64,000 bases of DNA, from the NCBI GenBank assembly GCA_020073485.1, contig JAIQFB010000008.1, positions 62,001-126,000 of the forward strand. The letters are read 5' to 3'. A program made the position numbers and the translations under genes. The notes beneath the pieces are model-generated. The model was not told where the DNA came from, ran no database searches, and worked only from the letters and a program-made list of their open reading frames with translations. Origin of the DNA: Terriglobia bacterium. GTDB taxonomy: Bacteria; Acidobacteriota; Terriglobia; Acidiferrales; UBA7541. Shown piece after piece: positions 1-64,000 of the stretch; the stretch's first letter is position 1; every line of letters begins with the position of its first letter.

Positions 1-336
1 GCCGGAAATGTGGCGGGGACTCTGGTGATTTCCAGCGACGCGTCGATTACCCCGATCACGATCAATCTTTCGGGCGCGGGGCTGCAGCCTGTCCCGCATG
101 CGGTAACCTTGACCTGGGATGCGGCGCCTTCCGTGGCGGGTTATTACGTGTACCGGAGCCCGCTATTCGGCGGGCCGTTCACAAAACTGAATTTTGCGGT
201 GGACACCAGCACGACGTACACCGATCCGACAGCGATGGCCGACGGAACCTACTACTATGTGGTCACCTCGGTCGATGCCACCGGCGTCGAAAGCCTGTAT
301 TCGGATCAAGTGACCGTCGTCGCCCCGGTTCCGTAG
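1..336 (+). CDS. C-terminal end of a choice-of-anchor-D / fibronectin type III surface protein (partial)
   Basis: The reading frame is open from base 1, so the gene begins outside the window and only its last 111 codons are seen. The first part (GTLVISSDASITPITINLSG) matches the end of the choice-of-anchor-D (ASPM/SPD-2/Hydin-like) repeats common in secreted acidobacterial proteins. A fibronectin type III-like module follows (TWDAAPSVAGYYVYRS ... TYYYVVTSVDATG). It is probably an extracellular or cell-surface structural or adhesive protein. No catalytic residues are visible. The product is not linked in function to the hydrogenase genes downstream, from which it is separated by 385 bp. Confidence 0.7.
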   Translation, partial: AGNVAGTLVISSDASITPITINLSGAGLQPVPHAVTLTWDAAPSVAGYYVYRSPLFGGPFTKLNFAVDTSTTYTDPTAMADGTYYYVVTSVDATGVESLYSDQVTVVAPVP

Positions 337-721
337 CTAAGCTTGTCCACGGGCCGTCGGTTCCGGGCGTTGAGCAGGCCTCCTTCGCAGCGGCAATTTC
401 CTCTCATTCCCGTTCCCGGCAATCCATGTTGGCGTGGCATTCCTCCAAGATAACAGCCGGAGCGGTGTCTCGAATTGGAACAATCGGCTTCTTTCGCCGG
501 CGGCGAACCCAGAACTAGCTATCTTCTCGGCAGGGTTTCGGTACAATCGGAAGCATCGGTTGACTCGGGGACCGATCGAAACTGGCCGGACCGGTGAGTT
601 TCGCCCGGGGAAGACAGCTGCATCCTTGATTTTTGGAAAATCCAGGCATGAAAACGATCTCACCGCATCGATCCAATCAAAAAGTGCTTTATAAGGTTGA
701 ATCAGGAAGTGGCGGACCAAG
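337..721. other. 385-bp intergenic region upstream of the group 3b hydrogenase operon
   Basis: I see no gene with plausible coding features here. It must hold the promoter of the hydrogenase operon starting at 722, but unlike the hypC and uptake-hydrogenase promoters it contains no GTGA-N6-TCAC dyad. A TTGACT hexamer lies near 559 but has no convincing -10 partner. Nothing else is recognised. Confidence 0.4.
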
Positions 722-1891
722 ATGCCGGAACACTCCATACTGCAGCGCGCGCATTTTGAGCAATTACTCGGCGCGCTGAAAACACGAGGCTACCGGGTCA
801 TCGGCCCAACCGTCCGCGACGGCGCCATCGTCTATGACGATCTGAATTCGACCGACGATCTGCCCGTGGGATGGACCGACGAACAGGAAGGCGGCACGTA
901 CCGGCTAAAAAGGCGGGGCGATGCGGCGCTGTTCGGTTACGTGGTCGGCCCGCATTCCTGGAAACGATTTCTGCATCCCCCGGCCGTACGCTTGTGGCAG
1001 GCGAACCGGACTGGCAAAAACATCCAGATCGAAGAAGAAAAACACGCGGCACCCAAGATGGCCTTCCTCGGAGTGCGCGCGTGCGAACTGCACGCCATAT
1101 CGATTCAGGACAAAGTTTTCCTCGGCGGATCCTTTGTCGATCCGCTTTACAAAGCGCGGCGCGAAGGCGCATTCCTGGTGGCTGTGAATTGCGGGCAGGC
1201 CGGAAACACATGTTTCTGCGCGTCGATGAATGCAGGACCGAAGGCCGATTTCGGATTTGACCTGGCTCTCACCGAGATCATCGAAGGCTCGGAGCATTAC
1301 TTTCTGGCCGAGGCAGGAACGCCGCTCGGCGAGGAAATCCTTCAGGAACTGGAACACCGGCCCGCGGAAAATATCGAGGTAGAGAAGGCCGGCAGCATTC
1401 ACGAGAAAACGGCGCAGCAGATGGGCCGGACCGTGGACACCACCGGCATCAAGGATCTCCTGTACGCAAACATGGAACACCCGCGCTGGGACGATGTGGC
1501 GTCGCGGTGCCTGGCCTGCAGCAATTGCACGATGGTCTGCCCCACCTGTTTTTGCACCACCGTCGAGGACGTCACCGACCTGAAAGGCGACCACGCCGAG
1601 CGCTGGCAAAAGTGGGACTCGTGTTTCACAGCGGATTTTTCGTACATTCATGGCGGCAGCGTAAGGAGTTCGACAAAAAGCCGTTATCGCCAGTGGATGA
1701 CGCACAAGCTGGCCAGCTGGATCGACCAGTTCGGAAGCTCCGGATGCGTGGGGTGCGGGCGTTGCATCACCTGGTGCCCCGTGGCCATCGATCTTACGGA
1801 AGAAGTCCGCGTGATTCGCGCTACCGACATTCGGACAAAATCCATGGCGAAGGAGACCGACGATGGAAACACTGGAACGAATCCTCGCTGA
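722..1891 (+). CDS. hydB: Group 3b hydrogenase/sulfhydrogenase beta subunit, iron-sulfur protein
   Basis: Cytosolic electron-transfer subunit of a tetrameric NAD(P)-linked [NiFe] hydrogenase (HydB/HyhB; related to AsrA of anaerobic sulfite reductase). The C-terminal third carries two [4Fe-4S] ferredoxin motifs: [14 protein letters not shown] near residues 263-276, and [12 protein letters not shown] near 341-352. The N-terminal part has the family pattern [14 protein letters not shown] and an extra Cys group ([10 protein letters not shown]). It is 389 aa, a normal length for the family. It is first in a tight operon (hydB, cNMP gene, hydG, hydD, hydA) with overlapping ends, so co-translation is likely. 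The family passes electrons between the small-subunit clusters and the flavin subunit. Confidence 0.9.
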
Positions 1892-2324
1892 ACATCCGTT
1901 TTCGCGCGACCTGCAGAAACCGTACGCCGAACTTCTGGTGGGATGCGCCGCCAATGTGCGGTTTGAAGCCGGCGAATTTCTCTTCCGTGAAGGCGATGAA
2001 GCCAACCAGTTCTATCTGATCCGGCAAGGCATCGTATCGGTCGAAATTTTTGCCGGTCCCTCCGGGCAAACGACCATTACCACCATGGGCGAAGGCGAAG
2101 TACTGGGGTGGTCCTGGCTGTTCCCGCCATACCGTTGGAAATTCGATGCCCGCGCCGTGGAACTGACGCGGGCGATCGCGCTGGATGGAAAATGTTTAAG
2201 AGCCAAGTGCGAGGCGGACCACGATCTGGGTTACGAACTTTTGAAACGCTTCGCCTTGATGGTGGAGCAGAGGCTGGATGCCACGCGGCTGCAGTTGCTG
2301 AATGTCTATGAATCTCATGCCTGA
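1863..2324 (+). CDS. Stand-alone cyclic-nucleotide-binding-domain protein inside the hydrogenase operon
   Basis: A 153-aa protein made of one Crp-type cNMP-binding beta-roll: [20 protein letters not shown], then a [17 protein letters not shown] segment where the phosphate-binding cassette sits, and a terminal helix. There is no helix-turn-helix, so it is not a transcription factor. It overlaps hydB by 29 bp and hydG by 23 bp, which shows it is a true operon member. The expected cassette Arg/Ser (RxS/T pattern) is not obvious, so cAMP binding is uncertain. I infer a regulatory or structural partner of the cytosolic hydrogenase, possibly an allosteric sensor. No membrane segment or signal peptide. 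Confidence 0.85.
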
Positions 2325-3171
2325 GAACGAAGTGATGCCCGCCGCTCCTCACCCCATGGCGCCACTGCCCTTCCGCGTGCAACGGGTGCGCCGCGAGACA
2401 CGCGATACATTCACGCTGGAGCTTCAGTCCGCAAACGGCGCCGGCCGCCCTTCCTTTCTCGCCGGACAATTCAACATGGTGTATGTGTTCGGCGCGGGAG
2501 AAGTTCCCATGTCCATCACGGGCGACCCCGCCGATCAAGACACGATCATCCACACCACACGAAGCGTCGGCATGGTTTCGCAAGCCATCTGCAAGCTTAA
2601 AAGCGGGGACATGGTTGGCCTTCGTGGCCCCTTCGGCACTCCCTGGCCGGTGGAAGAAGCCGCTGGAAAAGACGTGGTCGTTGTCGCGGGCGGCATTGGA
2701 CTGGCGCCGCTGCGGCCAGTCGTCTACCAACTGCTTGCGGATCGGGCGAAATTCGGCAAGGTGGTCTTGATTTACGGCACGCGCACTCCGGCCGATATTC
2801 TCTATCAAAAAGAGCTCGCGAAGTGGCGATCGCGCCTGGATTTCCGTGTCGCGGTCACTGTCGATCGCGCTCCGGCCGCATGGCGAGGCTCCGTGGGCGT
2901 TGTCACTACGCTGATTCCCAAAGTTTCCTTTGATCCCCAACGAACCGTCGCCATGGTCTGCGGGCCCGAGGTGATGATGCGGTTTGTGGCGCGCGAACTG
3001 GAAGCTCGCGGGGTGGAGAAAAACCGGATTTACATCTCCATGGAGAGAAACATGAAGTGCGCGGTCGGCTTTTGCGGCCACTGCCAGTTGGGCCCGCAAT
3101 TTATCTGCAAGGACGGCGCGGTATTCCGGTACGACCGGATCAGGCCGCTGCTGGGGATACGCGAGCTGTAA
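2302..3171 (+). CDS. hydG: Group 3b hydrogenase gamma subunit, FAD/NAD(P)-binding oxidoreductase
   Basis: A 289-aa ferredoxin-NADP reductase-like flavoprotein (HydG/HyhG, AsrB/PyrK relatives). The N-terminal FAD barrel includes [21 protein letters not shown]. The NAD(P) Rossmann part begins at [17 protein letters not shown], with the CGPEVMM motif later. The C-terminus has a CxxxxCGHC...C pattern (residues near 252-270) for a [2Fe-2S] cluster. It exchanges electrons with NAD(P)(H). It starts inside the cNMP gene (overlap 23 bp) and ends 1 bp before hydD. Confidence 0.9.
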
Positions 3172-3172
3172 A

Positions 3173-3982
3173 ATGAAGCGAATCAGGAAGCCAAAACTCG
3201 CCGTCTGGAAATTCGCCTCCTGCGACGGCTGCCAGCTCAGCCTGCTCGATTGCGAGGACGAGCTGTTGGCCGTGGCCGGCAAAATTGAAATTGCGAATTT
3301 TCCTGAAGCGTCGAGCAAAATCGTGAAGGGCCCGTACGATTTGTCGCTGGTCGAGGGTTCGATTACCACGCCCCACGATGAAATTCGCATTCACGAGGTA
3401 AGACGCGCTTCGAAATTTCTGGTCACCATAGGCGCGTGCGCCACGGCCGGGGGGATTCAGGCCCTGCGGAATTTCAAGGACGTGAAGGAATTTATTTCCA
3501 TCGTCTACGCTCATCCGGAATACATCTCCACGCTCAACAAATCGACGCCAATTGCCGACCACGTGAAGGTGGATTTCGAGCTGCGCGGGTGCCCTATCAA
3601 TAAGGACCAACTCCTCGAAGTGATCCGCGCGTATTTGCACGGCAGCAAGCCCAATACTCCCGCTTATAGCGTGTGCATGGAGTGCAAACGGTGCGGGACG
3701 GTTTGCGTGATGGTCGCACACGGCACGCCGTGCCTTGGGCCCATCACCCATGACGGGTGCGGCGCGATTTGCCCGTCCTACAACCGGGGCTGCTACGGAT
3801 GCTTCGGCCCCAAGGAAACGCCCAACACGGATTCGCTGGCCGCGCGGTTCAGCGAGTTGGGCGCGACCAATCAGGACATCGTGCAGGTTCTCCGGAATTT
3901 CAACGCCTGGGCAGAACCATTCCGCCGGGAAAGCGAGGCCCATGAAAAAAAAGTCCGCAAAAACAAGGACAATTCGCGTTGA
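3173..3982 (+). CDS. hydD: Group 3b hydrogenase delta (small) subunit
   Basis: A 269-aa small subunit of a cytosolic [NiFe] hydrogenase. The N-terminal proximal-cluster motif CDGC is at residues 17-20, followed by GACATAGG and RGCPINKDQ. The C-terminal region is rich in cysteine ([11 protein letters not shown], then [11 protein letters not shown], then GCYGCFGP) for further [4Fe-4S] clusters. There is no Tat signal, in keeping with a cytosolic enzyme. Its 3' end overlaps the large-subunit gene by 41 bp. Confidence 0.92.
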
Positions 3983-5246
3983 CGCCCTGACCCGCGTGGA
4001 GGGCGAAGGCGGGCTCCACGTGAAGATCCGGGACGGCAAGGTAATCGACGTGAAACTCAAGATTTTCGAGCCGCCCCGTTTTTTTGAGGCCCTGTTGCGC
4101 GGCCGCAACTGCGAGGAAGCGGCGGGGATCACCTCGCGCATCTGCGGCATCTGCCCGATCGCATACCAGATGAGCACGGTCCATGCGGTCGAGGACGCGC
4201 TCGGCGTGAGGGTGGATGGGCAGTTGCGCGCCCTCCGGCGGCTCATCTATTGCGGCGAGTGGATCGAAAGCCACGCCTTGCACGTATACCTGCTGCATGC
4301 TCCCGATTTCCTGGACTATGACGACGCCATTCAGATGGCGCAAGAACACCCAGAACTCCTGCAGCGCGGCTTGAAACTGAAAAAAGCGGGAAACGAAATC
4401 ATCCGCTTTCTCGGCGGACGCGAGATTCATCCGATCAACATCCGTGTCGGCGGATTTTATAAAGCGCCGTCGAGGAAATCTCTGTTGGCACTCGAGGAGC
4501 AATTGAAGTGGGCCCGCGAGGCGGCCCTGGAAACGGTCCGCTGGACTGCGGGTTTGCCCTTCCCGGAATTCGAGCAGGATTTCCTGTTTGTCGCCCTGCG
4601 CCATGAAACGGAATATCCGTTCAATGAAGGCCGCATCGTTTCCAACCGGGGGCTGGACATCCCCGTACGCGACTATGAGCAGCTTTTTTCGGAAGAGCAT
4701 GTGGAGCATTCCACCGCGCTGCATTCTTCGCTCAAGGACCATGACTCCTACTTTGTGGGCCCGCTGGCTCGCTACAACCTGAACTTTGACCGGCTGTCCC
4801 CGATGGCCCGGGAAGCGGCGCTGGCTGCCGGATTGCGCGCCGTTTGTAGGAATCCATTCCAAAGCATCGTGGTCCGAAGCGTGGAAATCTTGTATGCGTG
4901 CGACGAAGCCCTGCGGATCATCGAGGAGTACGAGATGCCGGAGAAGCCGGCCGTGGATTTTGTCATGAAAGCAGGCACGGGAACCTCATGTACGGAAGCG
5001 CCGCGCGGAATTTTGTATCATCGCTTCCGCTTCGACGATCATGGCGCCATTCTGGACGCAAAAATCGTTCCGCCCACTTCGCAAAACCAGAAAGCCATCG
5101 AAAGCGATCTGCTGCAATTCGTTCCCAGGAATATTTCCCTTCCTGAAGAAGAGCTCCGGCGAAGGTGCGAGCAGGTGGTCCGCAATTATGACCCGTGCAT
5201 ATCCTGTTCGACTCATTTCCTCAAGCTGCATGTGGAACACGTGTAG
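3942..5246 (+). CDS. hydA: Group 3b hydrogenase alpha (large, NiFe catalytic) subunit
   Basis: A 434-aa catalytic subunit. The L1 motif [13 protein letters not shown] places the Ni ligands at C68 and C71; the L2 motif DPCISCSTH at the C-terminus gives C419 and C422. The nine residues after H425 should be removed by the maturation protease encoded 3 bp downstream. The ATG at 3942 is chosen because [20 protein letters not shown] gives the normal family N-terminus; the frame is open further upstream but that part is antisense-like padding inside hydD. Sequence style (RICGICP plus this gene order) supports group 3b, which reversibly links H2 and NAD(P)H. Confidence 0.92.
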
Positions 5247-5249
5247 ATT

Positions 5250-5837
5250 ATGGATGCGATGCCAAAGAATTCGGCGCGAGCTGGAAAAGGTACGCAGAGT
5301 TCAGACGGCTCGCCGAAGCCGGCAGCCCATTCCGCGGTGCTCGTCATCGGTCTGGGCAATCCGTTCCGTGGAGACGACTCGGTCGGGAGAATTGTCGCGG
5401 CTCGCGTAAGACGCAGAAATCGTCCACACCTTCGAGTGGCGGAAAGTTCCGGCGAAGGCGCGGACCTGCTGGAGTTGTGGGCGGACTCGGGCGCCGTCAT
5501 CGTTGTGGATGCGGTCGAATCAGGCGGCAAAACGGGGATGGTTCACCGATTTGAGGCGAGCCAACGAGCCTTGCCGGTTCGATTTAGCAACAGTTCGACG
5601 CACGCCTTTGGCCTTGGCGAGGCGGTGGAAATGGCGCGCGCCCTGAACCAGCTTCCGCAGCGCCTGATTGTTTTCGGGATCGAGGGAAGGCGATTCGATG
5701 TGGGAAGCAAACTTTCGGCCGAGGTGAAGAAAGCCGTTCCGCATGTGGTTGAATGTGTGGTTGAAGAGGCGCGCAGACTTTTGGCGCCACAGGTCCCGGG
5801 AAGTCCGGGCTCATCCACTTCAGCCTGTGGGGCTTAG
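5250..5837 (+). CDS. Hydrogenase maturation protease (HycI/HybD family) for the 3b enzyme
   Basis: A 195-aa endopeptidase of the M52 family. It shows the N-terminal GLGNPFRGDDSVG motif, VDAVESGG, and STHAFGLGEAV with the expected metal-binding Asp and His. It is 3 bp downstream of hydA and probably trims that subunit's C-terminal tail after nickel insertion. It is longer at both ends than the core family. Its last codons run into a CTTCAGCCTGTGGGG half-repeat near 5820, so the final residues may derive from a dispersed repeat. Confidence 0.88.
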   Translation: MDAMPKNSARAGKGTQSSDGSPKPAAHSAVLVIGLGNPFRGDDSVGRIVAARVRRRNRPHLRVAESSGEGADLLELWADSGAVIVVDAVESGGKTGMVHRFEASQRALPVRFSNSSTHAFGLGEAVEMARALNQLPQRLIVFGIEGRRFDVGSKLSAEVKKAVPHVVECVVEEARRLLAPQVPGSPGSSTSACGA

Positions 5838-5876
5838 TCGCCGGCAGAAGCGCGGTTTGCGCCGTCACAATTTTGA

Positions 5877-5918
5877 GTGACATGCGTCACAGACGCGATG
5901 CCACCCTGGCCGGACACT
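5877..5918 (+). promoter_or_regulatory. Crp/Fnr-type dyad and putative class II promoter of the hyp operon
   Basis: Perfect dyad GTGA-CATGCG-TCAC at 5877-5890. A GACACT hexamer lies at 5913-5918, centred 32 bp from the dyad centre, as expected when an activator sits at -41.5. The hypC start is at 5971, with AGGAGA just upstream as ribosome-binding site. The same dyad occurs at three other promoter regions in this window. Confidence 0.6.
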
Positions 5919-5970
5919 CACCCTCAAGGCAAACTCGCAGGGATCTCGGCCTGAGTTCAGGAGAACTTCC

Positions 5971-6231
5971 ATGTGCCTCGCTATTCCGGGCAAGATTTTA
6001 ACGGCTGAAAACCGCAACGGTGTTCGCGTCGGGCGCGTTCAATTCGGCGGCATTACGCGCGATACCTGCCTGGATTTTGTTCCGGAAGCGGAGGTGGGCG
6101 ACTACGTGATTGTCCACGTGGGCTTCGCGATAAGCCGGGTCGACGCCGAAGAGGCCGAAAAAAGTTACGAATTGCTTGAATCCATGGGTTTGCTTCAAGA
6201 AGAATTGGGACCCGAGACGGAAAACTCATGA
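5971..6231 (+). CDS. hypC: Hydrogenase assembly chaperone HypC
   Basis: An 86-aa protein starting MCLAIPGKI; Cys2 is the residue that carries the Fe(CN)2CO moiety with HypD and delivers it to the large subunit. The [27 protein letters not shown] stretch is the usual OB-fold core (broken here only for length: [11 protein letters not shown] then [10 protein letters not shown]). RBS AGGAGAACTTCC precedes the ATG. It is first in the run hypC-D-E-A-B-F and lies 134 bp after the protease, with its own dyad promoter. Confidence 0.95.
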
Positions 6232-6241
6232 TGGGGCGGCA

Positions 6242-7351
6242 GTGAAGTACATTGACGAATATCGCAACGGAGCCATCGCTCGCGGGCTGGCGGCGGAAAT
6301 TGCGCGCCGCGCAACGCGCCCCTGGGTCCTGATGGAAATCTGCGGCGGGCAAACGCACACGCTGATGCGTTTCGGTATCGACGAAATGCTGCCCGCGGGC
6401 ATCGAGATGGTTCACGGCCCCGGATGCCCGGTCTGCGTGACCTCGCTGGAAACGATCGACAAGGCGATCGAGATCGCGTCGCGCCCGAACGTCACGCTCG
6501 TCTCCTACGGCGACATGCTGCGCGTGCCGGGATCGCGCACGGATCTGTTCCACGTGCGCGCGAATGGAGGCGACGTGCGGATCGTCTACTCTCCCACCGA
6601 GGCCCTGAAAATCGCGCGCGCCAACCCGGATCGAAACGTCGTGTTTTTCGCCGTCGGATTCGAGACCACGGCTCCCGCCAATGCCATGGCCGTGTGGCTG
6701 GCGAAACGCGAAGGGCTCCACAATTTCTCGATGCTGGCGTCGCATGTGCTTGTGCCGCCTGCCATGCGCGCCCTGTTAAGCTCGCCGCGCAATCGCGTGC
6801 AGGGATTCATTGGACCGGGCCACGTTTGCACCGTCATGGGCTATCACGAATACGAGGAGCTTATCCGGGAATTCCGCGTGCCCATCGTCGTTGGCGGATT
6901 CGAGCCGGTGGATCTGCTGGAAGCCATTCTGATGCTGGTGACGCAACTCGAGCAGGGCCGCGCGGAAGTGGAAAACCAATATGTCCGCTCCGTTTCCTAC
7001 GAAGGAAATCTGCCCGCACAGAAGATCCTTTCCGAAGTATTTGAAGTCTGCGACCGGAAATGGCGCGGTATCGGCGGAATCCCGGAGAGCGGGCTAAATA
7101 TTCGCGCGGCGTACGCGGATTTTGACGCCGACAAGATTTTCCAGACGGAAACACTGACGGCTGACGAATCGCCGGATTGCATAAGCGCCGAGGTGCTGCA
7201 AGGATTGAAGAAGCCGGTGGACTGCGCTGCTTTTGGCGTGCGCTGCACGCCGGAAAATCCTCTGGGCGCGCCGATGGTTTCGTCCGAAGGAGCGTGCGCC
7301 GCCTATTATCGCTACCGGCGTCACGCGGTGGCGGAACCCGGGGGCCGGTGA
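6242..7351 (+). CDS. hypD: Hydrogenase formation protein HypD
   Basis: A 369-aa Fe-S protein that forms the Fe(CN)2CO unit with HypC/HypE. Visible motifs are [21 protein letters not shown] and, near the C-terminus, the cysteine-bearing [18 protein letters not shown] chose the GTG at 6242 (KYIDEYRNG follows) because it gives the family N-terminus 10 bp after hypC; the frame is open upstream but the added residues overlap hypC and are unlike HypD. It ends in an ATGA overlap with hypE. Confidence 0.93.
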
Positions 7352-8412
7352 TGGCGGAAGAAATAAAACTCGAAGCCGGATTCATGTGCCCCGTGCCCAT
7401 CGCGGCGCGCGACGCTGTGCTGCTCGGCCACGGCAGCGGCGGCAAGATGAGCGCCGACCTGCTACGCGACCTTCTCCTTCCCGCTTTCCAAAATCCGTTT
7501 CTCGCGCGTCAAGACGATCAGGCAATCGTGGACATTAACGGCCTGCGCCTGGCATTTACGACGGATTCTTTCGTGGTGAAGCCCTTGTTCTTTCCGGGGG
7601 GCGACATCGGATCTCTGGCCGTGAACGGGACGGTCAACGATCTCGCCATGGGTGGCGCGACGCCTCTTTTCCTCAGCCTGGCATTCATTCTGGAAGAAGG
7701 CCTTCCGATGGATGTGCTGCGCAAAGTCATTGAGTCGGTCAGCATCGCAGCGGCTCGCGCGGGGGTCCAGGTCGTCACTGGCGACACGAAAGTGGTGGAA
7801 AAAGGCAGCGGCGACGGATTGTTTGTGAACACGTCCGGAATTGGCCTCGTCCCCGACGGAGTGCGGCTTTCCGCCAACCAAGCGCAGCCCGGAGATTGCG
7901 TGATTCTCAGCGGCTCGGTCGGGGATCACGGAATCACAATTCTTTCCCAGCGCGAGGGATTGGCGTTTGAAAGCCCGATTGAGAGCGACACCGCGGCGCT
8001 GCACACTCTGGTGGCCGAGATGCTGCGCGCGACGAGCGAAATTCGCTGCCTGCGCGATCCGACGCGCGGCGGCCTGTCGAGTTCATTGAACGAAATTGCC
8101 GCGTGTTCTGGCGTGGGAATCGAATTGCGGGAGAGCGCGATTCCGATCCGCGAGGAAGTGCAAGGCGCGTGCGAGATGCTGGGGCTCGATCCGATGTATG
8201 TGGCCAATGAAGGGAAATTGGTCGCCATCGTTAGCCTTGCCTCCGCTGAGCCTTTGGTCGAAACGATGCGCCGGAACCCGCTGGGCCGCGACGCGCAGAT
8301 CGTCGGCACAGTTACTGCCGCGCATCCCGGGATGGTAACCATGCGCACACGGCTGGGCACTTCGCGAATCGTGGACTTATTGACCGGAGATCAACTGCCT
8401 CGAATCTGCTAG
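7351..8412 (+). CDS. hypE: Carbamoyl-dehydratase HypE
   Basis: A 353-aa PurM-like ATP-dependent enzyme that converts the carbamoyl group on its C-terminal cysteine to thiocyanate for the CN ligands. It shows LLGHGSGGKMSADL near the N-terminus, GTVNDLAMGGATP, DPTRGGLSSSLNEIA, and ends in PRIC with the modified terminal cysteine intact. The start ATG overlaps the hypD stop (ATGA), so translation is coupled. Confidence 0.95.
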   Translation: MAEEIKLEAGFMCPVPIAARDAVLLGHGSGGKMSADLLRDLLLPAFQNPFLARQDDQAIVDINGLRLAFTTDSFVVKPLFFPGGDIGSLAVNGTVNDLAMGGATPLFLSLAFILEEGLPMDVLRKVIESVSIAAARAGVQVVTGDTKVVEKGSGDGLFVNTSGIGLVPDGVRLSANQAQPGDCVILSGSVGDHGITILSQREGLAFESPIESDTAALHTLVAEMLRATSEIRCLRDPTRGGLSSSLNEIAACSGVGIELRESAIPIREEVQGACEMLGLDPMYVANEGKLVAIVSLASAEPLVETMRRNPLGRDAQIVGTVTAAHPGMVTMRTRLGTSRIVDLLTGDQLPRIC

Positions 8413-8420
8413 GACTTTCG

Positions 8421-8786
8421 ATGCACGAAATGGGAATTGCCAATTCGATCTTGGAAGCGGTCCGCACCGAAGCCCGGCGATTTCCGGACGGCCACATTTG
8501 TAAAGTGGGCGTGCGCATTGGAGAGCTCGCCGGCGTTGACCCCGACTCGATGAGTTTTTGTTTCGAGGCCCTGGTGCGCGAGACGGACCTCGAGCCTCTG
8601 GCGATTGACATCGAATATTGCTCGCGGCGCCATCAGTGCCGGGCGTGCCAGACCATTTTTCCAGCGCCGATGGAAGGGGCGCAATGCCCTGCCTGCGGCG
8701 GGATGGACTCCGTGTTCGTTGCGGGCGATGAATTGGAACTTTCCTATTTGGAGGTCGAAGATGGAACGAGTACCTCTGGAACGTAA
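8421..8786 (+). CDS. hypA: Nickel insertion protein HypA
   Basis: A 121-aa metallochaperone starting MHEMGIA with the Ni-binding His2. The zinc-binding pairs CRAC and CPAC lie near residues 74 and 92. It works with HypB to deliver nickel to hydrogenase large subunits. It overlaps hypB by 26 bp. Confidence 0.95.
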   Translation: MHEMGIANSILEAVRTEARRFPDGHICKVGVRIGELAGVDPDSMSFCFEALVRETDLEPLAIDIEYCSRRHQCRACQTIFPAPMEGAQCPACGGMDSVFVAGDELELSYLEVEDGTSTSGT

Positions 8787-9447
8787 AGTCCTGAACGAAA
8801 ATGGGCGCATTGCGGAAGAGCTGCGGGCGCGCTTCGCGGAACATGGCGTCCTCTGCTTGAATCTGATCAGTTCGCCGGGTTCGGGCAAAACCACGCTACT
8901 TGAGCGCACGCTCGAAAGCTTTGCTCCCGGCGAACGTGTCGCCGTCCTGACCGGCGACATTCAAACCGACAACGACGCGCAACGGCTGGCGCGTTTCGGC
9001 TTTCCCGTCAAGCAGATCACCACGGGAGGAACGTGCCATCTCGACGCGCGCATGATCGAGAAGGCGCTCGCCGACTGGCGGCTGGAGGACATCGACCTGT
9101 TGTTCATCGAGAATGTGGGGAATCTGGTTTGCCCGTCCAGCTATGACCTGGGGGAAGCCGCGAAAATCGTGGTCCTGAGCGTCACCGAAGGCGAGGAAAA
9201 ACCGCTGAAATACCCTTCTATTTTTTTTAAATCCGAATTGATGATCCTGAACAAAATTGATTTGCTCCCGTACGTGCCTTTTCAGATTGCACTCGCGGAA
9301 GAGAATGCGCGACGGATTCATGCCGGAATCGACATTGTCCGGGTCAGTTGCCTCAACAAAGACGGCTTGAACGAATGGCTCGATTGGTTGAGCCGGAAAC
9401 GCGCGGCAGCACGGGCGGCAGCGACTTCGGCGGCAATTCAAACGTGA
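8761..9447 (+). CDS. hypB: Nickel-binding GTPase HypB
   Basis: A 228-aa SIMIBI GTPase: P-loop SSPGSGKTTLLE, TGDIQTDNDAQRL, the metal site GGTCHLDARMI, IENVGNLVCPSSYDLGE, and guanine-specificity NKID. It lacks a histidine-rich N-terminus, so it is the insertion rather than nickel-storage form. The ATG at 8761 is chosen as it gives the family N-terminus within the hypA overlap. Confidence 0.95.
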   Translation: MERVPLERKVLNENGRIAEELRARFAEHGVLCLNLISSPGSGKTTLLERTLESFAPGERVAVLTGDIQTDNDAQRLARFGFPVKQITTGGTCHLDARMIEKALADWRLEDIDLLFIENVGNLVCPSSYDLGEAAKIVVLSVTEGEEKPLKYPSIFFKSELMILNKIDLLPYVPFQIALAEENARRIHAGIDIVRVSCLNKDGLNEWLDWLSRKRAAARAAATSAAIQT

Positions 9448-9448
9448 C

Positions 9449-11731
9449 ATGCAGATTCGCAGAGAGATCCGGGTTACGGGAATCGTGCAGGGCGTCGGTT
9501 TCCGGCCCTATGTCTTCCGCCTGGCCACGGAACGCGGCCTGACCGGCAACATCAGCAATACCCCCGCGGGCGTCACCATCGAAATTCAGGGGCCGGCTGC
9601 GTTAGTCGAAGAATTTTCCGCGCAGTTATCCATCGATGCGCCTCCTCTCGCGCGCATCATGGGCCTTGCGATTCAAGATCTTCCCTGCAATGGAGACGCG
9701 GAATTCCGGATCGCCGGCAGCCATACGGGCGAAGCGGTTCGCGCGCTGATTTCGCCCGATGTCGCCATCTGCGACGAGTGCCTTGCGGAACTGCTTGATC
9801 CGGCCGACCGCAGGCACCTCTACCCTTTCATTAACTGCACGAACTGCGGCCCGCGCTTCACGATTGTCCGGAACATTCCCTACGACCGCCCGCGCACGTC
9901 CATGGCCGTGTTTCCCATGTGCGAGGAATGCCGCGCGGAATATGAAAATCCCCGCGACCGGCGTTTCCATGCGCAGCCGAACGCCTGCTGGAAATGCGGT
10001 CCACAACTGGAGCTATGGGATTCGCAGGGCCAGAATGTGGAATGCTCCGATCCCGTAGCGGAAGCAGTCGCGCGCCTGCGCAGCGGAGAGATCGTTGCCA
10101 TAAAAGGTCTGGGCGGGTTTCACCTCGCCGTGGACGCCACAAATTCCGCGGCTGTGGATTCGCTTCGCCGGCGCAAACATCGCTTCGGGAAACCTTTAGC
10201 CGTAATGGTGCAGGATCTAAAGATGGCGGAAGCCTTTTGCGAAATCGAGCAACAGGCGCGGGCCGCGCTCACTTCGCACCAGCGTCCGATTGTCTTGCTT
10301 CCCAAGAAACGGGGGATCGCCATCGCGGACGCTGTTGCCCCCGGCCAAAACGATCTCGGAATTTTTCTTCCCTACACGCCGGTACATCATTTGCTCTTCG
10401 CGGCTGGACAATTCCCCGCCCTGGTCATGACCAGCGGAAACCTGAGCGAGGAACCGATTGCCATTGACAATCGCGAGGCAGCGGCGCGCCTGTCTGGAAT
10501 CGCGGACGCTTATCTCCCGCACAACCGCGAGATTCTGTTGCGGTGCGATGATTCGGTGATCAAGCCCATCGCTGGACGTGTCCGCCAGTTTCGCCGCGCG
10601 CGCGGCTACGTCCCCGCGCCGCTGGAGTTGCACAACGATCTTCCTTCGATTCTCGCGGTTGGCGGCGAACTGAAAAATACGATCTGCCTGACGCGCGGCC
10701 GCGAGGCATTCCTCAGCCAGCATATCGGCGATCTGGAAAACGCGGAGAGCTTCAAATTCTTTCACGAAGCGGTGGAACATTTTCAGAGAATTCTCGAAAT
10801 CCATCCAGAAACCATCGCGTACGATTTGCATCCCGGCTATTTTTCGACCAAATGGGCGCTGGCGCAGACCGGCGCACGGCTGGCCGGTGTGCAGCACCAC
10901 CACGCACACATCGCAAGTTGCATGGCCGAAAACGGCATTGAAGGCAAAGTGATCGGCTTCGCGCTCGACGGTACCGGCTATGGCTCCGATGGCGCGGTGT
11001 GGGGTGGCGAAGCGCTGGTCGCCAGTTATGCAAGCTTCGAGCGCGCCGGTCATTTTGAATATGTATCTCTTCCCGGAAGCGCCGCGGCGATTCGCGAGCC
11101 CTGGCGGATGGGCGTCAGCTATTTGGCGCATACGTTCGGGAAAGATTTTCTTGGCTTAGGAATTCCTTTTACGCACAAAATTGAGCGAAAGAAATCAGAG
11201 ACGATGCTCCGCATGATGGAACGTCGAGTGAATTCCCCTCTGACATCGAGTTGCGGAAGGCTGTTCGATGGCGTTGCAGCTGTGATCGGGTTACGTGAGG
11301 TAGTCGATTACGAAGCGCAGGCTGCCATGGAATTGGAGTCCGCCGGGCTGGCTGCGCCGAAGGACGCAAGCGCCTATCCATTCTCATTGTTCCGCGAGGG
11401 CAACACCTGGCAGATCGGCGTCCGCCCACTGTTCGAGGCCATTGTCGATGACCTGAGAAAACACACGCCCGTGGAAACGATCTCCCTGCGATTCCACAAC
11501 GGCCTGGCCGACATCCTTTCCAGGCTGGCCGGATGTCTCCGGGATGAATTCTCCCTGCGGCGAATCTGCCTGAGCGGCGGCACGTTTCAAAATGGCTTTC
11601 TGCTGACTTCCTTGGTGCAGAAGCTTGAGGCAGATGGTTTTGAGGTATTCACTCATACTCAAGTTCCAGCCGGAGACGGCGGTCTGAGCCTGGGTCAGGC
11701 CCTGGTCGCATCCTCCCTACTGCAAAATTAA
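9449..11731 (+). CDS. hypF: Carbamoyltransferase HypF
   Basis: A 760-aa enzyme that makes the carbamoyl thioester on HypE from carbamoyl phosphate. Domains in order: acylphosphatase (GIVQGVGFRPYVFRLA, residues 9-24), two zinc-finger blocks (CDECLAELLDP...CTNCGPRF and CEECRAEYENP...CWKCGP), a YrdC-like domain (about 200-380), and the Kae1-like domain with HHHAHIASCMAE and GFALDGTGYGSDGAVWGGE. It starts 1 bp after hypB, and it is the last gene of the hyp run. Confidence 0.95.
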   Translation: MQIRREIRVTGIVQGVGFRPYVFRLATERGLTGNISNTPAGVTIEIQGPAALVEEFSAQLSIDAPPLARIMGLAIQDLPCNGDAEFRIAGSHTGEAVRALISPDVAICDECLAELLDPADRRHLYPFINCTNCGPRFTIVRNIPYDRPRTSMAVFPMCEECRAEYENPRDRRFHAQPNACWKCGPQLELWDSQGQNVECSDPVAEAVARLRSGEIVAIKGLGGFHLAVDATNSAAVDSLRRRKHRFGKPLAVMVQDLKMAEAFCEIEQQARAALTSHQRPIVLLPKKRGIAIADAVAPGQNDLGIFLPYTPVHHLLFAAGQFPALVMTSGNLSEEPIAIDNREAAARLSGIADAYLPHNREILLRCDDSVIKPIAGRVRQFRRARGYVPAPLELHNDLPSILAVGGELKNTICLTRGREAFLSQHIGDLENAESFKFFHEAVEHFQRILEIHPETIAYDLHPGYFSTKWALAQTGARLAGVQHHHAHIASCMAENGIEGKVIGFALDGTGYGSDGAVWGGEALVASYASFERAGHFEYVSLPGSAAAIREPWRMGVSYLAHTFGKDFLGLGIPFTHKIERKKSETMLRMMERRVNSPLTSSCGRLFDGVAAVIGLREVVDYEAQAAMELESAGLAAPKDASAYPFSLFREGNTWQIGVRPLFEAIVDDLRKHTPVETISLRFHNGLADILSRLAGCLRDEFSLRRICLSGGTFQNGFLLTSLVQKLEADGFEVFTHTQVPAGDGGLSLGQALVASSLLQN

Positions 11732-11809
11732 TCCCCTGCCGAAGCATGCTAGCTTGCCCCATCTCCAGGACCTGTTTCAGTTCGAAATGTTCAACGGTCA
11801 CACGAAAGC

Positions 11810-11851
11810 GTGAGGTTTATCACAGACGCAGCACCTCCCTGAGAAGAAACT
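11810..11851 (+). promoter_or_regulatory. Crp/Fnr-type dyad and putative class II promoter of the uptake hydrogenase
   Basis: Perfect dyad GTGA-GGTTTA-TCAC at 11810-11823. GAAACT at 11846-11851 sits exactly 32 bp centre to centre, the same geometry as the hypC site. A second candidate -10, GATACT, is at 11860-11865. The hydrogenase start is at 11915. Confidence 0.6.
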
Positions 11852-11914
11852 TTTGTGTAGATACTCCACTCGCAATTTGGCCCCGGCCAGAAATATTGCG
11901 TTCAGGGGGATGAC

Positions 11915-13036
11915 GTGAACAAACCATTCTCTCCTGCTTCAACCTACGATGTTCTCCGTCAGCATGGCATCGATCGCCGAGATTTCCTGCAGTTTTGCAT
12001 TACGACTGCCGCGGCCATGGGGCTCGATGCCGCCATGGTGCCGCAAGTGGTCTCCGCGATGGAGACCAAGCCCCGCATCCCGGTCATCTGGCTCCACGGC
12101 CTGGAATGCACCTGTTGCAGCGAGTCCTTTATCCGGTCGTCTCATCCCATCGCGCAGGACATCGTCCTCAACATGATCTCCCTGGACTACGACGATACGC
12201 TGCAGGCCGCCGCAGGCTTTCAGGTGGAGGAGATTCGCCAGAAGCTGATCAAGGAACATCCCGGCGGGTACCTGCTGGCGGTTGAGGGCAACGCTCCCAC
12301 CGCGGACGGCGGCGTGTATTGCACCGTGGGCGGCAATACGTTTCTGAACGTCCTGATGGAAACAGCGGAGCATGCCAAGGCGATCATCGCGTGGGGATCG
12401 TGCGCATCGAACGGCTGCGTGCAAGCGGCGCGCCCGAATCCCACAGGCGCCAAGCCCATTCACGAGCTGATTTCCGGCAAGCCGATCATCAATGTTCCCG
12501 GCTGCCCGCCCATCGCCGAAGTCATGACGGGCGTCCTGACCTACATCCTTACATTCGACGAATTGCCGGAGCTCGATCGCATCGGCCGGCCCAAAATGTT
12601 TTACGGCCAGCGCATTCACGACAAGTGCTACCGGCGCGCGTTCTTCGACGCGGGCCAGTTCGTCGAGGCCTGGGACGACGAGGGCGCACGCAAGGGCTGG
12701 TGCCTGTACAAGATGGGGTGCCGCGGCCCAACGACCTACAACTCTTGCTCCAACATGAAATGGAACGGCGGCGTTTCCTTCCCCATCGGTTCCGGCCATG
12801 GATGCATCGGCTGCAGCGAGGCCAATTTCTGGGATAACGGACCTTTTTATCAGAGGCTTTCGAGCGTCGTGGTGCCGGGCATCGAAGCGACGCCGGACAA
12901 GATTGGCGCAGTGCTGGGAGTGGCCACGGCCATAGGCGTCGGGGCGCATCTCACGGCCACGGTTGCTCACCGGTTGTCGCGCAAGCCGATAACGGACAAA
13001 GATCAGCCGACAGCCGATAAAACCGAGCAGGAGTGA
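11915..13036 (+). CDS. hupS: Group 1d-type uptake [NiFe] hydrogenase small subunit, Tat-exported
   Basis: A 373-aa small subunit with a twin-arginine signal (RRDFLQFC at 21-28) and a C-terminal membrane helix (near 330-350). The proximal-cluster motif is ECTCCSES (C65, C67, C68) and SCASNGC (C163, C168), with C197 in VPGCPP. C67 and C168 match the two extra cysteines that make the [4Fe-3S] cluster of O2-tolerant enzymes such as HoxK/HyaA; standard enzymes have Gly there. Other cluster motifs include HDKCYRR and GHGCIGCSE. Start is GTG with AGGGGGA upstream. It should oxidise H2 on the outer face of the inner membrane. Confidence 0.95.
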
Positions 13037-13039
13037 AAT

Positions 13040-14764
13040 ATGAGCACTCGAGTCGTTGTCGATCCCGTGACCCGCATTGAGGGACATCTCCGCATCGAAG
13101 CCATCTTGAACGACAGCAACCACGTGGGAGACGCGATCTCCACCGGGACCATGTGGCGCGGGATCGAGGTGATCCTGCGCGACCGCGATCCTCGCGATGC
13201 CTGGGCGTTTTGCGAACGCATCTGCGGCGTTTGCACTACCGTTCACGCACTGGCTTCAGTGCGCTGCGTCGAAAACGCTCTCGGCATTCGCGTGCCGAAA
13301 AACGCCGAGATCATTCGCAACATCATGTTTCTCACCCAGATGGTGCAGGATCACGTGATTCATTTTTATCATCTGCATGCGCTCGACTGGGTCGACATCG
13401 TCTCCGCGCTCAAAGCCGATCCCGACAAAACGGCCGCGCTGGCGCAGAAAGTTTCTCCATCGTTCCCTCTTTCCAGCCCCGGCTATTTCCGGGACATCGC
13501 CGCCACGCTGAAAAAATATGTCGACTCCGGCCAGTTGGGCATCTTCCAGAACGCCTATTGGGGGCACCCGGCCTACAAGCTCCCGCCCGAGGCCAACCTC
13601 ATGGCCGTGGCGCATTACCTGGAAGCGCTCAAGTGGCAGAAAGAGATCATCAAGATCCACACTATTTTCGGCGGCAAGAATCCGCACCCGAATTATCTGG
13701 TCGGCGGGATTGCCGCAGCCGTCTCCATGCAAAGCGACAACGCCATCAACATGGAACGCCTGAACTTCATCAAGGATTTGATCGACGGCGCCACGCAAAT
13801 CGTCGAGCAAATGTACATTCCGGATCTGCTCGCGATCGCTTCCTTCTACCCGGAATGGACGCAAATCGGCGCGGGTTTGGGGAATTACCTTGTGTACGGC
13901 GACATTCCGCAAAATGGAATCAGCGATGTTTCCAAGTTCCGGTTCCCGCGCGGGGCCATTCTCAACAAGAATTTGAACGAGGTGCTATCGGTTGATCCGA
14001 CCGATGCCAGCCAGGTGCAAGAGGAGATCGCGCATTCCTGGTACGAGTATTCCGATGGCAAGACTTCCCTCCATCCCTGGGACGGAGAAACATCGCCCAA
14101 GTACACCGGGCCCAAGCCGCCCTACAAGCAGCTCGATGAAAACGCGAAGTACTCCTGGCTCAAGTCGCCGCGCTGGAAGGGCAATGCCATGGAAGTCGGG
14201 CCGCTGGCCCGTGTGCTGGTCGGCTATGCGAGCGGCAATACGGAGTTCAAGGACGTTGTCACCGAGGCCATCGGGGCGTTGAAAGTTCCCGCATCGGCGC
14301 TGTTCTCCACGCTTGGCAGGACCGCAGCGCGCGGACTGGAAACGCGCCTCGCGGTGCGTTGGCTTTTGGATGAATACAACCAGCTCGTTGCCAATCTCAA
14401 GGCGGGCGACTCGGCCACCGCGGACACATCGAAGTGGGATCCGTCTTCCTGGCCCGCGGAGACCAAAGGGTACGGATTCACGGAAGCTCCTCGGGGCGCG
14501 CTGTGCCACTGGATTCACATCAAGGACGCGAAGATTGCCAACTACCAGATCGTGGTTCCCTCCACGTGGAACGCTTCTCCCAAGGATGGCAAGGGACAGC
14601 GCGGGGCTTATGAATCCGCGCTGATCGGGACACCCATGGCGGATCCGCAGCGGCCGCTGGAAATTCTGCGCACCATTCACTCTTTTGACCCGTGTCTGGC
14701 GTGCGCCTCGCACGTCTTGAGTCCGGACGGCCGCACGTTGTCCGAAGTCGTCATCGTTCCCTAG
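13040..14764 (+). CDS. hupL: Group 1d-type uptake [NiFe] hydrogenase large subunit
   Basis: A 574-aa catalytic subunit. L1 motif ERICGVCTTVHAL gives C62 and C65; the C-terminal DPCLACASH gives C552 and C555. Cleavage after H558 would release a 16-residue tail. The N-terminal VDPVTRIEGHLRIE is typical of group 1. It lies 3 bp after hupS and is exported with it. Confidence 0.95.
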   Translation: MSTRVVVDPVTRIEGHLRIEAILNDSNHVGDAISTGTMWRGIEVILRDRDPRDAWAFCERICGVCTTVHALASVRCVENALGIRVPKNAEIIRNIMFLTQMVQDHVIHFYHLHALDWVDIVSALKADPDKTAALAQKVSPSFPLSSPGYFRDIAATLKKYVDSGQLGIFQNAYWGHPAYKLPPEANLMAVAHYLEALKWQKEIIKIHTIFGGKNPHPNYLVGGIAAAVSMQSDNAINMERLNFIKDLIDGATQIVEQMYIPDLLAIASFYPEWTQIGAGLGNYLVYGDIPQNGISDVSKFRFPRGAILNKNLNEVLSVDPTDASQVQEEIAHSWYEYSDGKTSLHPWDGETSPKYTGPKPPYKQLDENAKYSWLKSPRWKGNAMEVGPLARVLVGYASGNTEFKDVVTEAIGALKVPASALFSTLGRTAARGLETRLAVRWLLDEYNQLVANLKAGDSATADTSKWDPSSWPAETKGYGFTEAPRGALCHWIHIKDAKIANYQIVVPSTWNASPKDGKGQRGAYESALIGTPMADPQRPLEILRTIHSFDPCLACASHVLSPDGRTLSEVVIVP

Positions 14765-14773
14765 GAGGCAGCC

Positions 14774-15502
14774 GTGGCGAACGTCGTTCGATTATTCGAT
14801 CCGAAGCAGCTCGAAGGTCACCCGGAAAAATTCTTCCGCCAGGCATATATCTGGGAACTTCCTGTGCGCCTTACGCACTGGGTCACTGGCATTTCGATCA
14901 TCGTGCTCTTCCTCACGGGTCTTTACATCGGCCATCCGATCCTTGCACCTGCAGGCGAGCCCGCGAATCACTTTGTCATGGGACGCGTTCGCGAAGTGCA
15001 TTTCGCGGCCGCGCTCATTTTCATCGTCAGCTTCCTGTTTCGCATTTATTGGTTCTGGGTCGGAAACAATTATGCCCGGTCGGGCTTTCCTTATATTTGG
15101 CGCGCCGCCTGGTGGCGCGAAGTCGTCGGGGAAGTGATTGAATACCTGAAACTCAGGCGGGGACGCGCCTACCTGGGCCACAACGCGCTCGGGGGCGCCT
15201 CCTACACATTTTTCATCGTACTGCTGGGATGGTTTGAGATCTTCACGGGCCTCGCGCTGTATTCAGAGGTTAATCCCGGTGGACCGCTGGATCGATTGTT
15301 CGGCTGGGTGATTCCGTTGATCGGGGGATCTTACAAGACGCACATGTATCACCATCTGGTGGCGTGGGCGTTTCCCGTTTTCGTGTTAATGCACGTGTAC
15401 GTCGTGCTCTACGACGCCGTCACACTCGGCAACGGCCTGGTCGGCTCCATGATCTCCGGCCACAAATTTTACCAGCGGGAAGACGTGCAAGATGACAAGT
15501 AG
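14774..15502 (+). CDS. hupC: Hydrogenase cytochrome b subunit (HupC/HyaC family)
   Basis: A 242-aa membrane protein with four hydrophobic helices: near residues 38-60, 78-98, 140-165 and 195-218. Histidines in LTHW, VHFAAA, HHLVAW and LMHVY are candidate heme b ligands. It anchors the hydrogenase and passes electrons to quinone. The GTG start has AGGAGG nine bases upstream and is 9 bp after hupL. Confidence 0.93.
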   Translation: MANVVRLFDPKQLEGHPEKFFRQAYIWELPVRLTHWVTGISIIVLFLTGLYIGHPILAPAGEPANHFVMGRVREVHFAAALIFIVSFLFRIYWFWVGNNYARSGFPYIWRAAWWREVVGEVIEYLKLRRGRAYLGHNALGGASYTFFIVLLGWFEIFTGLALYSEVNPGGPLDRLFGWVIPLIGGSYKTHMYHHLVAWAFPVFVLMHVYVVLYDAVTLGNGLVGSMISGHKFYQREDVQDDK

Positions 15503-16073
15503 CCGCGGCAATTCTTTTGAGGATCGGGCGCCTTTTCTTGTTCTGGGCTTGGGGAATACTCTGCTGAGTGACGACGGCATCGGTCCCGCCTTGATCGATC
15601 AATTGTTACACGAAGACCAGCGCTGGAAAAATTCGATCGAGTTTCTCGATGGCGGAACGCAGGGTCTGGCGCTGCTCGGCCACCTCAGCGGCCGCGAAGG
15701 CATTATCATCCTGGATGCCCTTGCGATGGGCGCACCTCCGGGAACCACTAGAATTTTGAATTTGTCCGAAGTTTTTCAGATGGGAGCACGCCGCGCGGCT
15801 ACGTCGCACGAGGGCAATGCCGGCGAACTTCTCACCGTCGCCAAATTTCTGGATGAACTACCGGATCTCGTGTTTGTCGTAGGCGTCGAACCGCAGAGCA
15901 CCGCGACCGGCTACGGTCTCTCCGAGTCCGTCCGCAATGCCCTGCCAGTTGCGGCCGATCGAGTCAGAGAACTCCTCGCCGAATTGAATTGCCCTTCCCT
16001 GTTCAAGGCGTCGCCGGAACTTTCCGCCATGGATCGATACGATGGCAAAGGAGCTTCGGAAAAGCCTGCCTGA
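15492..16073 (+). CDS. hupD: Hydrogenase maturation protease HupD/HyaD
   Basis: A 193-aa M52 endopeptidase specific for the uptake large subunit. Motifs: GLGNTLLSDDGIG, ILDALAMG and SHEGNAGEL with the conserved metal-binding acidic and His residues. It overlaps hupC by 11 bp. No HyaE/HyaF/HupE/HupK-type accessory gene follows; the locus ends here. Confidence 0.92.
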   Translation: MTSSRGNSFEDRAPFLVLGLGNTLLSDDGIGPALIDQLLHEDQRWKNSIEFLDGGTQGLALLGHLSGREGIIILDALAMGAPPGTTRILNLSEVFQMGARRAATSHEGNAGELLTVAKFLDELPDLVFVVGVEPQSTATGYGLSESVRNALPVAADRVRELLAELNCPSLFKASPELSAMDRYDGKGASEKPA

Positions 16074-16116
16074 GGTGTTCCGTTGCTTCCAAGTCTTTCC
16101 GGGCGCACAAAAAACT

Positions 16117-16326
16117 TCAAAGAAGAACGAGACCGCAGCGAATGCCTATGGAGACGGCTTCGGTGCGGCTTCCCGCGCCGACTTTTCCGAGAATCGACGC
16201 GACGTGGAATTTGGCGGTGTGCTCGGAGATGGCCAGCCGCGCGGCGATTTCCTTATTCGCCAGTCCGCTCGCGAGTATTTGCAGCACCTCGCTTTCGCGT
16301 GGCGTAAGCGACTCGGTAGCCAAGGT
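16117..16326 (-). pseudogene. LuxR-type HTH remnant of a NarL-family response regulator
   Basis: The minus strand encodes a GerE/LuxR HTH domain (SLTPRESEVLQILASGLANKEIA followed by ARLAISEHTAKFHV, here split for length). The receiver domain expected upstream is absent: before the HTH the frame continues to an ATG at 16452, but those residues are the antisense of a permease gene end. I read it as the 3' third of a response-regulator gene cut by a deletion or rearrangement. It could still be expressed as a single-domain regulator of up to 111 aa. Confidence 0.65.
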
Positions 16327-16537
16327 TCGCTGGGACGATTGGAGCGACGCCTTCCCCGCATTCATCACGCTGGTCGCCACCCCGCTCACCTTCAGCATTG
16401 CCACTGGACTGAGTCTCGGACTGCTCTCCTTCACTTTCATTAAAATTGGCACGGGAAGAATCCGCGAAATCAGCCCGCTGATCTGGGTCCTCTCGGTTCT
16501 CTTTCTGCTACGCTACGCGTTCTTGGGGACGGAATAA
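16313..16537 (+). pseudogene. C-terminal remnant of an NCS2/AzgA-type purine permease
   Basis: The + strand encodes VRWDDWSDAFPAFITLVATP, then TFSIATGLSLGLLSFTFIKI and GTGRIREISPLIWVLSVLFL, which reads as the last two membrane segments of hypoxanthine/guanine permeases (WDDxxxAxPAFLT, PxTxSIAxGIxxG). Nothing upstream continues the gene: coding identity switches to the antisense LuxR remnant near 16310-16325. Only about 75 of some 430 residues remain. Confidence 0.7.
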
Positions 16538-16586
16538 GCAGCGCAGGATTTGCCACATTTGTGTTCACAAATTGCAAACTTGTGAC

Positions 16587-16949
16587 TCAAATGGAGTCGT
16601 CGACAGGAATACCGCCATCTCGAAGTTCTTCTCGGATCGCGTTACGCGCTTCGGAGGAGATCTCCACGAACTCGATTCCAATGCCAACCCCCGGCAGGCA
16701 ATAGCGCACTTCGGCGCGGGCAAGGACTTCGTAGAAGGAACGCACAAGGCGGAACCGGACTTTTAGTACCGCTCCCTCGGGGAAACGGCGCGCAGTTTGA
16801 ATAAACATTCCCTTCACGCTGAGATCCGGAGGACGGAGAGGAATCTCTTCGCTATGACCTTCGTAGGTGATGAACAATTCTCGATAGTGCGAGGCGTGGC
16901 GCTTCGCCTGCCGTTCTACAATGCTGGCCTTCGTTAACTGACTACTCAT
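16587..16949 (-). CDS. PilZ-domain protein
   Basis: A 120-aa protein from the ATG at 16949, which overlaps the upstream gspE stop (ATGA). The fold pattern is PilZ-like: ERQAKRHASHYRELFITYEG, DLSVKGMFIQTA and VGIGIEFVEI. The RxxxR and (D/N)xSxxG signatures of c-di-GMP binding are present as RQAKR and DLSVKG. It probably adjusts the activity of the GspE/PilB-type ATPase encoded just before it. Unlike many PilZ proteins it has no partner domain. Confidence 0.8.
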   Translation of the reverse strand: MSSQLTKASIVERQAKRHASHYRELFITYEGHSEEIPLRPPDLSVKGMFIQTARRFPEGAVLKVRFRLVRSFYEVLARAEVRYCLPGVGIGIEFVEISSEARNAIREELRDGGIPVDDSI

Positions 16950-18823
16950 GAGAAATCGCCTCCTGGGCCGGCGTGTACCGGGACTGGATCGGAAACGACA
17001 TTCGAGGATCTCTTGGTGCCGCAATACGGACAAAAAAGAAACATTTCGGCCAGTTCTCGCGAGCACTTTGAGCAGCGCGCACCACTGAATTCCTCGAAGG
17101 TGATGACACGCAGGATCTCGTCGAGTGAGGTGAGACCGTCTTTCACTCTATCGAGGGCGTCCTCCTGCATTGTCCGCATGCCTTTGCCACGGGCGATGAC
17201 ACGAATTTGATCCGGGCGGGTATCAGTCCGAATCATGTGTCGCATTTCCTCGTCGAAGACGAGTATCTCAGAGACAATTACGCGGCCTCTGTACCCGGAA
17301 TGGTCGCAGGCCGGACAACTCCCCGGGACATACATTATCTTTTCCGAGTCATCCATGCCGGCCGCAACCAAATGAGCAACGTACTCAGGCGTTGCGGCGA
17401 CCTTCTGCCGGCAGCTGCAAAGTTTCCGGACTAGCCGCTGGGACATAACGGCTGTCACGGAAGATGCGATCAAAGAAGAGGGGATCTTCAGATCGACGAG
17501 CCGCGCGATGGCTGCAATGGCGTCGTTGGTATGAACCGTGGTTAAAACGAGATGCCCGGTCTGCGAAGCCTTCATGGCAATCTCGGCTGTCTCAGCGTCC
17601 CGGATTTCGCCCACCATGATAATGTTGGGATCCTGACGCAGAATCGAGCGGAGGCATTGGGCAAATGTCAATCCGGCCTTGGTGTGTACCTGGACCTGAT
17701 TGATGCCCTCCAGCATGTATTCCACCGGATCTTCAACGGTGACGATGTTCACCGAGGGCGAACGGAGTTGATTCAGCGCGGCGTATAAGGTGGTCGTTTT
17801 CCCCGAGCCAGTCGGCCCGGTTACCAGAAGCATTCCCTGCGGGCGACCTATTAGCCGGTTGAGAGTTTCGCACTTGCTTGCGGTCATGCCGAGATCGTGA
17901 AAACGCAAACGGGGCGCGCTGGGATCCAGCAGGCGGATCACCATTTTCTCGCCGTGGTGGGTTGGCAGAGTGGAGATACGCAAATCAATATTCTTACTGC
18001 CGACGCGTACGACGATTCGGCCGTCTTGGGGTTTACGTCTCTCCGCAATGTCCATGTCGGCTAATATTTTCAGACGCGAGATCACCGTGGATTGGTGCTC
18101 CGCGGGGACTTGCGCCAACTCGCGGAGGATCCCATCCACTCGCATGCGTATCGCCATGCCCGTTGTTTGGGGCTCGATGTGGATATCGCTGGCATCCTTC
18201 TCAACGGCAGCGGCAATCGCCGCCGATACTAAGCGCACTGCAGGCGTCGGCTTGCTCTTTAGCTCGGCCTGGATCTCCAGCAATGCTTCCTGACTGCTCT
18301 GACGGGCGCTGCCGCTGATGAACTGCACATGGCTAATATCAACATTTTCGAGCGGGGAGCTTTCTTGTTCTGGCGAACCTTTACCGGGTTCCACGGCACC
18401 GTGGTAGTGCCTTTCGATCGACGCGACGATCTCCATTCTGAAGCCCAGCCGGGGAGAAACTACTTTTCCGGTACGAAATCGAAGTTCATCGATGGCCTGC
18501 AGGTTCTGGGGTTCGGCCATCGCAACTACGATCTTTTTGCCGTCAAGCGCAATCGGTAGGACGCCATAACGGGCAGCAAGATCATGCGGAACAAGCTTCA
18601 AGGCATGGGGATCGACCTTCGCTGAACGGCAATCTATAAATGCGACTTTAGTCACTTCCTCAATCGAAGCGACAAGGTCCTCCCGGCTCACCAAATTGCG
18701 CTCAAGCAGTACTTCGCCCAGGAGTATAACTTTCCTCTGCTGTTCTTCGAGCGCCTTGGCAAGGTCGTCCGCAGAAATCAGCCCACGTTCGCGAAGGATT
18801 TCTCCGAGCTTTTTCTTTCTCAT
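16946..18823 (-). CDS. GspE/PilB-type secretion or pilus ATPase with added C-terminal zinc ribbon
   Basis: A 625-aa ATPase. The N-terminal MshEN-like domain (KLGEILRERGLISADDLAKA) can bind c-di-GMP in relatives. The ATPase core has Walker A TGPTGSGKTTTLYAAL, Asp box, Walker B and His box VTVEDPVEYML / MVGEIRDAETAEIAM / GHLVLTTVHTND, and the CSCRQ...CPACDHSGYRGR zinc motif. Unusually, the end adds a second zinc ribbon, CSKCSRELAEMFLFCPYCG (about residues 590-608). No pilin or secretin genes are in the window, so the machine it drives is unknown. RBS GAGGGAAGT precedes the ATG. Confidence 0.9.
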   Translation of the reverse strand: MRKKKLGEILRERGLISADDLAKALEEQQRKVILLGEVLLERNLVSREDLVASIEEVTKVAFIDCRSAKVDPHALKLVPHDLAARYGVLPIALDGKKIVVAMAEPQNLQAIDELRFRTGKVVSPRLGFRMEIVASIERHYHGAVEPGKGSPEQESSPLENVDISHVQFISGSARQSSQEALLEIQAELKSKPTPAVRLVSAAIAAAVEKDASDIHIEPQTTGMAIRMRVDGILRELAQVPAEHQSTVISRLKILADMDIAERRKPQDGRIVVRVGSKNIDLRISTLPTHHGEKMVIRLLDPSAPRLRFHDLGMTASKCETLNRLIGRPQGMLLVTGPTGSGKTTTLYAALNQLRSPSVNIVTVEDPVEYMLEGINQVQVHTKAGLTFAQCLRSILRQDPNIIMVGEIRDAETAEIAMKASQTGHLVLTTVHTNDAIAAIARLVDLKIPSSLIASSVTAVMSQRLVRKLCSCRQKVAATPEYVAHLVAAGMDDSEKIMYVPGSCPACDHSGYRGRVIVSEILVFDEEMRHMIRTDTRPDQIRVIARGKGMRTMQEDALDRVKDGLTSLDEILRVITFEEFSGARCSKCSRELAEMFLFCPYCGTKRSSNVVSDPVPVHAGPGGDFS

Positions 18824-19102
18824 ACTTCCCTCAATTATGTCATGGAGAGTACTGCGTCAAAGAAAAACTAGCCGGATTGTACCGATTCGATACACATGGG
18901 CCTTCAGAGCATTGCCGGACTGTTCCAGTTTGGCCCACTCTATGATTAATAGACATATACTTACCCACCTACCCTGGTAAGGAGGTTGTCACTTGGAGAC
19001 CGACAATCTTTGTCGAAATGAACGCGTACCCGCGCTTCGTTGTGCCACGTCAGATTGAAAATCTTGCGTTGTTGGTGGAGTAGCGGATCATATCGGCCAT
19101 AT

Positions 19103-19412
19103 CTAGCAGCGCACAGTGTGCAATCTCCCGGCCCACTAACCTGGAAGACATTCAAAATGTGCAGACGATGCTCTAGCGCACGTTCCTAGAACCAGCCGCC
19201 GTTCTAGGCTGTCGTACTCCTTCTCTGCCCCGTGCCGTGTAGCTCACCCATTAAGACACCCACCCTGACTCCTAGCAGCATTTCTAGCGTTTCTAGACTA
19301 GGCGACCAAATTTGGCGTCAAGACAGCCCTGCAACTGTAAGCCTCCTAGAAAATCTTGCACGACTAAGTCTTTTCGATTGAAGCAATTCAAGAACACTTC
19401 TAGAAACTCTAG
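19103..19412. repeat. Cluster of eleven CTAG motifs, many as TTCTAG/CTAGAA
   Basis: CTAG occurs at 19103, 19173, 19186, 19204, 19272, 19284, 19293, 19298, 19346, 19400 and 19409. This tetranucleotide is usually rare in bacterial DNA. Several copies extend to TTCTAG or CTAGAA, and TTCTAGAA at 19398-19405 is a full palindrome. The cluster stops just before the first promoter of the element. It may be a binding array for an element-encoded protein. Confidence 0.5.
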
Positions 19413-19430
19413 AAAAATCAATATAGTACC

Positions 19431-19459
19431 TTGACAGGTATCTACCTGTATGGTAAACT
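19431..19459 (+). promoter_or_regulatory. Promoter with embedded operator for the first element gene
   Basis: TTGACA (19431-19436), 17-bp spacer, TAAACT (19454-19459). The palindrome ACAGGTA-TC-TACCTGT (19434-19449) lies between and overlaps the -35 box, so a bound protein would block RNA polymerase. The 9-mer TCTACCTGT recurs at 22111-22119 just before the integrase. Confidence 0.55.
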
Positions 19460-19513
19460 GTGCGAGCGCTGCGAACTGGATGGAGCGCAACGGAGTCAAC
19501 TAAAGGGAGGGTG

Positions 19514-20110
19514 ATGACAAATCAAGCAGAGGCGCAGGATCAACTTATGCCTGCAACAAACCAAGTGCAACCGCTCATTTTGCGCGGTTCCCACGCTGAA
19601 CGTGAAGCACGGGCCGAAAAACTCGTAAAGCTATTCGTCAAATTTATAAGCGATAACGTGGACCTGCTCGTTCAAGTGCGGGAAGACTTTCTCGCCAAAC
19701 CCGCAACCGAAACGATTATGGGCTGCTCCACATTTACCCAGTATTGCCAGACCGTCCTTCACTATAGCGAGAGTCACATTCGTCGCTTGATTGCCGGTAG
19801 AAATCCAGCCACGGCTATTCACGACGGCAGCAAGAACCGAAAGGTTCTCGATGAGGATTCCGATGATGGCCCTACCACCTGCGTCGACTTATTAAATCGG
19901 CCCAATGGATTTGTTAGTCGCTGCGACGATCCTGTACTGCGAGCATTGGCATTGGAGCAAGCGAGGCTCATTGACCTTGCATACGTAGCGGAAACATCCG
20001 AAGAAAAGTTTGAGCACTGTCTGGGCGCGGCGACTCTGGAAGGGCAGATCGTCAACCATATATGGGACGCGGCCCGGGAACATCGGGAAGATGACGGCTG
20101 GCCTGAATGA
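19514..20110 (+). CDS. Unknown protein of the integrated element
   Basis: A 198-aa soluble protein; the ATG at 19514 has GGGAGGG six bases upstream. I do not recognise a family. Residues 30-100 are helical and include a stretch (GCSTFTQYCQTVLHYSESHIRRLIAGRN) that looks like a helix-turn-helix, here written as GCSTFTQYCQTVLHYSE then SHIRRLI. This suggests DNA binding, for example as repressor or partition/replication accessory. Two cysteine-containing motifs are present but no zinc pattern. It is controlled by the operator promoter at 19431-19459 and precedes the iterons. Confidence 0.7.
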   Translation: MTNQAEAQDQLMPATNQVQPLILRGSHAEREARAEKLVKLFVKFISDNVDLLVQVREDFLAKPATETIMGCSTFTQYCQTVLHYSESHIRRLIAGRNPATAIHDGSKNRKVLDEDSDDGPTTCVDLLNRPNGFVSRCDDPVLRALALEQARLIDLAYVAETSEEKFEHCLGAATLEGQIVNHIWDAAREHREDDGWPE

Positions 20111-20235
20111 CCGGTGCACACTGTGCGACTTGTCCTTGCCTTGGACCTTAACCGGGCGGTCAACCGGATGGTGACCCATAACATAGTCATAACAAGGTTA
20201 CTGCATCATTCATATTTCCCCCTTGTTCCCTGACC

Positions 20236-20310
20236 TTCAAGGTATGGGAAGTTTCAAGGTCTGAGGTATCTCTTTGTTTCAAGGTTCAAGGTAGCAGTAC
20301 GTTTCAAGGT
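20236..20310 (+). repeat. Iteron-like array of five TTCAAGGT copies
   Basis: TTCAAGGT lies at 20236, 20253, 20278, 20285 and 20303; four are preceded by T or GT. All have the same orientation within 75 bp, directly before the primase-polymerase gene. The layout resembles an iteron origin or a primase-binding region. Confidence 0.6.
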
Positions 20311-20361
20311 TGATGATTCAAGATGTCAGTTTCAGATGTCAGATCATTGAAAGGTGATTTT

Positions 20362-21585
20362 ATGAATAGTAGCAGTAGCTCTGTTTTGGAAGCAGCGCTC
20401 AAATACACAGCGAGGGGTTGGACAGTTGTTCCTGTTTGTCCGAAGAATGGTTGCTCTCCCAAGTGTAGTGAAAATTTGCATGGAAAGCATCCCCTGATAA
20501 ATGGCTTTACCAAACTCACTCGCATAAAACCAGACACGATAAAGAAGTGGTTCACCGATAGACCCGATTCAGGAGTTGGAATCGTTACCGGAAAGTATAG
20601 CGGTCTGGTGGTTGTGGACATTGACGGCGCGGATGGAGAAGAAAGTCTCAGGAAACTTATAGAGCAGTACGGTCCTCTTCCCCTTACTCTGGTTGCGACC
20701 ACTGGCCGTGAAGGTGGGGGAAGGCATATATATTTCCGGCATCCCGGCGAGAATGTTGCGAGTACCAGGGGAATTGCTCCCGGTATAGACATTCGCGCAG
20801 ACGGATCATTTGTAGTTGCCCCGCCCAGTATGCACCGCAGCGGCGCTCAGTACCGATGGGTTGACGAGACCGTGAAGCTTGCAGCCGCTCCGCAATGGAT
20901 CATCCAGTTAGCGAACGCACCGAAGGCCAAAACCGCAGCCAAGACCAAACTTCCGGCAGCAAAGACAGCCTCAACAGACGATCTGATCCTTCACAAGGGC
21001 CAACGCAACGATTGGTTATTCAAGCGGGGATGCAGTCTCCGGGGACAGGGACAGCAACAGCCCGAGATCGAAGATGCGCTAATCGAACTCAACGGGCGCT
21101 ACTGTGACCCGCCACTGCCAGCGGAGAAAGTTCACGTTTTGGCGGAAAGTATCTGTCACCAGTATAAGGCGGGGACCGCGAAACCACGCTCACATGCCCA
21201 GCGCAAGGAAGAGAATCCGCTGTGGTACTGGATGCTGAACACGTCCAAGTATCGGGCTGAAACCTTTGCCCTGTCAGATCGAGACCTCGGCTGGCATATC
21301 AGCCTATGCGTTGAGGCTTGGGATTGTCAGGGTGTGATTGACGGTAACCCGGACAAGCTTTGGAGAATTGCCCACGCTGATAGCAAGGAAGTCTTTGAGC
21401 AAAACAGCGGTGACGTTTTGGGGATGTTCGATGCGGCCACGGACGCAGATGGCCGTCCAATCCTCATTCATCGCGCCATACAGAAACAGTGGGCAGAAAA
21501 GAACGCACTGCATGAGCAACAAGAGGCAGCATCAAAGTTAGGCGTCGAGGCTAGACGACGTAAAGCGGAAGCCACAGCAGCATAA
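20362..21585 (+). CDS. Bifunctional primase-polymerase (prim-pol) of the integrated element
   Basis: A 407-aa replication protein. The AEP-type prim-pol domain covers about residues 5-180: ALKYTARGWTVVPVCPKNG, then VVVDIDGADG with the catalytic acidic pair, GGGRHIYFRHPG with the conserved His, and GIDIRADGSFVVAPPS. A primase C-terminal helical domain follows (KGQRNDWLFKRGCSLRGQGQ, near 205-270). No helicase domain is fused, unlike many plasmid and satellite prim-pols, so it must use a host helicase. ATG 20362 is chosen for its AAAGGTGA ribosome-binding site; an earlier ATG at 20323 is in frame. Confidence 0.85.
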   Translation: MNSSSSSVLEAALKYTARGWTVVPVCPKNGCSPKCSENLHGKHPLINGFTKLTRIKPDTIKKWFTDRPDSGVGIVTGKYSGLVVVDIDGADGEESLRKLIEQYGPLPLTLVATTGREGGGRHIYFRHPGENVASTRGIAPGIDIRADGSFVVAPPSMHRSGAQYRWVDETVKLAAAPQWIIQLANAPKAKTAAKTKLPAAKTASTDDLILHKGQRNDWLFKRGCSLRGQGQQQPEIEDALIELNGRYCDPPLPAEKVHVLAESICHQYKAGTAKPRSHAQRKEENPLWYWMLNTSKYRAETFALSDRDLGWHISLCVEAWDCQGVIDGNPDKLWRIAHADSKEVFEQNSGDVLGMFDAATDADGRPILIHRAIQKQWAEKNALHEQQEAASKLGVEARRRKAEATAA

Positions 21586-21701
21586 CCGGGAATGGCAAAT
21601 CACATCCCGGCAAATCGACTGCATTCAATATCCGCACTCACCGTCCGCGACCAAAGAGCGCGGGATGGGGCTGGGAATGGTCCTAGATTAGCCATTCCCG
21701 G
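21586..21701. repeat. Long-range inverted repeat after the prim-pol gene
   Basis: CCGGGAATGGC (21586-21596) and its exact complement GCCATTCCCGG (21691-21701) enclose 94 bp that contain further short complementary pieces (ATCCCGG / GGGATGG). No gene is present. It could fold as single-stranded DNA or RNA, for instance as a priming site for the prim-pol. Confidence 0.5.
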
Positions 21702-21746
21702 CAATATTTATGAGCTTTGAGGCACACAAACCAAGGAGAAGGTGAA

Positions 21747-22031
21747 ATGAGTCATTCAATACCCTTTCGTCGCGTCAAATGTCAGAGATGCAGTTGGTCT
21801 GGTGACCGGACTTACGTCAACGGCATCCTCTGCGATCCCTGCCCCGAATGTGGGCGACGCTGTACCTACGCCACAGCGCAAGCTGGCGATCAGCCCGTTA
21901 CAGCGGACACTGGACAAAAATTAATAACCATGCAGGGGCCGACACGTCGCGTCTTAACACCAGAGCGCAAGGCGCAGCTTATTTCCAACCTTGCCATTGC
22001 TCGTGAACGCAAGCAGCAGAAAGCGGCATAA
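21747..22031 (+). CDS. Small zinc-ribbon protein of the integrated element
   Basis: A 94-aa protein with CQRC (near residue 11) and CDPCPECGRRC (near 31-41), a zinc-ribbon pattern, followed by a basic tail ending RERKQQKAA. The ATG at 21747 has a strong AGGAGAAGGTGAA ribosome-binding site. No known function; it may bind nucleic acid. It lies between prim-pol and integrase. Confidence 0.7.
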   Translation: MSHSIPFRRVKCQRCSWSGDRTYVNGILCDPCPECGRRCTYATAQAGDQPVTADTGQKLITMQGPTRRVLTPERKAQLISNLAIARERKQQKAA

Positions 22032-22131
22032 CTAAGCAACACGGCAAGTAGAATCATTGGGCCTTCGTAATACTACCGGACATTAATCCCTTACAGGAAT
22101 CCGGCATTTTTCTACCTGTGAGGGGTGTGCC

Positions 22132-23373
22132 TTGAAGTTATCTACGCTATTAAAGTGTGCCAGCATAAGCGCCCGTCTGCCCGTGTCCGTGACAAGTCCC
22201 AGCGCAGATGCTAAGGTAACTGCCGCAACGCCGATTCGACAGAAACGGAAGCCCCATATGTCGAAGCGGTTTCAGACAGGTTCAGTCAGACTCGTAGGCA
22301 AGATGTGGCATGGCCGCTACTGGCGTGACGTTCCCGGCAAAGATAAGCGGGAACACCCGTTGGTGGTGCTCGGCAGCAAATCAGAAATGACCAAAGCCGA
22401 AGCAAAAAGGAAACTGTTGGACATCATCGAAAAGGAAGGTCTAAATAACACGGACTTTCTTGAGCGTTTGGAGATGCCCATAGTTCCAGCTTTGACTTTC
22501 AACGATGTGGCCGATGCTTGGGAACTGAAACGCCTTCCGCAGTTGAAGGAAAGCACTCAGCACGCTGCCCCGCTTCTCAACAAAAAGCATCTGCGGCCTT
22601 TCTTTGGGAACATGACGCTAGAGAGCGTCAAAACTGGCGTCATCAATGATTGGATTACAGACCTGAACAAGCAAGGCAGGCATCCCAAGACTGTTCATAA
22701 TCTCTGGAAGCAGTTCCGGGCGATTATGAACTGGCACGCTCAACAGAACGATGAACCGAAACGTGCGTGGTATCCTTCCCTGCCCATTATTCCCGAACAA
22801 GAGCAGAGATGGTTCACGCAAGACGAAATGCGGCGAATCATTGCCGCGGCCAAAGGACAATACAAGGTTCTGTTTCACCTTGCAGGGTTCAGTGGCCTTC
22901 GTTCCGGTGAGCTGTCAGGTCTTCATGTTGAGGACATCGACTTCGTGCGTGGAGTGGTTCGCGTTCGGCGTTCAGTATGGCGCGGCCAAGAAGTGAGCAC
23001 CAAGACGAAGAAGGGCTATCGTGACGTGTTTGTTGACTCAAGCACGATGCAGATGCTCAAAGAACATCTTGGTGGACGCACAACGGGCCGGGTATTCCAG
23101 ACCAAGTCCGGGACACCACTAGAAAATCACAATATCGTCCGGCAGGTGTTGAAGCCGATTTGCAAACGGCTTGGCATAGCACCGGGCGGTATGCACGCAT
23201 GGCGTCATGGCCGGGTCAGTCATCTGCAAGCGAACAATGTGCCGGGTGACTTTACGAAAAATCAAGTAGGTCACTCAAGTTTGCGGACGACCAGCGGCTA
23301 CACGCACTTCACGGAAGCGTTTTTCCGTGACACTGTGGAGAAGCTAAGCGGTTTCAGTACACAAGACTTGTGA
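22132..23373 (+). CDS. Tyrosine recombinase / phage-type integrase
   Basis: A 413-aa integrase. Arm-binding N-terminus (KRFQTGSVRLVGKMWHGRYW), core-binding domain near 130-220, and a catalytic domain with GLRSGELSGL (first Arg), HAWRHGRVSHL (HxxR) and VGHSSLRTTSGYTHF (His and nucleophile Tyr). The TTG at 22132 has AGGGG six bases upstream and is preferred; ATG 22258 is an alternative. The TCTACCTGT 9-mer just upstream matches the element's first operator. The gene ends 75 bp before tRNA-Val, the likely integration neighbour. Confidence 0.92.
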   Translation: MKLSTLLKCASISARLPVSVTSPSADAKVTAATPIRQKRKPHMSKRFQTGSVRLVGKMWHGRYWRDVPGKDKREHPLVVLGSKSEMTKAEAKRKLLDIIEKEGLNNTDFLERLEMPIVPALTFNDVADAWELKRLPQLKESTQHAAPLLNKKHLRPFFGNMTLESVKTGVINDWITDLNKQGRHPKTVHNLWKQFRAIMNWHAQQNDEPKRAWYPSLPIIPEQEQRWFTQDEMRRIIAAAKGQYKVLFHLAGFSGLRSGELSGLHVEDIDFVRGVVRVRRSVWRGQEVSTKTKKGYRDVFVDSSTMQMLKEHLGGRTTGRVFQTKSGTPLENHNIVRQVLKPICKRLGIAPGGMHAWRHGRVSHLQANNVPGDFTKNQVGHSSLRTTSGYTHFTEAFFRDTVEKLSGFSTQDL

Positions 23374-23447
23374 TTGTACACAAGGGAAAAAACTGCTAAG
23401 TCTGCTAAGATAAAGTAGTTGCAAGTCTTTCAGGGTACGTTTTGGAA

Positions 23448-23523
23448 GGGCGGTTAGCTCAGCGGTTAGAGCGTCCGGCTTACACCCGGGAGGCCGCAGG
23501 TTCAAATCCTGCACTGCCCACCA
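23448..23523 (+). tRNA. tRNA-Val (anticodon TAC)
   Basis: A 76-nt cloverleaf with encoded CCA. Acceptor arm GGGCGGT/ACTGCCC, D-arm with TTAGCTCAGCGGTTAGAG, anticodon stem TCCGG/CCGGG around loop CTTACAC (UAC), and T-arm with GGTTCAAATCC. It borders the integrated element. Confidence 0.95.
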
Positions 23524-23532
23524 ACCTCTTGC

Positions 23533-24876
23533 TTATTTCCGCACGGCTGCCGCTGGAGTCATTTCCGGGAGAGGCTTGACGGGCCGGTCCCGCGACAGAA
23601 GCAAAACGGACAGCGCCGCGACTCCCGATAGTGCTGCAAGAGGGAGCATGGCGATCGAGTAGCTGCCGGTAGCCTGCTTGAGGTATCCCACGACGTACGT
23701 TGTGCCAAATCCCGCCAGGTTGCTGATGGCGTTCATCTGCGCAAGGCCCGCGGCGGCCGTTCCGGCCGAGAGCCAATCGGTGGAGAGCGCCCACACGGGG
23801 CCCTTCCCCGCATAGATTCCGATCACGGCCAGGCACAAGATCACGATGATCGCGAATAGCGAGTGGAACAGCGTGGCCGATCCGAGGCTGACCGCCGTCA
23901 CCAGAAGCGGCAAAGCGGTGTGCCAGACGCGCTCGCCCGTTTGATCCGAACGCCTGCCCCACAGCACCATCAGAATGGATGCCAGGGCAAAGGGAATGGA
24001 ATTGAGCAGGCCCGTCTGCATATTGGTAAGGCCGTAGGACTTGATGATCTGCGGCTGCCAGATTTGCAGGCCGCTGCTGACGGCCGTGCTTCCGGCCAGA
24101 ACCACGCTCAAGACCAGCACATATTTATTGCAGAGCACGCGCCACAGCGAGATTTGTCCGACGCGCTTGGCGCGCAGCGATTCCTTATCGAGCCGGCTGT
24201 TGAGCCAATCTTTCTGTTCTGCAGTGAGCCAGCGCGCGCCCGAGGGCTTGTCACTCAACACGAACAGGCAGAACAGCCCCAGCAGGACGGCGGGCGCGCC
24301 TTCCAGAATGAACATCCACTGCCAGCCGGCGAGGCCGAGCCAGCCGTCAATTCCCAGCAGCGCCGCGGAAATCGGCGACCCCAGAAAACTCGAAACCGGG
24401 ATCGCCACGGTGAAAATTCCCACGATGCGCGCGCGGTATTCGCGGGGAAACCAGTAGGTGAGATACAGAATCACACCCGGAAAAAATCCCGCCTCCGCCA
24501 CGCCCAGCAACAATCGCAGGGCGTAAAACGAATATGGCCCGGTGATCACGGCCGTGCCTGCCGCAAGAAATCCCCACGTGATCATGATGCGCGCAATCCA
24601 AATGCGCGCTCCCATTTTTTCCAGTAGCAGATTGCTGGGAACTTCAAACAGGAAGTAAGAGACGAAGAAAAGCCCGCTGCCAAGTCCAAATACCTTGGCG
24701 GACATGTGCAGCGCCTTGACCATTTGCAGCGCGGCAAAGCCCACGTTGACGCGATCCAGGAAGGAGACGAAGTAACAGACCATCAGGAACGGAACGATGC
24801 GCCAGGTCACCTGCCGCATGGTCTTTTTTTCCAGGGAAGCTAATGCGGACAGATCCTCGCGCGGGGCTTGAGTCAC
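23533..24876 (-). CDS. MFS transporter, anion:cation symporter type
   Basis: A 447-aa, 12-helix major facilitator. VCYFVSFLDRVNVGFAALQM in helix 1 and GVAEAGFFPGVILYLTYWF near helix 4 are hallmarks of the ACS (ExuT/phthalate/tartrate) subfamily that imports organic acids and sugar acids. GTG 24876 is preferred (AGAGGG upstream), but the frame extends to 24927. It follows the DapA-family gene by 75 bp and probably supplies its substrate. Confidence 0.88.
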   Translation of the reverse strand: MTQAPREDLSALASLEKKTMRQVTWRIVPFLMVCYFVSFLDRVNVGFAALQMVKALHMSAKVFGLGSGLFFVSYFLFEVPSNLLLEKMGARIWIARIMITWGFLAAGTAVITGPYSFYALRLLLGVAEAGFFPGVILYLTYWFPREYRARIVGIFTVAIPVSSFLGSPISAALLGIDGWLGLAGWQWMFILEGAPAVLLGLFCLFVLSDKPSGARWLTAEQKDWLNSRLDKESLRAKRVGQISLWRVLCNKYVLVLSVVLAGSTAVSSGLQIWQPQIIKSYGLTNMQTGLLNSIPFALASILMVLWGRRSDQTGERVWHTALPLLVTAVSLGSATLFHSLFAIIVILCLAVIGIYAGKGPVWALSTDWLSAGTAAAGLAQMNAISNLAGFGTTYVVGYLKQATGSYSIAMLPLAALSGVAALSVLLLSRDRPVKPLPEMTPAAAVRK

Positions 24877-24951
24877 GATCGGTTTCCCTCTAAGGTTGCC
24901 CGGGCGCACACCCATGCGCCGGGACAACGGATGGTTCGGTTGCGGGTGGAG

Positions 24952-25848
24952 CTAGTCCGCGGCTGCAGTGCCGACCAGCGAATCGATCATGGTTTCGGCG
25001 GTTCGCTTCTGGGCGTCGTTTAGGGGCATGAGCGGCGAGCGTACCGGCCCGCCGTAGTATCCCCGGTGATCCATCGCGTGCTTCACACCGGCAATTCCGA
25101 GGCCGGAAACAATTTTCTTCGCCGCGGGCGCCAGGCGGCGGTGCAGCTCGCGCGCCTTTGTGGACGGGCCCTCGACCGCCGCGCGGTACAGGTCCATGCA
25201 CAACTCCGGAATCACATCGGCGATCGCCAAAATTCCTCCCGTCGCTCCCAGGGTCAGCGAAGGATAGAGCGTGTCGGCCGATCCGATCATCACCTGGAAT
25301 TTCGCGGGAACCGCAGCCAGGATTTCATTCACGCGCTGCACGTTGCCGGAGCTTTCCTTGAGCCCCACGATGTTCGGATGCTCGGCAAGGCGCGCGACCA
25401 GATCGGCTTCCAGCGCGATGCCCGTCAGTTGCGGGATCGAATACAGCAGCACCGGCACCTTGGAGGCGTCCGCCACGCGCCGGTAATGCGCCACCAGCGC
25501 GTCCGGAGTCATCCCGCCCTTGAAGTAGAACGGGTTCTTGACCAGCGCAAAGTCGTAGCCCAGGTCGGCGGCAACCGCGGTCCGCGAAATCGTTTCACGC
25601 GTGGACTCCGCTCCGGTTCCGGCGAGCAATGTGCGCCCGGGCGCAGCAGCCTCGCGCACCGCGACAAAGGTCTGCTCGACCTCCTTGCGGCTCAAGAAGA
25701 CCGATTCCCCCGTGGATCCAACCGCAAGATACCCGGTCAGAGGTTCGCGGTTGTAACGGGCGATATTTTCCTTCAGGCGGTCGACCGCCAGTTCGCCGCT
25801 CTGGTCAAAAGGCGTCGTCAGCGCCGCGATGATTCCGTTCAGCTTCAT
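24952..25848 (-). CDS. DapA/NanA-family class I aldolase (dihydrodipicolinate-synthase-like)
   Basis: A 298-aa TIM barrel. Catalytic Lys in VGLKESSGN and Tyr in LLYSIPQLTG are intact, with the early GSTGESVFLS pyruvate-binding motif. ATG 25848 has CAGGAG upstream. Pairing with an ACS-type transporter suggests catabolism of a sugar acid or similar keto acid rather than lysine synthesis; the exact substrate cannot be read from sequence. Confidence 0.85.
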   Translation of the reverse strand: MKLNGIIAALTTPFDQSGELAVDRLKENIARYNREPLTGYLAVGSTGESVFLSRKEVEQTFVAVREAAAPGRTLLAGTGAESTRETISRTAVAADLGYDFALVKNPFYFKGGMTPDALVAHYRRVADASKVPVLLYSIPQLTGIALEADLVARLAEHPNIVGLKESSGNVQRVNEILAAVPAKFQVMIGSADTLYPSLTLGATGGILAIADVIPELCMDLYRAAVEGPSTKARELHRRLAPAAKKIVSGLGIAGVKHAMDHRGYYGGPVRSPLMPLNDAQKRTAETMIDSLVGTAAAD

Positions 25849-26127
25849 AAAAGGCTCCTGAAATATAAAATCTATCGCTCTATCATCACACATCCCTTGA
25901 CGGCGCTCCAAGAGGAAATTCGGACTGCGAATTCCGGCAGGCGCGATACGACAAAGCCGCAAAACCGCGAGGAGTTCCCGACGTTTACGCTCTGATCGGA
26001 ATCCGCGCATTTGATATTCGGCAATCGACTCTGTTAGACTGCGTTACGGTGAATCGGGAAAGGTTTTCAGTTGAAATCGCGTCCGTCGCAACGCGGACAC
26101 ATCCCACCAATCCAGAATCATCACAGC

Positions 26128-26204
26128 GGGGCCGTAGTTCAGTCGGTTAGAACGCCTGCCTGTCACGCAGGAGGTCGCGAGTTCGAGTCTCGTCGGCCCC
26201 GCCA
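26128..26204 (+). tRNA. tRNA-Asp (anticodon GTC)
   Basis: A 77-nt cloverleaf with encoded CCA: acceptor GGGGCCG/CGGCCCC, anticodon stem CCTGC/GCAGG with loop CTGTCAC, T-arm GAGTTCGAGTCTC. It stands alone between the DapA-family gene and an MFS gene. Confidence 0.97.
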
Positions 26205-26329
26205 TTTTCTTGAAAATGTTTTTTGCGTTTGGATTCAGCAAGCAATTCCGCTATACCTTCCCAATATGCCTCTGACAACGCCAACGGGCGGGTGCAGGAA
26301 TTGATTCCGCATCCCGCAAAGTAATTCCT

Positions 26330-27616
26330 TTGGCCGCAAATCGCATTCCACTGACCGCGAACCAGGTCCGAAGTTTCTGGGCGGCCTGGGGCGGCTGGGC
26401 GCTGGACGGGATGGACTCGTTCATCTACGCACTGGTGCTGGTTCCGGCGATGCGGGAGCTGCTGCCCAAGTCCGGAATTCCCGCCACGACCGCAAATATC
26501 GGATACTACGGCGGACTGCTCTTTGCCCTGTTCCTCGTTGGCTGGGGATTGGCTTTGCTTTGGGGGCCGGTCGCCGACAGGTTCGGGCGCGTGCGAACCC
26601 TGATGTTCACGATCATTTGCTTTTCCGTTTTCACTTTCCTCAGCGCATTTTCCACCAATATCTGGATGCTGGCTGCTCTGCGGCTTTGCGCAGGAATCGG
26701 AATCGGCGGGGAGTGGTCGATGGGCGCGACGCTGATTTCCGAGGAGTGGCCGGAAACGCGCCGCACGATGGGCGCGGGCATGATGCACACTGGGTACTAC
26801 TTCGGATTTTTTCTGGCCGCTCTGGCCAATTATTTTGTGGGCAGCCGGTACGGCTGGAGGTGGATGTTCGTGGTGGGCGGCGTGCCGGCATTGCTCGTGA
26901 TTTTGATCCGCAAAGGCATGCACGAACCCGAGCGGTGGAAGGCCAAGCAGAATGTGTCCAGCAAGAAGAAGACGCTGGCCGGCGCATTTCTGGAAATTTT
27001 CTCGCCGCGTTACCGGCTGCGCACGTTTCTCAACCTCATGTACCAGCTTGTCTCCACCATCGGCTTGTGGGCGGCCACGGTGTACGTGCCGGCCGCGATT
27101 TCTTATCTCGCTGCCAAAGCCGGGCATTCGACGTTTGAAACCGCGCGGCTCGCCTCCGACGGCACGGCCATCCTTTCGGTCGGCACGATCCTGGGGGCGC
27201 TCAGCGTTCCGTTGATCGCCGACCGGCTGGGGCGCCGCGTCAACCAGGCGATTTTCTATTCGCTGATGATGGTGGTCATCGGCGTCACGTTCGGGTATGT
27301 TTTTTATCTGCAGACGGACGCGCTGAAATGGTTTTTCGTCTGCCTGTTTTTTCTCGGCATCGGCGGAGCGAACTACACAGCGTATTCATTCTGGCTGCCG
27401 GAACAATACGAAACCGAATGCCGCGCCAGCGCGCTGGCCTTCGCGCAAAACGTGGGCCGGTTTGCCGGCGCCGGAGCCACTTTTCTGGTCGGCGCGGGCG
27501 TGCGCCACTTTCAGACGCTCGGGTATCCCGTGGCGCTCACCGCCCTCGCGTTCGTCATCGGACTTATGCTGTTGCCATTCGGAGTGGAAACACGAGGGAA
27601 ACCTTTGCCCTCCTGA
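26330..27616 (+). CDS. MFS transporter, sugar/organic-acid type
   Basis: A 428-aa, 12-helix transporter. GWALDGMDSFIYALV in helix 1, GPVADRFGRVRTL between helices 2 and 3, and GGEWSMGATLISEEWPETRR resemble the aromatic-acid/sialic-acid symporter families. The start is read as TTG at 26330, since no better codon precedes helix 1; there is no clear ribosome-binding site. It lies 21 bp before the hydrolase gene and may import its substrate. Confidence 0.85.
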   Translation: MAANRIPLTANQVRSFWAAWGGWALDGMDSFIYALVLVPAMRELLPKSGIPATTANIGYYGGLLFALFLVGWGLALLWGPVADRFGRVRTLMFTIICFSVFTFLSAFSTNIWMLAALRLCAGIGIGGEWSMGATLISEEWPETRRTMGAGMMHTGYYFGFFLAALANYFVGSRYGWRWMFVVGGVPALLVILIRKGMHEPERWKAKQNVSSKKKTLAGAFLEIFSPRYRLRTFLNLMYQLVSTIGLWAATVYVPAAISYLAAKAGHSTFETARLASDGTAILSVGTILGALSVPLIADRLGRRVNQAIFYSLMMVVIGVTFGYVFYLQTDALKWFFVCLFFLGIGGANYTAYSFWLPEQYETECRASALAFAQNVGRFAGAGATFLVGAGVRHFQTLGYPVALTALAFVIGLMLLPFGVETRGKPLPS

Positions 27617-27637
27617 ATTTAATTGCGAGGAACGGAA

Positions 27638-29389
27638 ATGAATCCAGGACACGACGCGCAAACCAAAAGTGAAATCCGCGACGGCATGAGAGTCGAGTGG
27701 GATGTGCCCATCCCCGTGGACGACGGCCTCGTCTTGCGCGCGGATGTTTTCCGCCCCGTTAACGACGGGCGCTATCCAGTGTTGCTCACTTACGGGCCGT
27801 ACGCGAAGGGCCTTGCCTTTCAGGACGGCTATCCCGATGCCTGGCGAATCATGGTGCAGGAATATCCGGAAGTGGCGGCGGACTCGACCAACCTGTATCA
27901 AAATTGGGAAGTGGTGGACCCGGAAAAATGGGTGCCGCACGGGTACGCGTGCGTGCGCGTGGATAGCCGCGGCTGCGGGCGCTCGCCAGGCGTTGTGAAC
28001 CCGTTTTCACCGCGCGAGACGCGCGATTACGTGCAATGCATCGCCTGGGCTGGGGAACAACCGTGGAGCAGCGGCAAGGTGGGCCTGAATGGGATTTCCT
28101 ACTACGGAACCAACCAATGGCAGGTGGCCTCGCAGCAGCCGAAGTATCTAACGGCCATGTGCATCTGGGAAGGCGCGGCGGAGTGGTACCGTGACACTTC
28201 GCATCACGGCGGAATTCTCTGCACGTTTTGGGAGAATTGGTACGACGTGCAAGTCAAGAGTGTGCAGCATGGCCTGGGAGAGCGCGGGCCTCGCAGCCGC
28301 GCCACGGGCGATCTGGTCTGCGGGCCGGAGACGCTGACGGAAGCGCAACTGGCCGCGAATCGCGTGGACTTCGGCGCCGATCTGCGCGCGCACGCTCTCG
28401 ACGACGAGTACAGCATTTGTCGCTCCCCCGATTGGTCCAAGATTACCGTGCCGTTTCTCACCGCCGCGAATTGGGGCGGGCAAGGGCTTCACCCGCGTGG
28501 CAATTTCGAGGCTTTCTTCCGCGCCGCGGCACCGCAAAAATATCTTGAAGCGCACGGCGGAGAACACTGGACACATTTTTATACTGACTACGGCCGTGAA
28601 ATACAGAAACGGTTCTTCGATTATTTCTTGAAGGGCGAGAAGAATGGATGGGACCGCCAGCCTCGCGCGTTATTACAGGTTCGCCACATCGATCGCTTCG
28701 TGGAACGCGCCGAACAGGAGTGGCCACTGGCGCGCACGCAGTGGACCAAGTTCTATTTCGATTTTGCGAATGGAGAGCTGACCTCTCAAACCACAACGCA
28801 GAAGGCGGCCCGCACATTTGACGCGCTGGGCGCGGGGCTCACGTTCATGACGTCGCCCGTTGCAACGGAAACGGAAATCACCGGCCCCTCGGCCCTGAAA
28901 CTCTTTCTCTCTTCCACCACCGAAGACGCGGATATTTTTGCCGTGCTTCGCGTTTTCTCGCCGGACATGCAGGAAGTCGTCTTCCAGGGAGCGATCGATC
29001 CACACACGCCGATCGGCCAGGGCTGGCTGCGCGCTTCTCACCGCAAGCTGGATGCTGCGTTGTCAAAACCGTGGCGCCCGTATCATATGCACGACCAGCG
29101 GCAACCGTTGCAACCGGGAGTGCCCGTGGAATTGGACGTCGAAATCTGGCCCACCAGCATTGCCGTCCCTGTCGGCTACCGCATCGCGGTCACCATCCGC
29201 GGCAAGGACTACGAACACGCATGCAGCGGCGGAAAACTTTCCAATTTCAAGAATGAACTGCGAGGCTGCGGACCATTCCTTCACAATGATCCAGCCGACC
29301 GTCCGGAAAAACTTTTCGGCGGCAAGACCACATTGCACGCGGAAGGCGACCGTCAGCCCTACTTGCTGCTGCCGATTATTCCAGCTTAA
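27638..29389 (+). CDS. CocE/NonD-family hydrolase (X-Pro dipeptidyl-peptidase-like S15)
   Basis: A 583-aa alpha/beta hydrolase. The N-terminal catalytic domain has the nucleophile elbow GLNGISYYG and SRGCGRSPG; the C-terminal jelly-roll domain (from about 380) includes LKLFLSSTTEDADIFAVLRV. Members cleave esters or acyl-amides. ATG 27638 is chosen for the GAGGA upstream. No signal peptide, so it is cytosolic. Convergent with the next gene. Confidence 0.88.
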   Translation: MNPGHDAQTKSEIRDGMRVEWDVPIPVDDGLVLRADVFRPVNDGRYPVLLTYGPYAKGLAFQDGYPDAWRIMVQEYPEVAADSTNLYQNWEVVDPEKWVPHGYACVRVDSRGCGRSPGVVNPFSPRETRDYVQCIAWAGEQPWSSGKVGLNGISYYGTNQWQVASQQPKYLTAMCIWEGAAEWYRDTSHHGGILCTFWENWYDVQVKSVQHGLGERGPRSRATGDLVCGPETLTEAQLAANRVDFGADLRAHALDDEYSICRSPDWSKITVPFLTAANWGGQGLHPRGNFEAFFRAAAPQKYLEAHGGEHWTHFYTDYGREIQKRFFDYFLKGEKNGWDRQPRALLQVRHIDRFVERAEQEWPLARTQWTKFYFDFANGELTSQTTTQKAARTFDALGAGLTFMTSPVATETEITGPSALKLFLSSTTEDADIFAVLRVFSPDMQEVVFQGAIDPHTPIGQGWLRASHRKLDAALSKPWRPYHMHDQRQPLQPGVPVELDVEIWPTSIAVPVGYRIAVTIRGKDYEHACSGGKLSNFKNELRGCGPFLHNDPADRPEKLFGGKTTLHAEGDRQPYLLLPIIPA

Positions 29390-29405
29390 GGAAGAACGCT
29401 CGCAT

Positions 29406-31082
29406 TCACGATTTCTTGCCCGGCGAGTTGCCTACAACTCCTTCGATGCTGGTGCCGAGATCCTTGAGCATCACGACGGCTGCGTTGCGCCCGGGCGCGC
29501 CCGTCACCGAACCGCCGGGATATGTGCAATCGCCGGTCTGATACAGACCCGGGATCGGCATGCGGTATTGCGCCCATCCCGCCACCGGACGCATCGCGCC
29601 CGATTGCGACGGATCCGATGAGCCGCCATGGATGCTGCCGCGCCACATGCTTGGATTCTTGCGCTCGAGGTCCAGTGGGCTCACCACATATCGGCCCAAG
29701 ATCTTGTCGTCGGTGAGATTGGGCGCGAACTTGCGCAGATAATTCAGTTGCGCGTCGGACACTTGATCCTTAATGGCATCCCAATGCTTCGGTCCTTCTT
29801 TCAAATTGTAGGGATGAAAGCCGAGCACCTTTAACGTGTGCATGCCTGCGGGCGCGCGCGTGGGGTCGGCGACAGTGCTGCAGAAAACGGAGATTGGAGG
29901 TTCATCGATATTGGATACGTCGCAGGTGTCGTCGTAAGCAAAACGCAGCAACCGCTCCGAACTCGCCAGAACCGCCGATTCCGCCGGAGAAATGGTGCCG
30001 CCCTGAATGGGATATTTCGGCGGCTCCTTGACGGCATAGTGCGTCACGACTTCGGAAACTTCTCCCTCCCACGTATCAACTCCGTAGAGAAAATCCTGCG
30101 GCCACAATTCGCGGGGCGCCATCTCCACCAGATGCTTGATGTGCATGGTGGAAAGCACGGCCTTATCCGCTCGATACGAACTGCCATCGGCACATTCCAC
30201 GCCCACACATTTCCCCGACTCAACGATGAGCCGCGCGACCGATTTGTTCGTGAGGATCACGCCATTGTGCGCCGCGATGAATCGAGCGATCGCCTGCGTC
30301 AGCATCCCCGATCCGCCTTTGGCAATCTTGCGAGGCGCTGTCCGAATCGAAGAGTAAGCCGAACGCCCGGTCATCGGATATTGGGGCGGCTGCATGCTCC
30401 ATGGCGTTGCCAGCAAGAACGCCCGGCAGTGGTCGTCCTCGAAATTTTCGCGAATCACGTCCCAGGCGGACATGGCCATGCGCCGCTGCCAGATTTTTCC
30501 CATGGGATGGGCGGCGAGCCGCTCGCTGAGCGGCTTTCCGAAACCCGGCACCTCGAACGTATCGGCCCCCAGAAGATCCCGAGCCGCCTCGCTTTCGTGA
30601 TACATGCGCCGGTAGGCTTCCCCATCCTTCTTGGAATATTTCGCGAATTCCGCGGCGGAGCGGTCCAGATCGGCCCATTGCGTGATGTAGCTGCCGTCGG
30701 CAAACGGCATGTGCATAATGGGATCGGGCGAAATGTATTCGAGGCCATAGTCGCGCAGCTTCAATTCATCGTTTCGCATGAGCGGATTGCCTTGAATACC
30801 GTTGTGCGCCGTCGAGCACGTATCGTGCTTGAAGCCAGGCAACGTCAATTCCTCCGTGATCACTCCCCCGCCGACGATGCCGTGCGCCTCCAGCACGAGG
30901 CAGCGAAATCCCGCCTTGGCCAGGTACGCGGTGGTGATCAGGCTGTTGTGTCCGGCCCCTGCCACCACGATGTCGAAGCGATTGCTGGCGGCAGTCGTCT
31001 GCGCTTCCAGCGTGACAGGGGAAAACGCCAGGGGTGCCAGCGCCACCCCCTTTACGAATCCGCGCCGCGTAATTTCGGCCAT
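29406..31082 (-). CDS. Tat-exported phytoene-dehydrogenase-like FAD oxidoreductase
   Basis: A 558-aa protein with a twin-arginine signal (TRRGFVKGVALAPLAFS) and an FAD-binding Rossmann motif VVAGAGHNSLITTAYLAKAG. The C-terminus YQTGDCTYPGGSVTGAPGRN is the second FAD motif of crtI-like oxidoreductases. GAGHNSLI rather than GAGHNGL is a small change. Function probably periplasmic oxidation of a hydrophobic substrate. It lies 49 bp downstream of the alpha/beta hydrolase and is likely co-transcribed. Confidence 0.87.
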   Translation of the reverse strand: MAEITRRGFVKGVALAPLAFSPVTLEAQTTAASNRFDIVVAGAGHNSLITTAYLAKAGFRCLVLEAHGIVGGGVITEELTLPGFKHDTCSTAHNGIQGNPLMRNDELKLRDYGLEYISPDPIMHMPFADGSYITQWADLDRSAAEFAKYSKKDGEAYRRMYHESEAARDLLGADTFEVPGFGKPLSERLAAHPMGKIWQRRMAMSAWDVIRENFEDDHCRAFLLATPWSMQPPQYPMTGRSAYSSIRTAPRKIAKGGSGMLTQAIARFIAAHNGVILTNKSVARLIVESGKCVGVECADGSSYRADKAVLSTMHIKHLVEMAPRELWPQDFLYGVDTWEGEVSEVVTHYAVKEPPKYPIQGGTISPAESAVLASSERLLRFAYDDTCDVSNIDEPPISVFCSTVADPTRAPAGMHTLKVLGFHPYNLKEGPKHWDAIKDQVSDAQLNYLRKFAPNLTDDKILGRYVVSPLDLERKNPSMWRGSIHGGSSDPSQSGAMRPVAGWAQYRMPIPGLYQTGDCTYPGGSVTGAPGRNAAVVMLKDLGTSIEGVVGNSPGKKS

Positions 31083-31131
31083 GATTTTCTTCCTTTCGTC
31101 CGGCGTACTCGTCCCGCAAGACGGTCCAGCG

Positions 31132-32625
31132 TTACGGCTCCTGCACTTGCACAGGTTTCTCCGGAGAATTATTGCGCTGCTCGGCTCCCTGCCACAACTG
31201 CGCTATCGAAATGGATTTGCGCGAATCCCCAAACTTGAAATCGTGCACCTTACCGCCGGCGTCCACCTTCATCAGCTTGCTGGGCATCGGCTTGCCATCG
31301 AAACGGTCCTTGAACCATTCCGCAACGAATGTGCCGGTGCTTGGCCCGTTGGTTGTCGCGGGAGATCCGCTGACGCTGTGAACGGCGCCTTCGTACAGGA
31401 TCATCTGCTTCGGCGCGGGAATCAGGTCCATCAGTTGGAAACCGTACTCGACCGGAGTGAGCTGGTCGTCTTCGCCGCCGACGAGCAAGTAGGGACACTT
31501 CACCTTTTCGGCCACGCCTTTCAGCGTCCACGTTTGCAGAAATTTGTCGAGTTCCGCTTCGGTGCCCAAACCGGTGTAATACAAAAAGCGCAGCTTGAAG
31601 GATGGCGAAGCCGTTTCAAACGCCGTGTGCATCATGGGCTCGACCGCCATGGCCTGCAGGGCGGCGCCTTTCAGGCGCGCGTCAATCGAAGCGACCTGCG
31701 TCCCCAGATACGATCCCAGGCTTGCTCCGCGCAGCGCGATCTTGTCCGGATCGATCTCCTTTTGCGAACGCAGCCACTCCAGCACCACGCGCCCGGCATC
31801 GGCCCAATTCGTTTGCGTCAGATAAATTCCGCGAATGGCGCACTCGTTCTGCCCCGGTCCCTCCAGCGCCAGCGTGGCGATGCCGCGTTCGCGCAGGCCG
31901 TCGCCGTAGATGGCCGCTCCGCCCTCCTTGTTGCTGTCGAGGCCGGAGATGGACCACACGCAAGGCACGCGGCCGGACGCATTCGGCGGCAAATGCAAAT
32001 ATCCGGGCAAAGTTTTGCCGCCGCCTCCGAACGGCACCTCGACGCGGCGAATCTCGTGGTCGGCGAATTGAATGTATTTCGCGTAGCACTCGTTCTTTTT
32101 CTCGTTGAGAGCGATGTTGTCGGGCGTGTTTTCAAAAATCGGCCATTGCGCGCCGGCGTACAGATGCGCGGCCAGGAAATAGCCTTCGCGCGCGGGAACC
32201 GCGCGCCCTTCCTTCTCGTATTGCCGCGCTTCCCTCTCCCGGCGGACCGCGGCGCGCGCAAATTCGCGCGACATGTCGTTGAACTTGTGGATGCGCGCGC
32301 GCAATCCGGCGGCGTCGGCGGCGCCGTTGGGAATTCCGGCGAGCCCCCCGAGGCGCCCCTGATCCCACTCCGGGCCGATGGTGGCAATCACCGCGTCGAG
32401 CAGCCATCGCTGGTCCTGCCAGCGCGCCAGCTTGCGCTCCACGTCCACCGTCATGGAGGGCGGCGCAGGCTCGGGATCGGGCGCGGCGCTCGCCGAACTC
32501 TCCAGCAACGTCGATCCGGCGCCGCCGACCAGCGAAGCTCCCGCCAAGGTTGCCGCGCCGCTCAAAAATTCCCGCCTCTCGACCAAGTTGTTTTTCGCCG
32601 AAATTGGAAACTTTTCGCCTGGCAT
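31132..32625 (-). CDS. Exported alpha/beta hydrolase (FrsA / pseudooxynicotine-hydrolase-like)
   Basis: A 497-aa protein. The N-terminus has a Tat-like RREFLSGAATLAG followed by a hydrophobic stretch and an AxA cleavage region (SASAAP). The hydrolase core has LALEGPGQNE and the nucleophile GASLGSYLG, then DDQLTP for the acid, and GAVHSVSG for the His. A long helical cap region of about 150 residues precedes it. It heads the operon with the FAD oxidoreductase. It may act on C-C or ester bonds of an aromatic compound. Confidence 0.82.
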   Translation of the reverse strand: MPGEKFPISAKNNLVERREFLSGAATLAGASLVGGAGSTLLESSASAAPDPEPAPPSMTVDVERKLARWQDQRWLLDAVIATIGPEWDQGRLGGLAGIPNGAADAAGLRARIHKFNDMSREFARAAVRREREARQYEKEGRAVPAREGYFLAAHLYAGAQWPIFENTPDNIALNEKKNECYAKYIQFADHEIRRVEVPFGGGGKTLPGYLHLPPNASGRVPCVWSISGLDSNKEGGAAIYGDGLRERGIATLALEGPGQNECAIRGIYLTQTNWADAGRVVLEWLRSQKEIDPDKIALRGASLGSYLGTQVASIDARLKGAALQAMAVEPMMHTAFETASPSFKLRFLYYTGLGTEAELDKFLQTWTLKGVAEKVKCPYLLVGGEDDQLTPVEYGFQLMDLIPAPKQMILYEGAVHSVSGSPATTNGPSTGTFVAEWFKDRFDGKPMPSKLMKVDAGGKVHDFKFGDSRKSISIAQLWQGAEQRNNSPEKPVQVQEP

Positions 32626-32873
32626 CGTTTTCTCCTGTCTCTATCGAACGGAGCGCATGCTCCGGCCACGATTTTGCGCCGCAAACTCGGGCATCTCATT
32701 CCTTAAATTGGGGGAACAACGGGCGGGATTCCGGATCGAGAAGATTCGATTCTCAAAAGCCCCGTCCGACCGATAACGTACACCCGGCTCGGTCCCTGTG
32801 CAACGTTCCGTGCACAGGATCGGGTGCAAATCCGGTCGACGTGGTCATGAAAGGAGAGGATGATTACAGCCCG

Positions 32874-33779
32874 TTATTGAGAATCGGGCGGCGACGTGCA
32901 GCTCTGCGCCCCACTGTCTGCCAAAACTCGTGTTGAGCCAACTTCGTCATGCACAGCCTTGCATGTGGACGATAGAAGATTGCGGACCACGGCCTTGGAA
33001 AGATTCCGAACGATGGGGCCGATCAGCCATGAAATCACGGCAGGGATTCGGCGGCTCAGCGCGATGGACTCGATCTGAACGTAAACTCCTCCATCTCTTT
33101 CTTCGAGGCTCCAGTAGCTGTTCAGCCTCCACAGATAGCCGTGGTCATGCCCCACGGGAAGTTCCTTTTCTTGCGGGGTGCCGGGATCTTGAACTTCCGT
33201 GATCCGTGTGGAATACGAGCGAATTTCGCCCCTCGCCGGATTCAACAGCAAGTATTCGGAGTCGAAGTTCGCGTTGAGAACCACGGTTACCAGCGACTTC
33301 TTGAGATATTGCAGGTAGACCTTCGACTTATTTCCGTTGGTTTCCAGCAGTTTTGATTTCTGAACATCCGGTTTGTAGATCTGCGCCTGTTTATCGAAGT
33401 CCAGCAGAATCGCAAGGGTTTGCGAGTAGGTAGCGCCCGGTATGAACGCAATCCCGATCCAGTGATGAATCAGGCCGAATGGAACAGGAACCGTAGCTCC
33501 ATCTTCCTGAACGGCAAGCTGATTGATGTACGGGTCTCCATGGCGAATCAGCGAATAGAGTTGCTGGCGGGTATCACTCGGTAGGCGATCGATGTACAGA
33601 AAATTGCCGTCGCGGAGATCACCGTCCATGCGCATTTCCAGCAGTTGGACATAGTGGTCAAAGGCGCGAACGGTTTCGGGCTTCAAGTCGGCGGCGTACG
33701 TGGGAGAAGGAAGCAGACTGGCGGCAAGGCATCCGGCCAGCAATAAGATTCTAATCCGGACAATTTTCCCCACGCCCAT
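32874..33779 (-). CDS. Secreted protein of unknown function
   Basis: A 301-aa protein with a clear signal peptide (IRILLLAGCLAASLLPSPTYA). The body resembles START/SRPBCC-type proteins in pattern (a long beta-rich domain ending in VYVQIESIALSRRIPAVISW, where a helix packs near the end). I do not recognise a named family. Two terminal cysteines (near 277 and 294) could form a disulfide. It is not obviously linked to neighbours. Confidence 0.75.
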   Translation of the reverse strand: MGVGKIVRIRILLLAGCLAASLLPSPTYAADLKPETVRAFDHYVQLLEMRMDGDLRDGNFLYIDRLPSDTRQQLYSLIRHGDPYINQLAVQEDGATVPVPFGLIHHWIGIAFIPGATYSQTLAILLDFDKQAQIYKPDVQKSKLLETNGNKSKVYLQYLKKSLVTVVLNANFDSEYLLLNPARGEIRSYSTRITEVQDPGTPQEKELPVGHDHGYLWRLNSYWSLEERDGGVYVQIESIALSRRIPAVISWLIGPIVRNLSKAVVRNLLSSTCKAVHDEVGSTRVLADSGAQSCTSPPDSQ

Positions 33780-33822
33780 GTACCCAATCTAACTGATTTG
33801 AAATTTGCTGCAAGAAGGGGGA

Positions 33823-34542
33823 CTAAGACCCTTGCACCAGCCGCTCCAACCCCGACTGGCTCTTGATGGTGACGCTCGACCCTTTAATCTGCAAGAGATT
33901 CTTTTTCTTGAAGTCCGCGAAGACCCGGGTGACGGTTTCCCGCGACGCGCCGATCATCTGCGCGATCTCCTCGTGCGTGAGAGTCAGCTTGAATTTCACC
34001 GATCCGTTTTCCGACTTGTGGTTAGCGCCCCAATCCAGAATAAACCGCGCCAGCTTCTCGCCGGCGGAATGCGAGAGCCCTATGGTGCGCATTTCGGCAA
34101 ACGCTGACTGGTAGGTCTCGCTCAACTCCTGGGCCACGCGCACCGCCGCTTCGCCATGGTCGCGCAGGAAATTGAGAAAATCCGTGCGGCTGATGAAATT
34201 GGCCTGCGTGGGCTCGATCACGTCCGCAGTCACTTCGTAAGCTCTGCCGGAAATCGTGGCGGGCAGGCCCAGCAGATCTCCCGGTTCGGAAATGCGCAGG
34301 ATCAGGGTCTTGCCGTCGGAGGCGGACGTCGACAGCTTCACGTGCCCGGAACAAAGAATGAACACCCCGCGAGCGGGTTGCCCTTCAACAAACAGCGTGG
34401 CGCCTTTCGGGTAGGTAGCCGATCCGGTAATTTCGGTTAGCCGTTGCAGAGCGGCGGGGGCAAGGTTGCAGAACAGCCTGTCTTCCTTGTGAGGGCAGGT
34501 GGCGCAGTTTTCAATGATTTGCAGTCCGTAGGGCGAGCGCAT
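33823..34542 (-). CDS. Crp/Fnr-family transcription regulator with N-terminal cysteine motif
   Basis: A 239-aa regulator. The N-terminus has C13, C16 and C25 (CATC...FC), as in Fnr-like sensors, but the fourth Fnr cysteine position is not conserved; another Cys lies in FILCSGHVKL. The cNMP-like beta-roll spans about 30-145. The HTH (LTHEEIAQMIGASRETVTRV) has SRETVxR, the CRP pattern that reads GTGA half-sites. This fits the GTGA-N6-TCAC dyads in its own upstream region and at three other promoters. ATG 34542 is preferred (MRSPYGL); GTG 34626 is possible. Confidence 0.9.
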   Translation of the reverse strand: MRSPYGLQIIENCATCPHKEDRLFCNLAPAALQRLTEITGSATYPKGATLFVEGQPARGVFILCSGHVKLSTSASDGKTLILRISEPGDLLGLPATISGRAYEVTADVIEPTQANFISRTDFLNFLRDHGEAAVRVAQELSETYQSAFAEMRTIGLSHSAGEKLARFILDWGANHKSENGSVKFKLTLTHEEIAQMIGASRETVTRVFADFKKKNLLQIKGSSVTIKSQSGLERLVQGS

Positions 34543-34675
34543 GACTTTACCTACGCCCAGTATACGCCCTCGGCCACGGCTTACAAAGTGAAACCGCCCC
34601 ATTGAAGGTGTGTCGGTAGTACCCACGCGGCCATCCCTCTTGTATACAATTACCTTAAGCCTTCACCTGCGCACC

Positions 34676-34739
34676 GTGATCTAAATCACACGTAATCGTG
34701 ACCTGGGTCACGGAATTGCCGGCCCCCCTGCCCGATACT
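34676..34739 (+). promoter_or_regulatory. Tandem Crp/Fnr-type dyads in a divergent promoter region
   Basis: GTGA-TCTAAA-TCAC at 34676-34689 and GTGA-CCTGGG-TCAC at 34698-34711, centres 22 bp apart (two helical turns, same face). GATACT at 34734-34739 sits 32 bp from the second centre, giving a class II promoter for the gene at 34763 with a start near 34746. The first site can also serve the regulator gene on the other strand (autoregulation). This is the clearest regulatory site in the window. Confidence 0.7.
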
Positions 34740-34762
34740 GATAAAAGAAATGGAGGTGCGTG

Positions 34763-35176
34763 ATGCCTCAGGATGACCGGGACGTCTTAGAGGTCTTGAA
34801 ATCAGAATTGAATTTTGTACAGAAGGGCGGATATGGCCGCTCTCCACGCGATCCTTTCAGGGCGCAGTTGATCTTCGAAGATTCGCTCACCTGCATGAAT
34901 TACGATACGCAGGATCACCCGAGTCCCTGCTCCGAATGCCTGCTCATGCAATTTGTGCCGCCCGATAAACAGAAAGAAAAAGTACCTTGCCGGCATATTG
35001 CTCTGACTACTGACGGCCAGACGGTTTTCGACCTGTACCAAGGCGGTGCAACGCAGCCGGAACTGGAAGAGGCGCTGTCCGGCTGGCTGACTCGAACGAT
35101 TGCGCAAATCGAGCCACTGGCGCCGATTAGTCAGGAAGTCTTTCCAAGTGCTACGACGGAAGGACTTTCCGCGTAG
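34763..35176 (+). CDS. Conserved-looking Cys-rich protein of unknown function, likely Crp/Fnr target
   Basis: A 137-aa soluble protein. Cysteines C44, C56, C59 and C76 with H78 (TCMNYD, CSEC, CRH) suggest a bound metal or Fe-S cluster. The C-terminus is acidic and helical. I do not recognise a family. It is directly under a class II dyad promoter divergent from the regulator, so it is probably its main target. GGAGG lies six bases before the ATG; a GTG at 34760 is also in frame. Confidence 0.75.
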   Translation: MPQDDRDVLEVLKSELNFVQKGGYGRSPRDPFRAQLIFEDSLTCMNYDTQDHPSPCSECLLMQFVPPDKQKEKVPCRHIALTTDGQTVFDLYQGGATQPELEEALSGWLTRTIAQIEPLAPISQEVFPSATTEGLSA

Positions 35177-35220
35177 CGGGGTTGCCGGCCATTTTTCGTG
35201 CCGGTATTCCGGGGGACGGC

Positions 35221-35511
35221 ATGTTCCAGAATTTGCACCCGAAATGCTCCAATCCAAGCTGCGCAGCATCGTTCGACTGGCTTGCAGGGGGCAGGCTGTT
35301 CCGGTTCCGCAGGGAGCGCGGAGAGAATCATTCCCCGGATGGCTTGCGGGAGCGCATGGGCACCAACCATATCGTGGAACATTTTTGGCTCTGCGAGAAA
35401 TGTTCGCAGATCTTCACACTCGAATACAAGCAAGGAGAAGGAGTTTTGATCCGCTTGCTGTGGCCGGAGCTCCCGGCAGCGGAACACGAAATGCACCTGC
35501 TTGAATCCTGA
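35221..35511 (+). CDS. Small zinc-ribbon-like protein of unknown function
   Basis: A 96-aa protein with C9/C14 (CSNPSC) and C58/C61 (CEKC), a zinc-ribbon arrangement with about 43 residues between pairs. The middle is basic (RLFRFRRERGE). ATG 35221 has GGGGGA upstream; earlier residues from 35182 look like leader. It is 44 bp after the previous Cys-rich gene and may be co-transcribed. Confidence 0.65.
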   Translation: MFQNLHPKCSNPSCAASFDWLAGGRLFRFRRERGENHSPDGLRERMGTNHIVEHFWLCEKCSQIFTLEYKQGEGVLIRLLWPELPAAEHEMHLLES

Positions 35512-35823
35512 ACACGCAATTTTCTTTGGACAAGCAGGGACAGCATCCGGCGGCCGCCTCCAACCCAATCAGTACAACAAGCGCGGCCGCCGGCCCTCCT
35601 CTTCCCGAGCAAGCAACCATCGCAAACACAGCTTGAGCGCCGCCATGAATTCCGGCGGGCAGCTACCCCATGCAGAGCCCGCCGAAACACAAAGCGCCGG
35701 GTGGACCGAGGTGGTCCGCCCGGTTGCCTGTGTGCAAGGTCCCGCGAATTCTCGATCCGGCGATTTAGCGCCCGCCTTCAGCCCGGCACATGAAGAGACA
35801 TTGCTTCCGCAGACTATGTGGAA
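35512..35823. other. 312-bp gap between convergent genes
   Basis: Apart from low-complexity GC-rich sequence I see no gene, RNA or clear terminator hairpin here. Confidence 0.4.
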
Positions 35824-38544
35824 TTAAAGAGTGAGCACGGCGTGGATGGAACTGAGATCCGCGTCCTTCACGATCTCGAATCCGTATCGCACGGCGAGCG
35901 CGCGCATGCCCATATTTTCGAGCAGGATGATCGCGTGAATGCGCGCCAGTTTTTCATCGCGAGCCACTTGAATCAAACGGCCCAGCAGTTCGGATCCTAG
36001 ACCGCAGTGTTGATAGCGGTCCGCGACCAGAACCGCGACTTCCCCTTCCCTGCTCCCAGGCATACGCGTGAGGCGCCCCACGGCCGTGATTTCGTGTTCG
36101 CCGCCGGATGGATTTTCCCAGTCCGCCACCAGCGCCATTTCCCGGTCGTAGTCGATGAAACACTGGCCCATCAGGCGCTCGTGAGCAACCCGGGAACTCA
36201 GCTTGGTCACGTGAAAAAAACGCAGGTACACGCTGCGGTCGGACAAGGTTTCATGGAACCTGGCCATGGCCGGCTCGTCCTCCGAGCGTATCGGCCGCAG
36301 CGTCACCTGCATGCCGTTTCTGGCGGTCCATGGCGAAACATAGCGCAGCGGGTACGGCCGGATCGCCGGGCGCGGCAGTGATTCCTCGGCGGTGTGCGGG
36401 TCCTGCAGCAGGATTCGTGCGTCCAGCGCCATCACGCGCTCGGGCGAGGCCAGCAGCGGGTTGATGTCCATTTCCTTGATCCACGGCTGCTCGATCACCA
36501 GCCTGCTGAAATCCACCAGGGCATTTTCCAGCGCCGTCATGTTCACGGCCAGCCGCCCGCGCACTCCTCCGAGCGCGCGATAGATATGCGTTTGTTCCAT
36601 CAAGCGCGTGGCCAGCGTGGAATTCAGCGGCGGCAGCCCCAGCGCGCGATCGCGATAAACCTCGACTAATTCCCCACCCGAGCCGAATAGAATTACCGGC
36701 CCGAATTGCGGGTCCACGCTGCTGCCCAGAATGAGTTCATATCCGCCGCCCTTAACCATCGGCTGCACGGTGACGCCCTGAAAGTGTTCCGGTCCGGCTT
36801 TTTCCCGGACACCGGATTCGATTTCGCGATAGCCCTGGATCACCGCTTCCCTGCTTGCCAGATTCAGCTTTACACCGCCCACGTCGGATTTGTGCGTGAT
36901 CGTTTCCGAATTGAGTTTCAGCACGACGGGAAAGCCGATGGCCTGGGCAAAATCCGCGGCCTCGGATTCGTTTTTCGCGACCCGCGTTTCCACGACCGGA
37001 ATTCCGTACAGAGCGAGCACGCGCTTGGACTCCGCTTCGGTGAGAATCGTGCGTCCGGCCGCACGAATTTTTTCCAGGAACGCTTTTGCCAGTGACTGCG
37101 TTTCGCGGGAAGAATCCAGATTCCCGAAGCTCACCGGAGTTTCATACAGGCCGCGCAGGTTGTAGGTGTAGCTCCACATGTAGGTGAATGCGCGCGCCGC
37201 CGTGTCCGGATAGGAAAACGTGGGAATGCCCGCGGCATTTAATGTTGCGATGCCCTTGGCCACTACCTCACCGCCCATCCAGCTAGCCAGCACTGGCTTG
37301 CCGTGAATCTTGGCGTGAGCGGTCAAACGCTGCGCCACCTGGTCCGGGTCGGTCATCGCCTGCGGCGCCAGTATGGCCAGCAAACCGTCGCTGTTCGGGT
37401 CCTTGGCCGCAATTTCGAGCGCCTTGGAATAGCGCTCCGGATCGGCGTCGCCCAGAATGTCGATGGGGTTTCCGCGGCTCCAATGAGCGGGGAGAAGTTG
37501 ATGGAGCGATTCCATCGAGGCGTCCGTGAGCGAGGTCAGTTCTCCGCGTGTTTCCAGCAGCGCGTCGGTCGCCAGGACGCCGGGCCCGCCCGCATTCGTT
37601 AGGATCGTCAATCTCGGGCCGCGCGGCCGCGGCTGTTTGCCCAGCACCTCGGCCATGTAAAACAGGTCGGAGATGCTCGATACGCGCAGCACGCCGCAGC
37701 GGCGCATGGCCGCGTCGAATACTTCATCGCTTCCGGTCAACGCTCCGGTGTGCGAGCTGGCCGCCTTGGATGCCGCCGCCGTGCGCCCGGCCTTGATTAC
37801 GATGATCGGTTTGCGCAGCGCGACCTCTCGCGCTGCGGAAAGAAAGGATCGCGCGTCGCCCACCGATTCCATGTACAGCAGGATGCTTTCGGTCGCGGGG
37901 TCTGCTCCGAAATAATCGATTAAGTCGCCCCAGCCAACGTCGAGCATCGAGCCTGTCGATACGATCGCGCTGAAGCCGACCTGCTCCTGAAAACTCCAGT
38001 CCAGGATGGCCGTGAGCAGCGCGCCGCTCTGGCTGAGAAACGCGACCTTGCCGGGGCGCGCCATTTCCCGGGCAAATGTGGCGTTGAGCCCCGTATGAGG
38101 AATCATGACCCCCAGGCAATTGGGGCCAATCACGCGCATGTCGCTCTTGCGCAGAAGATCCTGAATCTCGCGCTCGAGGGCCGCGCCTTCCGCCCCGCTT
38201 TCCTTGAACCCCGCCGAAATCACCACCGCCGCGCGCACTCCCGCGTCCATGCACTCGGCGATGACGCCCGGCACGGTCCTGGCCGGAGTCACGATGACGG
38301 CAAGATCGATCTTTTCTGGAACATCCGCAATCTTCGGGTAGGCGCGAAGACCGAGAATTTCAGAGTGTCTGGGGTTTACGGCGTACACTTTGCCGCGAAA
38401 CGTTTCCGCACGCAACTTCTCCAGTACAGCGCGGCCAACGGTTCCCTCGCGATCCGTTGCGCCAATGACGGCGACCGCACCCGGCGAAAACATGCTGTCC
38501 AGCGAGGATCGCCGTTCGCCTGGAGTTTCTCCCGCTGCGCTCAT
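35824..38544 (-). CDS. ADP-forming acyl-CoA synthetase fused to a GNAT acetyltransferase
   Basis: A 906-aa protein. Order: CoA-binding Rossmann domain ([21 protein letters not shown], residues 20-40), ligase domain with phospho-His segment [12 protein letters not shown]-grasp domain (about 490-710: [22 protein letters not shown] split here as [11 protein letters not shown], then [10 protein letters not shown]), and C-terminal GNAT domain (about 745-906). It makes acyl-CoA or ATP reversibly; the GNAT part suggests Pat-like lysine acetylation. It lies 89 bp after the P-type ATPase on the same strand, probably in the USP operon. Confidence 0.92.
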
Positions 38545-38633
38545 GATTGGGTTCCGTCTCCTTTTGCAGAAGTCGCGGCAGGATGCTCATGGAACAGATG
38601 GAATCATACGAAAGGCGCATGACGGATGCACGC

Positions 38634-40589
38634 TCAGAAATCCGTCATGTCCTTGAAAGGCAGGGACACGCGAACCGCGTTCAACACCACGGCCAAATCG
38701 ATGATTTCCTGGGCAATGGCGCCCTCGATCGGCTGGAGATACCCGAACGCGGCTGCGATCATCCCCAGAACGCTCAACCCCATCCCTCCCAATGCGCTCA
38801 GCAGGGCAATCGAGCGCATGCGGCGTCCGATATGAAGCAACTCGTCCACCTTATCGAGCGAGGCGTCCAGAATCACCGCGTCGGCGGCCTCCCCCGTAAT
38901 ATCGCTGCTTATGCCGAACGCGACGCCCACGGTCGCGGCCTGCATGGCCGGAGCGTCGTTGATGCCGTCGCCGACAAACAGCGTTTTCGCGGTTCGCGTC
39001 TCTTCCCGGACGATGGCCACTTTTTCTTCCGGGCTCTTGGCGGAATGGATTTCCGTGATGCCCAAAAGGTCCGCGAGATACCGGACTTCCGAGTCGCGGT
39101 CGCCGGAAACCAGCAGGACGCGGCTGACGCGGTGGCGCGGCCCCAGGTGGTCCACAAAGCTACGCCCTCCCACTCGCGGAACATCGTGAAAACGCAGCGT
39201 GGCCGCGTACCGGCCGTCCATAAAAACGATGCACTCCAGCCCGGCTACGATCTCCGGCAGCGGCACTGCGGGATCCAGAATTTTCTTACGCCCCGTGATC
39301 CATACTTCCCGCGCTCCGATCGTTCCCCGCAATCCTTCTCCCTGCCGCTCGGAAACTTCCGAAGCGGCGCCGAGTTCCAGTTTTGCTTGCGAGGCGGCCG
39401 CGAGAATCGCGCGGGCCAGCGGATGCTTGGAATACAACTCCACGCTCGCGGCCATGCGCAGGACTTCGTTTTCGGAAAATCCGGGCGCGCACAGAATTTG
39501 CGTCAGCTCCGGGCGCCCATAAGTCAGCGTGCCGGTCTTGTCGAAGATCAGCGTGGTGCAATTTCCGATCTGTTCCAGCACAGCCTGGTTCTTGATGATG
39601 ATGCTGCGCCGCGCGGAGAGCGAAATGGCGCCGATGATCGCCACGGGAATGGCCAGCAAAAGGGGACAAGGCGTGGCAATTACCAGGACCGCCAGGAACC
39701 GGTTGGACTGCCCGCTGGCGATCCACGCGACAACCGCAAGCGTGACAGCCACGGGCGTATACCACGCGCCAAGCATGTCTCCCAGCCTGCGCAGACGCGG
39801 CCGGCGCTGCTGCGTTTCTTCCATGACGCGAATGATCTTGGCGTACCGGGAATCGATGGGAAGCCTGGTGGCGCGAACGATAAGCGCACTTTCCCCATTG
39901 ATGGCTCCGGAAATCACTTCGGCTCCGGCGGCTTTCGATGTTTCAAAAGGTTCGCCGGTCAGGTAAGCCTCATTCATTTTTCCTTGGCCTTCCTCGACGA
40001 TCCCGTCCACCGGGCAAATTTCATGCGGAAACACGACGAGCAAGTCTCCGACAGCGATTTGTCCGACGTCGATATCGGTGATTTCCGTTCCCACCTTGCG
40101 GTGCGCCGTCCGGGGCATCCGCTTAGCCAAGGCTTCCAGCACGGAGGAAGCGCGCCGCGTCGCAAATTCCTCCAGCGCCGTGCCTCCGGAGAGCATGAGA
40201 ACCACAATCGCGCCGACCAGGTATTCCCCCATCACGGCGGACGCGACAATGGAAATGCCAGCCAGCAAATCAGAACCAAATTCGCGAGCCAGGCTTTTCC
40301 GAATCAAGGTAAGAACCAGAGGGAACCCGCCGAGCAACAGGACTACAAAAAGAGGAGCGTTTTGCTGAAATTTGGGTGCGTGGAAAATAAATCGCAGAAC
40401 AAAATACGCAGCGATGCCGAGCAGGGCGACACCGGCGATGACCTGATCGCTCTGGAAATGGCCATCCGCCGACCGGAAAATGGAAACCCGGGGCTTCGCG
40501 CGAGGATCGCTTTTCGCTTCCTGACTATTGCGCGCAACCCCGGGTTCTTCTACCGCGTTTGGCTCAGTGGCCACATCCGCCTCGGCCAT
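38634..40589 (-). CDS. P1B-type heavy-metal-translocating ATPase with TPCP motif
   Basis: A 651-aa membrane pump. The phosphorylation motif DKTGTLTYG is near residue 349; TGEPFETSKAAG and GDGINDAPAMQAA are intact. The transmembrane metal motif is ATPCPLLLA near 303, TPC instead of CPC. TPC-type pumps are less well known and have been linked to nickel or iron. No N-terminal metal-binding domain; the N-terminus is Ala/Glu-rich. It starts 3 bp after the USP gene. With nickel hydrogenases nearby, nickel or iron handling is a fair guess only. Confidence 0.88.
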   Translation of the reverse strand: MAEADVATEPNAVEEPGVARNSQEAKSDPRAKPRVSIFRSADGHFQSDQVIAGVALLGIAAYFVLRFIFHAPKFQQNAPLFVVLLLGGFPLVLTLIRKSLAREFGSDLLAGISIVASAVMGEYLVGAIVVLMLSGGTALEEFATRRASSVLEALAKRMPRTAHRKVGTEITDIDVGQIAVGDLLVVFPHEICPVDGIVEEGQGKMNEAYLTGEPFETSKAAGAEVISGAINGESALIVRATRLPIDSRYAKIIRVMEETQQRRPRLRRLGDMLGAWYTPVAVTLAVVAWIASGQSNRFLAVLVIATPCPLLLAIPVAIIGAISLSARRSIIIKNQAVLEQIGNCTTLIFDKTGTLTYGRPELTQILCAPGFSENEVLRMAASVELYSKHPLARAILAAASQAKLELGAASEVSERQGEGLRGTIGAREVWITGRKKILDPAVPLPEIVAGLECIVFMDGRYAATLRFHDVPRVGGRSFVDHLGPRHRVSRVLLVSGDRDSEVRYLADLLGITEIHSAKSPEEKVAIVREETRTAKTLFVGDGINDAPAMQAATVGVAFGISSDITGEAADAVILDASLDKVDELLHIGRRMRSIALLSALGGMGLSVLGMIAAAFGYLQPIEGAIAQEIIDLAVVLNAVRVSLPFKDMTDF

Positions 40590-40592
40590 GCC

Positions 40593-41486
40593 TTAGCCGC
40601 GGACCGTGAGGACCGGGCAACGGGCCTGAGTGACTACTTTGTGCGCGATCGATTGCAGCAAATGCGTCGCCGCGCCAATTCCTCCTTCGGCTCCACGAAC
40701 GCCGAGGACGATCAGGTCGGCGCCCAGCGCATTGGCGACTTCCATGATCTTCTCCGCTTCGTGGCCGTGCTCCACCTTGCAATTCGGTTCGCACCAGGGC
40801 TCGGCTTCCGCCGGCACCAGCTTGCGCAGCTGCCGCATGATCGATTCGGCGTATTGCTCGGCATGCACCAGTTCTCCGACTTTCGCCGGGCCGACGATGT
40901 GAAGCAGCGTCAAGCGCGCTTGATGCTCCTGCGCCAGGGACACGGCAAAGGGCAATGCGGCGAGCGACTCGGGTGAAAAATCGGTCGCGAAGAGAATTTC
41001 CTTCATTTCCAGGCGCCGCTCGGTGTCCTTGGAGGCATGCGGCCCCACGGTAAGAACGGGGACTGTAGACTTGCGGAAAATTTCCTCGGCCACCGACCCG
41101 AGCAGGACCCGCGTAACCCCGGTGCGCCCGTGCGTGCCGATGACGATGAGGTCGGCCTTATGCTCGGTGGCGACTTCATTGAGCATCGGCCAAACCTCGC
41201 CTTCACCCACGGAAACTTCGTGCGGAACTCCGGTCAGCATCTGGTGCAACTGTTGCGCTTCGATCTTGGCTTGTTCCTCGGCAGCCTGCATGACTTGCGG
41301 CATGGCCTCGGGGCCGACCACGGGATACGTCGCCGGGAAACGGACGTGCAGTGCATGCACGGTCCCGCCGTATCGCTGCGCCAACCCAATCGCATAAGGC
41401 AAAGCCGCTTCCGCGGCTGGTGAGAAGTCCGTCGCGAACAGAATATTCTTAAGAGCAATTCTGGTCTTTGTCGCTGTGGCGTTCAT
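40593..41486 (-). CDS. Universal stress protein with two UspA domains
   Basis: A 297-aa tandem UspA protein. Each half begins as LKNILFATDFSPAAEAALPY / MKEILFATDFSPESLAALPF and ends with the ATP-binding pattern (IGTHGRTGVTRVLLGSVAE; LGVRGAEGGIGAATHLL). The first half keeps G-2x-G-9x-G; the second is altered. Such proteins are often induced in hypoxia or starvation. First gene of the set with the ATPase and acyl-CoA synthetase, with a GTGA-N6-TCAC dyad upstream. Confidence 0.93.
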   Translation of the reverse strand: MNATATKTRIALKNILFATDFSPAAEAALPYAIGLAQRYGGTVHALHVRFPATYPVVGPEAMPQVMQAAEEQAKIEAQQLHQMLTGVPHEVSVGEGEVWPMLNEVATEHKADLIVIGTHGRTGVTRVLLGSVAEEIFRKSTVPVLTVGPHASKDTERRLEMKEILFATDFSPESLAALPFAVSLAQEHQARLTLLHIVGPAKVGELVHAEQYAESIMRQLRKLVPAEAEPWCEPNCKVEHGHEAEKIMEVANALGADLIVLGVRGAEGGIGAATHLLQSIAHKVVTQARCPVLTVRG

Positions 41487-41505
41487 AACTCACCTCCCCT
41501 ACGCC

Positions 41506-41551
41506 TTTATAGTTACGCCGAAGCATTCCGCATGGATGTGACATCCATCAC
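41506..41551 (-). promoter_or_regulatory. Crp/Fnr-type dyad upstream of the universal stress protein
   Basis: GTGA-CATCCA-TCAC at 41538-41551. On the minus strand TAACTA and TATAAA lie 32 and 36 bp from the dyad centre, so the site would sit near -41 to -45. The USP start is at 41486, with a GGGGAGGTGAG ribosome-binding region just upstream. Confidence 0.55.
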
Positions 41552-41578
41552 AGTGCTGAGTGACTTCAGGCACTTCAT

Positions 41579-42544
41579 TTGCCAGGGCCTCTTGAGAGAC
41601 TACAGCCGCGGGCTCCAAGCAGAGCCCGCGCCCGTACTTCCATGAAATGGTTGGGCGCGATGTCAAAGAGAAAGCATATGCCAAATCTCGATGAACGCGG
41701 GGGGGTGGCCGTCGGAGGCGCCCCCTCGTGGTGCCAGGAACCGCAGCGTTGTGATGCGTCCCCCGCGAAATTGAAGGAGTGCGGGAAATGCCGGAACATT
41801 CCGCATCTGCCGGCGGCGGAATCGAATTTCGTCGAAGGTTCGCGCTCTGTCTGGGTGTATTACCCGCAGGGAATTCTCCGCCGCCCGGTGTCCGAAGGGG
41901 ATCTGCCTGCAACTCGCCCCGCGCAACCCCGTTCTTTCCTGCCACACGAATGCCGGGGAGCAAAGTCGGCGCCCGAGGTCTTGGAAACCGCTCCGTATCC
42001 CGGCCACTCGCTGTTCCAGGACTCGTTTTTGTTCTGCAAGTTCAAGAAAGTCGGCGACGCACCCGGCTTGGAAGAAGTTTATGTGGAGACCGTCGTGGAC
42101 GGGTGTACCGGCCTTGCCTTTGCAAAAGTTTATTCCGCGGAAAGCGGCGTGAACGCGACCGACATTTTCGAGACTCGCGTCGTGCCGTTTTTCGCCCGCC
42201 ATGGCGTTCCCATCGAGCAAGTCATAACCACCGGCGCCGATGAGTATTGCGGCACACCGCTGCTTCACCCCTTTGAAACCTATCTGGCAGCGTCAAACAT
42301 TCGCCACACGCAGACCGAGCGCTCCGGGAAATTGCACTCCCCGCTGTGCATGCAATTCTTCGGCATCCTGCAGCACGAGTTTCTGGCCCCGGCGCTGCGC
42401 GGCAGATTTCAGCATACGGTCGAATCTCTCCAGCAGGAATTGGACCATTTTCTGGATGCCTATAATCACGCCCGGCCGAGCCTGGCGCCCGGCATGCAAG
42501 GCCGCCCCCCTCTGCGCGCGTTCCTCGATACGGCACGAGCCTGA
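41579..42544 (+). CDS. Degenerate IS481-like DDE transposase with intact reading frame
   Basis: Residues from about 145 match IS481-type integrase cores: EEVYVETVVDGCTGLAFAKV, VVPFFARHGVPIEQV, EYCG, HARPSLAPGMQGRPPLRAFL. The catalytic signature is lost: the DRG before EYCG is TGA (residues read TTGADEYCG), and the usual NGxxERFH is replaced by SGKLHSPLCMQFF. The N-terminal 140 residues do not look like the usual HTH. The frame is uninterrupted, and no terminal inverted repeats are seen. Start may be ATG 41579 or 41660. Either a decaying relic or a recruited DNA-binding protein. Confidence 0.65.
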   Translation: MPGPLERLQPRAPSRARARTSMKWLGAMSKRKHMPNLDERGGVAVGGAPSWCQEPQRCDASPAKLKECGKCRNIPHLPAAESNFVEGSRSVWVYYPQGILRRPVSEGDLPATRPAQPRSFLPHECRGAKSAPEVLETAPYPGHSLFQDSFLFCKFKKVGDAPGLEEVYVETVVDGCTGLAFAKVYSAESGVNATDIFETRVVPFFARHGVPIEQVITTGADEYCGTPLLHPFETYLAASNIRHTQTERSGKLHSPLCMQFFGILQHEFLAPALRGRFQHTVESLQQELDHFLDAYNHARPSLAPGMQGRPPLRAFLDTARA

Positions 42545-42567
42545 AGCTGCGCAACAAAGCCTATTGT

Positions 42568-42666
42568 GTCATTCCGAGGGCCGGTTCGTGGTCCGAGAAA
42601 TCTCTCCGGGTTTTAAACTCAAAAGAATGAGGGATTCCTCGGCAAGAATCGCGCCTCGAAATGACG
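42568..42666. repeat. GTCATTCCGAG-type intergenic repeat, copy 1
   Basis: Begins GTCATTCCGAG and ends CGAAATGAC, with GAGGGATTCCTCGGCAAGAA inside. The same start and end occur at 57970-58057. Together with 42545-42923 it fills a 379-bp gap before the lactate permease that holds no gene. Confidence 0.7.
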
Positions 42667-42923
42667 GCGTTTTCAGCTGTTCCGCGGTATCTCGAGCTCG
42701 TCCGCAGCGACCGACTGTTGTTTTCATTGCCAGCTGGAAAACTCCAGGTTCACGGACTGAAATCTTCTTTTGACGCCCCGGCTATTTGTGCTATTGCTTT
42801 GCCCGGATTTCCTGCGAAACTAGTGCGCTGGAAACGGATCGCGGTTATTATCACGCGCCACCATTTGTGCGCGACGCATGCAGATCTAGAAAATGAGACG
42901 GCCATTGCGAAAGGAAGCGCCCG

Positions 42924-44534
42924 ATGTTTGAGCAGGTTCTCGATCCCGCAGGACACATCTGGCTCAGCGTTTTGATCTCGCTGGTGCCGCTCATCGCCTT
43001 GCTCTTCATGCTCGCGGTCCTGCGCATGACGGCGTGGCTCGCCTCCATCATCGTGGGCGTCATCACCATTCCCATCGGAGTTTATGTGTGGCACGCGCCT
43101 CTCGCGGGCACGATCAAATCCTATTTGTACGGCGGCCTCACCGGTTTCTGGGTCATCGACTGGATCACGTTCTGGGGCCTCATTATTTTCAACACCCTGG
43201 TCATTACCGGGCATTTCGAGCGGTTTAAGACCTGGATGCTTCACCACGCCACCGGCGACATTCGCATTCAGACCATCATGCTGGCATGGGCTTTCGGTGC
43301 GCTCCTGGAGGGGCTTGTGGGGTTCGGCACCCCCTGGGCTTTTGTGGTGCCGATTTTGGTTGGGCTGGGCATCGCGGACCTGGACGCAATTCGCGTCGCC
43401 GCGCTCGCGAACAACGCTCCCGTCTCTTATGGCGCGCTGGGAGCACCCATCCTCGGGCTTGCCCTGGTGACCGGCTTGCCGCTTTTCGCGTTATCCGCTT
43501 CCATCGGAAACGTCGTCGCTATCCTCGCGCTGCTCCCTCCCTGGGTGCTGATTTATCTGGTGAGCGGATGGGACGGAATGATGGAGGCGTGGCCGCTGGC
43601 GATCGTTGGATCGCTTTCCTACATCGCCGGACAATGGCCCACGGCTCATTATCTGGGGCCCTATCTGCCGGATCTGAGCGGGGCCCTGGTTTCTTTCTGG
43701 GTCTTATTTGTTTTCGTGAAGTTTTGGAAACCAAAAACGATTCGGGGATTTGGAGGCGCGCCGCTGGCCTCGCAAGTTGCGAGTATTTCAGACTCTGCCA
43801 AAACGGGCGCGATGCGCGAAGCCCTTTTCGCATGGCTGCCGTTCATTATCCTGATCCTCGTGGTGGTCGGATGGACCAATCCTTGGTCCCCGCTTCCCTC
43901 GATCAGCCTGTTCAAGTGGATCGTGACCGCGAAGTCCTCGGTGACGCACACTGCGATCGCTTCGACATTTAATTTTGCTCCGCTCGGAGGCGGCACATCG
44001 ACGCTGGCTTCGTGGTTCGTAATTCTCGCGATCCTGCAGCCCAGCGGCAAACAAGTGAGTGAGGTTTTTTCGCGGACCTTTAAGCAAATGTGGGGCGCGC
44101 TCCTGGTCGCGTTTTTTATTTTCGCAATCGCCTACACGTTTGTTTATACGGGGATGGCCAACTCGCTGGCCTTCGGACTATCCAAGATCGGTGTATTTTT
44201 TGTGGTGCTGGCGCCCATTCTCGGATGGATCGGAGTGGCCCTCTCCGGCAGCAACACTTCGACGAACGCCATGTTCGGCCCCGTACAGGCCATGACCGGC
44301 CGCTTGTTGCATCTCCCGGTCCTGCTGCTCCCGACTCTCAACTCCGTTGGTTCGGAGGTCGGCAAACCCATCGCCCCGCAAACCGCCAGCGTCGGCGTTT
44401 CCACCAGCAAACTGGTGCGCAGCGAAGGCCAGGTCATCCGCCACAACATGGGCTGGACGCTGATCCTGCTTGGCTACCTGATCCTGATCAGCATCCTCTT
44501 CTACTTTTTCTTCCCTGGCTCGATGTCGCTCTAG
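42924..44534 (+). CDS. lctP: L-lactate permease family transporter
   Basis: A 536-aa membrane protein with about 13 helices. Family motifs: AWAFGALLEGLVGFGTPWAF, NNAPVSYGALGAPI, and SNTSTNAMFGPVQ near the end. It imports lactate or glycolate. It stands alone and ends in an inverted repeat shared with the convergent gene. Confidence 0.92.
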   Translation: MFEQVLDPAGHIWLSVLISLVPLIALLFMLAVLRMTAWLASIIVGVITIPIGVYVWHAPLAGTIKSYLYGGLTGFWVIDWITFWGLIIFNTLVITGHFERFKTWMLHHATGDIRIQTIMLAWAFGALLEGLVGFGTPWAFVVPILVGLGIADLDAIRVAALANNAPVSYGALGAPILGLALVTGLPLFALSASIGNVVAILALLPPWVLIYLVSGWDGMMEAWPLAIVGSLSYIAGQWPTAHYLGPYLPDLSGALVSFWVLFVFVKFWKPKTIRGFGGAPLASQVASISDSAKTGAMREALFAWLPFIILILVVVGWTNPWSPLPSISLFKWIVTAKSSVTHTAIASTFNFAPLGGGTSTLASWFVILAILQPSGKQVSEVFSRTFKQMWGALLVAFFIFAIAYTFVYTGMANSLAFGLSKIGVFFVVLAPILGWIGVALSGSNTSTNAMFGPVQAMTGRLLHLPVLLLPTLNSVGSEVGKPIAPQTASVGVSTSKLVRSEGQVIRHNMGWTLILLGYLILISILFYFFFPGSMSL

Positions 44535-44560
44535 TAGGACAGGCTGAAGCCTGTCCTACT
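44533..44560. terminator. Bidirectional palindrome between convergent genes
   Basis: A perfect inverted repeat with 13-bp arms (AGTAGGACAGGCT and its complement) around GA. It begins in the stop codon of lctP. Copies of the same palindrome lie at 46111, 56136 and 62229, so it is a dispersed repeat that probably serves here as a terminator. No T-run. Confidence 0.6.
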
Positions 44561-44569
44561 GGATTCGCC

Positions 44570-45994
44570 TCAAGGCAAAACTGGCGGCATATACGCAAAC
44601 GTCCGCGCGAAAAACCACAGGAAGAAAAACGCCAGCGCCGAGTTCACCATCAGATAGAGCAATCCGTAACCGATCAGATCGCGCGCCTTCACTTTCAATA
44701 ATCCCAGCAGCGGCAGCATCCAGAACGGATTAATCAAATTCGGCAAGGCCTCCGCCGTGTTGTAAATCTGCACGACCCATCCGAGATTCACGTGCAAATC
44801 CTTGGCCGCCTGCAAAATATATGGCGCTTCAATGATCCATTTACTGCCGCCGGACGGCACGAACATTCCCAGGAACGCCGAATAAAGGGCCACCAGCACC
44901 GGGTACGAACCCGTCGTCGAATAACTCACGAAGAAGTGCGCGAGCTTCGCCGAAAGCGCCGAAAACGTAATGATCCCGAAGATCCCGCCGTAAAACGGAA
45001 ATTGAATCAGTACGCCCGCCACTGCCGGGATGGCATCGTTTACCGCGCGCACAAACGAGCGCGGCCTCCAATGCAGAAATAGTCCGATCATCAGAAATGA
45101 AAAATTGTACGTGTTCAGATCCAGCGCCGCGAATGGGCCCTTCACCGCCAGAACATGGGTCATATACGCGAGGCCGAGGACTCCCACCGCGATCGACAGC
45201 ACGGGAGCATACTCCAGCCATTCCGCGGGAGTTTTTCGCTCCTCGAGTTTCTTCAATTCCAGACTTTCGGTGACTCCGAACGATTCCGCGTCTTTGGTGG
45301 AATGCACCGGCGTCGAAAAATAGGCCACCGCGACGCACGCAACCATCAGGATGGCGGCCATCGTGGCGCTCTGCCAGGTGTAAATAGTTTGCTTGAGGGG
45401 AATCACTCCGCTGATCTTGAGCAACGCCGCGGGAATCGAGCCCGGCGTGGCCATGACCAGCGCCGCGGATGAAGAAAGCCCCAGCGCCCACACGCTTCCC
45501 TCTCCCACATACGCCGCCGTGCCAAGCGCCCGGTAATCGATGCCGCGCACGTTGCGCACGACTTCACGCGCCAGAACGCCAGCGAAGATCAGGCCGAATC
45601 CCCAGCTGACCAGCGAAGTGGCCATCGAAAAAAAAGCGACGAACGCGACGGCCCCGCGGGGTGTGCGCGGCACCTTCGCCAGCGCCTGAATCAGCTTGAA
45701 CACCGGCGGCGACGTCGCCACCACGTAGCCGCCGATGATGATCATCGTCATCTGCATGGTGAATGGAATCAGACCCCAGAATCCGTCGCCGAAATACTGA
45801 ATCAGATTGCGTGTCCCGACACCCGCAACGAGTCCCACCGCAAATACGATCACCGTTCCGCCGAGCGCAAAAACAAAGGCGTCCGGGAACCACTTCTGAG
45901 ACCAGTCGGCCAGTTGCATGCCGATCCGCGCGAACGCGCCAATGCCCTCGCGGCCCACCTGCCGTGCCGCGCCGCGCTCTGGAGTCGACCCCAT
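44570..45994 (-). CDS. Short-chain fatty acid transporter, AtoE family
   Basis: A 474-aa, about 12-helix protein. ATSLVSWGFGLIFAGVLARE and GVGTRNLIQYFGDGFWGLIP, together with GGSKWIIEAPYI, match AtoE-type transporters of acetoacetate/butyrate. It is a plausible partner of the nearby lactate permease for uptake of fermentation acids. Convergent with lctP. Confidence 0.88.
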   Translation of the reverse strand: MGSTPERGAARQVGREGIGAFARIGMQLADWSQKWFPDAFVFALGGTVIVFAVGLVAGVGTRNLIQYFGDGFWGLIPFTMQMTMIIIGGYVVATSPPVFKLIQALAKVPRTPRGAVAFVAFFSMATSLVSWGFGLIFAGVLAREVVRNVRGIDYRALGTAAYVGEGSVWALGLSSSAALVMATPGSIPAALLKISGVIPLKQTIYTWQSATMAAILMVACVAVAYFSTPVHSTKDAESFGVTESLELKKLEERKTPAEWLEYAPVLSIAVGVLGLAYMTHVLAVKGPFAALDLNTYNFSFLMIGLFLHWRPRSFVRAVNDAIPAVAGVLIQFPFYGGIFGIITFSALSAKLAHFFVSYSTTGSYPVLVALYSAFLGMFVPSGGSKWIIEAPYILQAAKDLHVNLGWVVQIYNTAEALPNLINPFWMLPLLGLLKVKARDLIGYGLLYLMVNSALAFFFLWFFARTFAYMPPVLP

Positions 45995-46110
45995 GTTCCC
46001 CCTTAGATTTGGGTGCTTCGGAAAGGCTGGCCCCGAAACGAAATTGTGATTCTATCAGGCTCTTGCTGGGAGCCTTCATGAAGACTGCAACGCGGTCCGA
46101 TGGCTCGAGT

Positions 46111-46193
46111 GGGGCAGGCTTCAGCCTGTGGGGGTTGGTGCAACCACGGTCGATCTTGCTGGCAATAACCCCCACAGGCTGAAGCCTGCGCCA
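46111..46193. repeat. GGCTTCAGCC-type long inverted repeat
   Basis: GGCAGGCTTCAGCCTGTGGG and the complementary arm AACCCCCACAGGCTGAAGCC face each other over about 30 bp. Same family as at 44533, 56136 and 62229. Confidence 0.7.
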
Positions 46194-46248
46194 CCACGAC
46201 CTTCCTACGGTTGATCTGATTCCAAGTAACTGATGAGATAAGAGACAC

Positions 46249-47745
46249 TCAAGCCATCAGCGCTGCCACAAGCTTGCTCATGTCGGCTTCGTTCTCGAAC
46301 GATTTGACCGTCGCAATAACGGCCTCGGTCTTTGCGGTCGGCCACTTCGCAAATTCCGCGCACCCTCTGAATTTATCGGCCACTTCGTCGTAGCTCATGG
46401 GGTTGGAGGGGCTGCCCTTCGCGAATTCGGCCCTTCCGGAATACACTTTGCCGTCCTTCATCGTAATTTTCATGATGCTGGTCATTTTGTCGAGGCCCGC
46501 GTTTTCGGCTTCTGGATCGATATAGAAATGGATGCGCTTGACCATTTCCTGCACGTCGGGGCGCTGCACAACCTTGTCCTGAAATTGCACCAGTCCTGCC
46601 TTGCGATCCAGCAGCAGAATGCTCATGCAAAATTCCATGCTGAATTTACCCTGCAGGCCCGTCGTCGGCTGGTGATGCAGCAGCGAAGTGGTCATGGCGT
46701 GGTTCGCGCCCACGTCCACTTTTTCCACGTCCGCGGCCTTGATGTCGTGCTCGTGAATCAGGCGCATCATTTCGCCCATGGCCGGGTGCGACAGCGACCC
46801 GGAGGGATACGGCATGATCGAAACGCCGGGAGACACCAGCGTCCACGGCTTACCGAACCGCCCGACAATCGCGTCCGGATCGAACCCGCCACCCGCAGCC
46901 TGAAAGAATCCGAGCGGAGCTTCCAAAATGTTGTCGGAAGCGGTCCAGCCGAGCGCGGCGAGATCCGCCGCGACCGTTCCGTTTTCCGCGGCGTGCCCCG
47001 CCTGAAACGGCTTCGTCATCGATCCGAAATTATTCCGGAAGCCGCCGCCTTCGGTGGCGCCGATTCCCAGCGCGTATTGCGTCCGCATAACGTCCAAGCC
47101 GCGCAGCTTCGCACAGGCCACCGTGCTGCCAAAGCTTCCGCACGTTCCGGTGGAGTGGAAACCTTCATCGTAATGGCGCGGCGAAATGGCCTCCGCAATT
47201 TTGCATTCGATTTCCACGCCCAGGTGGTAGGCCAGCATGAAGTCCTTGCCCGAACGGCGCGTCAGCACGCAAATCGCGAACGCCGGCGGAAGCACGCTGA
47301 CAGTTGGATGCGTCAGCAGCCCGTAAATACGATCCTTGGCCGCGGACAGCTGCGTATCGTCGAAATCGTCAGCGTGGATTGAAACGCCGTTCACAAACGC
47401 GGCGAAGCGCGAATGGCTCTTCATCCCGGTCCCGATGACGCTGGCGTGCTGCTCGCCCAATCCAAATGACTGCACGTATTTCCGCGCAATGGGGCCCATG
47501 ACCGACGCCGACCCGGCCAGCGACAACCCGAATCCGTCCAGAATCGATTTCTTGCCCAAATCGATGACGTCCGCCGGAATATCCTCGTACTTGGAGTTGA
47601 CAATAAATTCCGCGACCGACTTGGTCAGCCCCGGAGCTTTCGGAAACTCCGCGGCGGCGGGCCGTGGATCCGCCTCTGCGCGTGCGCTGGTCAGGGCCAG
47701 CGCCGACACGGCCAGGGAACTCTTGAACAGATCACGCCGATTCAT
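46249..47745 (-). CDS. MmgE/PrpD-family protein with Tat-like signal
   Basis: A 498-aa protein. The N-terminus NRRDLFKSSLAVSALALTSA is a Tat-type signal, unusual for PrpD, which is normally cytosolic. The body has KKSILDGFGLSLAGS, HADDFDDTQ and FHSTGTCGSFGSTVAC typical of 2-methylcitrate dehydratase-like proteins. The ATG at 47745 has GGGAGAG upstream. It may dehydrate a hydroxy-tricarboxylate in the periplasm, or the signal may be non-functional. Confidence 0.85.
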   Translation of the reverse strand: MNRRDLFKSSLAVSALALTSARAEADPRPAAAEFPKAPGLTKSVAEFIVNSKYEDIPADVIDLGKKSILDGFGLSLAGSASVMGPIARKYVQSFGLGEQHASVIGTGMKSHSRFAAFVNGVSIHADDFDDTQLSAAKDRIYGLLTHPTVSVLPPAFAICVLTRRSGKDFMLAYHLGVEIECKIAEAISPRHYDEGFHSTGTCGSFGSTVACAKLRGLDVMRTQYALGIGATEGGGFRNNFGSMTKPFQAGHAAENGTVAADLAALGWTASDNILEAPLGFFQAAGGGFDPDAIVGRFGKPWTLVSPGVSIMPYPSGSLSHPAMGEMMRLIHEHDIKAADVEKVDVGANHAMTTSLLHHQPTTGLQGKFSMEFCMSILLLDRKAGLVQFQDKVVQRPDVQEMVKRIHFYIDPEAENAGLDKMTSIMKITMKDGKVYSGRAEFAKGSPSNPMSYDEVADKFRGCAEFAKWPTAKTEAVIATVKSFENEADMSKLVAALMA

Positions 47746-47769
47746 AAAACACTCTCCCATTTGGAATAA

Positions 47770-48912
47770 TTAATTTTTGGCCATATCCAAGGCGGTAGCG
47801 ACGCGCTTGCCGTAAATATGAGCGATATTTTGGGTTCCAATCTTTTTTCGCACATCGGCGGGAAGCTGATTGAGCAGCAGGACCACTTCCTGCCAGCGCT
47901 GCACGGCATCATGCGGCTCCGGATAATGCTGGTCGCTCCCGATCACGAAGCGATCCGGAAAATCGTTGATGAGCTGCAGCCAGTCTGGCTTAATTTTTCC
48001 GTCCGCGAGCGGGTAGTTCAGGCCCTTGGCCAGCGGGTCGGCCTTTAACTCCATGTACAAATTGGAATGCGCCGCGAGCAATCGCCGGTTGAGTTCCGGA
48101 GTTCGATAGCCGGTATTATCGAATCCCGCGTGCGCCCAGATAATTTTCGCGCGCGGATTGTGCGCCAGCAGGCGCTCGAACGCGGCGATGTTGGCGTGCA
48201 ATCGAGGCGGGTTGGGCGGCGACTTCAGGCCCGCGGGCAGCGGCATATCCTGCGGCACCGCTTCCATGTGCAGATCGATAGGCACGCCGTGCTCGGCGGC
48301 AATGTCGGCAAGCAGCAAAAATAGCGGATGGTCGGGCGGAGCGTACTGGTAGGGCGTGTTGCCGTCGAAATGTTCGGCCGTCATCTCGCCGAAGCCCGCC
48401 ACGCCTTCGCGCAAGAGCCGCTCGGCGCGATCCTTGAATTTCTTTTGCACCGCCGGACCCGCTTCTCCGGTAGCGGCGGATTGGATAATCATGGCGTTCA
48501 GCGATCCGCCGCCGCCCACTACGGCGATCTTGCCCGGATATTTTTTGGCCTCGGGCAGAATAATTTCCGCTTCGTAGTGGCCCGGATGATCGAACGTGTC
48601 GGGCGACATCAGCAGCAAGATCATGGGGGCATTCTCACGGCCCCGTGCCGCGAGCGCCGATCGAATTCCGCCCGCAACGTCCTTTTCGTCGAAGTGGGCG
48701 TGCGCATCGGCAAATGGCGTGAGGGCGGGAACCGGCTCCATCAGCGGCGATTTCCTGGCCATCGATTGCGCCTGCCCGGCGGACAAGACATGCGCGGCCA
48801 GCAGGGCGCCGGTTGCGGCGCACGAAATCGCCATGGCCATCGCAAGCTTCCGCGGCGATCGCTTCCTCGACAGGTTCCCATTTTCCAGTTGATTCACGGC
48901 CTTCTTTTTCAC
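47770..48912 (-). CDS. Exported TIM-barrel amidohydrolase
   Basis: A 380-aa protein from a GTG at 48912 (frame open to 49029). A signal-like segment (KLAMAMAISCAATGALLAA) is followed by FADAHAHFDEKD (metal His pair), DLHMEAV, IIWAHAG and GSDQHYP, as in amidohydrolase-2 (TIM-barrel) enzymes. It sits 24 bp upstream of the PrpD-like gene on the same strand, so the two may act together. Confidence 0.8.
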   Translation of the reverse strand: MKKKAVNQLENGNLSRKRSPRKLAMAMAISCAATGALLAAHVLSAGQAQSMARKSPLMEPVPALTPFADAHAHFDEKDVAGGIRSALAARGRENAPMILLLMSPDTFDHPGHYEAEIILPEAKKYPGKIAVVGGGGSLNAMIIQSAATGEAGPAVQKKFKDRAERLLREGVAGFGEMTAEHFDGNTPYQYAPPDHPLFLLLADIAAEHGVPIDLHMEAVPQDMPLPAGLKSPPNPPRLHANIAAFERLLAHNPRAKIIWAHAGFDNTGYRTPELNRRLLAAHSNLYMELKADPLAKGLNYPLADGKIKPDWLQLINDFPDRFVIGSDQHYPEPHDAVQRWQEVVLLLNQLPADVRKKIGTQNIAHIYGKRVATALDMAKN

Positions 48913-49061
48913 CCGTACGCGATTTTGTCTGTTGGACGCAGCCGCTGGCAAGCCTTTTCTTTGGCCCCCGATGCGTGATCCACGGCACGCCAAGTAGAAT
49001 TTAAGCCGATGATTTCGCCGCGAATACACTCAATGCTAAAATGCCACGCGCGAGGCCAGCC

Positions 49062-49463
49062 ATGACCGAAAAAATCCGCAAGACCGACGCCGAATGGCGC
49101 AAGACCCTGACGCCACAGCAGTATCACGTGACCCGCCAAAAAGGGACCGAGCCGCCCGGCACGGGCGAATACGAAGACACCGAAGATCCCGGCACGTACG
49201 TGTGCGTGTGCTGCGGCCAGCCTCTGTTCGATTCCGAAACCAAATTCCACTCGGGCTCCGGATGGCCCAGTTTCTACGCGCCGTTCGACGAATCCAAGAT
49301 CGAAGTCGACCGCGACGTCAGCTACGGAATGGTGCGCGAGGAAGTGCTCTGCAGCAAGTGCGACGCGCATCTGGGCCACGTGTTTCCTGACGGCCCCAAA
49401 CCCACCGGCCTGCGCTACTGCATCAATTCCGCATCGCTGAAATTGGTCGATAAGGACGAATGA
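49062..49463 (+). CDS. msrB: Peptide methionine-(R)-S-oxide reductase MsrB
   Basis: A 133-aa enzyme that repairs oxidised methionine. Zinc pairs CVCC and [26 protein letters not shown] and the catalytic Cys in RYCINSASL are present. It overlaps the nuclease gene by 4 bp. Confidence 0.95.
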
Positions 49464-50470
49464 TGTCCTTTCGCCCCCGGACCTTCGCCGGAACCTCGCT
49501 GCTTGCTTTTTTCGCTCTTGCCGCAGCGCTCAGCTTCCCCGCTCCGGCGCGCGCCTGGGGCTGCGAAGGCCACGAAGTCATCGCGTTGCTCGCCGAAAAA
49601 CATCTCACTCCGCGCGCCCTCGCCGCGGTCAACCGGATTCTGAATGACAATCCGATCGATCCCGCCTTAAGCCGCTTCTGCAAGGATGGCCGCATCGACC
49701 CTATGTCGGACTCCTCCACCTGGGCCGACGATTTTCGCAGCGTGCATCCGGAAACCGGTCCGTGGCATTACGTCGACATCGTCCCCGGCACAACGCTTGC
49801 CGGCGGCAAGAAGAATATCGGCAAAGCGATCGATAAATTCTGCGACCCCCGCGAAAGCTGCCTGCCCCGCACCGCCGCCGACCATCTCGCAATCCTGCGC
49901 TCCGCCGATGCCGACCCGCGCACCAGGGCGGACGCGCTGCGCTTCGTGATCCACTTCGTGGGCGACCTGCACCAACCCCTGCACAACACTTCGAACAACG
50001 ACGAAGGCGGAAATTGCGTTCCGGTGGCGTACTTTGGCAACTTGCCCATAGTGACGTACCCACGGACGGAAACCTACGCGCCCACCTTGCACGGCATATG
50101 GGATTACGAAATCCTCACCAGAGCCACAAAAGGCATGACGGTGGATCAGGTCGCCGCCGACCTGGATCGCTCCTTCCGAAAGCAAATCCCCGGCTGGCAA
50201 AAAGGCCCGGCGGACTTCGATGCGTGGTCCTGGGAAAGTTTCGAGCTCGCGTGGAATGTCGCGTACGGCAAACTGCCCGTGAGCATTCTGGCGGAGACTC
50301 CTCAGCCAGTGAAATCCTGCGCGGACGCCGATCACGTCTCCGCGCGGATGTTCATCCTCGACGAGCGCATCGAGCAGCCGTATCAAGACGTTGCTCTTCC
50401 CGTAGTCCGCGAGCGCTTGGCGCAAGCAGCGGCAAGGGTGGCGATGGTGTTGAATCAACTGTGGCCTTAG
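49460..50470 (+). CDS. Secreted S1/P1-type nuclease
   Basis: A 336-aa zinc nuclease. Signal peptide ([22 protein letters not shown]), mature N-terminal Trp ([10 protein letters not shown]) that ligates zinc in this family, then [30 protein letters not shown] and HGIWDYEIL with the zinc ligands. It cuts single-stranded nucleic acid. Coupled to msrB by overlap. Confidence 0.92.
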
Positions 50471-50512
50471 GCCAAGCAAATCAACACTACGTTCCCTTAT
50501 CACCTGATCGTT

Positions 50513-53500
50513 CTACTGGATTGTGACTGTGACATTCGTAAATCGCGTGAGTGTGCTGGTTTGGCCTTGGACATCTGTTACAGTGCTCCCGGTTACGGCC
50601 TCGTTCACCCCGGCTGAAGTGGACGGCATGTTCAGCGCATCTCCGGCATATTGTGCGGTTAGAACGTAGAGGCCTGGGGAGGCGATCTGCGTTGTTAGCG
50701 TGGCTGAACTGCCAACGAGGTTTGCTGTCCCATAGTAGCTGCCATTCAAATAGAAAGTAACGCTGCCCCTTGGGCTGTTGGACCCGGCAACACTAGCCGT
50801 GAAGATCGCAGGTGTCTGCATGGCAACTTTCGCCGCACTCGTCGTTACTGTTGTCGTTGTTGGCTGAGGAGTTGGCGGAAGTCCGCTTCCGCCTCCACCC
50901 GACGATCCGCTGCCGCACCCTATGGCGAAGCAGAAGACGCAGATCATGACAAGGCCTACTCTTATCGACCGTCCAAGGCATCGCACTGGCCAGACGAGGA
51001 GTAAGAGGGCCACAAAACCACAAAATAAACTGAAACCATTGATTGAGATGCTTATAAATCCACTATGCTTAACGACGACAGAAGGGGCGGACACGGAGGA
51101 GTGCGTGATCAAATTCGGTGTGAGAGAGAGCGTGACCGTGCCATTTGCCCCGTTGCTGAGGTTCACGATCGTTGGCGAAACTGCGCAGACGTATCCTACT
51201 GGCAGGTTTCCTCCACAGGAAACGGCCACGGAGCTGATCAGATTGCTGGCAGGCACAACCGAGATCGGGATGCTTGCCGGCTGTCCCGCAGTTATAAGGA
51301 GTGGGCCTGCAGGCGCATTCAGGCTGAAATCCGGAATATTCACGGCAATGAAAACATTGGCGGTTGATGACGCGTAATTTGCGTCTCCAGAATAGCTCGC
51401 TGCCACGATTTGTGTGTACTGAGGGTTAGCGGTCACGGTTGCCGTTAACGTCTGGTTACCGTTTGCGTCAGTCCCTTGAGTCACGGTCACCGGATTTGGG
51501 ATGGCCAGGCTTCCTCCGAAGAACTGGAATGTGCCTGTCATCGGCGGGCTTTTGCTCGCGCCGGTCATAGTCGCGGTGAAGGTGACGCTTTGGCCCAAAT
51601 TTATGTTTGTGGAATTTGCCGTTTCCGCAGAGGTGGTCGCATACACCACAGAAATGCTTGCAGGAGGAGAAGTCACCGCAGCATAGTTTGCATCTCCGCT
51701 GTACTTGGCCGAGATTTGGTGCGTGCCGCTCGTTGCAAAAGTAGCGGTGATGGTTCCCTGTAGGTCAGCACTGATGCCTGGGAATCCCCTACCTCCGAAA
51801 TAGGAAACTGTTCCCGGAATCTGCGTTACACCGTCGTAGAAGCTGATTGTTCCTGTCGGCTCTGCGCCCGTATATAGGCTGGTCTCGACTAATGAAATGA
51901 TCTGCCCTGGAGTCCCTGCAATAAACGTAGGCGGCGAGAAAGAAGCATAAGGCGCGGACATCTGGGTCGCGGCGGGGGCCACATCTAGAGTGTAACTGCC
52001 TGAACTTGGGTTGTAGCTGTTGTCCCCTGCGTAATTGGCGGACAGATGGTGCGTTCCGCCGGAAAGCACGACGGAGTCGTCTTCCACAAATCCTTCGGTG
52101 TTAAGCGGAAACCCGCCAGTCGGGCCGAGAATGGTGGATGCACCTCCATTCAAAGATTCCGTAACGGTGACACTTCCGGTCGGGCAGACCATTGGAGAAC
52201 ACACCGTCTGCGGAGGAAAAGTCGTCGTCGCGGTTGCATTTCCAACGTCCACGCGCACGCCAACGGGCGTGCCATAAGCCACGGAAGAAGGCGTATTCCC
52301 CGTTTCCTTTTTTGTGTTCGGATCAAAAACGGGAATTGTGATTAGCGTTTTGCTGGGTTCCGGCGCAACCGTCACGGTCAACGGGCTGGAATCACTGGCC
52401 GCATAAATCCCATCTCCCGAGTAATGTGCTCTTAGCGAATAAGAATTCCCTCCGGCGAGCGTTGCCGTGCTTCCGCTGGCCACGCCATTTTGCAGAGTAA
52501 ATGTTCCCATCTCGACGGACCCATTGCCTGTGGGTGAGCCGACCAGAGAGACGTCACCTGTGGCAGCCTGGGGCGAAACAGTGATGTTGAGGTTCACGTT
52601 CTGACCATGCGTAATACTCACGGGAATCCCATTGTTGAGCGATAAACTCGTAGTAGTCGGGGAGAAATTTGCCTGACTCCAACCGTGTACCAAGTTGAAA
52701 GCATTCACCGAACCGAGGCCTGTCGCCAAGTCATATCCCGCACTGGCGTTGTACCCGGAGAGCACACCGTAGGAATCCGCACTGTTGCTCACCGTGCAAT
52801 TCGGGCTGCCCTTCGCGCAGGGCATGGCGATCGTACCTGAGGTCACGTCGTTGAAGATACACCCGGACGCCGGAGTGGCGCTGGCACTGCAATTCAATGC
52901 TTTCTGCGATTGCAGGGAGGCCAATTTGTACAGCACGTAGTTGGCGTTGCCCTGCCCCGCCGAATTTGTAGATTGATTCACCAGCGCCATAATTCCGGCA
53001 AAGGCCGGGGCGGAGGCAGAGGTGCCTCCCACGCCCAGAAAAGTGGACTCAAGCCCGTTTAGGCTGCAGGAGGGGTTGCCCGGAACCCGATCGGCCTCGC
53101 ACACGATATAAGAGCTGTCCATAAAGCCGTTGCTCGCAAAAAGGGAGACGTCGGGGATATCTCTTGCGCCATCGGCAGGCACCCCAGGCGCGGACTGCCA
53201 GGACGGTTTGCTGTAGCCGCCCGAGCAACTGGAAACATTCGCTCCATTCGAGGTGGTGCAGTTGCTCTTCCCTCCGCCACCCCCGACCGACACGACACGA
53301 CCCGCCAATTGAGAATTGTTGCAGGCAGCTTCCGCGTTGCTCCCCGCTCCCAGCGTGACATAGGCGCCGTTTGTACACGAATCGTTCCAGGTGGTCTCCG
53401 GAACATAGCCGAGGACAGAAGCTTGCTGCGGATTGTTGTTTAAACTCCAGTACGGGCTGACCACCCCGAATTTGAACGTTGCGCCGAAATTCGCGAAATC

Positions 53501-54826
53501 AGTGCCGCCCACGGCAACACCGTATGGCGAGGAAGCCAGGCCGCTGACGGCGAGACCATGCGTCGCAGGATCCGGCGTGCTGCCGGAATAGGTGTCGCAC
53601 CGCGCCGATCCCTCGTCGCCAGAGGAGTTAATGAACGTGATGCCTTCCGCCGCAGCCTGCTCGCGAATGGCATTCTCAAAGGCGTTGCCGGAAGTTCCCA
53701 CAAACATTTCGCACTCGCCAAAACTCTCGCTCATCACCGGGGCAAGATCATTTTCGACAATATACAGGGCGGACAGGTCGACGCCGTCGGTCGCCGCTGT
53801 TGATCCCGCAGCCACCAGCTTGATGGTCGCCCCGGGCGCTACTGCACCGGACCACTCCACATCCAGGTCCGCCTCTGTTTCCGCGCCTGAAACGAACCCC
53901 GGATCCGCCCCGTTCAAAATCACCTGTGGATCGTTGGCAGGCAGTCCAAATAGGTTCCGGAAATCGCGCACATCCTGGATATTGATGTTGCTAATGCCGA
54001 CGATGGCGATCGATTGTCCAGTCCCGTCGATCGCCGGACTTTGATTCCATAATGGTTGCACGTTGTAAATTTTTGCAAAATCGGATGGGCCCACGAGGTA
54101 GCAGTAGTTGGTGATCTGACAATGATTCGGGTCCGGCAGTGTGTAATCGGGATTCTGAGCCCGCACCTCTCCAGTGGCCTTCGACCTGGAAAATGCTCCA
54201 GCCACGCGGTGCATGGGCTGCTTCGGAAAATTGTGTAGCGAAACCACTCCGGCGACGACCGGGCTCAGCGCCTGGGGAATTTGCGGATCGCTGGCGTTGG
54301 CCCAGTGTTCTTCGCCGTTGACAGCGTACTTATGAATCTCCGTGTGGAAGGCCTGCTGCACCTGTGCGGCCGTGCCTGAAAACTCGATGGTCGTACGCCC
54401 CCGGCCAACCTGGGTTACCTGAAACCCATACGACTGAAGCCATGCGGTGATCGCCTGGATGTCCTGATCGCTGGGTCCGAATTGCTGGCCGAACGCGTCC
54501 GGGGTGAGCCACTGATGGTAGGCCGGCGAGTTCCGGTCCTGCTGGTCGTCCAGCAACTTTTGCAGCGCCGCCTCCTGTGCCGCGCTGCGTTGCAGGACCA
54601 GTTGCATGCGCTGCATGGGAAGATCGGGCGGCGCGGCGCCGCGGTCAAATTGCGGCTGCGCCAGGGGGTGCGTATTTCCGCGCAGAGTAACGAGCGACGA
54701 TTCCGTGACGCTTTGCACAATGCGCGACTGCGGTGAGGCCGATTGCGGCCAGGTTTGCGAGGGAACGAAAATCCAGAAAAGGAGGAGGCAGGCGAGTCTT
54801 TGCAGCAACCGGGGCCTTACTTGCAT
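50513..54826 (-). CDS. Very large S53 (sedolisin/pro-kumamolisin) protease with Ig-like repeats
   Basis: A 1437-aa exported protease. Signal peptide, pro-domain (about 40-190), catalytic domain with ETEADLDVEWSG (Glu/Asp), NSSGDEGSA and GGTSASAPAFAG (Ser). Ig-like Big_3-type repeats follow (about 660-1260). Near residue 1290 is a hydrophobic stretch and a Cys in AIGCGSGSSGGGGSG resembling a lipobox, then another Ig-like module. This acidobacterial pattern suggests a membrane-tethered or processed surface protease. Confidence 0.9.
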   Translation of the reverse strand: MQVRPRLLQRLACLLLFWIFVPSQTWPQSASPQSRIVQSVTESSLVTLRGNTHPLAQPQFDRGAAPPDLPMQRMQLVLQRSAAQEAALQKLLDDQQDRNSPAYHQWLTPDAFGQQFGPSDQDIQAITAWLQSYGFQVTQVGRGRTTIEFSGTAAQVQQAFHTEIHKYAVNGEEHWANASDPQIPQALSPVVAGVVSLHNFPKQPMHRVAGAFSRSKATGEVRAQNPDYTLPDPNHCQITNYCYLVGPSDFAKIYNVQPLWNQSPAIDGTGQSIAIVGISNINIQDVRDFRNLFGLPANDPQVILNGADPGFVSGAETEADLDVEWSGAVAPGATIKLVAAGSTAATDGVDLSALYIVENDLAPVMSESFGECEMFVGTSGNAFENAIREQAAAEGITFINSSGDEGSARCDTYSGSTPDPATHGLAVSGLASSPYGVAVGGTDFANFGATFKFGVVSPYWSLNNNPQQASVLGYVPETTWNDSCTNGAYVTLGAGSNAEAACNNSQLAGRVVSVGGGGGKSNCTTSNGANVSSCSGGYSKPSWQSAPGVPADGARDIPDVSLFASNGFMDSSYIVCEADRVPGNPSCSLNGLESTFLGVGGTSASAPAFAGIMALVNQSTNSAGQGNANYVLYKLASLQSQKALNCSASATPASGCIFNDVTSGTIAMPCAKGSPNCTVSNSADSYGVLSGYNASAGYDLATGLGSVNAFNLVHGWSQANFSPTTTSLSLNNGIPVSITHGQNVNLNITVSPQAATGDVSLVGSPTGNGSVEMGTFTLQNGVASGSTATLAGGNSYSLRAHYSGDGIYAASDSSPLTVTVAPEPSKTLITIPVFDPNTKKETGNTPSSVAYGTPVGVRVDVGNATATTTFPPQTVCSPMVCPTGSVTVTESLNGGASTILGPTGGFPLNTEGFVEDDSVVLSGGTHHLSANYAGDNSYNPSSGSYTLDVAPAATQMSAPYASFSPPTFIAGTPGQIISLVETSLYTGAEPTGTISFYDGVTQIPGTVSYFGGRGFPGISADLQGTITATFATSGTHQISAKYSGDANYAAVTSPPASISVVYATTSAETANSTNINLGQSVTFTATMTGASKSPPMTGTFQFFGGSLAIPNPVTVTQGTDANGNQTLTATVTANPQYTQIVAASYSGDANYASSTANVFIAVNIPDFSLNAPAGPLLITAGQPASIPISVVPASNLISSVAVSCGGNLPVGYVCAVSPTIVNLSNGANGTVTLSLTPNLITHSSVSAPSVVVKHSGFISISINGFSLFCGFVALLLLVWPVRCLGRSIRVGLVMICVFCFAIGCGSGSSGGGGSGLPPTPQPTTTTVTTSAAKVAMQTPAIFTASVAGSNSPRGSVTFYLNGSYYGTANLVGSSATLTTQIASPGLYVLTAQYAGDALNMPSTSAGVNEAVTGSTVTDVQGQTSTLTRFTNVTVTIQ

Positions 54827-55160
54827 CTCGCAAACTCCTCTGGAAGACCTGATGGCCGCGCATTATCGTATAGGTAAGATAATTTGCAAAGGCTTTATGT
54901 ACATATTAGATAGGTCATCGCATGGCACGGTTCTCTCCTACTTCGTGAATCGAAGGCAGATAGCTATGGAATGATTTCGGACGAGGTTGGCTGCCGCCTC
55001 ATGCCCCGCAGTTTCCTTTTCCGCGTCTTCCTGCCAACAATTACACAAGTATTACAAAGAGACTCCCTCCCCCATGCTAACTTTGATTTGCAAGAGAGCA
55101 CGCCCCGCAACCCCAGTGCCGAAGAACAAAAAAGAACAAGAAGGACAAAAGGACAAGAGA

Positions 55161-56069
55161 ATGGCCACAGCCTTGAGACGCGATAAAACATTCACGCAGC
55201 CGGTGAACAAGATCACGACCTTCTTCATGGTCGCCTTCCATATCGGCGCGATTGCCGCCCTGTTCATGTTTGGATGGAAACCGGCCTTGCTGGCCGTCGT
55301 GCTCTGGTGGGTTACCGGGAGCCTCGGAATCGGCATGGGGTATCACAGACTGCTCACGCACCGCGGCTACAAGACGCCAAAATGGGTGGAATATTTCCTC
55401 ACCATTTGCGGCACGATGGCCCTGGAAGGCGGGCCCATCTTCTGGGTGGCCACGCACCGCGTCCATCATCAGAATACGGATAAGGAAGGTGATCCGCATT
55501 CTCCGCGCGACGGCGGTTTCTGGTCGCACATGGGATGGATCATCACCGGCAAGGCCATGCACAATAAGCTCGATTCCCTGCTGCCCTACGTTCCCGATCT
55601 TCGCAAGGATAAATTCCATGTCTGGATCAGCGAGTGGCATTGGGTGCCCCTGACCGTGCTCGGCGTTGCGTTGCTCGCGTTTGGCGGATTGCCCTATCTG
55701 ATGTGGGGGATTTTCCTCAGAACGGTTTTCGGTCTTCACTCCACTTGGCTGGTGAATTCCGCGACGCACATGTGGGGATCGCAGCGCTACATGACCGGCG
55801 ACACGTCCACCAACAGTTTCTGGGTGGCCATCCTCACCTTTGGCGAGGGCTGGCACAATAATCACCACGCCGTGCCGCAGTCGGCACGCCATGGCCTGGC
55901 CTGGTACGAGATCGATTTGAACTGGTACGGAATCTGCGCGTTGCGCACGCTTGGCCTGGCCTGGGATATTTCGCTTCCAAAGCTCGGCGCCGCAAAGCCG
56001 CAAAATGCCAACCCTGTGTTCCAACCCGTCGAGGACGCCCCTGCCCCTCAAGAGGCAATCGGCGACTAA
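55161..56069 (+). CDS. Membrane fatty-acid desaturase (delta-9 type)
   Basis: A 302-aa protein with the three His boxes HRLLTH, HRVHH and HNNHH and four hydrophobic helices. It introduces a double bond into acyl chains. The ATG at 55161 is chosen after GGACAAGAGA; the frame is open from 54987, but that part is Lys/Glu-rich and unlike the family. The 334-bp gap before it contains no other gene. Confidence 0.88.
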   Translation: MATALRRDKTFTQPVNKITTFFMVAFHIGAIAALFMFGWKPALLAVVLWWVTGSLGIGMGYHRLLTHRGYKTPKWVEYFLTICGTMALEGGPIFWVATHRVHHQNTDKEGDPHSPRDGGFWSHMGWIITGKAMHNKLDSLLPYVPDLRKDKFHVWISEWHWVPLTVLGVALLAFGGLPYLMWGIFLRTVFGLHSTWLVNSATHMWGSQRYMTGDTSTNSFWVAILTFGEGWHNNHHAVPQSARHGLAWYEIDLNWYGICALRTLGLAWDISLPKLGAAKPQNANPVFQPVEDAPAPQEAIGD

Positions 56070-56099
56070 GAGCTTTCCACATTCCCAGAATGAGGAAGA

Positions 56100-56128
56100 A
56101 ACCGCGGAACGTCTTCCGCGGTTTTCTT
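56100..56128 (+). terminator. Rho-independent terminator of the desaturase
   Basis: A perfect 10-bp stem (AACCGCGGAA / TTCCGCGGTT) with a CGTC loop followed by TTTTCTTG. Confidence 0.85.
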
Positions 56129-56135
56129 GTTTTTC

Positions 56136-56212
56136 AGTAGGACAGGCTTCAGCCTGTCGGTTTTCTGTCAGGCCTCCGAGCAGAAACCCGACAGGCTGAA
56201 GCCTGTCATACT
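56136..56212. repeat. GGCTTCAGCC-type long inverted repeat
   Basis: Two copies of the AGTAGGACAGGCT palindrome in opposite orientation, joined by about 20 bp, form a near-perfect arm pair ending CATACT. Confidence 0.8.
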
Positions 56213-56283
56213 GCCCCCAAACAAAAACCTGATTTTCCTAGTTTCCGATCCGTACGGGCGAGTATAGTTTTACTCAGCCCACG

Positions 56284-57189
56284 ATGCGCATTACGAACCG
56301 AACCAGAAAGATAGCCATTTTCGTCACGCTGGGCGCCTGCCTGGTGGGCCTTGCAGTGGCGCTGAACGTCACCTGGATCCTGCTCAACTGGCGTGAAATG
56401 GTTCCGCTGGTCTTCGGAATAATAATATTCACCCTGATCATCGCGGGACTCGTCGTATACACGGTTTTCCTGGTCCGCGAAATCCACAAGAACGAACAGC
56501 AGGACAGTTTTCTGAACGCCGTGACACATGAACTGAAGACTCCCATCGCCTCGATTCGCCTGTACCTGGAAACGCTGCAGAGCCGGCAAATCAGCGACGC
56601 GCAGCGCCAGGATTTTTACCGCATCATGCTGGAAGATACCGACCGGCTGTTCGGCACGGTGGAGCAGATTCTGAAGGCGGGCGAAGCGCGCCATGCCGGC
56701 GCCAAGCGGAACTGGGAGGAGGTCGATTTCTCCGGCATCGTCGCGGAAACCGTGGAGCTCACGCGGCTGCGCCACCACCTGCCGCCCGAGGCCATGCGCC
56801 TCACCGCCGCTCCGGCCGAAAAACTCCTGGTCAAGGGGAACCCCCAGGAACTTCGCACCGCGGTCTTCAACCTGGTGGAAAACGCCGTGAAATATTCAGG
56901 CGAGAAAAAAGATATTGTCGTCGACCTGCAGACTCCGAACATGGATACGATCCTGCTGCAGGTGCAGGATCAGGGAGTGGGGATTCCGCCGACCGAATTG
57001 AAACGGATTTTCAAACGGTTTTACCGCGTGGCAAATTCCGCGTCAGGCCGGGTCAAGGGCACGGGCCTCGGCCTGTTCATTGTGCGTTCGATTGCGCGCC
57101 GCCATGGCGGCGAAGCGTTTGCCGAAAGTGAAGGCGCGGGCCGCGGCAGCATGTTCACGTTGCGCCTTCCCAGGGTCTACCACGTATGA
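56284..57189 (+). CDS. Sensor histidine kinase
   Basis: A 301-aa kinase. Two membrane helices near 10-30 and 40-60 with almost no extracytoplasmic loop, then THELKTPIAS (phospho-His), NLVENAVKYSG (N box), DQGVGIPP and GTGLGLFIV. It has no sensory domain, so it may sense through membrane state. Overlaps its response regulator by 4 bp. Confidence 0.92.
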   Translation: MRITNRTRKIAIFVTLGACLVGLAVALNVTWILLNWREMVPLVFGIIIFTLIIAGLVVYTVFLVREIHKNEQQDSFLNAVTHELKTPIASIRLYLETLQSRQISDAQRQDFYRIMLEDTDRLFGTVEQILKAGEARHAGAKRNWEEVDFSGIVAETVELTRLRHHLPPEAMRLTAAPAEKLLVKGNPQELRTAVFNLVENAVKYSGEKKDIVVDLQTPNMDTILLQVQDQGVGIPPTELKRIFKRFYRVANSASGRVKGTGLGLFIVRSIARRHGGEAFAESEGAGRGSMFTLRLPRVYHV

Positions 57190-57932
57190 GCCGCATCCTC
57201 GTGGTCGAGGATGAAGCGCATCTGGCCGAAGGCCTACGCTTCAATCTGGAGCAGGAGGGCCATTCGGTTCAGGTGAATGCCACCGGCGAGGAAGCCCTAA
57301 AGCGCCTGGTGGGCAATAAGGAAGAATTCGACGCGGTGGTCCTGGACGTGATGCTTCCCGGACAGGACGGATTTTCAGTAGCCCGCGCGCTGCGCGCCGC
57401 CAAGAATTATGTGCCAGTCCTGATGCTGACGGCTCGCTCGCGTCCCGAGGATGTGCTGGAAGGATTTGCGGCTGGCGCCGACGATTATTTGCCCAAGCCG
57501 TTCAACCTGGCTATTCTCATTGCGCGCGTGCAGAGCCTGTTGCGCCGCAAAATCTGGCAGCATGGCGCGGCCCAGCCCGCGGCAAAATCCGCTGGGCGCG
57601 CCGCGGAGTCTCCGGAAGCGTTCCATTTCGCTGGAAAAATCGTGGACTTCGAAAATCTGCGCCTGCACGTCGGCAAGCAGGTCCTGCAGCTCACTCTCAT
57701 GGAATCGGAACTGCTGCGCTACCTGATCCAGAACACTGGCCATCCCGTCTCGCGAAAAGCCATCCTGGAAAATGTGTGGGGCTTGCATGAAGATACCGAC
57801 ACGCGCGCCATCGACAACTTCATCGTCCGCCTGCGCCGGTACATCGAGGAAGAGCCTTCAAAGCCGCGCCACCTGGTGACCGTGCGGGGACTCGGCTATG
57901 AATTCATTCCGTTTCCGGATAAGAAAAAGTAA
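57186..57932 (+). CDS. OmpR-family response regulator
   Basis: A 248-aa regulator: receiver domain with D54 as phospho-acceptor (VVLDVMLPG), Thr in LMLTARS, Lys in YLPKPF; winged helix at the C-terminus (RAIDNFIVRLRRYIE, TVRGLGYEF). Partner of the kinase just upstream. A weak hairpin (TCCCG/CGGGA at 58123-58139, then TTTTC) follows at some distance. Confidence 0.94.
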   Translation: MSRILVVEDEAHLAEGLRFNLEQEGHSVQVNATGEEALKRLVGNKEEFDAVVLDVMLPGQDGFSVARALRAAKNYVPVLMLTARSRPEDVLEGFAAGADDYLPKPFNLAILIARVQSLLRRKIWQHGAAQPAAKSAGRAAESPEAFHFAGKIVDFENLRLHVGKQVLQLTLMESELLRYLIQNTGHPVSRKAILENVWGLHEDTDTRAIDNFIVRLRRYIEEEPSKPRHLVTVRGLGYEFIPFPDKKK

Positions 57933-57969
57933 AACTCACTTCACAAACTCTGGAAAAACTCACGTGGCC

Positions 57970-58057
57970 GTCATTCCGAGGCATACTTCTGCCGAGGAAT
58001 CCCTCGTTCGGTTGCGTTCAATACCCGGAGCGATTCCTCGCTTCGCTCGGAATGACG
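57970..58057. repeat. GTCATTCCGAG-type intergenic repeat, copy 2
   Basis: Begins GTCATTCCGAG and ends CGGAATGACG; ends are inverted complements, with GAGGAATCCCTCG inside. Same family as 42568-42666. Confidence 0.75.
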
Positions 58058-58145
58058 AGGAAATGGGCTGATTCCGCGAAGTGGAACAAAAAAATCAAAA
58101 CCAAACAAGCCGAAGTCGAAGATCCCGGCCCAGTCGGGACCTTTT

Positions 58146-59849
58146 CTACTTTTGCTCATCCAACAATTCCAGCTTGAGAATGGACGCGCCATGGTTGCTG
58201 CCGACCCACACGGTGACCGGCGTGGTCGAATTGTCGACAAACATTTTCCGCACATTCGTATTTCTGGGCATCAGGTATTCCACCATCCGCCCGGTCTTGG
58301 GATCGAGCCGGGTCAGGCGGTCGGTCATCGTGTTTCCGCCCCACGCTTCGCCATTCTTGTCGGCGGCCACGTCGTAAGGAAAAGTCCACGGCGTCGGCGG
58401 CGTCCACTCTTTCATCGACAAGTCCTTGGTGTTGAACACGCCGATCTTGTTGCCGCCGAATTCGCCGAACCAGAACAGTCCCTTCGCGTCAATCGAGCCG
58501 CGCCGCGGATTGGAATCCTTGGTGGGCGTTTTGTAAAACGTGATTTCGCCCGTCTTGGCGTCCACGCGCCCCACCTGATCCGCGCCGAACACCGTGAAGT
58601 AGATATTATTCTGCTCGTCGGGCGTGATGTCGTAGATATTCGGGCTGGGATTCGGAAACGGCTTGAACGTTTCAAATTTTCCGGTAGCCGGGTCCAGCCG
58701 GTAAATCGTGTACGTTCCGGAGTCTTCCAGCCAGACCTTGCCGTCCACTTTCGACCGCGTGGGATTCACTTCGGTGATTTGCGTGTAAATCGTGTTGAGA
58801 TCGCCGGGCAGGCTGAAGGTCTGGAAGGTTGAAGTCTTCTTATCGAATTTGGCGACGGCTCCCTGATACATCATCCCGATCCAAGGATTGCCATCCTCGT
58901 CCTCGCGCAGCGCGAGTTCGCCCTTGGGAGAATTCGGCTTCAGAATAGGAACCGGGAACTCTTGCACTTTGCCCGTCTTGGCATCGAGCTTCCCTAGAAT
59001 CTGCTCGCCGAAACAGATGTACCAGACCATGCCGTCGGAATCGACATACACGTCGTGCGGCTGCCGGGTTCGCGCCGGAAGATCGTATTCGGTGATGATC
59101 GCGCGGGTCGCCGCGCCCTTGGGCCGAGGGAATGTCTTGAGCGGGTAGCTGTAACTACCGCCCTGGCTCAAATTGACGCTGGCCAGGAATTCGGCCCGTT
59201 TGCGCACGACGTTGGCTTCCCGGTTCAGCGATTCTTCGCCCGCCACCTGGGCCTGATTGGCCAGGCGAGGAGCGAGCCGCACTTGCGGCATCAGCGGAAT
59301 GCTCTGGTTGACGTAGGTCGCCATGCGCTCCTGCACGGCCACGAATTCGTCGGCATCGTGCGTGGAGCTGAGCGGGCGAAGCAGCGTGTGGCAAACCGTG
59401 CAGTAGCGCAGTTGCGCTTTCTGCTCGGGAGTTCCCGGCATGCTGTTTAGCCATTCCGCGTTGGTGAGCTGCGCGGCAAGATTCAAGGTCTTGATCAGCT
59501 TCAGGTCGGCTTCCGCGTGGCCCGTAGCCGGAATATCCACGGTGGACGGGCCTTCCAGGTCATACCCCGCCGCGCGAATCCGGATGGCATAGCGTCCCGC
59601 GCCGAGCCTGGACGCGGGAAAAGAATAACGCCCATGCGCATTGCTCGATACGGTCACCGAGATCGTAGAGTCGTCCTTCTTCGCGGTGACCAGAACGCCC
59701 TCCATTGGGCCTTCTTCCATCGAGGTCACCTGCCCGGACAACGCCGCCGTGGGAGACGCTTTCGCCTGCGCGAACGCGAATTGTTCGGGGAGCGATATCC
59801 CGCTACCAAGCAAAGTGACTGCAAGAATCAGAAAGCCCGTTGCCCTCAT
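58146..59849 (-). CDS. Exported streptogramin-lyase-like beta-propeller with heme c motif
   Basis: A 567-aa protein. Signal peptide, a carboxypeptidase-regulatory-like Ig domain (ALSGQVTSMEEGPMEGVLVT, about 35-120), a CxxCH heme motif (RYCTVCHTLLRP, near 148-152), then a repeat-rich propeller of Vgb type with PHDVYVDSDGMVWYICFGE and similar blades. The heme motif between the two known domains suggests a redox role rather than antibiotic inactivation. Confidence 0.85.
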   Translation of the reverse strand: MRATGFLILAVTLLGSGISLPEQFAFAQAKASPTAALSGQVTSMEEGPMEGVLVTAKKDDSTISVTVSSNAHGRYSFPASRLGAGRYAIRIRAAGYDLEGPSTVDIPATGHAEADLKLIKTLNLAAQLTNAEWLNSMPGTPEQKAQLRYCTVCHTLLRPLSSTHDADEFVAVQERMATYVNQSIPLMPQVRLAPRLANQAQVAGEESLNREANVVRKRAEFLASVNLSQGGSYSYPLKTFPRPKGAATRAIITEYDLPARTRQPHDVYVDSDGMVWYICFGEQILGKLDAKTGKVQEFPVPILKPNSPKGELALREDEDGNPWIGMMYQGAVAKFDKKTSTFQTFSLPGDLNTIYTQITEVNPTRSKVDGKVWLEDSGTYTIYRLDPATGKFETFKPFPNPSPNIYDITPDEQNNIYFTVFGADQVGRVDAKTGEITFYKTPTKDSNPRRGSIDAKGLFWFGEFGGNKIGVFNTKDLSMKEWTPPTPWTFPYDVAADKNGEAWGGNTMTDRLTRLDPKTGRMVEYLMPRNTNVRKMFVDNSTTPVTVWVGSNHGASILKLELLDEQK

Positions 59850-59996
59850 CAGTTGCTCCTCGCCAGTGGGTCCAATAAAGAGACGAATTTCACAAAAGTT
59901 TGCGGCCCGCTACAAAATAAATATAGATGTTAAAGAACAAAACTTACGACCGCAAAGCAGTTTTACAGCTGCACGATACTAATTCCCCGATTGCGC

Positions 59997-62120
59997 TCAC
60001 CAAATCTGGCAGCGAATCGCCGCGGGCCGCACCATGGCGTCCCCTTCCTTGCATTCAAAAGCCTGGCCGAATTCAGGCATGTTGGACGGCGCGGCGATGG
60101 CCCGGAAATGCCCCAGGGGATGCGGGTTGGTATTCACCATCAGGCGCTCGAATTCCGGCCTGTCGTTGGCCGCCCAGATCTGTGAGTAGGCCAGGAAAAA
60201 TCGCTGGTCGGGCGTAAGGCCGTTGATCAGCGGAGACTTTTTGCCTTCCAGCGTCTTATGCAAGGCGCGATAGGCAATGTTCAAGCCGCCCAGGTCGGCG
60301 ATGCTTTCGCCAAGCACCAGCTTGCCGTTTTCGTGAATATCGTCCTGCACTTTATAGCCGTCGAATTGCTTTTCGATGCAATCGGCGCGCATGTTGAAAT
60401 TCTTCTCGTCATCCGGAGTCCACCAGTCGCGCAAATTTCCCTTGGCGTCGAATTGCCGGCCTTCGTCGTCGAAGCCGTGCGTCATCTCGTGCCCGATGAC
60501 CGCGCCCATCGCGCCATAGTTGGAAGCGTCGTCGGCATTGGGATCGAAAAACGGCGGCTGCAATATGCCGGCGGGAAACACGATTTCATTCATTTCCGGA
60601 TCGTAATACGCGTTCACCGTGGGCGGCGTCATGCCCCACTCGTTGCGATCGACCGGCTTGCCGATTTTGTTGAGATCGCGCTTGAATTCAAATTGCGAGC
60701 CGCGCATGAGGTTGAGAACGAGCGGCCCGCGGTCCACATTGAACGCCGAGTAATCGCGCCACTTGTCCGGGTACCCGATCTTGCGCGTGAACGAGGAAAG
60801 CTTGTCTAGTGCCTGCTTGCGCGTGGCCGGTCCCATCCAGGAGAGCGTATTCAAATCATCCCGCAGGGCTACGGTCAACTGGTTCACCATTTCCAGAGCG
60901 CGGGCCTTGGCCACAGGAGGAAAATACTTCTGCACATAAATCTGTCCCAGCGCCTCGCCCAGCTGGCGGTCGGTGACCGAAACGCACCGCTTCCAGCGCG
61001 GCAGCAATTCCTTGGTCCCCTGGAGCTTGCGCCCGTTGAAATCGAAATTTTCATCGACGAACGGCTTCGATAGCCAGGGCGCCGCCGTATTCAGCAGGTG
61101 CCAGCGGAGATACACTTTCCAGTCCGCCAGCGAGGTTTCCTTGAGTTGCAGGTTCACGGCCTCGAAAAATTTCGGAGCGGAAACGTCGACGGAGCTGATG
61201 TTGGCGTAGCCGATGTCCTGAAAATAATTGCCCCAGGACCAGTTCGCCGTGAGCGTCTGCAGTTCGGCGCGGTCCATCTTGTGATAGGTTTTCACCGGAT
61301 CGCGCTGCTCGACGCGCGTCAGGGAAGCTTCGGCCAGTTTGGTTTCCAGCGTCATGATCGATTGCGCTTCCGTGGAGGCCTTGGCGGCGCTGTCTCCGGC
61401 CAGCTCGAGCATTTTGGCCACGTGCTCCTGATACTGCTCGCGGAGTTGTTTCGATTTATCGTCCGTCTTGGTGTAGTAATCTCGATCCGGCAATCCCAGC
61501 CCGCCCTGGTCGGCTCCGCCAATCACCTGCGAGCTGTTCTTGGCGTCCTGCGTCGAACCGAAGCCAAACAGCGCGCCGACGCCCAGGCCCTGCAGCCGCG
61601 CCACTTCCGACTGCAATTCGCCGGTGTTCTGGATGGCGTCGATGCGAGCAAATTCCGCATCGAGCGGCTTTATGCCATCCGCATCAATCTGCTTTTCGTC
61701 CATGCAACTGGCGTAGAAATCGCCGATCTTCTGCTCGTTCGATCCCGCCGCCTTCGTGCTTGCTGCTGCATTTTCCAGAATCTGGTGCAGCAGTTCGCGA
61801 TTTCTCTCCGCCAACTCGTTGAAGCGGCCCCAAGAGGGGTAAGCGTCCGGAGTGGGATTCTTCTTGATCCACTCGCCGCTGGCGTAATGGTAGAAGTCCT
61901 CGCACGGCTTGCAGGTCTTGTCCAGAATCGTCATGTCCACGCCATGCGAGCCGCTGTCCGAGGTCTTCGCGTCGCTCGCGGCCTGTCCGGCGCGCAGCAA
62001 ACCGGCTGCGGCAAGGCCCAAAAGAAGGATGAGCGCGACGCCAGCGAGGCGCCCGCGAAATACATTTTTCGCCTTCGTGGCGGAATGGGATCCGCCGGCT
62101 TCCTGCATAGGGAGTGACAT
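59997..62120 (-). CDS. M13-family (neprilysin/PepO-like) zinc metallopeptidase
   Basis: A 707-aa protease. An N-terminal membrane anchor or signal (GVALILLLGLAAAGLLRAG), Asn-Ala-Tyr-Tyr motif (VNAYYDPEMNEIVFP), zinc motif VIGHEMTHGFDDEG, third ligand in GESIADLGGL, and a C-terminal end with RCQIW. It degrades small peptides outside the cytoplasm. Confidence 0.94.
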   Translation of the reverse strand: MSLPMQEAGGSHSATKAKNVFRGRLAGVALILLLGLAAAGLLRAGQAASDAKTSDSGSHGVDMTILDKTCKPCEDFYHYASGEWIKKNPTPDAYPSWGRFNELAERNRELLHQILENAAASTKAAGSNEQKIGDFYASCMDEKQIDADGIKPLDAEFARIDAIQNTGELQSEVARLQGLGVGALFGFGSTQDAKNSSQVIGGADQGGLGLPDRDYYTKTDDKSKQLREQYQEHVAKMLELAGDSAAKASTEAQSIMTLETKLAEASLTRVEQRDPVKTYHKMDRAELQTLTANWSWGNYFQDIGYANISSVDVSAPKFFEAVNLQLKETSLADWKVYLRWHLLNTAAPWLSKPFVDENFDFNGRKLQGTKELLPRWKRCVSVTDRQLGEALGQIYVQKYFPPVAKARALEMVNQLTVALRDDLNTLSWMGPATRKQALDKLSSFTRKIGYPDKWRDYSAFNVDRGPLVLNLMRGSQFEFKRDLNKIGKPVDRNEWGMTPPTVNAYYDPEMNEIVFPAGILQPPFFDPNADDASNYGAMGAVIGHEMTHGFDDEGRQFDAKGNLRDWWTPDDEKNFNMRADCIEKQFDGYKVQDDIHENGKLVLGESIADLGGLNIAYRALHKTLEGKKSPLINGLTPDQRFFLAYSQIWAANDRPEFERLMVNTNPHPLGHFRAIAAPSNMPEFGQAFECKEGDAMVRPAAIRCQIW

Positions 62121-62228
62121 GAAAATACCCTCCTTCAGCATGCGCTAGACTTCCTACAAGGTGTACGACGGCAGGGTGCCGGAGTCAACAGGATCGTTGC
62201 GATGGTCGTTCAACGTAGCGAAACCCGA

Positions 62229-62390
62229 GGTAGGACAGGCTTTTTATCCTGAGTAAAACTAAGGGCAGCCTGTCGGGTCTAGATGCGTGTTCGGCCGTGT
62301 GTTGAAGTGCGCTATTGAATCGAGCCTCGATGCAAACTACAGCCTGCCGTTTCACTGCCAAAACCGACAGGCTGAAGCCTGTCCTACTAG
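62229..62390. repeat. GGCTTCAGCC-type repeat with distant arms
   Basis: TAGGACAGGCT near 62231 and CGACAGGCTGAAGCCTGTCC near 62366 form arms separated by about 110 bp. It closes the gap between two minus-strand genes. Confidence 0.65.
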
Positions 62391-62800
62391 TGCGCCCCGC
62401 TTCCTGGCAGCGAGCGGATATAGACCACCATCTGCCAAATCTGCTCGGGCGTTTCCCGGCCTTCATATTTCGGCATATGCCCTTTGCCCTTGGCGATCAG
62501 GTAGTTGAGTTCGCCATCGGTGAACTTGTCCAGGGAACCGGGCTTTCGCCAGTCGTGAAGGTTCATGCTGATGTCCTTAGCCTCGACGCCCTTGCCGCCG
62601 CCATCCTTCCCGTGGCACAGAGCGCAATCGGTGTCTCCGTACGCCTTCATTCCCTCAGCGATCGAAGTGGCATTGGATTCCACGGGGTTCTTTCGATCCA
62701 CTTCCTCCTGCGGAATCTTGGTTTCCACCTTCGGCTGGCTCTGGCATCCGATCAGGCCCAGACCCAGCATCGCGCACAGTACCACGCTCCGCTTCCCCAT
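62387..62800 (-). CDS. Lipoprotein cytochrome c
   Basis: A 137-aa class I-type cytochrome. Lipobox LIGC at Cys19, heme motif CALCH (near 59-63), and axial Met in KGHMPKYEG. It carries one electron at the periplasmic face. No partner genes are adjacent. Confidence 0.93.
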   Translation of the reverse strand: MGKRSVVLCAMLGLGLIGCQSQPKVETKIPQEEVDRKNPVESNATSIAEGMKAYGDTDCALCHGKDGGGKGVEAKDISMNLHDWRKPGSLDKFTDGELNYLIAKGKGHMPKYEGRETPEQIWQMVVYIRSLPGSGAH

Positions 62801-63230
62801 CCCGCCTCCCTGAAATTAAGGACTTGAGCTATCCCGTTTCGTTTCAAGACAGCTGGATATCACATTGCATAGGGCACAATACATCCAAGAGCATGCCGTA
62901 ACAACGCCCAATGCGCGGCACCTCCATTTTCCGGACGATTAGGCGAACAGGCTCTGGAAACAAGGCCGCGCCTGGCATAGAGTCTGGGCGACGATTGTAT
63001 TGTGCGGGCATGCCCCGCTTCCGAGATTCCAGGACTTGGCGTCGCCAAGGCGCAACAGTGAACGGGAAACGCCGCTGCCGCCCGTTGCGTCTTAATTGTG
63101 TCGGCCTATCGGACGGACCATCCCATTAATTGGGAGGCCAGCCATCCTTAAGGTGGCTTCTAATGGCTGCCACGCGCGGGCCACGCGGGTGTAGAATTAT
63201 TGTATTCAACGGACTGCGAGGATCAGGGAA
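62801..63230. other. 430-bp gap without a gene
   Basis: No convincing gene or RNA. A 10-bp inverted repeat GCACAATACA (62874) / TGTATTGTGC (62996) is present, 113 bp apart, of unknown meaning. Confidence 0.4.
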
Positions 63231-63722
63231 ATGCATTTTCTATATTCCATCTGCGAGTGGTTGGAACAAACCGGCGTGGGCGTAACGGTCCGGGATTCGA
63301 CCTGGCTGTTTCCGATCATCGAGACGGTGCATATTCTCGGGATCGCGGTCTTGGTAGGCAGCACGTCGATTTTGGACTTGCGCCTGATGGGCCTTACCTA
63401 TCGCGAACAACCCGTATCGAAGCTGGCCTGGCGTTTTCTGCCCTGGGCATGGGTTGGGTTTCTCATACAGGTGATTACCGGGGGACTGCTGTTCGCCTCG
63501 GAAGCCACGAAGATGATCACGAATCTCGGTTTTCAGATCAAGATGGTGCTGATCGTGGTGGCGGGATTGAACGCCCTGGTTTTCCACTTGATCGCCTATC
63601 AAAGCGTGGGCAAGTGGGAGAACGATCGTGTGGCGCCGCTGTCGGCCCGGGCCGCGGGATTGATTTCGATCCTGCTGTGGTTCGGTATCGTGGGATTCGG
63701 GCGCTGGATCGCGTACGTCTAA
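63231..63722 (+). CDS. DUF6644-type small membrane protein
   Basis: A 163-aa protein with four hydrophobic helices and the family-like WLFPIIETVHILGIAVLVGS. A His in the first helix (VHILG) may hold a heme. Function unknown. Confidence 0.82.
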   Translation: MHFLYSICEWLEQTGVGVTVRDSTWLFPIIETVHILGIAVLVGSTSILDLRLMGLTYREQPVSKLAWRFLPWAWVGFLIQVITGGLLFASEATKMITNLGFQIKMVLIVVAGLNALVFHLIAYQSVGKWENDRVAPLSARAAGLISILLWFGIVGFGRWIAYV

Positions 63723-63731
63723 GAGAAGCAG

Positions 63732-64000
63732 CTAATCCGCGGGTTCGCTGGTTTCCCGCGCCACAACCACAATTCCCTGCCAGCCCGAAATCACGGTCGC
63801 TATCAGCCCGCAGATCCCCGCGAACGAAAGCCACAGCGCCGGCATGGCGCGATTTCCGGTTACATGAATCAGGTAGGTGCAGATGGCCGGCGTGAAGCCG
63901 CCAAAGATCGCGGTGGCCAAGCTGAACGCCACCGAGAATCCGGACGTCCGGATGTCCGACGGCATGATTTCGGTGAGATACGGCACCATGGCCCCGCTGA
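63732..64000 (-). CDS. MFS transporter, C-terminal part (partial)
   Basis: The 5' part lies beyond the right edge. The remaining 89 or so residues include [20 protein letters not shown] and [13 protein letters not shown], like citrate/tricarballylate:H+ symporters. Convergent with the DUF6644 gene. Confidence 0.75.

Follow-up and report, generated by a model that had tools for sequence, protein, structure and literature searches.

A Transposase-Derived Gene, Probably Domesticated, beside a Stress-Gene Cluster in Acidobacteria

The window analysed here, a 64,000-nucleotide stretch of DNA from a Terriglobia bacterium (contig JAIQFB010000008.1, positions 62,001 to 126,000), belongs to a genome of 5.05 Mb in 46 contigs (labelled G000) and holds what is very probably a domesticated protein-coding gene. 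Its orthologues form one clade in two genera and share a fixed neighbourhood; the frame is open and under purifying selection, and the protein has an integrase-core fold with a changed active site and no detectable HTH. Taking all of this together, we consider it likely that a host gene arose from an IS481-family transposase and that its non-catalytic core now belongs to a stress regulon. Transposase genes of bacteria are routinely dismissed as mobile or dead; in the present case selection has preserved an insertion-sequence protein next to one stress cluster in two genera. The nearest named database record is a Terriglobia MAG (JAIQFG010000056.1).

Results

The gene and its orthologues. The frame at 41579-42544 is open throughout, as the original prediction had described it. 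Its TTG start, however, is probably placed too far upstream: a clear third-position bias sets in only at about 41720, which makes TTG41579 doubtful and points to a true start downstream. The features of the gene are as follows.

41579-42544, forward strand: open reading frame with an IS481-type core, 321 amino acids if read from TTG41579
41601-41636, forward strand: leader stem-loop, TACAGCCGCGGGCTC/GAGCCCGCGCCCGTA
ATG41642, ATG41660 and ATG41678, forward strand: in-frame alternative starts, more likely to begin the coding sequence
41999-42475, forward strand: core with an RNase H-like integrase fold, residues 114-272 counted from ATG41660 (AlphaFold2 model, structure alignment)
42020-42022, forward strand: D1 site, codon GAC, Asp121 kept (LFQDSF)
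42056-42073, forward strand: six-residue insertion after VG (D-A-P-G-L-E), placed by hand; the MAFFT gap falls a few residues upstream
42230-42232, forward strand: D2 site, codon ACC, Thr191; D in IS481 relatives
42350-42352, forward strand: E site, codon ATG, Met231; E in IS481 relatives

Orthologues are present in 5 of 89 genomes of the family, namely four of the six genus members (G000, G082, G083 and G084) and G044, which belongs to another genus. At E 1e-6 six family genomes match, but the match in G035 is an IS481-type transposase fragment with a stop and was left out. A profile search of the order returned the same five orthologues (6 of 95 genomes matching), and those of the class and the phylum, each a sample of a larger group, gave matches in 15 of 399 and 11 of 396 genomes; all three counts include the known members. 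Each of the five genomes has a single match at E 1e-6 and at 1e-10, and at E 1 a second, weak one appears in G000 (E 0.009, 30% over 64 residues). The closest orthologue, that of G084, is 81% identical to the window protein in amino acids, and the three others, whose frames are open as well, are 34-41% identical. One of the three antisense frames is open in both G000 and G084, but the remaining orthologues have stops in every antisense frame, and an antisense-gene artefact was rejected.

In a tree of 19 rows, from which the partial rows L115, L118, L119 and L122 had been dropped, the five orthologues form one clade (support 99/99) with G044 outside the four genus members. All five carry the six-residue insertion near the first strand, which is found in none of the seven IS481 rows of the alignment and which in G044 resembles a repeat of the neighbouring stretch; common to all five is also a Q that replaces R after the catalytic E position. 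The gene is absent from G085, a 97% complete genome of the same genus, and is thus dispensable at least there; G086 (71% complete) has neither a permease nor an ATPase match and is uninformative. Viral contigs yielded no relative, and the 569 plasmid records that match do so at less than 60% identity, seven of the eight plasmid matches listed being annotated as IS481 transposase and one as integrase. These comparisons cover five orthologues only, from fragmented assemblies.

Searches of 41400-43000 gave no Rfam match and no sigma-70-like promoter, and RNA folding of four leader stretches gave unconvincing z-scores (-0.50 to -1.85). One compensatory change is seen in the leader stem-loop, where the pair 41611-41626, assigned by hand, is G-C in the window and A-U in G084. 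In G082 a GGGGGCG/CGCCCCC stem likewise precedes the start. A G+C-rich block inside the presumed N-terminal coding region (41696-41739) is identical in G000 and G084.

The stress cluster and its operator. The neighbouring genes and operator sites of the window are the following.

33823-34626, reverse strand: CRP/FNR-type regulator gene (cNMP_binding and HTH_Crp_2)
34676-34711: two perfect operator sites in tandem (34676-34689, 34698-34711), upstream of the regulator gene
35824-38544, reverse strand: acyl-CoA ligase gene (CoA-binding, Succ_CoA_lig, ATP-grasp_5) with a C-terminal GNAT domain
38634-40589, reverse strand: P-type (E1-E2) ATPase gene
40593-41486, reverse strand: tandem universal stress protein (USP) gene, divergent (Pfam Usp, E 2.1e-60, two stretches)
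41538-41551: GTGACATCCATCAC, a perfect CRP-type palindrome
41560-41573: GTGACTTCAGGCAC, second site of the tandem pair, with one mismatch, 22 bp from the first
42924-44534, forward strand: L-lactate permease gene, next downstream (Pfam Lactate_perm, E 1e-94)

The transposase-derived gene had been predicted to lie divergent to a USP set with a dyad in between, and both are borne out: the tandem USP gene occupies the opposite strand, and the dyad is TGTGACATCCATCACA, around the site at 41538-41551. The divergent USP gene recurs in all five orthologue genomes. The acyl-CoA ligase, ATPase and USP genes adjoin the transposase-derived gene in G000, G083, G084 and G044, and keep the same order in these genomes and in G085; the next gene downstream is the lactate permease in all four genus members, one of which (G082) is represented by a 3,775-base contig with the USP and permease genes as its only neighbours. 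Upstream of the transposase-derived gene, G044 has an OsmC gene in the same orientation, and the 34 bases between the two include AGGAGG. An Hsp20-family gene occupies the slot in G085, where the lactate permease and the USP are on separate contigs. Among 27 stretches beside an ATPase homologue from 26 family genomes (32 genomes have an ATPase match), several of them short and many from other clusters, none contains the transposase-derived gene. Divergent from the CRP-type regulator, and sharing a tandem operator with it, is a conserved small protein (34763-35176) with a C-x2-C ... CRHI pattern and no Pfam match; homologues occur in G084, G085, G044, G027, G071 and G058.

The motif GTGA-N6-TCAC occurs seven times in the window versus 0.74 expected. 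A candidate pair of operators, 22 bp apart, lies upstream of the USP gene and of the transposase-derived gene's unit in all five genomes, being perfect in G082, G083 and G044 and carrying one mismatch in G000 and G084, and a perfect pair stands upstream of the CRP-type regulator in G000, G084, G085 and G044. With at most one mismatch allowed, the tandem pattern was found 24 times in G000, 7 in G082, 20 in G083, 20 in G084, 21 in G085 and 4 in G044, while the backward-read control gave 0 in all six. Another perfect tandem operator, in G083 (L036, 5835-5870), adjoins a frame read by eye as an acyl-CoA (benzoate-type) ligase. The regulator of the window is 98% identical to its counterpart in G084, 78% to that in G085 and 65% to that in G044, and its RETVTR helix is, we assume, what would be expected for GTGA recognition. 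The tandem operator could mark a regulon that can be mapped across the family. At the orthologue loci the pair is shared with the divergent USP gene, and since G085 keeps it at the USP (one mismatch) without the transposase-derived gene, it may serve the USP alone. We nonetheless lean toward control of the transposase-derived gene by the CRP-type operator.

The divergent arrangement and the conserved palindrome would also suit a sequence-specific regulator of the divergent promoter, with the dyad as its own binding site. We consider this quite unlikely. Pfam HTH models, which are present in the IS481 relative L017, match none of the five orthologues (at E 1 for the window protein and at 0.1 for the other four). 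The palindrome belongs to the CRP type, and its tandem pairs number 4 to 24 in each of the six genomes; G085 has 21 of these pairs yet lacks the transposase-derived gene. The cluster itself encodes a CRP-type regulator.

Origin and fold of the core. An IS481-like core of about 180 residues had been proposed, and both searches recover it. The NCBIfam model transpos_IS481 (NF033577) matches residues 155-314 (E 1.9e-20) at 73.6 bits against a curated cut-off of 224, which the other orthologues also fail to reach (G044, 80.6; G084, 66.5; G082, 65.4; G083, 49.6), and BLASTP gives 35% identity over 186 residues to an IS481-type transposase of acidobacterial origin whose frame is unbroken and which retains D-D-E. 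Pfam integrase models match weakly, and identity to IS481-family transposases over the aligned protein is 31-32%. Given this homologous integrase core, the protein is a descendant of an IS481-family transposase. The AlphaFold2 model has a mean pLDDT of 56.1 and is fair in the core only, where 10-residue blocks average 60-88; residues 1-113 are below 50. Foldseek and VIA-align group the core with retroviral integrase cores and IstA, with a VIA-align Z of 15.4 to both the RAV integrase core 3o4n_B and IstA 8b4h_A, although a common integrase-core fold alone is no proof of function. Net charge of the core ranges from -3 to -8 in the five orthologues and from -5 to +2 in ten IS481 relatives, an overlap too large to claim a loss of DNA binding. 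No inverted repeats of at least 14 nt bracket the gene at the window locus, in a search that also took in three of the four other orthologue loci; shorter or degenerate ends would escape it.

Truncated transposases act as inhibitors in other IS families, and a protein that retains the core but lacks the HTH and a full catalytic set could be a dominant-negative inhibitor of related IS481 elements that protects the genome. Such a role is, however, very unlikely. Among seven genomes searched, IS481 transposases over the cut-off occur only in G084, at two places, and these are 27% and 20% identical to L017; G000, G082, G083 and G044 have the gene but no such target, though their assemblies are incomplete and distant targets are possible.

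Selection on the protein. Between G000 and G084 the frame aligns without gaps over 294 codons, with mismatches mainly at third codon positions from about 41720; in the 3' intergenic DNA, by contrast, 90-base bins have long gaps and identities down to about 45-61%. The dN/dS ratio of this pair is 0.156 (dS 0.72; 2dlnL 108.5 versus a ratio of 1), and 0.104 for codons 111-294 (2dlnL 103.5). Codons 1-40 have a dS of 0.21 and a ratio of 0.58 that is indistinguishable from 1 (2dlnL 0.8); for these codons and the block at 41696-41739, either an extra constraint on DNA or RNA or an untranslated leader may apply. The pair G082-G083 gives 0.196 with a high dS (1.65). A ratio of 0.287 for G000-G083, whose dS is borderline (1.96), is reported here but kept out of the claim of selection, and the pairs G000-G082, G000-G044 and G083-G044, with saturated dS, were not used for it. 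For the neighbours of the gene, the G000-G084 ratios are 0.060 (USP), 0.101 (ATPase) and 0.054 (lactate permease). The window protein is therefore constrained, though less than these three. The original prediction had named neutral evolution or frameshifts in close relatives as grounds for abandoning domestication. Both were looked for and neither was seen: two pairs evolve far from neutrally, the closest orthologue is gap-free, and the other three frames are open.

It is highly improbable that the gene is a recently inactivated IS481 copy whose frame is open by chance. Pfam and NCBIfam scores below cut-off, changed catalytic residues and a dN/dS above that of the three neighbouring genes are what such a copy might display. 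However, ratios of 0.10-0.20 with a value of 1 strongly rejected, 294 gap-free codons beside diverging intergenic DNA, and a neighbourhood shared by two genera all speak against it. In neutral simulations started from the G084 sequence, the fraction of frames still open was 0.12 at a distance of 0.1 and 0.0125 (25 of 2,000 runs) at 0.26, and no frame was open in 2,000 runs at the observed distance of 0.72.

The active site. The claim that the catalytic triad has been lost holds for two of the three residues: in the window protein D2 is replaced by T (TTGADEYCG versus TDNGREYCG in an IS481 relative) and E by M (SPLCMQFF versus NGFCERFH), but D1 is still Asp. Across G000, G084, G083, G082 and G044, in that order, D1 reads D, D, E, E, D; D2 reads T, T, R, R, D; and the E site reads M, M, W, E, A. 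G044 thus retains D1 and D2, and G082 retains E, but D-D-E is intact in none of the five and at least one active-site residue is changed in each. By contrast, D, D and E are present in all 15 IS481-like rows in which the three sites could be read. These rows came from the class and phylum profile searches and the IS481 transposase search; L115, L119 and L122 (incomplete) and L120, L121, L106 and L107 (no alignable frame) were left out, and the remaining profile-search matches stand outside the count, among them L026, which shows D, D, E in the alignment. We infer from the residues that catalysis has probably been lost across the five orthologues; should the E of G082 be the ancestral state, parsimony on the tree would imply three separate losses of the E site.

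In ten IS481 relatives 47 columns are nearly invariant. The 14 of these that lie in catalytic motifs are kept on average by 2.00 of the 5 orthologues and the 33 outside by 3.70 of 5. Changes are not significantly enriched in the motifs (8 of 14 motif columns versus 9 of 33 others; Fisher p 0.095). Five nearly invariant motif columns (P, G, R and T in the E motif and the T that follows D1) are kept in no orthologue. A still-active nuclease that uses other residues is scarcely credible, for although the fold is preserved and Asp stands at D1 in three of five orthologues, with D2 and E each kept in one, none has D-D-E and all five have lost those five motif columns.

Discussion

Our results suggest that a former transposase has probably been recruited for a new job. 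The gene and the divergent stress genes would be co-expressed, their promoters being controlled by a CRP/FNR-type regulator bound to the tandem GTGA-N6-TCAC pair. Less surely, its product would cut no DNA and would act through the surface of its integrase core. Integrase cores form dimers, and the protein is probably dimeric. What the core surface binds might be a stress-response protein or else nucleic acid, in the latter case irrespective of sequence. The absence of an HTH, the changed triad and the kept core together favour a non-catalytic binding role, and the location beside stress genes favours a role in the stress programme. On these features of the protein, a non-catalytic adaptor seems a likelier description than an enzyme; because the HTH is missing, classical sequence-specific DNA binding is less likely, and we regard a sequence-specific DNA binder as unlikely. 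More tentatively, and with considerable doubt, the pseudo-transposase may be a partner protein dedicated to a programme of dormancy or low-oxygen stress under CRP/FNR control, for instance an adaptor on USP or on the transcription or nucleoid machinery, by analogy with ALP1 on PRC2. Whatever its role, the gene offers, for a stress regulon of soil Acidobacteria, a candidate protein that can be tested.

A possible parallel to the cluster itself is the low-oxygen-activated (lxa) locus of Burkholderia cenocepacia, in which USPs, a heat shock protein and metabolic genes are linked to limited oxygen (PMC6127331). The likeness, USP genes together with metabolic genes, is one of gene content; the lxa locus belongs to a different phylum, and no transposase-derived gene is seen in the accessible part of that report.

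With IS481-family transposases (acidobacterial copies L017-L020; NF033577) the window protein has the integrase core and fold class in common. Unlike them, it has no HTH model, changed catalytic residues and the six-residue insertion, and its gene has one match per genome, a fixed neighbourhood and no bracketing inverted repeat that could be found. No domesticated IS481 protein of bacteria was recognised in the literature searched, a scope outside which subscription papers mostly fell. Two other bacterial cases belong to different classes: TnpA-REP is an HUH/Y1 enzyme, and TldR derives from nuclease-dead TnpB and has a TnpB/Cas12-like fold. TnpA-REP (RAYT), called the first prokaryotic domesticated transposase in the portion of PMC8266576 available, is likewise encoded by a bacterial chromosomal transposase-derived gene, but it is tied to REP palindromes, whereas the window gene has a DDE core with a changed active site. 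TldR proteins, described in the available text of PMC13418256 as RNA-guided transcription factors, resemble the window protein as transposon-derived proteins without nuclease activity that are reused in bacteria, a loss that is read here from sequence; unlike the RNA-guided TldR, the window gene has no guide RNA found at its leader (Rfam only).

Arabidopsis ALP1 is a domesticated PIF/Harbinger transposase that interacts with PRC2 (PMC4890758). The marks of domesticated transposases used here (catalytic loss, coding capacity, low copy number, and expression or host function) follow the accessible sections of that article, and the window gene displays conserved coding capacity and a low copy number. 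As in ALP1, so far as those sections describe it, the DDE motif is mutated, the gene is single copy and coding capacity is preserved; ALP1 lacks terminal repeats, and at the window gene no bracketing inverted repeat of 14 nt or more was found. ALP1, however, is eukaryotic, comes from another transposase superfamily and has a known partner, whereas the window gene is bacterial. The case would be a DDE-type addition to the examples of bacterial exaptation; its nearest described analogue in logic is ALP1.
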